From the NCBI GenBank assembly GCA_002898795.1, contig BEIG01000018.1:1-40815 (forward strand): a DNA stretch of 40,815 nt, written 5' to 3'. Under the pieces are notes generated by a model. The model had not been told where the DNA came from. It was given only the letters and a program-made list of their open reading frames with translations, and ran no database searches. The position numbers and the translations under genes are program-made. This document shows, in pieces, positions 1-40,815 of this stretch (the first letter of the stretch is position 1; each line of letters starts with the position of its first letter). Source of the DNA: a bacterium HR30 (lineage in GTDB: Bacteria > Desulfobacterota > Binatia > HRBIN30).

Positions 1-2
1 CG

Positions 3-119
3 GGGCAGAAGATTCGCAAGGAGGTGGCGGCGCTGGCGCGGAGCCAAGGGGTGTGGCAGTTCCTGAACGGGCGTAGCCAGCCGCCGCAGAACGGCGGGGG
101 TCAGGCAAGGAGTTCGTAA
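3..119 (+). CDS. C-terminal end of an unidentified protein (5' end outside window)
   Basis: An open frame enters from the left edge and ends at TAA 117-119, giving 38 residues. The visible part is basic and helix-like (starts GQKIRKEVAAL), then has a short Pro/Gln/Gly-rich tail. Its codon use (G/C at third positions) and lack of stops in this frame fit a real C-terminus. No family can be named from so little sequence. Non-coding repeat DNA follows it directly. Confidence 0.5.
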   Translation, partial: GQKIRKEVAALARSQGVWQFLNGRSQPPQNGGGQARSS

Positions 120-360
120 CCCCGGCAGCGGCGGGTACCAGCCAGGTGGGCGCGGGCAAACCAGCGTGCCTTCCCTACCGGGCGAGATGCATAGCCCGCG
201 TACCGGGGGCGGGCCGTGCTCATCGGTACGGCCCTGTAGCGAGTTTCGCTGTCGCACCGCTAGCGTTGCTGCATCACGGCGGATGCAGCGGCCAGCGAAG
301 TCCAGCGCGCATCCGAAAGCGGAAGCGGGGTACCCGCCTGCGCTCAGCGCGTTTCAGCGA

Positions 361-384
361 GGGCGCATTGCCATGCGCCCCTAC
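361..384 (+). repeat. Palindromic intergenic repeat, copy 1
   Basis: First of four 24-bp copies. Structure: arm GGGCGCA, inner pair T-A, loop TGCC, arm TGCGCCC, then CTAC. This copy has the T-A version of the inner pair. Its right flank resembles that of copy 3. Confidence 0.85.
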
Positions 385-438
385 AACGGCGTCGTGACAT
401 GTCGGTTGCGCTGGAGGTGGGGAGGCCGGTGGAAACAA

Positions 439-462
439 GGGCGCACTGCCGTGCGCCCCTAC
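439..462 (+). repeat. Palindromic intergenic repeat, copy 2
   Basis: Same GGGCGCA / TGCGCCC arms and CTAC tail as copy 1, but the inner pair is C-G. It lies 78 bp after copy 1, close to the 82 bp between copies 3 and 4, so copies 1+2 and 3+4 look like a duplicated pair. Confidence 0.85.
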
Positions 463-589
463 CACTGTATCGCGGCGTTTCGGAGGCCGACCACACCCTG
501 GGAGCGCGGACGTCCTCGTGCGCAAGCGCCCGAACACGTGAGTCGTTGGTCACGCCCCGGCCCGTTTCCTGCGGACCTCCGGCCCGCAC

Positions 590-608
590 GCGGCAGCATG
601 GCTGCCGC
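590..608. repeat. Inverted repeat GCGGCAG-CATGG-CTGCCGC
   Basis: A perfect 7-bp inverted repeat (590-596 with 602-608) around a 5-base loop. It is a different sequence from the four 24-bp copies. It resembles a REP-type element, but I see no second copy in this window. Confidence 0.55.
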
Positions 609-666
609 ACTCCAAAGGGCGCGGCACCCCCACGGCCCTCGCACACGTTGGTGGCGGCGGGAACAC

Positions 667-690
667 GGGCGCATTGCCGTGCGCCCCTAC
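667..690 (+). repeat. Palindromic intergenic repeat, copy 3
   Basis: Same arms and CTAC tail as copies 1, 2 and 4. The inner pair is T-G, a wobble between the T-A and C-G versions of the other copies. The following ~55 bp resemble the DNA after copy 1. Confidence 0.85.
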
Positions 691-748
691 CGACGGCGTG
701 GTGACGTGTCGGTTCCGTTGGAGGCGGGGATGCTGGTGGTGGAAGCGA

Positions 749-772
749 GGGCGCACTGCCGTGCGCCCCTAC
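749..772 (+). repeat. Palindromic intergenic repeat, copy 4
   Basis: Identical over 24 bp to copy 2 (C-G inner pair). A G-rich stretch after it, near 807-830, resembles the DNA just before copy 3, hinting at a truncated further unit. Confidence 0.85.
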
Positions 773-929
773 GATTGTGCGGCAACGTTTCTGTTGACGC
801 GGCAACGTGGGTGGCGGTGGGAACAACGGGGGCTCGGTGGTGATGGGGGCAATCCAAGGAGCGGAACGTCGGGCAAAGAACGCTAGTTGCCGAGGGCAGA
901 GCGCTGCGGGTAAAGTGGCAGCTTCGTGT

Positions 930-2753
930 ATGAGAGCGCCAAGTTGGCCGGTGTGGCGGAGTTTCGGAGGATGGGTGGCCGGGGTAAGCGTGCTCGCGCT
1001 CGTCTTACCAAGCCACTCTTGGGCCATCGGTTGCCGGGGTGCGGGGCTTGCCGAGGACCTGCACTCGCTTGTGCAGGTGATTTTTCACGATTGGTCTAGT
1101 GTCGCTTGCACGACCGCAGACCAAAACTTGGACGCGCGCCTTTCCGCAGCCGACCTCACCCAAATGATTCTAACTGGCTTCGATCCGCCGAAAGGTCCGA
1201 ACGTTACGTTCGTCGGGTTCGCTACCGCCGATGGCCGGCTCCTGGAGCCAATCACGTATGCCGATGGCTTGCCGGTGTACCAGCGAAACTCTGGATCGGG
1301 CTTTGTACTCGTGGTCGAGGGAAGGGCGGGTCCAAGCGGCCGCACCGTGGGTCAGGTAACGTTCCAACCCGGTGGCGGTGGAGACGGCCGCCCCGACCTG
1401 CAGATCCTCTTCGACCGTTCTCTCGGTGACGGCAGCACAGACGTGTGTTTTGGCGGCGTGCCTGCAGTGGTGCCACCCGACTATCGCCCAGGCCGATTCG
1501 TTACCGACGCGCTGAACGACATCGGGTGTAACTTTAGTTTGTCGTCCTCGAGTTCCTGCGTGACCAATTCCTACGGTCAACCCATTTTCGCCGCCTCGGG
1601 AAGCCAGGTCCAGTTCTGTGCCACGATTACCCGCACCTTGGCCTTTCCCCGAGGCGACACCACCGTCACGGTGCGATTGCGGGACACGAGCGGCCACCTC
1701 GGCTCGCCGCGACAAGCGATTCTTCGGGTGGGGGAAGCCGTGCCGTCACCGACGCCTTCGCCCTCGAGGGCGATACCCACAGCCTCGCCCTCTTTCACCG
1801 CCGTCCGAACCCTGACCCCAAGCTTCACTCCATTAGCCACAGCCACTCGCTCGGCCACTGCTACTGTGTCCGAGCCTACACCTCCAACGCCAACGGCAAC
1901 GGGCACGCTCTCGCCTTCGCGCACGACGACCCAAACACCGACCGCGCTCCGGTCGCCAACAGCTACGGCTACGGTCACCCTTCGGATCTCACCAACACCC
2001 ACGCCCACGCTTACCCTCACGCCTTCCCGTTCACCCATGCCGCCCAACCGCTCCGCAACCCCAACGCAAACACAGACGGCAACGGCCACTCGCACGCCCA
2101 CCTTGGCGCGCCCCACGTTCACACGCACCCGCACCGCCACGCCAACCGCGACCATGACGGGCGGGGTCTCTTCCGGCCCGGTGATTACCTTCTTTGGCAT
2201 TACCCGTGCCGACGACACCATTGTCGAGCCAAGCGGCACGGCTCAAGATGGCACACCGATTTTCGAACGTCCCACGGGCGCGGGTTTCAACTTGGTCATC
2301 GAGGGCCGGCCTGGAGCGACGAACGTGGCCGTGGGCACGGTGACCTTTCGTGAGAACGGGCCGCCGGATCTACAAATTCTGGTGTCCAAGCCCCTTGGAG
2401 ATGGCAGCACCCGTGTTTGCGATCGTTTGCCCCCTGGAGCTGGCGGCGTTCCTGCAATCGATCCACCGATGTTCCGCGACGTACCTGAGGTCATCGATGC
2501 CATGAATGACTTAGGCTGCCGCTTCCTCGATGGCGCGGGTCAGCCTCGCGGCCGAGGGAAAAATGATGCCTGTGTGCTCAAGCCCGACGGCGGCTTCGAT
2601 TTCGTCAATGCGACTTCCACTGTGCAGTTCTGCGGGTTTATCGACGTGGCAACACGATTCCCGCCTGGAGAGGCGCGGGTGACCGTGCGACTGCGCGACG
2701 AACGGGGCCAAACTGGCCCGCCCGCACAAATCATCCTGCGCATTCAGTCGTGA
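930..2753 (+). CDS. Secreted protein with two related domains around a Thr/Pro/Ser linker
   Basis: 607 residues from ATG 930. An upstream in-frame start at 807 would add 41 low-complexity residues; I prefer 930 because it opens directly into a signal peptide (Arg, then a hydrophobic core, then a cleavage-like SHSWA). Residues ~55-80 contain a dockerin-like calcium loop (DQNLDARLSAADL). Two similar ~170-residue domains follow, each with a conserved FVGFATADG/FFGITRADD-type start, a PDLQIL...LGDGST segment, paired Cys and a final TVRLRD strand. They flank a ~140-residue Thr/Pro/Ser linker. The repeated domain looks like an Ig-like or beta-sandwich surface module, but I cannot name its family. 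Probably exported; function unknown. The two domains clearly share an origin, so an internal duplication is likely. Confidence 0.8.
   Translation: MRAPSWPVWRSFGGWVAGVSVLALVLPSHSWAIGCRGAGLAEDLHSLVQVIFHDWSSVACTTADQNLDARLSAADLTQMILTGFDPPKGPNVTFVGFATADGRLLEPITYADGLPVYQRNSGSGFVLVVEGRAGPSGRTVGQVTFQPGGGGDGRPDLQILFDRSLGDGSTDVCFGGVPAVVPPDYRPGRFVTDALNDIGCNFSLSSSSSCVTNSYGQPIFAASGSQVQFCATITRTLAFPRGDTTVTVRLRDTSGHLGSPRQAILRVGEAVPSPTPSPSRAIPTASPSFTAVRTLTPSFTPLATATRSATATVSEPTPPTPTATGTLSPSRTTTQTPTALRSPTATATVTLRISPTPTPTLTLTPSRSPMPPNRSATPTQTQTATATRTPTLARPTFTRTRTATPTATMTGGVSSGPVITFFGITRADDTIVEPSGTAQDGTPIFERPTGAGFNLVIEGRPGATNVAVGTVTFRENGPPDLQILVSKPLGDGSTRVCDRLPPGAGGVPAIDPPMFRDVPEVIDAMNDLGCRFLDGAGQPRGRGKNDACVLKPDGGFDFVNATSTVQFCGFIDVATRFPPGEARVTVRLRDERGQTGPPAQIILRIQS
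1738..2160 (+). repeat. Low-complexity Thr/Pro/Ser-coding tract
   Basis: Coding repeat inside the secreted protein, rich in TPT, TAT and SPT triplets of residues with no hydrophobic core. It would form an extended linker between the two domains. Such tracts can change length by slippage. Confidence 0.8.
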
Positions 2754-3025
2754 GGGAATTCACCGAGGCGTACAGGCCGCGACTGCTGGCAATCCATCGT
2801 TGGCCAAGGCAAGGATCTTGGCAGTAGCTCTTGCTGGCCTTCACTCACCCATAAGTATCGTGCCAACCATCGAGCCAAAAGCGCGCCCTGTCTATGCCCA
2901 ACCCACGCCGGCAGGACTGAGCCTGGTGGCTTGCCCGGTAGGCTGCCACTGTCTTCGCATTTGGGGCCGCACGAAAAACTTGTGCCCGCGTTCTGAAAAG
3001 GGGATAAGATGAAACGCTGTCGGTG

Positions 3026-3928
3026 ATGGACGAGTACACACGACGTACACGGGCATGGTTAGACGAAATTTATTCCGGGCCTCCTCCAGGGTTTGGCTCG
3101 TACGTTCCTCACAGTCCGATCCATGGACTCTCTCTTCGCTCCCAGTATCTGGGTACCTACGTTCACCTGTACGCCGTGCTCCGCCATCTGAGCAAATACG
3201 AGTTCTCTTCTGTTCTCGACCTCGGTGCCGGTGAAGGATTCCTTGCCCGGATGATCGAGGATCTCTTTCGAGCTCGCTGCGTTGCCGTTGACTTATCCGT
3301 GCAAGCGTGCCGCCGGGCAAGGGAGCGCATCGGCAACGTGGTCTCAGCCGAGGCCTTGCACCTACCCTTTCGGAACAAAGCGGTAGATGTGGCCGTTTCC
3401 GTCAACACCTTGGAGCACGTTCGCCCGATTCAAGAAGCAGTCGAAGAACTGCAGCGAACTGCCCGGAATCTTATTGTGGTGGCGCTACCCCATGCACGCA
3501 GCGGCACCCCGCGGGAAGCACCGGTGACACCGCACGCCCACGTCAGCATGCTCACCCGAGCGGAAATGCAACTGCTGTTCGGACCAAGAGCACGTATTTA
3601 CCCGAGTTTGAGTCGCCTCCTCCGTCCCTTTTATGCAATCATTGCCGAGGACGATGTGCGAGAACAACCACGGTATCAATGGCTCAAACGCCTGCCGTGG
3701 AACATTCTCTATGCCGCGGCGCGGATGTTGGGGCGCTACGTTCCTCGAGCAACATTGCTGCGTTGGTTGTGCCGCGCAGAATATGCGGTGGCACAACTCT
3801 TCCCGTGGTGGACTTACGAATCAATCGTCGTCGTGGAACTGGAAGGTGCTCGGCATCGCAGGCCACACGTGCCTAGCCGGGTTTTGCTCGACGCGTTACT
3901 TCGTCCCCATCTACCTCGAGGGTCTTAG
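3026..3928 (+). CDS. Class I SAM-dependent methyltransferase
   Basis: 300 residues from ATG 3026; the preceding GTG 3023 is a possible alternative. The SAM-binding motif I is VLDLGAGEGFLA near residue 63. An acidic motif II (CVAVDLS) follows about 20 residues later, and a motif IV-like stretch (VDVAVSVNTLEHV) near 125, all typical of the Methyltransf_11/25 group. The C-terminal half is Arg- and aromatic-rich, with a possible amphipathic or membrane-facing segment (LPWNILYAAARML). The substrate cannot be read from sequence; small-molecule or lipid/quinone methylation would both fit. It lies 244 bp upstream of pssA on the same strand, too far to claim an operon. It ends at TAG 3926-3928. Confidence 0.8.
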   Translation: MDEYTRRTRAWLDEIYSGPPPGFGSYVPHSPIHGLSLRSQYLGTYVHLYAVLRHLSKYEFSSVLDLGAGEGFLARMIEDLFRARCVAVDLSVQACRRARERIGNVVSAEALHLPFRNKAVDVAVSVNTLEHVRPIQEAVEELQRTARNLIVVALPHARSGTPREAPVTPHAHVSMLTRAEMQLLFGPRARIYPSLSRLLRPFYAIIAEDDVREQPRYQWLKRLPWNILYAAARMLGRYVPRATLLRWLCRAEYAVAQLFPWWTYESIVVVELEGARHRRPHVPSRVLLDALLRPHLPRGS

Positions 3929-4172
3929 AAGGTTCGATTCTAGGCGTTAGCCCTCGATCGCCAGACCCGACAGTGCGGGGAAATCCCGTCCTGGCGTGAG
4001 TCTCCATCGGTCGAGCTACGCCCGGCGCATGCCGGCACCCACGATCGCAGCCAAGCGTGGAAGCCACGAATTTCCGCGTGCCGTAGTTGGAATCGCGCAG
4101 ATTGGACTTTTGCACTCCTGGGTTGACCATCCCGGCCACACCCGGCAAGTTGGTCCGCGGAGCAACCTTACC

Positions 4173-4775
4173 ATGGTCCATCCGCGCCGATTTGACTTGC
4201 TTCGCACCCTCGGCCTCCCAGATTTCCTCACCCTGGCCAACGGTGCCTGCGGAGTCGTGGCGTTATTCCAAGCCATCCGTTTTGTGGAAGATAAGGACAT
4301 CGCCCACTTGTGGATTGCCTGCTCCCTCATCCCCATTGCCTTGGTGCTCGACCTGCTCGACGGCTGGGTCGCTCGGGCACGGGAGGCTAGCTCTTCGCTT
4401 GGGCGCGAGCTGGACTCGCTTGCCGACCTGCTATCGTTCGGGGCCGCTCCGGCGGCAATCGCTTATGCTGTGGGGCTGCGCACCGTAGCTGACCAGGCCG
4501 TGCTGGTGTTCTTCACCCTTTGCGGTCTTGCTCGCCTTGCGCGCTACAACATCAGTGCCGATGCCTTGGCCGACTCCCACGGAAAGGTACGCTACTACGA
4601 GGGGACGCCCATTCCCACCAGTGTCGTTCCTCTGGCCATTACCTTGGGGGCATACAGCGGGGAAGCCATCTTCGCTACCAGGCTCTTTGGTGTGGCCCTG
4701 CATTGGCCCAGTTTGTTGTTCGCGCTTTCCGGAAGCTTGATGATCGCCAAACGACTCCGGATTCCCAAGCCGTGA
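4173..4775 (+). CDS. pssA: CDP-diacylglycerol--serine O-phosphatidyltransferase
   Basis: 200 residues from ATG 4173; the open frame continues upstream to 3996, but that part has no membrane character. Makes phosphatidylserine from CDP-diacylglycerol and serine, the first step to phosphatidylethanolamine, at the inner membrane. The CDP-alcohol phosphatidyltransferase signature DG-x2-AR-x8-G-x3-D-x3-D is intact near residues 63-86 (LLDGWVARAR ... LGRELDSLAD). Several hydrophobic helices surround it, and a YYEGTPIPTSVVPLAI segment is in the place typical of PssA. It could in principle be another CDP-alcohol transferase such as PgsA, but the N-terminal LPDFLTLANGACG and the later TPIP motif favour PssA. 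nadA follows 73 bp later on the same strand. Confidence 0.8.
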   Translation: MVHPRRFDLLRTLGLPDFLTLANGACGVVALFQAIRFVEDKDIAHLWIACSLIPIALVLDLLDGWVARAREASSSLGRELDSLADLLSFGAAPAAIAYAVGLRTVADQAVLVFFTLCGLARLARYNISADALADSHGKVRYYEGTPIPTSVVPLAITLGAYSGEAIFATRLFGVALHWPSLLFALSGSLMIAKRLRIPKP

Positions 4776-4848
4776 CGCGCGCGGAGAGTGCCCTATTGGG
4801 GAAACCCACGACAATCGCTAGAAGCCGCTCCAATACTTCGCACGCACA

Positions 4849-5850
4849 ATGGAAGCGCTAGCAAATCTTGCCGAAGAACTTCACCATAAACTCGCACCCA
4901 TGCATCCAGGGTATTACGACCTGGACACTTGCCGCCACCTGGCGCAAGTGGTGGAGCAAATCCGCGCGCTCAAGGCCAAGCGCAACGCAGTGATTCTAGC
5001 CCACAACTACCAGCGGCCGGAAATCTTCGAAGTGGCTGATTTCATCGGCGACTCGCTCGAGTTGGCGCGCAAAGCTGCAGGCGTGGAGGCGGACGTCATC
5101 GTGTTCTGTGGGGTTCACTTCATGGCAGAGACGGCCAAGATTTTGAACCCGAAGAAGACCGTGTTGCTGCCCGACCTCCGTGCCGGCTGCTCTTTAGCTG
5201 ACAGCGTGACTGCGGAGGAAATCGTCGAGCGGCGCAAAGAGCTCCAAGCCGTCTACCCCGATCTTGCGGTGGTTGCTTACGTCAACACCACGGCGGCCGT
5301 GAAAGCGGTGGTGGACGTGTGTTGCACTTCTTCGAATGCAGTCACCATTGTCAACCGGCTGCCGAATCAGCACATCTTGTTCGTTCCCGACCAACACCTC
5401 GGAGAGTACGTGCAACAGCACACGGAGAAGACCATCCTGACTTGGAACGGCTCCTGTTACGTGCACCACCAGATCACGCCGGAGAACATCGTGCGAATCA
5501 AGCAAGCGTTGCCACATGCGCGCGTTTTGGTCCACCCCGAGTGCCGAGCGGACGTCATCGCTCTTGCCGATGCGGTGCTCAGCACGAGCGGCATGGTCGA
5601 GTACGCGCGGCGCAGCGAGGCCACAGAGTTCGTGGTCGTCACGGAGTGCGGCCTTTCGGACCGGCTTTTTCTCGAGGTTCCGGAAAAAACCTTCTACAAG
5701 GCCTGCAAACTCTGCCAGTTCATGAAGATGATCACGCTCGACCGCACGCTGTGGTCCTTGGAAACCATGCAGCACGAGATCGTGCTCGAGGAAGAAGTTC
5801 GCCAAGGCGCCGAGCGTTCGCTGCGACGCATGCTGGAACTTACGGCTTGA
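4849..5850 (+). CDS. nadA: Quinolinate synthase NadA
   Basis: 333 residues. Condenses iminoaspartate with dihydroxyacetone phosphate to quinolinate in de novo NAD synthesis, using a [4Fe-4S] cluster. The three expected cluster ligands are present: C114 (DLRAGCSLAD), C203 (WNGSCYVH) and C289 (KACKLCQFMK). Other family motifs are AHNYQRPEIFEVAD near 51-64, FCGVHFMAETAKIL near 86-99 and HPECRADV near 229. Length and domain order match the short bacterial form. No nadB or nadC is in the window. It converges with the histidine kinase at 5897, leaving 46 bp between stops. Confidence 0.96.
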   Translation: MEALANLAEELHHKLAPMHPGYYDLDTCRHLAQVVEQIRALKAKRNAVILAHNYQRPEIFEVADFIGDSLELARKAAGVEADVIVFCGVHFMAETAKILNPKKTVLLPDLRAGCSLADSVTAEEIVERRKELQAVYPDLAVVAYVNTTAAVKAVVDVCCTSSNAVTIVNRLPNQHILFVPDQHLGEYVQQHTEKTILTWNGSCYVHHQITPENIVRIKQALPHARVLVHPECRADVIALADAVLSTSGMVEYARRSEATEFVVVTECGLSDRLFLEVPEKTFYKACKLCQFMKMITLDRTLWSLETMQHEIVLEEEVRQGAERSLRRMLELTA

Positions 5851-5896
5851 GTTCCTGCCAAGCCCCGGCACCGCCCGTGGAAACCTAAGGGCGCCC

Positions 5897-7510
5897 CTAG
5901 CCAATCCGAACAAACCCGCCCGGTGGCACCGGCCAGGCTGGGCCCTGCTGGGGGAGATCGACGTGAAAAACCACACCCCTTGGTTCGCGGGGTTCGAACT
6001 GGATCTTCCCGCCGTGAGCCTCCACGATCTGGCGCACGATCGGCAAGCCAAGACCCGTGCCGTAGGGTTTCGTCGTCTCGAACAACCGAAACGGGTCGAC
6101 GTGCGGGGCAATGCCTGGACCATCGTCCAGCACGGAAATCCGCACATGCTCTGGCTCGTGCAACAGCGAGTGAACCCAGATGCTTCCCGGACCTCGATCG
6201 ATCGCCTCGATGGCATTTTTCAGCAAGTTGTCCATCACTCGGCGAAGCTGCTCCGGGTCGGCACGGATCACAGGGAGATCTGGCGCCAGCTCCGCATTCA
6301 GGGCGATTTCACGAGCTCGTGCAACCGGGCGCCACTGGTTCACACATTCCGTGAGGAACGTGCGCAGCCGGAGAGGTTGCAACTCCAGCCGCTGCTCGCG
6401 GGCAAACTCCTTGAACTCGCGCAGTAACACATCCAAACGTTGGACTTCGGCTAACAGGCGGCCCAGCGACTGAACTATGGTGGCCACTGGGCGATCCGGA
6501 TCGCGTCCTGCCCGGCGCAACAAAAGTTGAACCTGCATCGATAAGCCGGCAATGGGGTTGGCCAAATCGTGCAAGATCTGAGCGGTAATGGCACCAACGT
6601 CCGCCAGGCGACCCCGTTGTTGCGTCGCGCGCTCGAGCTCCTTGAGGTTTTCCAGCGCGCGCCGCTCTTCTGTGACATCGACCGCCACACCTCCAATCAA
6701 CGCCACCTCGCCCGACGGCCCGAGAATGGGAAACTTCGTGGCCAGCCAGTAGTGGATTCCGTCGCTTTGCGGCACCTGCTCGGTGCTTTGCACCACCGTG
6801 CGTTGTCGCAACACTGTTGCGTCGCTTGCCCGGAGTTGCTCGGCTACTTCCGCAGGCCAAACCTCGGTATCGAGCTTGCCCACGTACCAATCCGCTGGCC
6901 GACCGAAATGGCGTTCGAACGTTGGGCTCACATATACGTACCGTCCACTGGGGTCCTTCATGTATGCCACACCGGGCAAGTAGCTCATGAAGGTATGAAA
7001 GCGGTCGCGGCAGTCGCCCAAAGCGGAAAGTTCGGCAACCACGCTACCAGCCTCTTGAAGTAGAATCACTTTCGCATTCTCGCCCTCGAGGTTAAGCCAA
7101 GCCTCGCTTACCACGAAAAAGCGGCGCTCTCCGCCCTCACTTCCCCATTCCACCGAAGCGACACTACCGGGGAAAAGCCCGCAAATCCTGCTGTTCCTAG
7201 AGAATTGCGCCCCAACCGCAGCCCATATTTCTTCTGCAGTTCGTCCGCGCAATGCCTCGATTGGCACTCCGAGTACGGCCACAGCCGCCCCGTTCGCAAA
7301 CAGAACTTTGCCGCCGGCGTCGGCGACTAGGACAGGGCAAGGCAACGCCTCCAGCACGACGAAGGAACGCTCCGGGGACAAGTTTCTCTCTCCCCTCGAG
7401 GGCTGGGGTGAATCTTCGTCCTGCACAGGCTTCTCCGCGCGGTAACTGGGCCAATACGTCGGCAAGCAAAGAAATTGCCGGAAACAAAAAGGTGATTCCG
7501 CTGCGGCCAC
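5897..7510 (-). CDS. PAS-domain sensor histidine kinase (two PAS domains)
   Basis: Up to 537 residues; predicted cytoplasmic, with no obvious membrane helix. PAS 1 begins around SFVVLEALPCPVLVADAGG (~residue 50). PAS 2 begins around LPGVAYMKDPSGRYVYVSP (~190) and is followed by a PAC-like segment. The phosphoacceptor His is in ILHDLANPIAG (~312). The ATPase has N box NLLKNAIEAID, G1 DDGPGIA and G2 YGTGLGLPIVRQ. The D-x-x-N-P H-box is of the NtrB-like type. The GTG at 7510 has no good ribosome site; a TTG at 7381, preceded by GGGGAGA, is an alternative that would start just before PAS 1. No response regulator is adjacent, so it is an orphan here. It is divergent from the ArgA-like gene at 7633. 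Confidence 0.9.
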   Translation of the reverse strand: MAAAESPFCFRQFLCLPTYWPSYRAEKPVQDEDSPQPSRGERNLSPERSFVVLEALPCPVLVADAGGKVLFANGAAVAVLGVPIEALRGRTAEEIWAAVGAQFSRNSRICGLFPGSVASVEWGSEGGERRFFVVSEAWLNLEGENAKVILLQEAGSVVAELSALGDCRDRFHTFMSYLPGVAYMKDPSGRYVYVSPTFERHFGRPADWYVGKLDTEVWPAEVAEQLRASDATVLRQRTVVQSTEQVPQSDGIHYWLATKFPILGPSGEVALIGGVAVDVTEERRALENLKELERATQQRGRLADVGAITAQILHDLANPIAGLSMQVQLLLRRAGRDPDRPVATIVQSLGRLLAEVQRLDVLLREFKEFAREQRLELQPLRLRTFLTECVNQWRPVARAREIALNAELAPDLPVIRADPEQLRRVMDNLLKNAIEAIDRGPGSIWVHSLLHEPEHVRISVLDDGPGIAPHVDPFRLFETTKPYGTGLGLPIVRQIVEAHGGKIQFEPREPRGVVFHVDLPQQGPAWPVPPGGFVRIG

Positions 7511-7632
7511 GAGGGAGTACGTTGGTATCTGTGGGAACCGATGTTACCCGAATCTTCCGATCTCCGCGAATCGGAAGCCAGCGGGACGGGCTCGCTCTGT
7601 TGGCTAGGCTTTGATAGCCTCGCGCAACAGCG

Positions 7633-8892
7633 ATGCAGTGGTCCAAGCCGTCCTTGCCAGCAGAAAACAACGCCGAGCTCGCTCCGGAAAAACAGTTTTA
7701 CCTCGACGAGTTTCGTGGCCGGACCTTGGTGGTCGCACTGGCCGCAGAGGAACTGGCAGAAAAAGAGCCCGTGCTGGGGTCGTTCGTATCTGTCATCGAG
7801 GAGCTTCTCGACAACGGCACAAGACTTCTGGTTTTGCTTGCCTGCGACCAGCCACAAAGTGGCGTGCAGTTCGTGAGGAAAATCAGCGGACGATTGCGCT
7901 CACTTCCCACGCTTTTTCCGGCAATTACCGGCAGCCGCCCCCAGTTTCAACAAATACCACCCAATGCCCCTTCGAGCGCCGACACAGGTTTGCTGGCGCG
8001 GGCCTGGCTCGCCCTGCGTGAGGATCGGCTCTTTTTCCTCTTGGCGCCCAACCTGAGTCGTGCAGCTTTTTTGCAGTTGGCCACGCAGCTTGCAGGCAAG
8101 CTGCGCGTTCACAAGTTGGTGCTGGTGGAACCCGAGGGAGGCATTGCCGACACCAAGGGAGAAACCGTGCCGTTCATGGATGCGGCCATGATCGACGCCG
8201 TGTTGGAGGTGGGCCAGGCGGAATGGGCTGGTTTGGGTCACCGGCGGGCCGTGTTTTCGGCTGTGCGCCAAGCGCTAGCGGAAGGGGTGGGTTCCGTGAA
8301 CCTGTGTCGGCTCGCTGGGCTGGCGGAGGAGCTTTTCACGTACACCGGCTCGGGTACGCTTTTTACTTCTTCCGATTATTGCTCGGTGGAGCGCTTGGGT
8401 ATCGACGACTTTCCCGAAGTGGAGCGGCTGCTCGCGCGGGGGGTTCAGGAAGGAGTACTCAAGCCCCGCACGCCGGAGGAAATTGCCCGCTTTCTTCTCC
8501 ACGCTTACGGTGCCGTGGTGGGTCAGCACCACTTGGCCGGCGTGTGTGCGCTGGAAACAGAACTTTACGAGCCCGACCAAGCTGGGGAAGTGGTCGGTTT
8601 ATATACGATTACCCGATTCAAGGGCGAGGGGATTGGACGAAAGCTCCTTGCTCGCGTTCTGGCCGATGCCCGAACGCTCGGCTTGCGTTACGTGTTTGCA
8701 TGCACCACGGTGCTAACCGCCCAAGCATTTTTTGTCCGCGAAGGATTCCGCGTGGTTTCGCCTCGCGAGGTTCCAGCAGCAAAGTGGGAGAGGTACCCGG
8801 CGGAGCGGCGAGAGCGCGTCGTGGTGCTTCGCCGCGACCTCGATCCAAACCAGCCGGAATCGAGCCGATCGCAAGACGGTAGCCTTCCATGA
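7633..8892 (+). CDS. argA: N-acetylglutamate synthase-like protein (kinase-like domain + GNAT)
   Basis: 419 residues. The C-terminal ~150 residues are a GNAT acetyltransferase with the acetyl-CoA loop RFKGEGIGRKLL near 335 and a late VFACTTVLTAQAFFVREGF segment. The junction ELFTYTGSGTLF (~236) is characteristic of the ArgA type, where it links the amino-acid-kinase domain to the transferase. The N-terminal ~230 residues align in layout with that kinase domain (LVLVEPEGGIADTKG near 175) but lack clear phosphate-binding Gly motifs, so it is probably regulatory rather than catalytic. Expected reaction: glutamate + acetyl-CoA to N-acetylglutamate, the entry to arginine synthesis. The stop overlaps the start of the pantothenate kinase (ATGA), so the two are co-translated; one makes a CoA-dependent product and the other supplies CoA. 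Confidence 0.75.
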   Translation: MQWSKPSLPAENNAELAPEKQFYLDEFRGRTLVVALAAEELAEKEPVLGSFVSVIEELLDNGTRLLVLLACDQPQSGVQFVRKISGRLRSLPTLFPAITGSRPQFQQIPPNAPSSADTGLLARAWLALREDRLFFLLAPNLSRAAFLQLATQLAGKLRVHKLVLVEPEGGIADTKGETVPFMDAAMIDAVLEVGQAEWAGLGHRRAVFSAVRQALAEGVGSVNLCRLAGLAEELFTYTGSGTLFTSSDYCSVERLGIDDFPEVERLLARGVQEGVLKPRTPEEIARFLLHAYGAVVGQHHLAGVCALETELYEPDQAGEVVGLYTITRFKGEGIGRKLLARVLADARTLGLRYVFACTTVLTAQAFFVREGFRVVSPREVPAAKWERYPAERRERVVVLRRDLDPNQPESSRSQDGSLP

Positions 8893-9713
8893 TCATCGGG
8901 ATCGACCTTGGCGGTTCCACAACCGATGCTGTCCTCTGGGGCACGAACCCGCATGTGGTCACGGTCGAGGCCAACGATCCCATTGCCGCGGCCGCGGGGG
9001 CGCTCGGAAAACTGACCGAGGAGATTGGTGTTGGACTTGGTTCTATCGAAGCAGTGGCTGCCACGGGTGGCGGTTCCCGCCGCCTAGGCGAACGTATTCT
9101 CGGCATTCCCGTCCACAAGGTGCCGGAAATTGTTGCCATCGGAATCGGCGGAGCCACCCTTGCTGAACGTGAGCGCGCCCTCGTCGTTTCCCTCGGCACA
9201 GGAACTGCGCTGGTCTCGGTGGAGCGCGGCGATGTGCAGCACGTGGGCGGCACTGGTGTTGGGGGAGGAACGCTTTTGGGTCTGGCACGGCACCTCGTGC
9301 AGATATCGCGCCTCGACACGCTCGAACGGCTCGCGGCTGCCGGCGACTTAGCCCATGTGGATCTTACCGTCGGTGACATCGCCGGTGGACCCGTCGGCCG
9401 CTTGCCCGCCCACGCAACGGCCAGCAACTTTGGTAAACTCGGGGCGGATGCCCGGCCGGAAGACAAAGCGCGCGGCTTGGTAAACATGATTGCCGAGGTG
9501 ATCGTATCCTTGAGTGTACTGGCGGCGCGCGCTTGCTCGCAGCAGGACATTGTTCTCACCGGCAAGCTGTTGCGTGTGCGGCCTTTTATGGAACGGGTGC
9601 GTGCCACCACCGGCCTGTTCGACGTTCAGTTTCTCGTTCCACCGTACGCCGAATATGCCACTGCCATTGGCGCTGCACGGCATTTAGCCACCTCCGCGGG
9701 TGAGGCACGGTAG
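8889..9713 (+). CDS. coaW: Type II pantothenate kinase
   Basis: 274 residues. Phosphorylates pantothenate in the first step of CoA synthesis. The ASKHA-fold phosphate loop is at the N-terminus (IIGIDLGGSTTDAVLW). A TGGGSRRLGE segment near 58, SLGTGTALVSVERG near 100 and HVGGTGVGGGTLLGLARHL near 115 are hallmarks of the eukaryote-like/staphylococcal PanK II group. The second phosphate motif VLTGKLLR and a C-terminal EYATAIGAARHLA are in the expected order. It overlaps the ArgA-like gene by 4 bp. PanK II enzymes of this type are often insensitive to CoA feedback. A BadF/BadG ATPase is the main alternative, but the TGTSxV/GGTGxGGGT pair argues for PanK. Confidence 0.85.
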   Translation: MIIGIDLGGSTTDAVLWGTNPHVVTVEANDPIAAAAGALGKLTEEIGVGLGSIEAVAATGGGSRRLGERILGIPVHKVPEIVAIGIGGATLAERERALVVSLGTGTALVSVERGDVQHVGGTGVGGGTLLGLARHLVQISRLDTLERLAAAGDLAHVDLTVGDIAGGPVGRLPAHATASNFGKLGADARPEDKARGLVNMIAEVIVSLSVLAARACSQQDIVLTGKLLRVRPFMERVRATTGLFDVQFLVPPYAEYATAIGAARHLATSAGEAR

Positions 9714-10337
9714 GTGGCATTGCCCCTTCGAGACCTCCGGCTCATGCGACTCTTTCCCCGCTTCACGAGCGAAGCGGCGGCAATCCCTCCCCGCCCATGC
9801 CAGCACTGCAACGCGCGGCAAGGCTAAAGGGGAACACCCGCAGTACTGGTTCCAATTTGCCCGCGGGCGAAACGGAGTAAGCGAGCACAGCCACCAAGGT
9901 CTACCTCTCCGATTGCTCACCGTGCGTTCGACGCATCCATCGAGCTCGTCGTGACCATGCACTTTCTCCGCGGTTCCTAGAACGTTGCACCACACCTCGA
10001 AGCCTTGGGGGCGCAAGGGTCGAGCCTTCCGCGCACCTCCGCCGCAAGGATCGGGTAGAAAAGAGCCGCGCCCCAACGATCGACCGCGAAAGGTCCGTGC
10101 GTTGTCGGCAAGGGACCGCGGCATATTCCGCGGCTGACCAACTGCCCCACGGAGGCTCTTTGGTTTCGTCTCCCTCCACGGGCCATGAGGCGTTGGCCGC
10201 ACGAATCGCGAGTTCGCACGGGCAGCGCATTCCGGAGGAACCCACGCTCCTTCCGCTTTCGAAGATAGGCCGCCACAAACCCGGCCGGTGTTCTCTCCCT
10301 CAGGCCTGCAGCGAGGGCTTCCCGCGAGTTTGCCCAG
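9714..10337. other. Gene-free convergent intergenic region
   Basis: 624 bp between two convergent genes. Open frames are short, Arg-rich and overlap on both strands. One minus-strand frame (about 9977-10080) reads a plausible C-terminus-like stretch (GPFAVDRWGAALFYPILAAE), but it has no start or family match, so it may be a relic or chance. A hairpin lies at 9758-9777. Nothing else can be supported. Confidence 0.6.
9758..9777. repeat. Inverted repeat between convergent genes
   Basis: CCGCTTC (9758-9764) pairs with GAAGCGG (9771-9777) across a 6-base loop. It lies 45 bp past the pantothenate kinase stop with no T-run after it, so it is a REP-like or weak termination hairpin rather than a standard terminator. 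Confidence 0.45.
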
Positions 10338-11600
10338 TCAGGAGATCGGCAGGCTCACCACGAATCTCGTGCCGACGCCAGGCTCGCTCCACAAGCGAAT
10401 CGATCCGCCCATGGTTTCTGCGGCCATCTTGCAAAACACGAGACCAAGCCCCGTATCTTCCCGGTGGGCGCCCCGCGGGAGACGGCGGTTTTTTTGGAAC
10501 AGCATTGCTTGCTCTTCGAGCGGAATGCCCCGCCCCGTGTCGGCCACAAAGATTTCCAATTGGTTTTCTGTGGGCTGTGCCCCTAAGGTAATGGTTGCCG
10601 AGGATCCACTGTGCCGGATGGCATTGACCACGAGGTTGTTCAGAATCCGCCGGAGGAGCCACCGATCGGTCGCCAACACGGGCAACTCCCCGTCCACTTT
10701 GACCTCCAGGGTTTGCCCTGCCATTTCCGCAGCCGCGCGGTACTCCGCAGCACACTCCTGTAACAAGGGCTCCACTTCCACGGCCTCCACCCGCAGCTCC
10801 AGCCGCCCGCTTTCCATCTGGTCGATTTCCAACAAATTCTCGATCATGCGCAGCAAGTCGCGCGCACTGCGCTGAATTTGCTCGAAGCGCTTGAGGTGCG
10901 TCTCCTCGCTCGCGCCGCGTTTACGCAACGCAAGTTGAGTCACGGTGAGAATGCCGCCTATGGGACCCTTGAGGTCATGGACAATCATGTTGGTCAAATC
11001 CGTCTTGAGCCGCTCGAGTTCCGCTTTTTCTTCCAGCGCCCGCGTGGCCTTCTCCGCCATTTCGGCCAATTGCTCCGCCAGTGCCCGTTGGACGTACCCG
11101 CCCGCAATGTAAGCGTCGATGGCTAGGCTCGCGTCGAGAAAAATCACCTTGGTCAAGGTTTGGATGATCTCACACAGGTGGTCCGGATCGTGCCGGTAGT
11201 GCATCCGCAAGCGCTGAATCAGTAGCCGCAAGTACAAGGCAAACGCGCCCAGGTACCACTCGGGCGGCATATCGATCCGCTGGTGGGCATCGCCCACGCG
11301 CAAGCGGCTTTCGAAGTATGCGGAATCGAACCCTCCTTCGAGCATCCGCAAAAAATACGCCCGTTGCGTTTGCTTCAGGCGTGCAACTCGGTCCGGTCCC
11401 CCGAGAAACTGGCGTGTTTCCTCAAAACGTTGCAAATGACGGTAAAAGTCCTCGACAATCTCATCCACGTGCGCGCGGCCAAACTCCCGGATCTCCTGAA
11501 GCAATTCTTCGTCACGCGGCCCAATTTCGAGGAATTCCAGTCGCCGGCGCTGCCGCTGCGGGTCGAGCGAAAGCCGGTCCAATAAATCCTCTGGCACCAT
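10338..11600 (-). CDS. Globin-coupled sensor histidine kinase
   Basis: 420 residues, soluble. Residues ~15-175 form a protoglobin/globin-sensor domain: the proximal haem His is H106 in RVGDAHQRIDMPPEWYLGA, the family's diagnostic region. A helical linker (residues ~170-200, AEMAEKATRALEEKAELERL) follows. The H-box has H208 in NMIVHDLKGPIGG, and the ATPase has N box LNNLVVNAIRHSG, DTGRGIP and EDTGLGLVFCKMAAETMGG. It probably senses O2, NO or redox through haem and phosphorylates the sigma-54 regulator encoded just upstream (stop 11673, 72 bp away). Third gene of a leftward CBS - response regulator - kinase operon. ATG 11600 is the only clear start. Confidence 0.9.
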   Translation of the reverse strand: MVPEDLLDRLSLDPQRQRRRLEFLEIGPRDEELLQEIREFGRAHVDEIVEDFYRHLQRFEETRQFLGGPDRVARLKQTQRAYFLRMLEGGFDSAYFESRLRVGDAHQRIDMPPEWYLGAFALYLRLLIQRLRMHYRHDPDHLCEIIQTLTKVIFLDASLAIDAYIAGGYVQRALAEQLAEMAEKATRALEEKAELERLKTDLTNMIVHDLKGPIGGILTVTQLALRKRGASEETHLKRFEQIQRSARDLLRMIENLLEIDQMESGRLELRVEAVEVEPLLQECAAEYRAAAEMAGQTLEVKVDGELPVLATDRWLLRRILNNLVVNAIRHSGSSATITLGAQPTENQLEIFVADTGRGIPLEEQAMLFQKNRRLPRGAHREDTGLGLVFCKMAAETMGGSIRLWSEPGVGTRFVVSLPIS

Positions 11601-11672
11601 CGACCCCTATCTAATCCGAGCGATGATGAAGAGCCAGAGGCCCGGTCGGCGAAAGAGACGAGGGGCTAAAGC

Positions 11673-13082
11673 TTACTCTCCGAGCGAACGCTCCGCTTGC
11701 AGCGGAATGCCGAGCTCTTCCATCTTGCGGTACAAGGACGAAAGCGACACGCCCAGCCGTTGCGCCGCCTGCTTTTTGTCCTGGTTGCACTTGGCCAGCA
11801 CGGACTGAATGTGTGCCTTTTCGAACGCACGCACCGCTTCGCGCAAGTTGTCGGTATCGGCTAGTTCGGGAGCAACCCCCACGTCCTGCTGTAAAGCCCG
11901 CGGCAGGTCGCGCACCGTGATCCAGTCGCCGTTGCCGAGAATCATGGCATGTTCGATGACATTATCGAGTTCCCGCACGTTCCCTTTCCACGGCAGCGAC
12001 ATGAGGAGTTTCATCGTCGCACTATCCACACCTTTGAAATTCTTTTTGAGCTCGCGGTTGTGGAGGCGGATGAAGTGGTCCACCAGGAGTGGAATATCCT
12101 CGCGCCGTTCGCGTAGCGGCGGGATTTCGATGTTGAACACGTTCAAGCGGTAGTACAGGTCCTCGCGAAAACGGCCTTCTTCCACGGCTTTCTTCAAGTC
12201 GTGATTGGTGGCCGCGATAATGCGCACTTCGACTTTGATGGGGGTGGAGGCACCGATGGGCAGGATTTCTTTTGCCTCGATGGCGCGCAAGATTTTCACC
12301 TGCAACGACAACGGCATGTCGGCAATTTCGTCGAGGAAAATGGTTCCGCCGCGGGCCCGCTGGAACAACCCCTCCTGGTTGGCAATCGCTCCGGTAAACG
12401 ATCCTCGCATGTGACCGAAAAGCTGACTTTCCAACAACGTCTCCGGAATGGCTCCGCAGTTGATGGGGAGAAAGATACGGTCCCGATACTCGCTAAAGTG
12501 GTGAATCGCCCGAGCGACCACCTCTTTACCGACGCCGCTCTCGCCCGTGATAAGCACGGTGCTCGGGGTCGGGGCCACGCGCCGCACCAACTCCATGACT
12601 TCCCGCATTGCAGCGGAGCGGCCGACGAGGTTTTCGAAGTCCCACTGCCGCTCCACTTGACTGCGCAACAACTGGTTTTCCCAGGCAATGCGCCGGTGGG
12701 TCAGCAAATGATCGATCTTGTGGAGCAGATCGTCAAAAATGATTGGTTTGAGCAGATAGTCTTGCGCCCCACGCCGAATGGCTTCGACCGCGGTTTCCAC
12801 GGTGGCATGAGCCGTCATCAAAAGCACGAGAGTCTGTGGTGCAATCTCCCGCGCGCGACGCAGCACTTGCAGTCCGTCAGCTCCCGGCATGCGGATGTCG
12901 GAGAGAATCAAGTCGAATTCGCGCTCCTCCAACGCCTGCAAAGCCGCCGTACCGTCGCTCACGGCAACAACCTCGTACCCTTCCTCGCGCAAAACTTCGC
13001 TAAGGCTTTCTAAAACCGCCGCTTCGTCTTCGGCCACCAAGATCGCGCCCTTGGCACCGGATGTCTTGTTTAACGTGCTCAT
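11673..13082 (-). CDS. Sigma-54-dependent response regulator (NtrC family)
   Basis: 469 residues from ATG 13082; a TTG at 13100 is a less likely start. The receiver domain (1-125) has acidic residues AEDE near 17-20, phosphoacceptor D62 (ILSDIRMPG), a Thr switch (LLMTAHA) and Lys (LLKPI). The AAA+ domain has Walker A GESGVGKE, Walker [13 protein letters not shown] and arginine-finger segment [11 protein letters not shown]. The sigma-54 contact loop reads GSFTGA instead of the usual GAFTGA. A Fis-type HTH ends the protein ([22 protein letters not shown]). It should activate sigma-54 promoters on phosphorylation by the neighbouring globin kinase. I found no convincing -24/-12 site in the window, so targets are unknown. 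Confidence 0.95.
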
Positions 13083-13110
13083 ACAACTACTGCCGCCCAA
13101 ATGTGGTGAA

Positions 13111-13563
13111 CTACTCTGCCTCCTCCAATCCGGGCAGGTCTTGTTTCGTGTCCCATAAATCCAGCAGCCTGGCTAGGTACCGCAAAAAATCCGTTTCACT
13201 TACCAGGCCCACGAGCTCCCCCTGCTCCACCACGGGAAGGCAACCGATTTTGTGCTCCAGCATCAACTGAACCGCGGCGCGAACAGTCATGTCCGGTGTT
13301 GCGGTGATCACCGGAGTTGTCATCACCTCACGAACGGGAATCTTTGCTAGCCACTCCCGCTCCGCTGCGGGCCGGAGGTGCAAAACGGTGGAAATCGCCG
13401 CCCGAAACAAATCGCGCTGCGAAAGAATGCCAACCAGTTTGCCATTATCCACGACCGGCATGTGACGGATCCGGCCTAAGCGCATGAGCGAGTCCGCCAA
13501 GTCGAGCCGGTCGTTTGCCTTCAGTGTCACCACGTCCGTTTGCATCAAATCGCGCACCACCAT
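13111..13563 (-). CDS. Two-CBS-domain protein
   Basis: 150 residues made almost entirely of a tandem CBS (Bateman) pair. CBS 1 starts RDLMQTDVVTLKAND with IRHMPVVDNGKLVGILSQRDL. CBS 2 starts VREVMTTPVITATPD with IGCLPVVEQGELVGLVSETDF. Such pairs bind adenosine nucleotides (AMP, ATP, SAM or NAD). First gene of the leftward operon, 28 bp before the response regulator. It may add an energy or nucleotide input to the haem sensor, but that is inferred from position. It is divergent from ispH; the 198 bp between them should hold both promoters. Confidence 0.92.
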   Translation of the reverse strand: MVVRDLMQTDVVTLKANDRLDLADSLMRLGRIRHMPVVDNGKLVGILSQRDLFRAAISTVLHLRPAAEREWLAKIPVREVMTTPVITATPDMTVRAAVQLMLEHKIGCLPVVEQGELVGLVSETDFLRYLARLLDLWDTKQDLPGLEEAE

Positions 13564-13761
13564 GGGAAACCCCGATCTTTCAACATGTATGCCTTGAGCT
13601 TCGCTGTTACCTGCCTAACCCTTCTGGCCCGGAACTACCAGGTGCGACATCCGACAAGAGACACCGTTGCCATCTTTGGGAAGCCAAAGAAGGGCGACCG
13701 GGCTTGGGCGCAGTCGTCCGGCCTTGATCCGGCCACGGGAGCCTGCCAGGTTGGTGACCGT

Positions 13762-14721
13762 ATGACCCTACCGCGCCGAACGGTTTTGCTGGCCAAGCCC
13801 AGAGGCTTTTGTGCCGGGGTTTCTTACGCCATCGAAATCGTGCGGCTGGTGTTGGAGCGCTATGGGCCACCGATTTGGGTTCGCCACGAAATTGTGCACA
13901 ATCGCCACGTCGTAGACGAGCTGCGTGCCGCTGGCGCCCGGTTCGTGGACGACCTTGCCGACGTGCCCGAAGGTGCTTTGGTCATCTTCAGTGCGCACGG
14001 CGTTTCGCCCGCGGTGCGAGAACAAGCGAAAGCCCGGCACTTGCGCGTAATCGACGCTACCTGCCCATTGGTCACCAAAGTGCACCTACAAGTGTTACGC
14101 TATGCGCGCGAGGGCTACGAGATTGTCATGGTGGGGCACCGGGGGCACGTAGAAGTGGAAGGAACCATGGGTCACGCGCCGGAGCGCATGTACCTCGTGG
14201 AAAGCGTCGAGGACGTTGCCAAGCTGGCAGTTCGGCAACCCGAGAGACTGGCGGTGGTTACCCAAACGACTCTCTCGGTCGACGACACCAAAGAAATTCT
14301 TCTCGCGTTGCAAACCCGTTTTCCCGCCATTCGCTTGCCGGCACGGGAGGATATTTGTTACGCCACGCAAAACCGCCAGCTCGCTGTGAAGGAGTTGGCG
14401 CGACGGGCCCCGGTGGTCCTGGTGCTCGGCTCTCATACGTCGAGCAACGCGAATCGCCTCGTGGAAGTGGCCCGCAAGGAAGGGACTCGGGCGTGGTTGA
14501 TCGAGCACGCCGAGGACATTGTTCCGCAGTGGGTCGACGGGCTTGCCCGTGTCGGGCTCACCGCAGGTGCATCGACACCGGAGTATCTTGTTCGTGCGGC
14601 GATCGACCGCCTGCTGGAACTGGGCTTCCAACACGTCGAAGATCTCGAAGTGGTCAAAGAAGACGTCGCTTTCCCCCTGCCGCGCGCACTCAGACAAGGG
14701 GCTCTGGCGCTAAGACCGTGA
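13762..14721 (+). CDS. ispH: 4-hydroxy-3-methylbut-2-enyl diphosphate reductase
   Basis: 319 residues from ATG 13762; the frame is open back to 13540, but the extra part is unlike the family. Last step of the MEP isoprenoid pathway, giving IPP and DMAPP with an iron-sulfur cluster. Cluster ligands are C17 (KPRGFCAGV), C101 (IDATCPLV) and C199 (EDICYATQNRQ). Substrate-binding motifs include HEIVHNRHVV near 42, FSAHGVSP near 76, VGHRGHVEVEGTMGH near 124, TQTTLS near 167 and GSHTSSNANRLVEVA near 220. The length is normal. It converges with the rhodanese gene (22 bp between stops). Single gene in this strand block. Confidence 0.97.
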   Translation: MTLPRRTVLLAKPRGFCAGVSYAIEIVRLVLERYGPPIWVRHEIVHNRHVVDELRAAGARFVDDLADVPEGALVIFSAHGVSPAVREQAKARHLRVIDATCPLVTKVHLQVLRYAREGYEIVMVGHRGHVEVEGTMGHAPERMYLVESVEDVAKLAVRQPERLAVVTQTTLSVDDTKEILLALQTRFPAIRLPAREDICYATQNRQLAVKELARRAPVVLVLGSHTSSNANRLVEVARKEGTRAWLIEHAEDIVPQWVDGLARVGLTAGASTPEYLVRAAIDRLLELGFQHVEDLEVVKEDVAFPLPRALRQGALALRP

Positions 14722-14743
14722 TCCAGTTCTTGCGGATGGTGCG

Positions 14744-15112
14744 TTATCGTTCGATCGGGTAACCGGCTTCGACCCACGCACGCCATCCGCCCCACATGGA
14801 GGCCACTTTCGTGTACCCCATCCGTTGCAGATTTTGTGCTGCGAGGGCCGACCGATAGCCACCCCCGCAATAGAGCACGATCGGGGTGCCCGGGTCGGGG
14901 CACAGAGCTTCGATGTCCCGTTCCACGATGCCCTTGCACAGGTGCTGCGCGCGCGGCAAGTGACCTTGCCGCCACTCGCTTTCTTCTCGTACGTCGAGAA
15001 GAAGGAACTGTTCGCCGCGGTCCAGCATGGCCTTCACTTGCTCGATGCTAACTTCGGCAATCTCTCGGCGGGCAGCTTCGACCAGACGCAAGAACCCTGG
15101 GGAGTGTTTCAT
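14744..15112 (-). CDS. Single-domain rhodanese-like protein
   Basis: 122 residues from ATG 15112. The rhodanese fold is clear: LLLDVREESEWRQGHLPRAQ near 37-56 and active-site Cys C82 in IVLYCGGGYRSALAA, followed by GYTKVASMWGGWRAW. The loop CGGGYRS is the six-residue type able to take sulfur as persulfide. Its start overlaps the P450 stop (ATGA), so the two are translationally coupled. Sulfur transfer is the family role; a link to the P450 is only inferred from overlap. Confidence 0.9.
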   Translation of the reverse strand: MKHSPGFLRLVEAARREIAEVSIEQVKAMLDRGEQFLLLDVREESEWRQGHLPRAQHLCKGIVERDIEALCPDPGTPIVLYCGGGYRSALAAQNLQRMGYTKVASMWGGWRAWVEAGYPIER

Positions 15113-16308
15113 CCTTCTACCTCCAACGGCAAACGAGTAAACGAGCGGAAGATCAAACTCGGATGTAGCGGTAAAGGTTCGCTCTCCGCCAAGCGCCAGG
15201 CCCGAGTGCGGCGTAAGAGCACCCGAAGGGCCACTTGCGTCTCGAGCCGAGCCAAGTTGGCCCCTAGGCAGTAATGAGGGCCGAAGCCAAAAGACACGTG
15301 GCGGTTGTCGGCGCGGGCAATGTCGAAGACCTCGGGATCGGTAAACACACTTTCGTCCCGATTGGCCGAGCCGAGCCACAGCAATGCAACCTTTTCGGGT
15401 TCCAAACGAACACCAGCCACCACGGTTTCCCGGACCAAGCGGCGAACGTCGCACTGCACCGGCGTTGCGAAACGCAAAATTTCTTCCACAGCGGAGGGAA
15501 TGAGGTCCTCCTCGGCTCTGAGTCGCGCGAGCGCATCGGGATGGCCGATCAGGGTGTAGATGGCATTGGTCAGCAAGTTCCGTGTGGTTTCGTTCCCGGC
15601 GACCAGTAACAACACCAACATCTGCAGCATCTCGTCGAAAGTCAGGCGTGAGCCCTCGAGTTCGGCCGCAACCAGGGCGGAAAGCAAGTCGTCTTTCGGC
15701 TCGCGCCGGCACTGTTCGGCCTTTTCCGCAAAGTACTCCCGCATGGCCTCCACCGCCGCCAGTTCGCGGAAGATCACTTCCGGTGGGGGCGGACCGAGAA
15801 TGCCGCCGCCGAGGTTTTCCACCAACGCATCGGACCACTCGCCGAACTGGTCGCGATCCTCGGCAGGTACACCAATCATTTCCGCGATCACGATTACCGG
15901 CAACGGCTTGGCAAAGGCTTCGACAAAGTCGCAACGCCCACGTGTAATCAACTCCTGGGCCAGCCCCTCGGCAATGTGCTCGATGCGCGCTTCCAGCGCG
16001 CGCACCCTTCGGGGCGTGAACGCTTGGTTCACTAAGCTCCGCAAGCGGGTATGTTCCGGGGGATCGACCATGATCATGCTTGGCGGCAAATGGTCCGGCC
16101 GCACAAACCCGGGCGGCGGCGGAAAGACGTTGGACCACGTCGACGGATCGCGCAGAATTTCGAGAATGTCTCCGTGCCGGAAAATCGACACCACGGGGAG
16201 CCCTGGATGCTCGTACACGGGGCACTCCCGGCGTGCCTGCGCGTAGACGGGAAAAGGATTCCTCCGGGTGGCTTCGTCAAACGGTTGGAAGGAAAAAGCG
16301 CCCGACAT
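15109..16308 (-). CDS. Cytochrome P450
   Basis: 399 residues from ATG 16308; in-frame starts at 16329 and 16353 (GTG) would lengthen it slightly. The short N-terminus (MSGAFSFQPFDEATRRNPFP) lacks a membrane anchor, so it is a soluble bacterial class. I-helix oxygen motif is LLVAGNETTRNLL; ExxR is EEILR; the haem loop is FGFGPHYCLGANLARLE with the axial Cys. The substrate is not readable; CYP107/CYP125-like and other soluble families share this pattern. No ferredoxin or reductase is adjacent. It lies 52 bp behind RNase R and overlaps rhodanese. Confidence 0.93.
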   Translation of the reverse strand: MSGAFSFQPFDEATRRNPFPVYAQARRECPVYEHPGLPVVSIFRHGDILEILRDPSTWSNVFPPPPGFVRPDHLPPSMIMVDPPEHTRLRSLVNQAFTPRRVRALEARIEHIAEGLAQELITRGRCDFVEAFAKPLPVIVIAEMIGVPAEDRDQFGEWSDALVENLGGGILGPPPPEVIFRELAAVEAMREYFAEKAEQCRREPKDDLLSALVAAELEGSRLTFDEMLQMLVLLLVAGNETTRNLLTNAIYTLIGHPDALARLRAEEDLIPSAVEEILRFATPVQCDVRRLVRETVVAGVRLEPEKVALLWLGSANRDESVFTDPEVFDIARADNRHVSFGFGPHYCLGANLARLETQVALRVLLRRTRAWRLAESEPLPLHPSLIFRSFTRLPLEVEG

Positions 16309-16360
16309 CGCGCTTTGTTTGTGGCACATTGTCTCGGCCAATGCCACTCGCACACTTCGT

Positions 16361-18649
16361 TCAACGCCGATGTTTACGCAGTCGCTTCTTTCCCGATTTC
16401 TCTGCGGTTACCACGGTGCGAGCTCTACCTTCGGCCGGAGGTAGTCTTTCGAGCAAGGCAAAGTCGATCTCCCGCCGCCGCAGCGATACGTTGGTGCATT
16501 CTACCCGCACCCGGTCCCCAATCGTAAAGTACTGCCGCCGTCGCGCTCCGATCCAAGCCTGCTGCTCTTCGTCGTAGTAGTAACGGTCGTCAGGAAAACT
16601 TTCCGGCTTGAGCAACCCTTCGATGGGGTAGGCATCGAGTTCCACGAAGCAACCAAAGTTGGTCACACTAACGATGGTTCCCGGCTCGGGTTCCAGCAAG
16701 TGATCAAACATGAACTCGCATTTCTTCAAGTCGAGCATGGCCCGTTCCGCTTCCACGGCTTGTCGCTCGCACTGCGAGCAATGAAGCGACAGCTCTTCTA
16801 ACTGCTCCGCCAAGGCTCGAGCTTCGTCGAGACGACCCGCCAGCACGCGGCGAAGTTGGCGGTGCACGAGCAAGTCCGGGTACCGCCGAATCGGCGAAGT
16901 AAAATGGCAATAAACCGGAAACGCCAAGCCAAAGTGGCCTACGTTGACCGTACTGTACTGCGCTTGGGCAAGCGCCCGCAGCACCTGGCGGGAAAGAACG
17001 CGGGCCAAGGGGTGGCCTTCGATTTGTTTGAGTGCCCGGGCGACGTCTTGCGGACGTACCCGCCCCTCGTATTGCACCGTAAAGCCAAAGCGGGCCAGGA
17101 ATCGGTTCAGTTCGTCGATGTCACTCGGGTCGGGGGATTCGTGCACGCGATAGGGAAATGGCACGCGATGTTCCCGTAAATACAACGCCACGGCCCGGTT
17201 GGCTTCGAGCATGAACTCCTCGATGATGCGGTGGGCATCGTTGCGGAGCAACAGGCGGACCCCCACGCTCCGCCCTTCCTCCGAGAGGTCGATCAGCGCC
17301 TCGGGTAAGTCCAAGTCCAACGACCCCGCCGATAAGCGCGCGCGGTTGAGTTGCTGCATGAGTTCGTGCATCTCCCTCAGCTCCTCGAGCAGCGGCCCGA
17401 GGGAAGCGCGCCAGGCATCGATCTCGGCGGAAACGGCGTCGGAAATGACCGCCGCGACTTTCGTGTACGTCAGGCGCGCCCGGCTGCGGATCACGGCCGG
17501 ATAAAACTCGGCATGTTTGCGGTGGCCTTGGCGGTCGTAGTGCAGTTCGGCCACCAACACCAACCGATCGCGCTCCGGAAGCAACGAGCACAGTTGGTTG
17601 GACAGCTTTTCCGGAAACATGGGGATGGCACGGTCGGGGAAGTACACACTCGTACCCCGAGCCCTCGCCTCGTGGTCCAAGGCCGAATCTTCTCTCACGT
17701 AGTGCGATACGTCGGCAATGGCCACCCACAAGATACGATGGCCGCCCGCAGTGGTCTCTAGGCAAACGGCGTCGTCGAAATCGCGGGCCGTTTCCCCGTC
17801 GATGGTCACGAAGGGCAGGTCCCGCAGGTCGCGGCGGTCTCGGTAGTCCGCGGCTTCGGGATCATCCGGCAGGCGATTCGCCTCGGCCATAGCCGCTTCG
17901 GGAAACTCCGTGCGCAGCCCATGCTCGGCGGCAATGAGGGCGAACTGCACGTCCGGATGTTCCACCGGTCCCAAGACAAGCTCGAGCTCCCCTGCCGGTG
18001 GGCGCCCCGCCGTGGGCGGACGCACGATGCGCACTTGCGCAATCAGCCCAGCCTGGTCGCGCCGAGGCTGGTTTGGCCCCACGATCTCCACACTGGGTAA
18101 CAATTCGAGCTCGGGCACCAGCTGCCAGCCGCGCCGAGTTGGCTCCAAGGTGCCCAACATTTTGGCATGCGTCGAGGAGACGACGCGGGTTACGCGGCCC
18201 ACCACCCGTCTTACTCGCGGGTCGCGGCGCAGCACTTCGATTTCCACACGGTCCCCGTGCAGCGCACCGTTCTCGAGCCCAGCAGGAATGAGCACGTCCC
18301 GCGGGAAGTGCCGCGCGGCCGCGCCCAGCACTTCAACGAAGCCGTAGCCCCCACGAACGCGTTGGTACCGGCCCTCGAACCGCGCCTCTTCGACCGCGAG
18401 CGGAGCCACGCGCCGAGTTCGGCGTTGCGGAACCTTCGGCACCTCGGCCTCCCGCATCCACTGGTAACGACTCTTACCGATGCGGCGCAGCTTTCCAGCA
18501 GCCACTGCCGCTTCCAGGATTATTTTCAGTTGCCTGCGGTCGTATTGGCCCAAGTCAAGGTACCGAGCCAATTGCGTAATGGTCAAAGGCCGCGGGGCAG
18601 CTTGCTGGAGTACCCGCAACAACTCTTCCGCTCCCACGGCACGCGACAT
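16361..18649 (-). CDS. rnr: Ribonuclease R (RNase II/R family exoribonuclease)
   Basis: 762 residues. A 3'-5' processive exoribonuclease acting on structured RNA. Order: N-terminal winged-helix (LTITQLARYLDLGQYDRRQL), cold-shock domains (YGFVEVLGAAARHFPRDVLI near 100), then the RNB catalytic domain beginning VTIDGETARDFDDAVCLE (~285), whose Asp cluster binds Mg2+. It also has GTSVYFPDRAIPMFPEKLSN and a late HFTSPIRRYPDLLVHRQL. An S1 domain (PGTIVSVTNFGCFVELDAYP) near 645 is followed by a basic C-terminus (EKSGKKRLRKHRR), as in RNase R rather than RNase II. It lies 44 bp behind the dipeptidase and in front of the P450. Confidence 0.96.
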   Translation of the reverse strand: MSRAVGAEELLRVLQQAAPRPLTITQLARYLDLGQYDRRQLKIILEAAVAAGKLRRIGKSRYQWMREAEVPKVPQRRTRRVAPLAVEEARFEGRYQRVRGGYGFVEVLGAAARHFPRDVLIPAGLENGALHGDRVEIEVLRRDPRVRRVVGRVTRVVSSTHAKMLGTLEPTRRGWQLVPELELLPSVEIVGPNQPRRDQAGLIAQVRIVRPPTAGRPPAGELELVLGPVEHPDVQFALIAAEHGLRTEFPEAAMAEANRLPDDPEAADYRDRRDLRDLPFVTIDGETARDFDDAVCLETTAGGHRILWVAIADVSHYVREDSALDHEARARGTSVYFPDRAIPMFPEKLSNQLCSLLPERDRLVLVAELHYDRQGHRKHAEFYPAVIRSRARLTYTKVAAVISDAVSAEIDAWRASLGPLLEELREMHELMQQLNRARLSAGSLDLDLPEALIDLSEEGRSVGVRLLLRNDAHRIIEEFMLEANRAVALYLREHRVPFPYRVHESPDPSDIDELNRFLARFGFTVQYEGRVRPQDVARALKQIEGHPLARVLSRQVLRALAQAQYSTVNVGHFGLAFPVYCHFTSPIRRYPDLLVHRQLRRVLAGRLDEARALAEQLEELSLHCSQCERQAVEAERAMLDLKKCEFMFDHLLEPEPGTIVSVTNFGCFVELDAYPIEGLLKPESFPDDRYYYDEEQQAWIGARRRQYFTIGDRVRVECTNVSLRRREIDFALLERLPPAEGRARTVVTAEKSGKKRLRKHRR

Positions 18650-18693
18650 TGCACCCTCCCACGGTCGTTTTGGCGTGTTTTCTCGTTAGCTTT

Positions 18694-19854
18694 TCAGGGA
18701 AGCAACTGGCCAAGCAGGCGCTGCACGTTGCCACCGAGCACCTTTTCCACCTCCGGGCGAGAAAGGCCCGCATCCAGGAGGGCTTGAGCCAATTGCGCGA
18801 TCCCAGATGTGTCGAAGGGGGTAGTGGTCCCGCCGTCGAAGTCAGAGCCTAACGCTACGTGCTCTGCGCCGATGAGCCGAACGGCATAGACCATGGCTTG
18901 CACGATATTGGGCAAGGTTGGCTCGCACACGGCTCCGTCCCAGTAACCGATACCAACCACGCCACCCTTGTTCGCTATGGCGCGAAGCTGTTCATCGGAA
19001 AGATTGCGTACGGAACTGCAGGTTCCTTTGACACCGGTATGCGATACGATTGGCGGGCGCTGCACGATGGCCACGACCTCGGCAAAAAGCCGAGGCGAGG
19101 CATGGGCCAAGTCCACGATCATTTTCCGTTCTTCGGCACGCCGCACGATTTCGGCCCCGAACGGAGTCAGTCCACCCTTTCGCAGCCCGTGGGCCGACCC
19201 CCCAATCTCGTTATCGAAAAAGTGCGTCAAGCCGAGCACGCGGAACCCGGCGTCGTAAAGCCGGTCGAGATTTTCTGCCCGACCTTCGAGACAGTGCAGC
19301 CCTTCCACCCCCAAGATGCCGCCCACCACTGGCCGCCCTTGCTGGCGCTCTAAAAGGAGAGCGTTCAAGTCTTGCTGGTTGCGGATGACCTTTAGCTGCC
19401 CTTGCGAGGTCGCGGCGGCAAGTTCGAGGCGACGCGCTTGGTAGAGCGCGCGTTCCAGTAAGCTGTTCCAAGTGACCCACGGCCAGAGTTGCGTGACCAC
19501 CAGCCAACGCACCATGTCGGAGTGGGGATCGTTGGCCTCGTAGTTGAGGCCAGTTGGAACCTTGGTCACTGCAGTAAACACCTGCAAGGCAACCCCACCG
19601 CGCAGGAGACGCGGCAGGTCGACGTGACCGTGACGAGCCTCACGGAGCACGTCGCGGTCCCACAGCAACGTATCAGCGTGCAAGTCGGCCACGAACAAGC
19701 CGGCAAACCAAGCTCGCGTCTCCGGCTCAACCGGGTAGGCCTCGCCGGGCACCACACGATTCAAGCGGCGATCGACGATCTGCGGAAGCAGGTACAGTGC
19801 ACACGCTCCGGCTAACGCCAACGCCCCACCCGCAATGACGAAAGCAAATCTCAC
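18694..19854 (-). CDS. Membrane dipeptidase (M19, renal dipeptidase family)
   Basis: 386 residues. An N-terminal hydrophobic segment (residues 5-24) suggests a membrane anchor or lipid-proximal export. The zinc-binding site is HxD (H59, D61 in VADLHADTLLW), Glu in LGVEGLHCLEG (~178), and His residues in IVDLAHASPR and PIVSHTGVKG. LGSDFDGG is the typical C-terminal metal-site loop. The family hydrolyses dipeptides, including D-amino-acid ones; some members have other amidohydrolase activities. First gene of the leftward dipeptidase - rnr - P450 - rhodanese series. No promoter is obvious before 19854. Confidence 0.92.
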   Translation of the reverse strand: MRFAFVIAGGALALAGACALYLLPQIVDRRLNRVVPGEAYPVEPETRAWFAGLFVADLHADTLLWDRDVLREARHGHVDLPRLLRGGVALQVFTAVTKVPTGLNYEANDPHSDMVRWLVVTQLWPWVTWNSLLERALYQARRLELAAATSQGQLKVIRNQQDLNALLLERQQGRPVVGGILGVEGLHCLEGRAENLDRLYDAGFRVLGLTHFFDNEIGGSAHGLRKGGLTPFGAEIVRRAEERKMIVDLAHASPRLFAEVVAIVQRPPIVSHTGVKGTCSSVRNLSDEQLRAIANKGGVVGIGYWDGAVCEPTLPNIVQAMVYAVRLIGAEHVALGSDFDGGTTTPFDTSGIAQLAQALLDAGLSRPEVEKVLGGNVQRLLGQLLP

Positions 19855-20707
19855 AAGCTACGTTTCGCCGATCGCTTCCAGACTTGTCAACCTTTTCTCT
19901 TGCAGAAGGTAGCAGCAAGCCACACCCTATCCCCGAGCGATCGTCGAGGTCGAGCCCCCGTTGCTTGTCCTCAGCGGCAAGCCGAGGGGCGAGTGAAGCG
20001 GCGCCGACGTGCAGGCAACACCTCCGCCCACCTACGAACAGTGGCCAAAACAGGCACGAGAAGGGGAGCAGTGAGGGATCCCTGGGCGCAAGATCGCGAC
20101 CCTGCACCGCTGGCGGTTCGCACGGCCCGATGTCGAGCAAGGTGCATCGACGGCCGGAAGAAAGTTGGCGCGCCGTAATTTGCTCGTGCGCTTGGTTGCC
20201 CGAATGCCGCACCGGTGAACACCACGGAATGAAAAGGAGGTCACTCGACCAAGGGAAGCCTGTCGCGTGTGGACCTTCCACAGTGATAGAGCACCTCGGC
20301 AACTACCGTGCGCACCGATGCTGCTCTTCCCCTGTTCGTGGCAACGAAGGAGGCGACAATTCCCCGCTCCGAAGTCGTTGCGGTAACCTCGTCTGTGCTA
20401 AACGCGGCACCGGCGGTGCCGGCGCGGCAGTTCGAGCGGCTGTCGCAGGTCCGTAGATCATTGGCGGCGGAGAGCCCGTCCCCGGCGCAGGGTTTCGAGT
20501 CGAGACCCTTCCAATGCTCCTCCACTGGCTCTTGGCTGCACTGTGTCCCGAGGCCACCCGTGGTTTAGAGCCATCTCATCCCCAGGGCTCAGCCACGAAC
20601 GCGGCTTTGCGCTCGCGAACCGTAAACCCCGTCGAGGGCCAATCCGCTCGGCAGCTCGGCGGATGCGCATTTCACCCGCTTCGCCTGCCCCGTCCCGATG
20701 GTCCAGA
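19855..20707. other. Gene-free intergenic region
   Basis: About 850 bp with no gene I can support. Open frames on both strands overlap, are Arg/Ala/Pro-rich and lack starts with ribosome sites. No tRNA or rRNA pattern was found. It lies upstream of the dipeptidase (promoter side) and downstream of the surface-protein frame at 20708-22327. Its base composition resembles the rest, so it may be eroded coding DNA. Confidence 0.6.
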
Positions 20708-22327
20708 TCACCCGACTGACTCGTTCCCTGCCCTCGCTGCGCCAAAGCTCGGCGTCATGCACCCCGTCATCCGCAAGTTCGTACAATACTTTCCTTGCGG
20801 CTCGTCGAGGTGGAGTGATGCAGAACGGCGCGTGGCTCTCACGAGCAGCCACGCCAAGGGTAGGAACGCCCAATAAGGAACGCCGCGATTTGCCGTGCCG
20901 CCAGAAGTGGTGTGGCAGCCCCCGTCGCCTCCGTCTTCGACCATGAACGTCCCTTCCGGCGTGCCGTCGCTACGCCACTGTCGAATGCCGTGCACGCCAT
21001 CGTCCGCGAAAAAGTAGGCCACGCCGTCTTCCACCGGAAAGGGCCCGTAACCGTTGAGCATCCCCTCCGCCCGGCCGCACACGTCCGACCTGTGCCGGAC
21101 CAGCGAACTCGCAGGGCCACAGGGGCCGCTCAGCAAGCCAATGTCATGCTCCGTACGGTTGATATCCTTCACCAGGCGCGTGCCCTCGGAGGTGCCGTCC
21201 GTGGCCCAAATTTCGAAGCCCGTCTGGCCGTCGTTGGCGATGAACAAAAGCTTATCCCTGAGAGGCGTAAAACTCGGGAAAAAGAAGCCGGACCGGCTAA
21301 ACTCATCTTCCACGTCTGCGTCAAAGTAAATCGAGGATCGGGGCCCAGGGTAAATATCTCTCAACAGAAACGTGCCCTCCTCCGTGCCATCGCTTCGCCA
21401 CAACTCCACTCCATGCTCCCTATCGGCCCCAAGGAAGATCAGTGTGTCGCGGAACGGCACCATGGTCCGCGCATCCGACGGCACGAGTTTTCCGTCTGCG
21501 AATCGTCTGCTCGGTTGAATTGGGGGGCTTAGCTCTCGCACTGCGCCCCCCTCCCCGGGAAAAGGGTTGATGTCTTTCACCATGTACGTGCCTTCCTCCG
21601 TTCCGTCGCTACGCCACAACTCGGTACCATGCTCTCCATCGTCGGCGAGGAAATAGAGTACGTCGTTCATGACCACCGGCTGAATCGGCTCGTCCACGCT
21701 ATTCCGAAGGTTGGGGTTGATGTCTTTGACCAGGCGAAGTTCCGCTCCATCCCAAACCCACAGTTCGCACCCGAACTGCTTTTCGGGACAATCTAGTGGG
21801 GGTAAACCGTCTGCAACCCCATGGTCGGGCCCCACGTCTTCTAAAGCGGCGAAGTATAGGTTCCCTACCTGCACCCACCCTTCTGGTGTTCCCAGGCAGG
21901 TCACGGTGAAGGTCGCGCACACTATTTCTAGAAGCGATCCCGACGGCGGGGGAACCGAGACTGCACGTAAGGGCAGGAACGCAAACACGGCGAAACAAAT
22001 GCCACCCACGGCTCCCGCTCGGCACCGCGGCCACCTCGCTGCATGCGGTAGCTTTCGCCCTTTTCCGGCGCGGGCCCCTCTACGGGCATAGAGAAGCCCC
22101 ACGAGCCCAAGCACGAGCCAGTGCGGCCGCTTCGCCTTGTTCGCAGGTAGCACGGCGCAGGTGCCCTCACCTTCGAATGCGCCGATTTCGTAGCCACCGC
22201 CTAGCGGGCGGGCATTGTTAGCGTGGTCTCGCGTTCCGGCGCGGTAAATTTGGATCCCTTGCCGTGCGAGAAGGTCGATCATCAGCGCAATGGCTCCGAG
22301 AAAGGTCTCCAACCCAACTCGAGGCAT
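20708..22327 (-). CDS. Chimeric surface protein: beta-helix-type tail fused to ELWxxDGT repeats
   Basis: 539 residues from ATG 22327, which has a strong ribosome site (AAGGAGG). Residues ~35-52 read ANNARPLGGGYEIGAFEGEG, a motif usually found at the end of beta-helix/choice-of-anchor surface proteins, followed by a hydrophobic span and RR (HWLVLGLVGLLYARRGAR, ~70-86). A second signal-like stretch (GICFAVFAFLPLRAVS, ~109-124) then starts the ELWxxDGT part: at least four repeats such as GTELWRSDGTEEGTYMVKDI, GVELWRSDGTEEGTFLL, GFEIWATDGTSEGT and GIRQWRSDGTPEGTFMV, a hyalin-like/beta-propeller surface repeat. A Gly/Cys-rich stretch, a hydrophobic span and RR (YWAFLPLAWLLVRATRR, ~480-497) form a sorting-signal-like end. 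The last ~40 residues look like read-through. Likely two gene pieces in one frame; the true start of the ELWxxDGT protein may be a GTG near 22015. Confidence 0.65.
   Translation of the reverse strand: MPRVGLETFLGAIALMIDLLARQGIQIYRAGTRDHANNARPLGGGYEIGAFEGEGTCAVLPANKAKRPHWLVLGLVGLLYARRGARAGKGRKLPHAARWPRCRAGAVGGICFAVFAFLPLRAVSVPPPSGSLLEIVCATFTVTCLGTPEGWVQVGNLYFAALEDVGPDHGVADGLPPLDCPEKQFGCELWVWDGAELRLVKDINPNLRNSVDEPIQPVVMNDVLYFLADDGEHGTELWRSDGTEEGTYMVKDINPFPGEGGAVRELSPPIQPSRRFADGKLVPSDARTMVPFRDTLIFLGADREHGVELWRSDGTEEGTFLLRDIYPGPRSSIYFDADVEDEFSRSGFFFPSFTPLRDKLLFIANDGQTGFEIWATDGTSEGTRLVKDINRTEHDIGLLSGPCGPASSLVRHRSDVCGRAEGMLNGYGPFPVEDGVAYFFADDGVHGIRQWRSDGTPEGTFMVEDGGDGGCHTTSGGTANRGVPYWAFLPLAWLLVRATRRSASLHLDEPQGKYCTNLRMTGCMTPSFGAARAGNESVG
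20730..20789 (-). pseudogene. Out-of-frame ELWxxDGT repeat relic
   Basis: In another minus-strand frame within the last part of the chimeric gene, the DNA reads VLYELADDGVHDAELWRSEG, an almost intact ELWxxDGT repeat. The main frame at this place gives unrelated sequence. A frameshift or partial duplication is the simplest explanation. Confidence 0.7.
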
Positions 22328-22335
22328 TCCCGCGT

Positions 22336-22342
22336 CCTCCTT
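22336..22342 (-). promoter_or_regulatory. Ribosome binding site of the chimeric gene
   Basis: AAGGAGG on the minus strand, 8 bp before ATG 22327. It fixes this start and shows that the beta-helix-type N-terminal part is translated, rather than being an accidental upstream extension of the ELWxxDGT frame. Confidence 0.75.
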
Positions 22343-22356
22343 GGCGGGGTAGGCCA

Positions 22357-22385
22357 GCTATCGTCTTGTGCTTTTTGTTTTTCAA
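22357..22385 (-). promoter_or_regulatory. Possible sigma-70 promoter
   Basis: On the minus strand TTGAAA (22380-22385) is 17 bp from GATAGC (22357-22362). It lies in an A/T-rich island that stands out in the GC-rich surroundings, about 15-20 bp before the ribosome site. The -35 is good and the -10 weak. Confidence 0.4.
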
Positions 22386-22871
22386 GAATTTTTTACAGGG
22401 ACAGGGATCGCCTTGCCGGCCGATACCAGGGTTTGCCACGCGGCCGGCGCGGGGCTACGGCTTGCTCGCGCTGTCGTGCCCGCCACCGACTGCGCCCTTA
22501 CTGGCAACGAACTCGCCCTCCACGTGCCTGCTTCGGGGAGCGATCCTTTGCTACCAACGCGCCAGAGTCCAGCACTCCGGGCCGCTACCCAAGAAAAACC
22601 GCTCTACTCCTTTCCGTTGTGACCCAACCCGGAAAAACGCCTCGGGGCGCTGGCTCACCCGCGAGCTTTGAGATTCGCGAGCGGCTTAGCCCTGGCCGCT
22701 CAGGCGCAAAGCAGAAGCTCGGGCTGCGCCTCCGGTGGTGCCGCGGCGGCGGCACAGAAGTGAGTCTTTGGTCTGCCGCGCGATGTTCCGCCTTCTCTCC
22801 ACCAGAAGCGCTAGCAGGCAGCGGGGGACAGAACCGTGCGGTTCGACGTGGTCATCGCCGCATGGGCGAGT
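22386..22871. other. Gene-free intergenic region
   Basis: About 490 bp between two minus-strand surface-protein genes. A plus-strand frame through 22223-23245 is open but is mostly the shadow of the neighbouring genes and very Arg-rich. I see no RNA gene or clear terminator. Confidence 0.55.
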
Positions 22872-24641
22872 TCATTCGCTTCGACAGCCTCGGTCGCAAC
22901 TGTCGCCGTCCACGCGGTTACCGTCGTCGCACTCCTCGCCGGCGTCGCGGCGTCCGTTTCCGCACGTACTTGGCCGGCACACTAGCGCCAGTCGGTCGGC
23001 ATCCACTTGCCCGCTCGTCGTGTACGCTGCGAGCTGGAGGAGCTTACGCCCGGCCACCCATCGCCCCCCGAGCACTCGTCGCAGCGGCACCGCCAACTGC
23101 ACCGGCTCGCCACACACGTTGCGGCTGGAGTTCACCACGCCACTCTGGAACACCTGCCCGTTGCGATAAATGGCCACACCGAAAGCAGCCGCTGCCTGTT
23201 CCAGGGCAGCAAGATTGGCCATGTCGGCTGGGTCCGCGCTGGTAGCCAATGGCCGGTCGATCTCGATGGCCTCGATTCCCATAGGGAGGCATTCCGGCAG
23301 GCGGGCATCTTCCTGATTCAAGCACAGCCGCAGGGAAAACACGCATACGCCGTCGTTCGCCCCCGAACCGAGGTCGCAGCGAGGATCGCCCTCGGCACAA
23401 ACGAGCTTGTTCTTCGGCACGCCGCGACGGCTCCGGGGTGGTACGGGGTTCGTCAACCACTCGTGGTGGCAGTTACTCCTGCTCAGTCCGGTTCCTGGTA
23501 TGCAGGGATTCCCCGGTGCCAACTCCGTGCAGTCAACACCCGACGTAGCTGTTGCCGTCGCCGAGGGCGTCGCCGTGGCAGTGGGCGGCGGCGTCGGCGT
23601 TGAACTGGGTGTCGCCGTCGCCGAAACAGTGGGGCTCGGTGTCGGCGTCCCTGCGGCTGTCGCGCTTGCCGACGGCGTCAGAGTTGTTGTGGCGCTTGGA
23701 GACGGTGTCGAACTGGGGGTCGTCGTTGGCGTCGGCGAATCTGTAGGTGTGGCGCTCGCGGGGATCGTTGGCGTGGCGGAGGCCGTCGCGCTCGCAGTGA
23801 ACGTGGGAGACGGTGTTGGTGTGGGAGTGGCCGTGAGAGTGGCCGTGCAGCTCGGCGAGAGCGTGGGCGTGTTCGTGGGCGAAGAAGTGCGTGTCGCGGT
23901 TCGAGTCGGCGTGGATGTGGGCAACACGTAATCCACATCGAGCAACGGCCGGTTCGACACCACCGGATCGTCGCCATCGTAAAATGCCAGAGAATCGGCG
24001 AGAACGTTCGGAAGTCGGCCAGGAAAATAAACGCGTATCTGCGTCCGCCCGGCGCGGTTGATTGCTGCCGCACCTGCAGGGCCGAAATCGATCCGCAACA
24101 ACGACGGCACCGTTGGGGCAGTACCGACCACGCAAGCTGCGTTTGCAGCAGTGGTTGGCGCGTCGAAGTCGGCAACTTCGATCTCCGGGTGGTCGCTGAA
24201 GCTACCGGTACGGACATCGACCACTGGCACTCCGAAAGCGCTGTTCGTGAAGGGATTGAGTCCACTGCCGCCGCGGCGGGTCAGCCACAAACGTGCTCCC
24301 GTAACCACGGCATCGTCCGGCAACGCCGAGGTGTCGAACGAAACAATGGCGCGAGTGAAGGTGTTATCGGCATGTTCGCCAAGTCGCCACGCACTGCTGT
24401 CGATGCCGGAAGGAGCGCCGCCGGTGTTCGTGAAAATGAACCCATCGTTCAAACCACCTTCGGAAGAAAATCGGGCGGCCGGAGCTGGCCAGGCATTGGT
24501 ACTGATTCGTTCATCCCACAGCCAAGTCGAGAAGAGAAGGAAACTCGAAGAGCTTCTCCGCAACACCGTCGAGAACTGCCCGTCTCCTCGATGCACCACC
24601 AAATTAGCCGCAGCACGGCGTGAATCCACAACGTGCCCCAC
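22872..24641 (-). CDS. Secreted protein: DNRLRE-like domain, Thr/Pro linker, Cys-rich CGNG repeat
   Basis: Up to 589 residues from GTG 24641. Residues ~50-245 resemble a DNRLRE/CBM96-like beta domain (ARFSSEGGLNDGFIFTNTGG ... RAIVSFDTSALPDDAVVTGA). A Thr/Pro/Ser/Ala linker of ~135 residues follows. The C-terminal part has several Cys and ends with TCGNGRRDAGEECDDGN and GDSCDRGCRSE, the DUF4215/Myxococcus Cys-rich repeat (one copy, normally disulfide-bonded and calcium-linked). The N-terminus has only a poor signal peptide (SSSSFLLFSTWLW), so the 5' end may be misplaced or broken; another frame nearby (about 24575-24640) is more hydrophobic. Probably cell-surface or secreted; function unknown. 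Confidence 0.75.
   Translation of the reverse strand: MGHVVDSRRAAANLVVHRGDGQFSTVLRRSSSSFLLFSTWLWDERISTNAWPAPAARFSSEGGLNDGFIFTNTGGAPSGIDSSAWRLGEHADNTFTRAIVSFDTSALPDDAVVTGARLWLTRRGGSGLNPFTNSAFGVPVVDVRTGSFSDHPEIEVADFDAPTTAANAACVVGTAPTVPSLLRIDFGPAGAAAINRAGRTQIRVYFPGRLPNVLADSLAFYDGDDPVVSNRPLLDVDYVLPTSTPTRTATRTSSPTNTPTLSPSCTATLTATPTPTPSPTFTASATASATPTIPASATPTDSPTPTTTPSSTPSPSATTTLTPSASATAAGTPTPSPTVSATATPSSTPTPPPTATATPSATATATSGVDCTELAPGNPCIPGTGLSRSNCHHEWLTNPVPPRSRRGVPKNKLVCAEGDPRCDLGSGANDGVCVFSLRLCLNQEDARLPECLPMGIEAIEIDRPLATSADPADMANLAALEQAAAAFGVAIYRNGQVFQSGVVNSSRNVCGEPVQLAVPLRRVLGGRWVAGRKLLQLAAYTTSGQVDADRLALVCRPSTCGNGRRDAGEECDDGNRVDGDSCDRGCRSE
23540..23930 (-). repeat. Low-complexity Thr/Pro/Ser/Ala-coding tract
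   Basis: Minus-strand coding linker with runs such as TPTPTPSPTFT and TATPSATAT. It is the counterpart of the linker at 1738-2160 in the other secreted protein and shows the same design of modules joined by disordered spacers. Confidence 0.8.
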
Positions 24642-25267
24642 CCAAACAACTCGTGCCCAAGAGACCTCAAGGGAAGACCCCTTACAACGGTGCGCAGCGC
24701 GCCATGCCGCCTCCTCCCCGAAGCCAACGGAAACGGGAAAACTCCCGCCCTTATCCCTGAGGCAATGCGGCTTGCTGGGAACTGATCGGGGCGCTCGGGA
24801 GCTACGTCAAACGGTCTACCCACGGGCCGGCGCAAGCTCTGTTAGCTTCCTCCAACGCCAAACCGACAAGCGTCGTGTCAAAATCCAGCCCGTGGCTACC
24901 AACTGCGGCAACAACCTTACCGTGTGCGGCCACTTTTGCGAAGCATAGGCCAAAAGACGGGCTAGCGCTTCGTCCGGTCCCTCCTGCTCCAAGCGTCGAA
25001 AAGCGCTCAATGGCCTCTCACGCCGCGAACCCCGCAGGTCTCGACGACCGCTGCAAGTGGGACCGGCCGCGGGTCTTGCGCACCAGCCACTAGGTCGGAG
25101 GGGAGCAGGACGAGCAGGCGCGCTCCCGCGACGCCGTGCTCGACAATTACTCGATCGCGGGGGCACGTTCGGGCCGAGCCCCGCGGGCGCGGCGAAGGCA
25201 CCGACGAGCCATCTCCTCCAGGTGGAGGTGCTAGCCAGGAACGGCGAAAAACGGTACGCCATGCGGC
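24642..25267. other. Gene-free intergenic region
   Basis: 626 bp between divergent genes, the surface protein (-) and the HIT gene (+). Frames through it are Arg-rich and mutually overlapping. A hydrophobic minus-strand reading (GWGTLWIHAVLRLIWWC, in another frame near 24595-24650) might be a lost signal peptide of the surface protein. No RNA gene seen. Confidence 0.5.
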
Positions 25268-25684
25268 ATGCAATCGTGTGTGTTTTGCAAGATCATCCGG
25301 CAAGAGGCGCCAGCGCATCGGGTGTACGAGGACGATCGAGTGATCGCCTTTCTCGACATTTTTCCGGTTAGCGAAGGGCACACGCTCGTGGTTACGAAAA
25401 AACATTACGTGGATCTCTTCGAGGCTGACTCGGAGTCTTTGCAAGCCGTGGCCGCAATCGCGCAGAAAGTTGCGCACGCGTTGCGGGAGGTTGTGCGGCC
25501 TCAGGGCCTGATGGTGTTCCAACTCAACGGTGCGGCTGCGGGGCAGACCGTGTTCCACTACCACATGCACCTCATGCCGCGGGCAGAAGGCGAGCCGTTG
25601 CGCCTGCACGCCCGTCAGCCCGGCGACCCGCAACGGCTTGCAGAGCTTGCAGCGAAGCTCCGCGCTTGTTTGCGCAGCGAGTGA
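25268..25684 (+). CDS. HIT-family hydrolase (HINT-like)
   Basis: 138 residues from ATG 25268. The N-terminal CVFCKIIRQEAP holds the paired Cys of the HINT subgroup. The histidine triad is H97-H99-H101 in QTVFHYHMHLMPR, with N87 and the GAAAGQ loop before it. The family cleaves AMP from phosphoramidates or AMP-lysine and related nucleotide conjugates. It is convergent with ubiB (19 bp between stops). Single gene; no operon partner on this strand. Confidence 0.93.
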   Translation: MQSCVFCKIIRQEAPAHRVYEDDRVIAFLDIFPVSEGHTLVVTKKHYVDLFEADSESLQAVAAIAQKVAHALREVVRPQGLMVFQLNGAAAGQTVFHYHMHLMPRAEGEPLRLHARQPGDPQRLAELAAKLRACLRSE

Positions 25685-25703
25685 ACCTGCCCGGCTTTCT
25701 GCC

Positions 25704-27059
25704 TCAGGTGTGCTCCCGACCAACTTCTTGGGCACCGGCGATCAAGTAAGGGAGAGCAGCCTCGGCCAGTACCAAGGAAGGATCCAACCTCTTCCCCAGG
25801 CCTTCGGCGGTCATGAGCGCAAGATTGACCATCGTCATGTGGCCGCGGGCTTGTACGCGGTGACGGCGCAACACATCGAAGATTTTGGCAATGTCGCGGG
25901 AAAACTCGGTCGAGGCTAAATCGCGCCCCCGGAGCTCGGCCACCAACTGCTCCATTTCCCGTTCGTAGTCGTGATAATTCACCACAGCACGGTAAGGGGC
26001 ATTTTCGTAAAATAGCCGAGCCACGCGCCGGCCATCGCCCTGCACGAGCGCTAAAAGCGTTGCGGCGGTAATTCGCCGGTCTTCGGCCGTAAGTTCCCCC
26101 ACCAAACCCAGGTCGAGCAACGCAATCCGTCCCGGCGGTTGAAACCGCAAGTTTCCGGGGTGCAGGTCGGCATGAACAAAGCCGTGCTCGAAAATCATCT
26201 TACCCACGCAGCGCACTCCCGCGGCTACGACTCGGCTGCGGTCGATCGGGCCATGATCGAGTTCCTCCTCCCGCAAGCCCTCGATGAACTCCATCACCAG
26301 CACGGCATCGGTACAGGCATGGGAAATCAGCCGCGGAAAAACGATGTCCGGATCGCCCAGGAAGTTGGTCTGGAAGCGCTGGTTATTCCGTGCCTCGTTG
26401 CGCAGGTGAACTTGCCGTTCCACGGCATCGCAAAACTGGCTCATCTGCGCTTGCAACGAAACCAGTTTGAGCGAAGGCACCATGCGCTCGAGCCAGCGCG
26501 CGCAAAACAGGAGAACGGCACGATCGAGCTGGATTTTCTCGAGAACGTCAGGCCGCCTCACCTTCACGGCCACGATTTCGCCGGTTTCGCGCCAAACTGC
26601 GCGGTGCACCTGCGCCACGGATGCTGCGGCAACCGGCTCGGGGGTAAAGTCGCGGAACAGTACGGAGATGGGCTGTCCCAGCTCGCGCTCGACAATGGAG
26701 CGCACGGTAGCGAAGGGAAAAGGCGGTACGCGATCTTGCAACGCGGCCAACTCCCGCACAAACGCCGCGGGCAGTAAATCGCTACGGCTCGACACAATTT
26801 GCCCGACCTTGATGAACGTCGCTCCTAAACGAGTACAAAGGCGCACGAGCGTGCGGCCCAACGCCCGCACGCTCGCATCGGGCTCGCCTCTGAGCCGCCA
26901 CCGAATCCAGCAGTATTGCCCAACGGCTGCGGCGACCGCGATGCCGATTTGCACAAAGCGGCGCGCCACGAGCAGTGCGTGCCGGAAATCCGCCCACGGC
27001 GCCTCGGCGCCAAGCGCGCTCCGATGACTGCTTTCGTAGTCTACTTGGCGATCGAGCAC
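25704..27059 (-). CDS. ABC1/UbiB-family atypical kinase
   Basis: 451 residues from GTG 27059. The family signature KxGQ appears as FIKVGQIVSSRSDLLP (~100), which closes over the active site. Ala-rich loop AAASVAQVHRA (~158), VAVKVRRP (Lys of the ATP site), catalytic FVHADLHPGNL (~300) and metal-binding LLDLGLVGEL are all intact. The C-terminus lacks the long paired membrane helices of E. coli UbiB, but contains hydrophobic stretches. UbiB-type proteins assist quinone synthesis or lipid transport. It lies 51 bp behind adk at the end of the leftward stress block; I infer possible co-transcription. Confidence 0.9.
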   Translation of the reverse strand: MLDRQVDYESSHRSALGAEAPWADFRHALLVARRFVQIGIAVAAAVGQYCWIRWRLRGEPDASVRALGRTLVRLCTRLGATFIKVGQIVSSRSDLLPAAFVRELAALQDRVPPFPFATVRSIVERELGQPISVLFRDFTPEPVAAASVAQVHRAVWRETGEIVAVKVRRPDVLEKIQLDRAVLLFCARWLERMVPSLKLVSLQAQMSQFCDAVERQVHLRNEARNNQRFQTNFLGDPDIVFPRLISHACTDAVLVMEFIEGLREEELDHGPIDRSRVVAAGVRCVGKMIFEHGFVHADLHPGNLRFQPPGRIALLDLGLVGELTAEDRRITAATLLALVQGDGRRVARLFYENAPYRAVVNYHDYEREMEQLVAELRGRDLASTEFSRDIAKIFDVLRRHRVQARGHMTMVNLALMTAEGLGKRLDPSLVLAEAALPYLIAGAQEVGREHT

Positions 27060-27110
27060 GGTTTACCCGCGGACCAACCTCAACACGGGCAAAAGAGCCT
27101 CCGAACCCGC

Positions 27111-27821
27111 TCAGCGGCCAGCGGCGCCTACGGCGCTCTCGCTGCTGTTCGCCGACAGCAGCCCGATCAAGCGAGCGGACACTTCTTCAGGCGTGCCCGA
27201 TGCGGAAATGCGCACGTAACGAGGGGCGTTGGGATCCTTGCGGGCTGCCCATTCTCGGTACCACGCCACCACCGGCTCCGTCTGCCTCCGGTAAACCTCC
27301 AAGCGGGTGCGCACGGCTTCTTCGGTGTCGTCGGCGCGCTGCACGAGATCCTCGCCGGTAATGTCGTCCTTACCGGCCACCTTGGGGGGATGAAAAACCA
27401 CATGGTACGTACGGCCCGAAGCAGGGTGCACGCGCCGCCCGCTCAAGCGAAGAACGGCCTCGGCGTCGTCCAATTCCAACTCGATGACATAGTCGAGGTT
27501 CACTCCGGCTGCGCGTAATGCTTCGGCTTGCGCCCGCGTACGGGGAAAGCCGTCGAGAATGAAGCCATTTTGGCAGTCTGCACTGGCCAGCCGTTCTTGC
27601 ACCAGTGCGATGACCACATCGTCCGGCACCATTTCTCCCCGTTCCATGTACGCCCGCGCACTTTGGCCAAGTGGCGTGCCCTCGCGAACCGCAGCCCGCA
27701 GCAGTTCACCGGTGGAAATCCAAGGAATGCCGAACTGTTCGGCAAGGCGAGTGGCTTGGGTACTTTTGCCCGCCCCGGGCGGGGCGATCAGGACAATCCG
27801 TCGGTCGCGCTCCGATACCAT
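27111..27821 (-). CDS. adk: Adenylate kinase
   Basis: 236 residues from ATG 27821, preceded by GAGGTG; a GTG at 27830 is less likely. Makes 2 ADP from AMP + ATP. The P-loop (13-21) reads APPGAGKST rather than the usual GPPGAGKGT, so its first Gly is Ala and the final Gly is Ser. AMP-binding [48 protein letters not shown] and [20 protein letters not shown] follow in the normal order. The LID lacks zinc Cys residues, so it is the non-zinc type. The C-terminal ~15 residues are an Ala/Ser/Gly tail. It is transcribed with the stress block upstream and ubiB downstream. Confidence 0.94.
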
Positions 27822-27939
27822 GTTCGTCACCTCAGTAAAGAATTCGGAAGCTCGCTGGTCCCTGCCTTGGGGAGCAAGTTACCTGGGCCATCGAGCACAA
27901 GGCCTTTTTTCGTGGTAACCTGCATAAGTCAACGAGAGC

Positions 27940-29652
27940 TCACACCCCGATGTGACCAGCCAACTCCGGATTGAGCAGCGCCCTCAATTCCGAAACCACC
28001 CGCGCTGCTTCTTCATAGGAGCGGCCCAATAGCAAAAGCGCCTGATTTCCCAAGGCCAAGCCCACGGCCAGATTTTCGGGGAACACGGCTGTCACACCCG
28101 TTTGCGCAAGGTGGGGGAGTTCCGCTTCCTCCTTGGCACTGACAATCACTGCGATCTCCGGATTGCGGGCGCGTGCGTGGTGCACAATCCGTTCGACTAG
28201 CCGCGGATAGCTGAAGGTGAACACGATCAATCGACACCGTGCCACGCCTGCCGCGTCGAGCAAACGTAAGCGGCTGGCGTCCGCCAGGATCACCTTGTGG
28301 CCTTGCCGTTTGGCCTCTTGGAACCGCGCGGGATCCGATTCGAAGGCCACATACGGTACGCCAGCCGCTTCGAGCACGGCAGCCACCTGTCGACCCACGC
28401 GCCCGCATCCCAACAACAGCACGTGGCCTTCGACGCGCTCGTGTTCCGATTCGAGCCAAGCCACCTGTTCCGCCTCCGCCGTGGTTGGTCGAACTCGCGC
28501 GAGCCGGCGCGCCAGAAAATCGTGTCGCCCAATGAAAAAAGGGGCCGCACCCATGCTCAGGAGCAACCCACCGAGCAATGGCTGAGCCACCTCCGTAGGC
28601 AGAAGACCTCCTTGAAAGCCTTGCGAGAGCAAGAGCAACCCAAACTCGCCGCCGTGAGCAAGGATCAACGCACTGCGCACGGTAACACCACGAGGCCAAC
28701 GAAACATCGCTCCGACCATTCCAACCAGGATCGCTTTGCCCAGCGTGAACAGCAGAGCGCAGCCAAACACCTGAGGCCACGCAGTCACGAAAAGCCCCGT
28801 ATCGATTGTCATTCCTACCGTGACGAAAAACAAACCCAGCAGCAGCTCGCGAAACGGGCGCACATCGTCCTCGATCTGGTGACGGAAGTCCGTTTCCCCG
28901 AGCACCATGCCGACGAGGAAAGCACCGATGGGGGCGGAAAAGCCCAGTGCACGTGCCGCAAATCCGGTGCCGAGGGCGAGCAACAAAGCGGTCAGCAACA
29001 TGAGCTCGTTCGACCGCATCCGAGCAACGTTGCCTAACAGCCGATGGAGCAACGGCCGACCGAAGAAGGCGACAAACAACACGACGATCGCCACTAGGGC
29101 AAACCCCGACACGATCCCCCAACCGACAACCGGGGTCGGTACGGCACGAAGCCCCAGCAAAACCAAGAAAGGTAACGTCGCCAGATCTTGAAAAAGCAAA
29201 ATGCCGACAACCCAGCGACCATGATGGGTAAAAAGTTCCCCCTGGTCGCCGAGCTGTTTCAGCGTCAGAGCGGTGGATGACATGCTGACTGCTCCACCCA
29301 CGAGCACGGCTTGATCCACTTTCAGTCCGGCAAACACGCTGGCCGCCGTGACGGCAGCCGTCGTCAGCGCAACCTGAAGGGCCCCGGCACCAAACACGGA
29401 ACGGCGCGCGCCCCAAAGGGTACTCAAGGAGAAGTCGAGCCCGATGGAAAACATCAGAAACACCACGCCCAACTCGGCCAAGAATCGAACGCCCGGAGTG
29501 TCGCCTACCAGGTGGGCGCCATGTGGACCCACGCTCAGTCCGGCGAGCAAATAGCCGAGAACCACGGGTAGGCGTAACTGCGCGCACACCCACACTCCCA
29601 CAGCGCTGGCGGCTACGAGCACCAAGGTCTCGAACGCAAGATGCTCCGGCAT
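27940..29652 (-). CDS. KefB/CPA2-type monovalent cation:proton antiporter with RCK domain
   Basis: 570 residues. About 12 hydrophobic segments fill residues 5-375; motifs LGYLLAGLSVGPHG (~31), FLMFSIGLDFSLS (~65), LFQDLATLPFLVLLG (~158) and GAFLVGMVLGETDFRHQIED (~245) are the CPA2 pattern. A C-terminal RCK/TrkA-N domain begins VLLLGCGRVGRQVAAVLE (~415), with Rossmann GxGxxG and acidic FESDPARF after beta-2, so it binds NAD(H) or a nucleotide. Expected role: K+/H+ exchange protecting against electrophile or pH stress. No KefF/KefG partner is adjacent. KefB-type antiporters are known in transmissible heat-resistance loci. It lies 145 bp behind the HPF-sigma gene and 118 bp before adk. Confidence 0.93.
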   Translation of the reverse strand: MPEHLAFETLVLVAASAVGVWVCAQLRLPVVLGYLLAGLSVGPHGAHLVGDTPGVRFLAELGVVFLMFSIGLDFSLSTLWGARRSVFGAGALQVALTTAAVTAASVFAGLKVDQAVLVGGAVSMSSTALTLKQLGDQGELFTHHGRWVVGILLFQDLATLPFLVLLGLRAVPTPVVGWGIVSGFALVAIVVLFVAFFGRPLLHRLLGNVARMRSNELMLLTALLLALGTGFAARALGFSAPIGAFLVGMVLGETDFRHQIEDDVRPFRELLLGLFFVTVGMTIDTGLFVTAWPQVFGCALLFTLGKAILVGMVGAMFRWPRGVTVRSALILAHGGEFGLLLLSQGFQGGLLPTEVAQPLLGGLLLSMGAAPFFIGRHDFLARRLARVRPTTAEAEQVAWLESEHERVEGHVLLLGCGRVGRQVAAVLEAAGVPYVAFESDPARFQEAKRQGHKVILADASRLRLLDAAGVARCRLIVFTFSYPRLVERIVHHARARNPEIAVIVSAKEEAELPHLAQTGVTAVFPENLAVGLALGNQALLLLGRSYEEAARVVSELRALLNPELAGHIGV

Positions 29653-29797
29653 GGGGGGCTAGAGTCTTTCGGCACGCACGCAGCCGCGCTTTCGTGTAGG
29701 GCTGCTCCGGCGTTCGCGTTTAGCCAGAACCGCGAAAAACCGCGGCGAGGTGGTTAGTTTTTTCCGCCCGCGGGCTACGCGCCGCCGAAAAGACAAA

Positions 29798-30877
29798 TCA
29801 CAGCCCCCCCGCCAGCGCTGCTCGCAAGCGTTCCTGAATGACGCTTACCAGCTCTTTGACGCGTTGCGGCTCCAAGCCCGTCACCAAGGCAACCTCGGGA
29901 ACCGTAAACCCCTCGACGAAGTAAAGCTCGAATACATCTTTCTCCGCACGCGGCCACGTTTGCACGAACTTCTGGACGGCTTCTAGCAGTTCGTGCCGCT
30001 CTGCAGTCAGTTCTGGATTTGGCGCGGCAGGGTCTGGAACCAACTCGCGCAACTCCGTGATCACTGGTTCGAACTCGCGCACGATCAGATCCAGAGGCTG
30101 CTCCGCATCGTAACCGGCAGCAAGATCATCTTCATCGGGACGTTTCGTCTCCTGATCGACCGGTACCCGCTCCGTCTGAGCCCGTCGAAACATGCGCCGG
30201 CGGCGAGCCAACTCTTTGTGGAGCAGTTGGAACACCCAAACTAACCAACCGACATTGGCCGGCTTTTCCCGCCAGTGAAGCAGCACATGCTGAACCACCG
30301 TATCGGCGACACCACGCGGATCCACGGCTCGGGGAGGAAGGTCGCCGCTAAACTCGTCGTGCCGCACGTGCCGCCGCACATGTTCGACCATGCGCCGATA
30401 GTGCCTTTTCAGAAAATCCATGACCACCGCTCGCGGCTCCTGTGGCCCTTCTCCCGGTGGTAGCGGCTCAGGAGCGAAACCGGTGGCGCGCACACGAGGC
30501 AGTTGCGCGCGGCGTGCTTTCCGCTTCCAGTCTTCTTCCTTCCGCTGATGGCCCTTGACCTTCTCGACCTCGCGCACCAAGGCGTCAAACGCTTTGTCCA
30601 GGGCCAAAATCGGTTCGGGTGCGGCCTTTTCCGTGTGCAGGATGTGCTTCGGCAAGCGTAAGGTGAGGGCTGTAGTGTATCGCGTACGGTGTGGATTTTT
30701 TTCCAACAAGACGTGCAAATGCACCCCGTCGGGCGGGTAGTCCCGCAGGTGTTTCCCCAGCGACTGCACGCGCCTCGACAATTGTTTTCGTAAAAGCGGG
30801 TGGCCGTGGAGGTTGCGCGTGACCAAGTTCCACGGAAAGGGAACCCCTTGTTCTGGGCTTTGTTGTGTTTCTGGCAT
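29798..30877 (-). CDS. Fusion of an S30AE/HPF ribosome-hibernation domain and an ECF-type sigma factor
   Basis: 359 residues from ATG 30877, which has GGAGGA 9 bp upstream; the open frame runs on to a GTG at 30919. Residues ~16-125 form an S30AE (HPF/RaiA) domain: LVTRNLHGHPLLRKQLSRRV, a VHLHVLLEKN strand, and the closing helix LDKAFDALVREVEKVKGHQR. Residues ~155-235 match sigma region 2: MDFLKRHYRRMVEHVRRHV, a 2.2-like GVADTVVQHVLLHWRE and 2.4-like WVFQLLHKELARRRRMF. Residues ~300-355 are region 4 with HTH EVALVTGLEPQRVKELVSVI. An acidic, Pro-rich linker lies between regions 2 and 4. Known HPF domains bind the 30S decoding site; a sigma factor on the same chain is unusual. Its neighbours are MarC, protease and Hsp20 genes. 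The regulatory meaning is inferred. Confidence 0.85.
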   Translation of the reverse strand: MPETQQSPEQGVPFPWNLVTRNLHGHPLLRKQLSRRVQSLGKHLRDYPPDGVHLHVLLEKNPHRTRYTTALTLRLPKHILHTEKAAPEPILALDKAFDALVREVEKVKGHQRKEEDWKRKARRAQLPRVRATGFAPEPLPPGEGPQEPRAVVMDFLKRHYRRMVEHVRRHVRHDEFSGDLPPRAVDPRGVADTVVQHVLLHWREKPANVGWLVWVFQLLHKELARRRRMFRRAQTERVPVDQETKRPDEDDLAAGYDAEQPLDLIVREFEPVITELRELVPDPAAPNPELTAERHELLEAVQKFVQTWPRAEKDVFELYFVEGFTVPEVALVTGLEPQRVKELVSVIQERLRAALAGGL

Positions 30878-30915
30878 CAGCGTTCGTCCTCCGTTGTGCG
30901 AAAAATTCGCGATCC

Positions 30916-31548
30916 TCACGACTCACACCCGCGCAGTTGCGCGAGCGCGTCCAAGGCAAACTGAACAGCAACGGCCGCAAGCAGCAAACCCATCAACCGG
31001 TTGACCAGTTTCAAGGCCAAAGGGCTAACCCGATGAATCCCGTGAACGGCAAGGGCAAAGATGCCGTAACTGACCAGCGCCACGAGAGCGATCACCACGA
31101 ACAACGTCAGGCGCTGCAGCAGCGATCCGGCCTGCTGGAACAGGATCAGCGAGGTGGAAATGGCCCCCGGGCCAGCCAGCATCGGCACCGCCAAGGGGCT
31201 CACGGCAACGTCTTCCTTCGCTGCACCCGCGAGAACCTCCTCGTTGGTTTCCTGCGCGGCAGACCTTTGGCCGTGCAACATGTCGAGAGCAATGCGCAAC
31301 AACAAGATACTGCCAGCAATTTGAAACGCAGCGGGGCTCACATGCAAGTAACGGAAGATCGCTTCCCCCAAGATCGTGAACGCGAAGAGGACACCAGCCG
31401 CCACGCTACAGGCAACACGCGCCGTGTTGAGTCGGGCCTCGCTGCTTTGGTCCGGAGTCATGGCCAGAAATGCAGGCACGACAGCGATCGGATCGACGAT
31501 CACGAACAACGTCGTGAAGGACAGGATCGTGTACTCGAGCCAACCCAT
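30916..31548 (-). CDS. MarC-family integral membrane protein
   Basis: 210 residues from ATG 31548; the frame extends to a GTG at 31554. About six hydrophobic segments; the N-terminal LFVIVDPIAVVPAFLAMTP is the family signature. The mid-protein AVPMLAGPGAISTSLIL is the second conserved loop. The MarC (UPF0056) family is predicted as membrane transport proteins but has no firm substrate. It lies 33 bp behind the SDH protease and 38 bp before the HPF-sigma gene, so it is probably transcribed with both. Confidence 0.9.
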   Translation of the reverse strand: MGWLEYTILSFTTLFVIVDPIAVVPAFLAMTPDQSSEARLNTARVACSVAAGVLFAFTILGEAIFRYLHVSPAAFQIAGSILLLRIALDMLHGQRSAAQETNEEVLAGAAKEDVAVSPLAVPMLAGPGAISTSLILFQQAGSLLQRLTLFVVIALVALVSYGIFALAVHGIHRVSPLALKLVNRLMGLLLAAVAVQFALDALAQLRGCES

Positions 31549-31581
31549 GACCACGCTCCGAGCCTATGTCCGCGGCAAACC

Positions 31582-32424
31582 TCAGTGGGGCCGCGTTGCA
31601 CCTCCGCGCTCCGCCGAGCGACGCGGTCCTGGCAAATACTCCACCGATGGCACGCGGCGCACCGGCTGTGGGTACAGTTCCATCAATTCCAGCACTTCGT
31701 GGGGGATATCGCTTCGGACCGGCAGCCCCAACTCCCTCGCCTTTTGCACGGTGATGGGAAAGTCGTGGGTCCAAGTTCCCGTCGACAACAACTCAGCCAG
31801 TTGTTGTGCCTTTTCCTCCGTTTGGCTGCGAGTAAGCAGTTGCGCCACCGCATCGCGCACCTGCTTGATTGCCTTTTCCGCCACATCCGCGAGAATCAAC
31901 GTTTGGTCGTCCACTTCGGCCACAGGCTTTTCCCGCACGACCTTGAGCAACGAGGCAGCTGGATATTGCCCCAGTTGAGGGTCCACCGGGCCCAAAACCG
32001 CGTGAGGCGACATGACGATTTCGTCAGCCGCGAGTGCAATGAGGGTCCCACCGGACATGGCGTAGTGCGGCACGAACACGGTGACCTTGCCTTTATGCTC
32101 CCGCACCGCACGGGCAATTTGCAACGATGCCAGCACGAGCCCACCGGGAGTGTGCAACACGATGTCCAAGGGAACTTCGGGATCGGTCAGCTCGCACGCC
32201 CGCATTACCGCCTCCGCGTCCTCGATGTCGATGTAACGCATCACGGGGAAACCCAACAAACTCATGGTTTCCTGCCGGTGAACCAACAGGATCAGGCGCG
32301 AGCCGCGCCGCTTTTCGATGCGCGCAATTAAACGTTGCCTCGCGTTCTCTAGGAGTCTCTGGCGGAACAGTGGCTGCACCGCCGAGAAAATAAAGAAAAG
32401 CCAAAAAAGGTCGCTCAGGCTCAT
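31582..32424 (-). CDS. Membrane-anchored serine protease of the SDH (ClpP/SppA-like) family
   Basis: 280 residues from ATG 32424 with a GGAGG ribosome site; the extra 29 residues open upstream have no such site. One N-terminal hydrophobic helix (4-21, SDLFWLFFIFSAVQPLF) anchors the protein. The crotonase/ClpP-like fold has oxyanion loop VLHTPGGLVLASLQIARA (89-106), nucleophile S124 in PHYAMSGGTLIALAADEI, and HAVLGPVDPQLG (141-152). This fits the Pfam serine dehydrogenase proteinase family. The C-terminus is Arg-rich (PGPRRSAERGG). Its place between three Hsp20 genes and the HPF-sigma gene suggests a role in membrane or protein quality control. Confidence 0.88.
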   Translation of the reverse strand: MSLSDLFWLFFIFSAVQPLFRQRLLENARQRLIARIEKRRGSRLILLVHRQETMSLLGFPVMRYIDIEDAEAVMRACELTDPEVPLDIVLHTPGGLVLASLQIARAVREHKGKVTVFVPHYAMSGGTLIALAADEIVMSPHAVLGPVDPQLGQYPAASLLKVVREKPVAEVDDQTLILADVAEKAIKQVRDAVAQLLTRSQTEEKAQQLAELLSTGTWTHDFPITVQKARELGLPVRSDIPHEVLELMELYPQPVRRVPSVEYLPGPRRSAERGGATRPH

Positions 32425-32556
32425 ATGCCCTCCACCGTCAACCGTGAATGTGCCCCCATTTTCTACGCGAGACTTGTCCCCTACGCCACAGACTCCTACC
32501 CGGTCAGGCAAGACCAGGTCTTCGCCGCGCGCGCTCGACGGAGCCGTGCCAACGGA

Positions 32557-33030
32557 CTAGGAACCGCGCACCTGTACTGGAATCTTCTTTGCTGGCGTGC
32601 GTTTCGGTAAACGCACGAAAAGGCGCCCGTTGCGGAATTTCGCCTCTGCCTTTTCGGGAACAACCTCCGCGGGAAGAGGAACCCAGCGGGAGAAGGCACC
32701 GTAGGCACATTCGGAATACCAATACCCCTCGTGCTTTTCTTCTCGCTCGCGCCTTTTTTCGCCGCGCAGCACGAGATAGTCGCCGACGACCTCCAATTGG
32801 AAGTCTTCTTTCCCGAGGCCAGGCAATTCTGCAGTGACTTCTACGGCTTCAGCCGTCTCCTCCACTTCGATCGCCGGCAAGTTCCAACTGGAAGAGACCA
32901 TTTCTCCGTCCCCGCTTGCCGTGCGGTCTTGATCCTGCCGCCGGAGGAACCACCGTGAAATTGCCTCTTGAACCTCGCTTCTTAACCGCGCCAGCGTGTC
33001 ACGCCACTTTTCGGGAAGCCAGGTGGCCAT
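32557..33030 (-). CDS. Small heat-shock protein (Hsp20), copy 1
   Basis: 157 residues from ATG 33030, preceded by GGAGGAATACC. The alpha-crystallin domain runs from about residue 50: PAIEVEETAEAVEVTAELPG, VVGDYLVLRGEKRREREEK and FRNGRLFVRLPK; the Cys in YSECAYGAFSR is unusual. The C-terminal I-x-V motif (IPV in KKIPVQV) docks neighbouring subunits. An ATP-independent holdase for unfolding proteins. It is the third Hsp20 in the series and 82 bp behind copy 2, with a strong hairpin in the gap. Confidence 0.93.
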   Translation of the reverse strand: MATWLPEKWRDTLARLRSEVQEAISRWFLRRQDQDRTASGDGEMVSSSWNLPAIEVEETAEAVEVTAELPGLGKEDFQLEVVGDYLVLRGEKRREREEKHEGYWYSECAYGAFSRWVPLPAEVVPEKAEAKFRNGRLFVRLPKRTPAKKIPVQVRGS

Positions 33031-33072
33031 GGTATTCCTCCTTTGTCTTGTGTCCCCCCATGCAGGGAGATC

Positions 33073-33099
33073 GCGGCAGACCCTTTTCGGGTCTGCCGC
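33073..33099 (-). other. Perfect hairpin between Hsp20 genes
   Basis: On the minus strand GCGGCAGACCC and GGGTCTGCCGC form an 11-bp stem around a GAAAA loop, between the stop of Hsp20 copy 2 and the start of copy 1. There is no T-run after it on either strand. It is more likely an RNA-processing or stability element, or a weak attenuator, than a full terminator. Confidence 0.7.
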
Positions 33100-33111
33100 C
33101 CCGGTCACGAG

Positions 33112-33513
33112 TTAGCTGATCTTCACTTCGATCTTCCGAGGTCGCGCCTTTTCTGCCTTCGGAAGGTGGAGTGTCAGCACGCCGTGTTTGAGGTCGGCAG
33201 AAATTTTCTCCTGATCGATCACTTCGCTGAGTTCGAATTGCCGGAAAAAGTTCGGCAGCTCGAACTCACGCCAAACGACCTCGCCCGGGGAACTTGGCTT
33301 GGGCGTAGCTCGGATGGTCAGTACATCTTCCTCGACCCGGACTTCCAGATCCTCCTTGCCGACACCAGGCAAGTCGGCCAGCAACACTAACTCCTCTGGA
33401 GTTTCGTAAATATCGACTGCAGGTGCGACGTAGCGATCCTCGGCACGGGTCGCTTCACGACTTCGGGTCGGCTGATTCGCAGCAGTTGGCGCCGCAACGG
33501 TTTTCTCCGCCAT
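33112..33513 (-). CDS. Small heat-shock protein (Hsp20), copy 2
   Basis: 133 residues from ATG 33513, preceded by GGGAGGTGA; the open frame reaches 33759, but only because it shadows copy 3. The alpha-crystallin domain begins APAVDIYETPEELVLLADLP and continues VEEDVLTIRATPK and LKHGVLTLHLPKAE. It has a variant beta-5/6 segment (FELPNFFRQFEL) with paired Phe residues, unlike the other copies. C-terminal motif IEV in RKIEVKIS. 37 bp behind copy 3. Confidence 0.93.
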   Translation of the reverse strand: MAEKTVAAPTAANQPTRSREATRAEDRYVAPAVDIYETPEELVLLADLPGVGKEDLEVRVEEDVLTIRATPKPSSPGEVVWREFELPNFFRQFELSEVIDQEKISADLKHGVLTLHLPKAEKARPRKIEVKIS

Positions 33514-33550
33514 GATCGTCACCTCCCTCGTTGTCCTAGTCGGCCCACGA

Positions 33551-34006
33551 TCAGCCCACCTGAACGGCAATCGCCTTGGGCTTCGCTTGTTCTGCCTTGG
33601 GCAACGTGACCAACAGGACCCCGTTTTTGTACTCGGCTTTGGCTTTGCTTTCGTCCACATCCACCGGTAGCTCGATGCGCCGCGAGAACTTGCCCGTCGT
33701 GCGCTCCTCGCGGTGCACGGCCTCCGATTTGCCCACCAGGCCGCGGCCCTTTTCTCCACTGATCGTTACGCTGTTCCGCAGCGCAGTGATGTTCACGGAA
33801 TTGGGGTCGACACCGGGAACGAGGACTTCCACGTAAAATGCATCCTTATCCTCGTACACATTGACCGGAGGGTGCCCCCGTTCGCCGCGCCCCGGCCACA
33901 ATCCCGTTCGCAACAGCGAAGGGAACCGCAAACCAGCGCTCTCGAAGGCGCGATCGATCTCACGCCGCAGTGCCTCCATTTCCTGCCATGGATCCCAGCG
34001 AGCCAT
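33551..34006 (-). CDS. Small heat-shock protein (Hsp20), copy 3 (first in the series)
   Basis: 151 residues from ATG 34006, which has AAAGGAGGG 7 bp upstream. The N-terminus MARWDPWQEMEALRREIDRAF is the typical WDPxxE form of bacterial Hsp20. The crystallin domain contains VNVYEDKDAFYVEVLVPGVD, LRNSVTISGEKGRG, a FSRRIELPVDVD segment and EYKNGVLLVTLPKAEQ, ending with IAV (KAIAVQV). It is the most typical of the three. It heads the leftward block; the intergenic 34007-34224 should hold its promoter. Confidence 0.95.
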   Translation of the reverse strand: MARWDPWQEMEALRREIDRAFESAGLRFPSLLRTGLWPGRGERGHPPVNVYEDKDAFYVEVLVPGVDPNSVNITALRNSVTISGEKGRGLVGKSEAVHREERTTGKFSRRIELPVDVDESKAKAEYKNGVLLVTLPKAEQAKPKAIAVQVG

Positions 34007-34013
34007 ACGTGCT

Positions 34014-34022
34014 CCCTCCTTT
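34014..34022 (-). promoter_or_regulatory. Ribosome binding site of Hsp20 copy 3
   Basis: AAAGGAGGG on the minus strand, ending 7 bp before ATG 34006. Very strong and similar to those of copies 1 and 2, pointing to high expression when induced. Confidence 0.75.
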
Positions 34023-34053
34023 CCAATTTCACGTCGTTCCGTGATGCGCGCTT

Positions 34054-34081
34054 GAGGTAAGCACCAATCGGACCACGTCAA
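34054..34081 (-). promoter_or_regulatory. Possible promoter of the stress block
   Basis: On the minus strand TTGACG (34076-34081) and TACCTC (34054-34059) are 16 bp apart, about 50 bp before the first Hsp20 start. The -35 fits sigma-70/heat-shock types; the -10 is poor. No CIRCE inverted repeat (TTAGCACTC type) is present. An ECF-type promoter for the local sigma factor would not be recognised by eye. Confidence 0.3.
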
Positions 34082-34224
34082 GCATTGCTCCGATGTTCGC
34101 GGAAAAAGTTCCGCCGGCCTCGCAAAAAGAAAAAAGAAGACGGCCACCTACTTTCCTCGAGTCGGAACGCTGCATTCCACGAGCGCCGGGTTCCTGGCCC
34201 GCCATAGCCCGGAGGCATCACCCT

Positions 34225-37200
34225 ATGATAACCGCAAGCGCTTGTATGCGAGGGAAACCCAGCTCGGAAGGTTCCAACTTTTCCTCTACTGCCGCGCACC
34301 CGACGCCGGTACGAAAGGACTTCCGTCGCCAGCCGTACCGAGAACCCCGCTTTGGACTGGGAGTCCTCGCTCTTTGCCTAACGATTTCTGGGGCAGCGAG
34401 TTTGGTTCTGGAGATTGTTTGGATGCGCGAGCTCCGACTCGCCTTTGGTTCCACCACCCTGGCGTCCAGCACCATCCTCGTTGCGTATATGTTTGGACTT
34501 GGAGCTGGCGGTTGGCTGGGGGGCCGGATCGCGGGCCGATTGGCAAAGCCCCTGCGAACCTACGGCGCGCTGGAGATCGTTGTCGGCACCTATGCGCTGG
34601 CCGTGCCGTGGGTGTGTCGAAGCTTGATCGCCGAAACGGGGGCTTGGTTCGTCGAGCTCAGTTTTTGGCAAGCGTCCGTGTTTCGCTTCTTCGTCAGCCA
34701 ACTTCTCCTTTTGGCTCCGACCATAGCCATGGGGGCAACGCTGCCCCTTGTGGTGCAAGCTGCGGAGGCAACGGGCGCGCGAGCCGGGCGCACGAGTGCG
34801 CTTTTGTATGGGGCGAACACTCTCGGCGCCGTAACCGGCGTGTTCCTCGGGACCTTCTTTTTCCTCCCGTCTTTAGGGTCCACGGGCGCGAACACGGCAG
34901 CCGCTTTGGCGGATGTTTTCCTCGGCAGTGCTGTCGTGCTGTGGAGTCGGCTTGCCCACGCTCCGAAACCACAAGAGTTCCCAGGAGCCGCTCCTGAGCG
35001 ACCAGCGGGAAGCCTGAGCCCGTTGGGGCTCGGTTCGGCTTCCCCCGCACTGTTTGCGTATGCCATTGTCGGATTTGTTGGCCTGGCGTTCGAGGTGTGC
35101 TGGACCCGCGCGCTGGCGTCCGTTTTTGGTTCTTCCGTCTATGCCTTTGGGGCCATGCTGGGAAGTTTCCTCACCGGCATCGCTCTCGGGAGCTTCGCCA
35201 TGCATCGCTTGATCGAACGGCTCCCGTCGATCGCCGTCGTAGCCACGGTCCTCGTTCTGCTGCTCAGTGCAACCTCGATCGTGACGTTCCACCTACTGTT
35301 CCTCCTTCCGGAATGGTTTCCTCGAGTGTTCGTGCAGCTCGGAGGCACGTACGAGGCATCGGTGGGAGCGAGCATTTTGCTCACGCTCGTTGCCCTGCTC
35401 CCTCCAACACTGATTCTCGGGGCACTGTTTCCAACTCTCGTTGTCGTCATTGCACGGGAGGAAGGAACTGCAGCTCGATCCGTGGGCCGCGTGTACTGGT
35501 GGAATACCCTTGGTTCCGGGCTTGGGGCTTTTGCCGGTGGATTTCTCCTTCTTCCGGCCTTTGGGCTCCAAAAATCCTTGGCCCTGCTAGCCACGGCAAC
35601 GGCCCTGACGGCAGCAATCTTGGCATTGTGGCAGCGGGAGCGGAGGGGCCCTTGGCGTGTGGCTCTGGTCATTCTTGCTGGGGCCTTGGTCCTGGTTATT
35701 TGGAGTGGGGGCTTACGAGCAAGTCCCGAGGCGCTCACACGCGGGGTGTTCCGCTTTCCCATCACTGAAATCGACGTGGGGGTACAGCCGGTCGCCTTGC
35801 GGGGGCCAGCAGAGGGCGAGGTGTTGTTCTACCGCGACGGGTGGAATGCCACGGTCTCCGTCCACCGAGTGCTCGGCGAATTGAGCTTGCGCGTGAACGG
35901 GAAAGCCGACGCCAGCGCGCGCGGCGACTTGCCCACGCAGGTGCTTCTCGGCCACTTGGGGTATTTTTTTCGTCCCGATGCTCGAGATGTCGCCGTGATC
36001 GGGCTTGCTTCCGGTGTCACTGCAGGTAGCGCCACGCTGTACCCAGGGAAGCGCATCGATGTCATCGAAATCGAGCCAGCGATGGTCGAAGCCTCGCGGT
36101 TTTTTGAACACCTGAACAATCGTCCGCTCGAGCACCCTTCCGTTCGTCTCGTTTTGGATGACGCCCGCACTTACCTTGCAAGCAAGGAAGCTGCCTACGA
36201 CTTGGTGCTCTCCGAACCGTCGAATCCTTGGATGGCCGGGTCCGCTAACTTGTTCACTCGCGAATTCTTTCGCACTGTGCGGCGAGCGCTGCGACCTCGG
36301 GGCTTGCTCGTTCAGTGGGTGCAGCTTTACGCCATGCCCGAAGATGCAGTTGCCGCCGTGCTGCGGGGGCTCGCGAAAACTTTTCCCCACGTGTACGGCT
36401 TTGCGCCCGGTCATGGAAACACCGACCTGCTTTTGGTTGCGGGACGAGAACCAATCCAGGCACGGGATTTTCCTGCTTGGGATCAGCTTCCGGCAAACGC
36501 TCGCACAGATCTTGTGCGAGCCGGGGTGTTCGATGGCGACGACCTGCGGGCGCTACTTTACCTCCCACCCGCTGCCGTCGAGGCGATGGCTCGTCGCGCT
36601 CCAGTGGTCAACACCGACGACAACATGTTCGTCGAATTGACCGGGTCTCGGGCGCTGTACATGCCACCCACCGAACCAGCAAACTGGTTCCTCATCGACA
36701 GCCACGCCAACGATGTCGCTGCCTTTTGGCGCCAAGCTCACGATGATCGAGCCCTGGCAGAACTCGCCCTCGCCTACCTGCGCCGAGGAGCAATTGCTGT
36801 GGCCCAATCCCTGGTGGCTACGGCCGTCGGCAATCGGCAAGAACCGCTCGTCCGAGCCGTGAACGCTGAGATCGAATTCCGGGCCAAAGGTCCGAGCGGC
36901 GAGGCTCTCGATCGTCTTGTGACCGAACTCCGTCAAGTGCTTTCGCTGGTGCCCGAGTCGTACTCTGCCCGCTACTTGCTCGCCACCGCAGAGCACGATC
37001 GCCAAGAGCCCGTGCACGCGCTGGCCCAAATTGAAGAAGGGCTACGAACCAGACCAGGGGACTTACGCCTGCGAAGGTTGCGCTTACGAGTGCTCCTCGC
37101 TCTCGGCCGAGCAACCGAGGCACACCAAGAAGCTAACGAGCTTCTCGCCACGAGGCTCAAAGATCGGGACATGGACTTGTACCGCGACGCAGCGCAAGCG

Positions 37201-37533
37201 GCTGCACAAGCGGGCGACCTGCCGCAAGCGCTCCGCCTCACCGAAGCTTACCTCGATCACCACCCCGATTCACCCGAAGCCTGGAACTCGTTGGCCGACA
37301 TTTACCGGCGGCTCGGCCAGCAGGAAGCCGCGGCAGAAGCACAGGCCAAAGCGGAGCAAGCCAAACGCAACGTGATTCTCTCTTTGCATCGGCAAGCCCG
37401 ACAACTGGCAATCGCTGGCGATCTGGAAGGAGCGATCACCCAACTCCGGACCATTTTGCTCTTCGACCCTAGCTACGTCGCGGCCCGCCGGGATCTACAA
37501 ACCTTGCAGCAAGGCGAAGACCTCGAGTTTTGA
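34225..37533 (+). CDS. Large membrane protein: MFS-like/spermidine-synthase-like fusion with C-terminal TPRs
   Basis: 1102 residues from ATG 34225, which has GGAGG 9 bp upstream; the open frame extends to 34093. Residues ~45-500 hold about 12-14 hydrophobic helices (LGVLALCLTISGAASLVLEI, SQLLLLAPTIAMGATLPLVV). Residues ~535-740 form a spermidine-synthase-type Rossmann domain: DGWNATVSVHRV, VAVIGLASGVTAGSATLYP, VIEIEPAMVEASRFF, LVLDDARTYL and LSEPSNPWMAGSANLFTREF. Residues ~890-1100 are TPR-like repeats (PQALRLTEAYLDHHPDSPEA, REDLQ-type ends). The methyl/aminopropyl substrate is unknown, and active-site acidic residues differ between such fused proteins and true spermidine synthases. It may modify a membrane or surface amine. 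It is divergent from the Hsp20 genes and convergent with phoR (9 bp between stops). Confidence 0.85.
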   Translation: MITASACMRGKPSSEGSNFSSTAAHPTPVRKDFRRQPYREPRFGLGVLALCLTISGAASLVLEIVWMRELRLAFGSTTLASSTILVAYMFGLGAGGWLGGRIAGRLAKPLRTYGALEIVVGTYALAVPWVCRSLIAETGAWFVELSFWQASVFRFFVSQLLLLAPTIAMGATLPLVVQAAEATGARAGRTSALLYGANTLGAVTGVFLGTFFFLPSLGSTGANTAAALADVFLGSAVVLWSRLAHAPKPQEFPGAAPERPAGSLSPLGLGSASPALFAYAIVGFVGLAFEVCWTRALASVFGSSVYAFGAMLGSFLTGIALGSFAMHRLIERLPSIAVVATVLVLLLSATSIVTFHLLFLLPEWFPRVFVQLGGTYEASVGASILLTLVALLPPTLILGALFPTLVVVIAREEGTAARSVGRVYWWNTLGSGLGAFAGGFLLLPAFGLQKSLALLATATALTAAILALWQRERRGPWRVALVILAGALVLVIWSGGLRASPEALTRGVFRFPITEIDVGVQPVALRGPAEGEVLFYRDGWNATVSVHRVLGELSLRVNGKADASARGDLPTQVLLGHLGYFFRPDARDVAVIGLASGVTAGSATLYPGKRIDVIEIEPAMVEASRFFEHLNNRPLEHPSVRLVLDDARTYLASKEAAYDLVLSEPSNPWMAGSANLFTREFFRTVRRALRPRGLLVQWVQLYAMPEDAVAAVLRGLAKTFPHVYGFAPGHGNTDLLLVAGREPIQARDFPAWDQLPANARTDLVRAGVFDGDDLRALLYLPPAAVEAMARRAPVVNTDDNMFVELTGSRALYMPPTEPANWFLIDSHANDVAAFWRQAHDDRALAELALAYLRRGAIAVAQSLVATAVGNRQEPLVRAVNAEIEFRAKGPSGEALDRLVTELRQVLSLVPESYSARYLLATAEHDRQEPVHALAQIEEGLRTRPGDLRLRRLRLRVLLALGRATEAHQEANELLATRLKDRDMDLYRDAAQAAAQAGDLPQALRLTEAYLDHHPDSPEAWNSLADIYRRLGQQEAAAEAQAKAEQAKRNVILSLHRQARQLAIAGDLEGAITQLRTILLFDPSYVAARRDLQTLQQGEDLEF

Positions 37534-37542
37534 GCATCGCCG

Positions 37543-38874
37543 TCACGTCGCTGCGTTGCTTGCCCCGCCGGTAGCATCGGCAGGAAGGTAGACAAACACA
37601 GACGTCCCGCGGCCCAACTCGCTTTCGATGCGCATGGCGCCACCGTGTGCCTGAAGAATGTGCTTGACAATCGCCAAACCAAGCCCCGTACCCCCCAGCT
37701 CCCTCGATCGCGCCCGATCTACCCGGTAAAAACGTTCCGTCAGTCGCGGCAAGTCTCGGCTCGGAATCCCGACACCTGTATCTTTGACGCAAATTTCCAC
37801 CCACGCGCCTTTTGGTTTCGGCGAGCGTAAATGCGTACCGCGCGCCTCCGTGGTGGCACTCGCGGACACGACCACGCTACCGCCTTCGCCGGTGTATTTG
37901 ATGGCGTTGTCCACCAAGTTGACCAGCACTTGCTCGACCCGATCGGGGTCGGCTCGGAGCGGGGGAAGTTCCGAGACCAACTGTTTGCGCAAGTCGATCT
38001 TCTTGGCGCGGGCGAGCGGCCCAAATCCCTCCAAGACGCGGTCGACCAAACTCGGCACATCCACCGTGGCAATCTGTAATGTCGTTTTCCCCAGCTCGAG
38101 GTTCGAAAGTGCCAGAAGGTCGTCCACGAGTCGTGTCAGCCGCTCAGCATGCCGCTGGATCACGGCGAGGAAATGCTTCGCTCGCTCTGGGTCGGTCACG
38201 GCCCCGTCGGCAAGGGTTTCGGCGTATCCACGAATGGAGGTGAGGGGCGTACGCAGCTCGTGAGAAACATTGGCAATAAAATCCCTGCGGGTCACCTCTA
38301 AGCGTTTGGTTTCCGTGACATCGCGGGCGACGATGACTTGCAGGGTTTGCGCTGGTTGCGGTTGTGCCACTGGCGTCACCCGCACTTGCAAAATCCTGCC
38401 ATCGGGCAGTGCAACCTCTCCTTCCGCCGGCTTCCCCGTGGCAGCCGACTGCCGTAGCAACTCGATAAGCTCCGGTTGCCGGGAAACGGCCAGGAGCGAC
38501 TTCCCGACCAAGCTTGTTCCTTCGCCGAAGCAACGTTGTGCTTCTTCGTTGCAAAGCCGTACGTCGCCCTGCGCATCGAGCACGAGTACGCCCTCGTGCA
38601 TGCTGCGTAGCGTCGCAGCAAGGAGGGCGCGTTCTTCCTCAGCCTCGGTCAGTCGCCGCTGGTAGACATCGGCCAAGCGATAAATCGAGCGTTCCAGCGC
38701 TCCAAAAAGGGCACTGTGTGTTGGGATCAAACTTGCTGCTTCGTCGCGCCGAAGTCGAGCCAAGGCATCGATGGTGTCTCCGAGTTCTCGCATCCGCCGG
38801 CGGATGGTCCAGATGCCGCCGATTCCACCGACAAGGAAGGTCACGAGCAAAAGGAGACAAACTGCGCCCCACAT
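37543..38874 (-). CDS. phoR: Phosphate regulon sensor histidine kinase PhoR
   Basis: 443 residues. One N-terminal membrane helix (3-24, CLLLLVTFLVGGIGGIWTI), a coiled linker, then a PAS domain (~85-180, LRSMHEGVLVLDAQGDVRLC). H205 is in ANVSHELRTPLTS. The ATPase has N box LVDNAIKYTGEGG, DTGVGIP, ERFYRVDRARSRELGGTGLGL and a final G box. This layout, with PAS and only one helix, is the PhoR pattern. It lies 70 bp behind phoB and should phosphorylate it under phosphate limitation, with PhoU and the Pst transporter as inhibitory partners. Confidence 0.92.
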   Translation of the reverse strand: MWGAVCLLLLVTFLVGGIGGIWTIRRRMRELGDTIDALARLRRDEAASLIPTHSALFGALERSIYRLADVYQRRLTEAEEERALLAATLRSMHEGVLVLDAQGDVRLCNEEAQRCFGEGTSLVGKSLLAVSRQPELIELLRQSAATGKPAEGEVALPDGRILQVRVTPVAQPQPAQTLQVIVARDVTETKRLEVTRRDFIANVSHELRTPLTSIRGYAETLADGAVTDPERAKHFLAVIQRHAERLTRLVDDLLALSNLELGKTTLQIATVDVPSLVDRVLEGFGPLARAKKIDLRKQLVSELPPLRADPDRVEQVLVNLVDNAIKYTGEGGSVVVSASATTEARGTHLRSPKPKGAWVEICVKDTGVGIPSRDLPRLTERFYRVDRARSRELGGTGLGLAIVKHILQAHGGAMRIESELGRGTSVFVYLPADATGGASNAAT

Positions 38875-38944
38875 AAAATCGTTGGAGAATTCCCGCAGTG
38901 CGAAGCTAAGCCGGTTTCTCGCGGCCAGGCCGGTTTTGTCGAGG

Positions 38945-39718
38945 TCACTGCTTTGGGTCCAAGGCCCGCTCGTCGAATTTATACCCTACGCCTCGCACCG
39001 TCACGATCAGTCGAGGGTGAGCGTCATCCACTTCGATCTGCTTGCGCAATCGGCGCACATGGACGTCTACAGTGCGAGGTTCTACGTGTGTGTCTTCGCC
39101 CCAAACCAAGTCGAGGATTTGCAAGCGGTCCCAGACACGGTTGGGATTTTGGACAAAGAAGCGCAAAAGTTCGAATTCTTTGCGAGATAACTCGACTTTT
39201 TTCCCCTCGACGAAAACTTCGTAACGATCGAAGTCCACCCGCAAGCGGCCTCGTTCGTAGACCTCTGGCGCCCGATCCACTGCCTCTGCGCTCCGGCTCC
39301 GCCGCAGCACGGCACGCACGCGGGCCATGAGCTCGCGCACGCTGAAAGGCTTCGTCACGTAGTCATCCGCTCCGAGTTCCAGTCCTACCACCCGGTCGGC
39401 TTCATCAACTTTCGCGGTCACCATGATCACCGGCACCCGCTGCAACACCGGGTCCTGCCGCAGCTTGCGACAAACCTCCAGGCCGGGGATTCCAGGTAGC
39501 GCCAAGTCTAACACCACCAGGTCCGGCGGGAGCCGCCGAGCCTTCTCCAGGGCCGAAGCACCATCGGCTGCGGTGGTGACGGCGTAACCTTCCTGCTGGA
39601 GATTGAACCGGAGGAGTTCCAAAATGTCCGGATCGTCTTCGACAACCAACACTCGCTGTCCTCGGGCAACCGGAGTGATGAAACTGAGACTTTCGAGCAA
39701 AGTTGCAGCAACCGTCAT
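38945..39718 (-). CDS. phoB: Phosphate regulon response regulator PhoB
   Basis: 257 residues from ATG 39718; a TTG 12 bp upstream is also open. The receiver has VVEDDPDI (~26), phosphoacceptor D71 (LVVLDLALPG), MVTAK and the Lys in YVTKPFS. The C-terminal OmpR/PhoB winged helix has ELSRKEFELLRFFVQNPNRV and TVDVHVRRLRKQIE. The first ~20 residues before the receiver are an unusual extension, so a later start is possible. Leftward order phoU - phoB - phoR; 8 bp between the phoU stop and this start. Confidence 0.93.
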   Translation of the reverse strand: MTVAATLLESLSFITPVARGQRVLVVEDDPDILELLRFNLQQEGYAVTTAADGASALEKARRLPPDLVVLDLALPGIPGLEVCRKLRQDPVLQRVPVIMVTAKVDEADRVVGLELGADDYVTKPFSVRELMARVRAVLRRSRSAEAVDRAPEVYERGRLRVDFDRYEVFVEGKKVELSRKEFELLRFFVQNPNRVWDRLQILDLVWGEDTHVEPRTVDVHVRRLRKQIEVDDAHPRLIVTVRGVGYKFDERALDPKQ

Positions 39719-39726
39719 GACGGTAC

Positions 39727-40416
39727 TCAAACCGATGGTGGAACGATATCCAGGTGGCGGATGCTTTTACCGCGGACCATGAACACCACCATTTCCGCGA
39801 TGTTGGTGGCGTGATCGGCAATGCGTTCAATGTACTTCGCAACGAACATCAAGCGGATGCCACGGGTAATCGTGTGCGGGTCTTCGATCATGTACGACAA
39901 CAGCTCGCGGAAGACCTGATGGGTAATGGAGTCGATTTGGTCGTCGTCGCGGCACACCTTCAAGGCCAGATCGACATCCTCGTTCACGAATGCGTTCAAA
40001 CACTCCCGCAACATCCCCAAGGCAATTTCCACCATGCGAGGAATGTCGATGAACGGTTTCAGTGGAGGTTCTTGGTTGAGCTCCAAGGCGCGCTCGCAAA
40101 TGTTCACGGCCATGTCACCGATGCGCTCCATGTCCGTGGTGATTTTGAGGGCCGTGGTGATGAGTCGCAAATCGCGGGCCGCCGGCTGGTGGAGAGCGAG
40201 CAAGCGCAGGCACAGTTCGTCAATTTCTACGTCCAAGCGATTGACCGTATGATCGCGGTCGATCGTAGCACGAGCGAGCGCATCGTCCCGCTGCACCAGA
40301 GCTTCCGTGGCGCTGGAAATTTGTTTTTCCACCAGGCCGCCCATTTCCAAAAGCTTGTGGTGCAACTGCCTCAGTTCTTCGTCGAAATGCCGATCCGTGT
40401 GCGTGCGCCGTTCCAA
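39727..40416 (-). CDS. phoU: Phosphate transport regulator PhoU
   Basis: 229 residues from TTG 40416, which is preceded by AAAGGA; the longer frame to 40590 is only the shadow of pstB. Two repeated three-helix PhoU domains: LHHKLLEMGGLVEKQISSAT... and the second around CLNAFVNEDVDLALKV. Metal-cluster motifs DxxxERIGDMAVNI (~95) and YIERIADHATNIAE (~196) are intact. Negative regulator of PhoR through the Pst transporter. It lies 19 bp after pstB. Confidence 0.93.
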   Translation of the reverse strand: MERRTHTDRHFDEELRQLHHKLLEMGGLVEKQISSATEALVQRDDALARATIDRDHTVNRLDVEIDELCLRLLALHQPAARDLRLITTALKITTDMERIGDMAVNICERALELNQEPPLKPFIDIPRMVEIALGMLRECLNAFVNEDVDLALKVCRDDDQIDSITHQVFRELLSYMIEDPHTITRGIRLMFVAKYIERIADHATNIAEMVVFMVRGKSIRHLDIVPPSV

Positions 40417-40435
40417 GATCGCGTCCTTTCGCGGC

Positions 40436-40815
40436 TCAACCAAACCGACCTGTAATGTAGTCTTCCGTTTCTTTCTGATCCGGATTGGTGAAAATTTTCG
40501 CCGTGGGCCCGTATTCGACCAGTCGTCCCAGGTACAAAAACGCCGTAAAGTCAGAAACCCTCGCGGCTTGCTGCATGTTATGGGTGACAATGACGATTGT
40601 GTACCGCCCCTTCAAGTCGTGAATCAGTGCCTCGATTTTAGCGGTAGCAATGGGATCCAGGGCCGAGCAGGGCTCGTCCATCAACAACACCTCGGGCTCC
40701 ACTGCCAGGGCTCGGGCAATACACAAGCGCTGTTGTTGCCCACCGGAAAGGCCGAGGGCGTTTTCGTGCAGCCGGTCCTTCACCTCGTCCCAGAGTGCTG
40801 CCTGGCGCAAGCTTC
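40436..40815 (-). CDS. pstB: Phosphate ABC transporter ATP-binding protein PstB (C-terminal part)
   Basis: The 5' half lies beyond the right edge; about 126 residues are visible. ABC signature [16 protein letters not shown], Walker [14 protein letters not shown] and switch His in [15 protein letters not shown] are intact. The end ([38 protein letters not shown], split here only by reading: [11 protein letters not shown] and [10 protein letters not shown]) is the usual PstB C-terminus. It heads the visible leftward pst-pho series. Confidence 0.95.

Follow-up and report, generated by a model that had tools for sequence, protein, structure and literature searches.

A gene joining an HPF-type domain to a degenerate ECF-sigma-derived module, and its relatives in several bacterial phyla

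The fusion gene and its domains

The window, a 40,815-nucleotide stretch of DNA from a bacterium HR30 (contig BEIG01000018.1), carries on its minus strand a gene in which an HPF/S30AE domain is followed by sequence derived from regions 2 and 4 of an ECF sigma factor. The gene and its parts are as follows.

29798..30877, minus strand: HPF-sigma-like fusion gene, 359 residues, ATG at 30875-30877, stop at 29798-29800 (ORF list, homologues, dN/dS)
30888..30892, minus strand: Shine-Dalgarno-like GGAGG, 10 nt before the fusion ATG (read from the sequence)
30542..30838, minus strand: HPF/S30AE domain, residues 14-112 (Pfam PF02482, 27.9 bits; AlphaFold2; VIA Z 15.3 to 4hei)
30437..30541, minus strand: basic linker from HPF to sigma-2-like part, helical or of low confidence, residues 113-147 (AlphaFold2 pLDDT blocks 46-64)
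30167..30436, minus strand: sigma-2-like helices, residues 148-237 (hhalign, AlphaFold2)
30302..30304, minus strand: D192, in the place of the conserved region-2.2 glutamine (alignment with ECF sigmas and the family)
30020..30166, minus strand: disordered sigma2-sigma4 linker, residues 238-286 (pLDDT blocks 41-53 for residues 241-290)
29810..30019, minus strand: sigma-4-like helix-turn-helix, residues 287-356 (HMM, AlphaFold2, structure comparison)

A sequence-only reading of this DNA had described a 359-residue frame with a ribosome site and had taken the fusion for a genuine gene. Frame and site both exist; they lie on the minus strand (the plus-strand frame across 29798-30877 contains five stops), and translation might instead begin at an in-frame GTG at 30919. 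The gene of a congener, 80% identical, likewise encodes 359 residues from an ATG, its first residues differing from those of the window protein, and the two genes give a dN/dS of 0.08. Both folds, the full-length homologues in several phyla and this ratio establish the fusion as a real single gene, and a chance or annotation artefact is ruled out by the minus-strand ORF, the S30AE score, the profile-profile match with its controls and the dN/dS.

The S30AE model (PF02482) matches residues 19-110 above the Pfam gathering score (27.9 vs 23.7 bits), and the predicted HPF part superposes on V. cholerae HPF 4hei (VIA Z 15.3, rmsd 1.4, 92 aligned), on RaiA in the Balon-bound 70S (VIA Z 14.8) and on 2rql (Foldseek TMt 0.84). 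The NCBIfam yfiA equivalog gives 23.6 bits against a cut-off of 40.9, and by these scores the protein is a member of the HPF superfamily outside the HPF/YfiA equivalog. Two further S30AE proteins are encoded in this genome, among them a long HPF whose neighbouring gene looks by eye like rpoN; the cell's ordinary HPF is therefore not the fusion. Besides the fusion and the long HPF there is a third HPF-like protein, a short one, at G000:C86:15394-15675.

For the sigma half, the Sigma70_r2 model finds no match in a Pfam search even at E 10, and region 4 is evident yet under the curated score (Sigma70_r4_2, 21.2 vs 25.7 bits). The sigma70-ECF model TIGR02937 reaches 39.1 against a cut-off of 42.9 (E 5.7e-10, residues 211-355), and the congener protein is matched weakly by Sigma70_ECF (15.8 bits vs a cut-off of 21.1, residues 155-342). 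Profile-profile comparison and fold nevertheless recover regions 2 to 4: residues 149-358 of the window clade match ECF sigmas (33-200) at 98.6% in hhalign (E 8e-16), with reversed and shuffled controls at no more than 2.3%. Against the same reference alignment of 14 ordinary ECF sigmas (a subset of the 20 first found, the later script containing fewer loci), five other branches score 94.7-99.2% and the gamma branch fails at 3.8%.

The AlphaFold2 model of the window protein (mean pLDDT 78.1) starts with an HPF fold, continues through three helices of sigma-2 type and a disordered linker, and ends in four sigma-4-like helices, the relative placement of these domains being unsure (pTM 0.50); the model of a relative from another phylum (L156) has much the same layout (mean pLDDT 79.8). 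The sigma half aligns with the sigma factor of the RpoE-NepR complex 5uxx (VIA Z 15.1, rmsd 3.3, 153 aligned) in a comparison limited to chains ranked by Foldseek. Since helical bundles easily reach high Z, it is the sequence profiles that carry most of the weight for the sigma claim. In total, the checks proposed in the sequence-only reading came out in favor of the S30AE domain and of both predicted folds, and for the sigma regions it was profile-profile comparison and fold rather than the Sigma70 HMMs that recovered them. By the refuting condition which that reading had set itself, the absence of a Sigma70_r2 match counts against it.

Neighbouring genes and the spread of the family

The genes around the fusion are the following.

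30916..31554, minus strand: MarC-family membrane protein, 38 nt upstream of the fusion (Pfam MarC, 163.5 bits)
31582..32511, minus strand: ClpP-like SDH-type serine proteinase (Pfam SDH_protease, 382 bits)
32557..34147, minus strand: three Hsp20 genes, upstream (ORFs 32557-33108, 33112-33759 and 33551-34147; Pfam HSP20 in all three)
27940..29652, minus strand: KefB-like CPA2-type cation:proton antiporter with TrkA_N, downstream (Na_H_Exchanger 184.8, TrkA_N 70.7 bits)

With the listed ORF starts, the gaps from SDH proteinase to MarC and from MarC to fusion are 27 and 38 nt, and given these short distances the three genes likely form one operon. The Hsp20 ORFs 33112-33759 and 33551-34147 overlap as listed, so one of their starts is internal. 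Adenylate kinase and ABC1 kinase genes (Pfam) also lie downstream of the fusion. The link to stress drawn in the sequence-only reading agrees with these surroundings, in which the three Hsp20 genes, the SDH-type protease and the CPA2 antiporter all point to stress. An anti-phage role was considered and rejected, PADLOC returning nothing beyond a single weak match to HEC-01B (E 0.013). Elsewhere in the window are two large ORFs, one with long threonine/proline/serine repeats (807-2753, plus strand) and one with such repeats that ends in a cysteine-rich CGNG...ECDDGN segment (22872-24641, minus strand).

How common this domain order is could not be said from the window; a database search for the architecture found it widespread, in several phyla. 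Of the 148 genomes in the class to which the window belongs, 5 (G000, G002, G007, G043, G066) have a full-length homologue, as have 11 of 395 sampled from its phylum; in the acidobacterial sample, drawn from the phylum that includes L156 (genome title Blastocatellia), homologues were found in 21 of 297 genomes and span both halves in 19. One Blastocatellia genome, G527, carries two different copies, L156 and L196. Among 72,556 plasmid records, a query from genome G505 matched 304 at E 0.01, 263 of them over at least 80% of the query length, and the window protein gave 18 matches at E 1, 12 over 80% of its length. Methylorubrum extorquens AM1 has an unannotated match (H30; 24.6% identity, E 1e-3), located on a replicon. 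A scan of named genomes with a six-sequence alignment (three alpha, two beta, one from the window's class) found 100 relatives, the best 80 of which yielded 77 loci; by title these are mostly alphaproteobacterial (73 of the 77), with Paraburkholderia and Blastocatellia besides. Members are named hypothetical protein, sigma-70 factor, FliA or sigma-28 in databases.

The HPF half is not equally recognisable throughout. S30AE matches 18 of 23 members at E <= 0.1, not all of which pass the cut-off, and when profiles are compared with that of 24 canonical HPFs, the window, f78/f104, beta and central branches score 78-94%, the similarity fading to 31% in alpha, 4.3% in gamma and 0.1% in f18. Because direct HPF similarity fades in these three branches, ribosome binding may not be universal across the family. 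A tree of 64 rows (L080, L082 and L195 left out) sets the alpha, beta, gamma, f18 and f78/f104 branches cleanly apart and mixes acidobacterial with window-class sequences. The mixing suggests horizontal transfer, a tentative reading because the tree carries a warning of long branches meeting.

Proteostasis genes, sought by tblastn with references for Hsp20, ClpK, FtsH, HdeD, YfdX, DegP, ClpP-like proteins, chaperonins and others, lie in the fetched stretch at 77/77 named-genome loci, 10/10 plasmid loci and 8/12 loci of the window's phylum (4/12 being without), counts biased by close relatives, by the choice of query, by references taken in part from the same loci and by unequal stretch lengths. 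The acidobacterial loci score 2/19 against 1/20 control stretches, and with the 77/77 set so largely alphaproteobacterial, a universal link to proteostasis islands is not supported. The G066 locus repeats the window's set of SDH protease, fusion and Hsp20, and that of L156 combines Hsp20, SDH protease, FtsH, fusion and ClpK. In a congener that lacks the fusion (G001), the window's SDH protease is matched weakly and partially (best E 3.2e-6), which hints, from this one genome, that protease and fusion come and go as a block.

A second neighbour recurs in part of the family. A baeRF_family10 gene is present at 6/20 acidobacterial loci and 2/12 loci of the window's phylum, and at 0/86 proteobacterial loci and 0/20 controls, three of the eight positive loci having supplied the queries; in all but one of the eight it lies within about 320 bases of the locus member. 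The window's own genome gave no match. Bacterial proteins resembling aeRF1 have been proposed, on the strength of their HPF neighbourhoods, to act in hibernation (PMC6514570, available parts), and Balon has been shown to do so (PMC10901736, likewise in part). A figure legend of the latter lists alternative sigma70 factors, RaiA, Hsp20, HdeD and MarC in Balon operons, and we infer that some of these sigma70 factors belong to the family described here. The neighbour sets of Balon/baeRF stress operons (Hsp20, HdeD, MarC, RaiA, sigma70) overlap with those of the fusion, and baeRF_family10 adjoins some members. Balon itself is an aeRF1 relative, unlike the fusion. At two of the three f18 loci (L167 and L168, genomes G222 and G187) the fusion is followed by a site-2-protease-like gene, RseP-type by eye, the reference sequence for which came from one of the two.

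Altered sigma residues and orf11 of the heat-resistance island

The region-2.2 glutamine of sigma factors contacts the beta-prime clamp and is a core-binding residue. It is present in 14/14 ordinary ECF sigmas and in 0/65 HPF-bearing family sequences, where its position is taken by aspartate in 63, including D192 of the window protein, by tyrosine in L080 and by alanine in L152; the 66th aligned row, the HPF-less relative L082, has glycine. Roughly ten extra residues precede region 2.2 in the family as compared with ECF sigmas. The 17-residue region-4.2 helix carries a mean net charge of +4.1 in ECF sigmas (n=14, +2 to +6) and of -1.0 in the family (n=21 including L082, range -4 to +4; Mann-Whitney p = 4e-6, with related rows counted as independent), the 15 acidobacterial members averaging -0.1. 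Exceptions are the window protein and its congener (+1), G066 (+4) and L156 (+3), and the window clade also keeps a basic region-2.4 segment (+3 to +4). Because of the basic 2.4 segment or basic 4.2 helix that they keep, some members, such as those of the window clade and L156, may still contact promoter DNA. In most of the family, promoter picking is unlikely, because the changes fall where sigmas contact core polymerase and -35 DNA. The sequence-only reading had called the C-terminal half a full sigma factor with regions 2 and 4 and a clear helix-turn-helix. Sigma-derived domains and helix-turn-helix are real, but a full sigma factor is not supported: the window protein has D192 and a 4.2 helix of only +1, across the family the region-2.2 glutamine is missing and the 4.2 charge is lost on average, and the E. 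coli member discussed below is not among the genes that its island needs for heat or chlorine resistance.

Conservation within pairs differs between branches. Window protein and congener are most alike in the sigma2-sigma4 linker (92%), followed by HPF (87%), sigma-2 (78%) and sigma-4 (75%). Of the folded parts, sigma-4 is the most diverged in the three alpha and beta pairs (36-54% identity vs 66-93% for HPF); the f78/f104 pair reverses this trend (66% vs 57%), and gamma pairs also keep sigma-4 better than HPF (71% vs 67% and 100% vs 89%), the HPF part of the closest gamma pair having a dN/dS of 1.6 from few changes. The linker is not the best-kept segment in the alphas, f18 and f78/f104. A QPD linker motif, typically [FYWH]xQPDExLxxED, occurs in 53 of the 65 HPF-bearing rows; it is missing in L003, f18 and f78/f104 and degenerate in the window clade. 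The same motif is found in the 215-residue, HPF-less sigma-like protein of a Phenylobacterium zucineum plasmid (L082:8917-9561), which is probably a stand-alone relative of the family. The tyrosine-bearing protein of a Roseomonas mucosa plasmid (L080:8980-10095) lacks about 22 residues of the sigma-4-like helix-turn-helix of its close relatives.

The family member on the E. coli plasmid NZ_CP061755.1, annotated as a hypothetical protein, is flanked by hdeD-GI and trx-GI, which is where the tLST gene order in the available text of PMC8290217 has orf11. DNA of orf11 occurs in 152 of 5,426 complete E. coli genomes, 144 of them with at least 80% of the gene. By itself orf11 shows a sub-threshold region 4 only, with neither HPF (4.3%) nor ECF sigma (3.8%) recognisable directly. 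The gamma profile, however, matches the alpha, beta and central profiles at 99.5-99.7% over nearly its whole length, and by this chain of profiles the orf11 of tLST/LHR islands (Enterobacteriaceae, Pseudomonas, Acinetobacter) is a much diverged member of the same family, homologous to the fusion over nearly full length. The window shares Hsp20 and a KefB-type antiporter with tLST, and ClpK, YfdX, HdeD and Trx are unmatched in it; it is a relative of tLST in gene content and no tLST. Genome G505, placed in the window's phylum, holds a tLST segment (L067) whose orf11 is 99.7% identical to a Pseudomonas fragi plasmid copy, reflecting either recent transfer or contamination. The sigma-24-like factor mentioned for a Methylobacillus island (PMC8290217, in part) could also belong to the family.

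These data bear on the model put forward in the sequence-only reading, in which the protein is an active alternative sigma factor and a stress regulon is switched as idle ribosomes sequester or release it. Regions 2 and 4 are both recognisable, several relatives exceed a curated sigma score (Sigma70_r4_2 at 37.3, 28.5 and 28.0 vs 25.7 bits; Sigma70_r4 at 27 vs 24.1), stress genes lie nearby, and alpha and beta members are entered in databases as sigma-70, FliA or sigma-28. Weighing against this model are the missing glutamine in 65/65 HPF-bearing sequences, the on average uncharged 4.2 helix and the low conservation of region 4 in alpha and beta pairs. Moreover, beta-proteobacterial stress islands (L077, L081, L158-L160) have, by eye, a conserved CTTGAAA...CCTATCT upstream of the adjoining hsp20, resembling ordinary sigma-32 promoters. 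A sigma-32-like pattern found no match in the window (0.89 expected by chance), and an unsystematic look by eye revealed no family-specific promoter. Of the genes reported in the available text to reduce heat or chlorine resistance when lost from E. coli MG1655 lacZ::LHR, none is orf11, whose loss also left lipid oxidation unchanged (PMC8407380, in part); this argues against a master sigma of the island, which should be needed. In LHR2 orf11 is moreover interrupted by other genes (PMC5383660, available sections). Free-versus-ribosome-bound switching as such is possible, and we consider the active, ribosome-gated sigma factor unlikely. A promoter-selecting sigma of this kind is less likely than a hibernation factor with a sigma-derived partner-binding module.

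Alternatively, the C-terminal part could be a sigma mimic that titrates an anti-sigma factor in the way PhyR titrates NepR, the amount left free depending on ribosome binding. PhyR is an anti-anti-sigma factor whose sigma-like domain is used without promoter recognition. The PhyR_sigma-like Pfam model matches 16/23 members at E <= 0.1, L003 exceeding its cut-off (28.6 vs 27) and the window protein staying below it (14.4 vs 27 bits), and the predicted sigma2-sigma4 packing resembles that in anti-sigma complexes and PhyR (5uxx Z 15.1, SigW-RsiW 13.8, PhyR 9cb6 12.4). The PhyR similarity is, however, no stronger than that to true sigmas, the window protein has no receiver-domain Pfam match up to E 10, none of the eight window neighbours scanned matches an anti-sigma factor, and the domain placement on which the packing depends is unsure. 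We regard such a mimic as quite improbable.

A third possibility dispenses with transcription: the sigma fold may have been co-opted for ribosome contacts or dimerisation in place of the C-terminal domain of long HPF. In long HPF it is the second domain that does the ribosome dimerising. Consistent with this possibility, the family has lost sigma contact residues, ribosomes are dimerised by long HPF acting as one protein (PMC5620043, in part), and in HibA the module attached to the HPF domain, although unrelated, binds the ribosome as well (PMC13324472, in part). Against it, both the aspartate motif of region 2.2 and the whole sigma2-sigma4 arrangement can be recognised from phylum to phylum, beyond what a neutral scaffold would seem to need, and a role confined to the ribosome does not strike us as probable.

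A proposed hibernation factor and its implications

Combining the folds, the purifying selection, the conserved linker and the altered sigma residues with stress surroundings that are found in some lineages only, we suggest as the best explanation, held tentatively and at somewhat less than an even chance, that the protein is an HPF-type hibernation factor carrying a degenerate, ECF-sigma-derived protein-binding module on a long flexible linker. Judged by its fold and family, the HPF domain would most likely occupy the small-subunit mRNA/tRNA channel when ribosomes stand idle during proteotoxic or oxidative stress, as HPF and RaiA do. Promoter selection through canonical -35 recognition has probably been lost from the sigma-derived part, which would have been retained as a protein-binding module. 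By descent its most natural partner would be core RNA polymerase, tethered or parked at hibernating ribosomes, the main alternative being an anti-sigma factor, and the flexible linker would likely be the coupling element. A bolder version, in which this is a cross-phylum dual hibernation factor whose HPF domain holds the idle ribosome and whose sigma part holds core RNA polymerase, parking both under proteotoxic stress through an often QPD-bearing linker and with a diverged member in the E. coli island, is doubtful as a whole.

Several known systems share one half of this design. HPF and RaiA have the same N-terminal domain, with the Pfam cut-off passed and the fold matched, and the fusion adds a sigma-derived module behind it. 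ECF sigmas (TIGR02937; SigW, RpoE and AlgU structures) contain regions 2 and 4 in the same order and resemble the fusion in fold and profile, whereas the fusion has an HPF domain in front, a replaced glutamine, an uncharged recognition helix and, in most members, the linker motif. PhyR resembles the sigma half in fold (Z up to 12.4), and the fusion has an HPF domain instead of its receiver. The archaeal HibA also joins an HPF/RaiA domain to an unrelated module, which unlike that of the fusion is a CBS module placed ahead of the HPF domain (PMC13324472, available parts). HPF domains fused to other modules, as in HibA, and sigma mimics such as PhyR are already known; the combination, its spread and the orf11 link were not found within the literature searched. 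No HPF-sigma fusion was found in print, including the available parts of PMC8290217, PMC8407380, PMC5383660, PMC13324472, PMC6514570, PMC10901736 and PMC11102965, with subscription papers, preprints and supplements mostly outside the scope of the search.

The family places parts of both central gene-expression machines in one protein, in several phyla and under purifying selection in the pairs compared, and it travels with mobile stress-survival islands. The database labels sigma-70 factor or FliA on its members may mislead. The chain of profiles gives a domain identity to orf11, which had stood unexplained in an intensively studied island for heat and chlorine resistance, and the family gives a direct handle on whether ribosome and polymerase hibernation are physically coupled.
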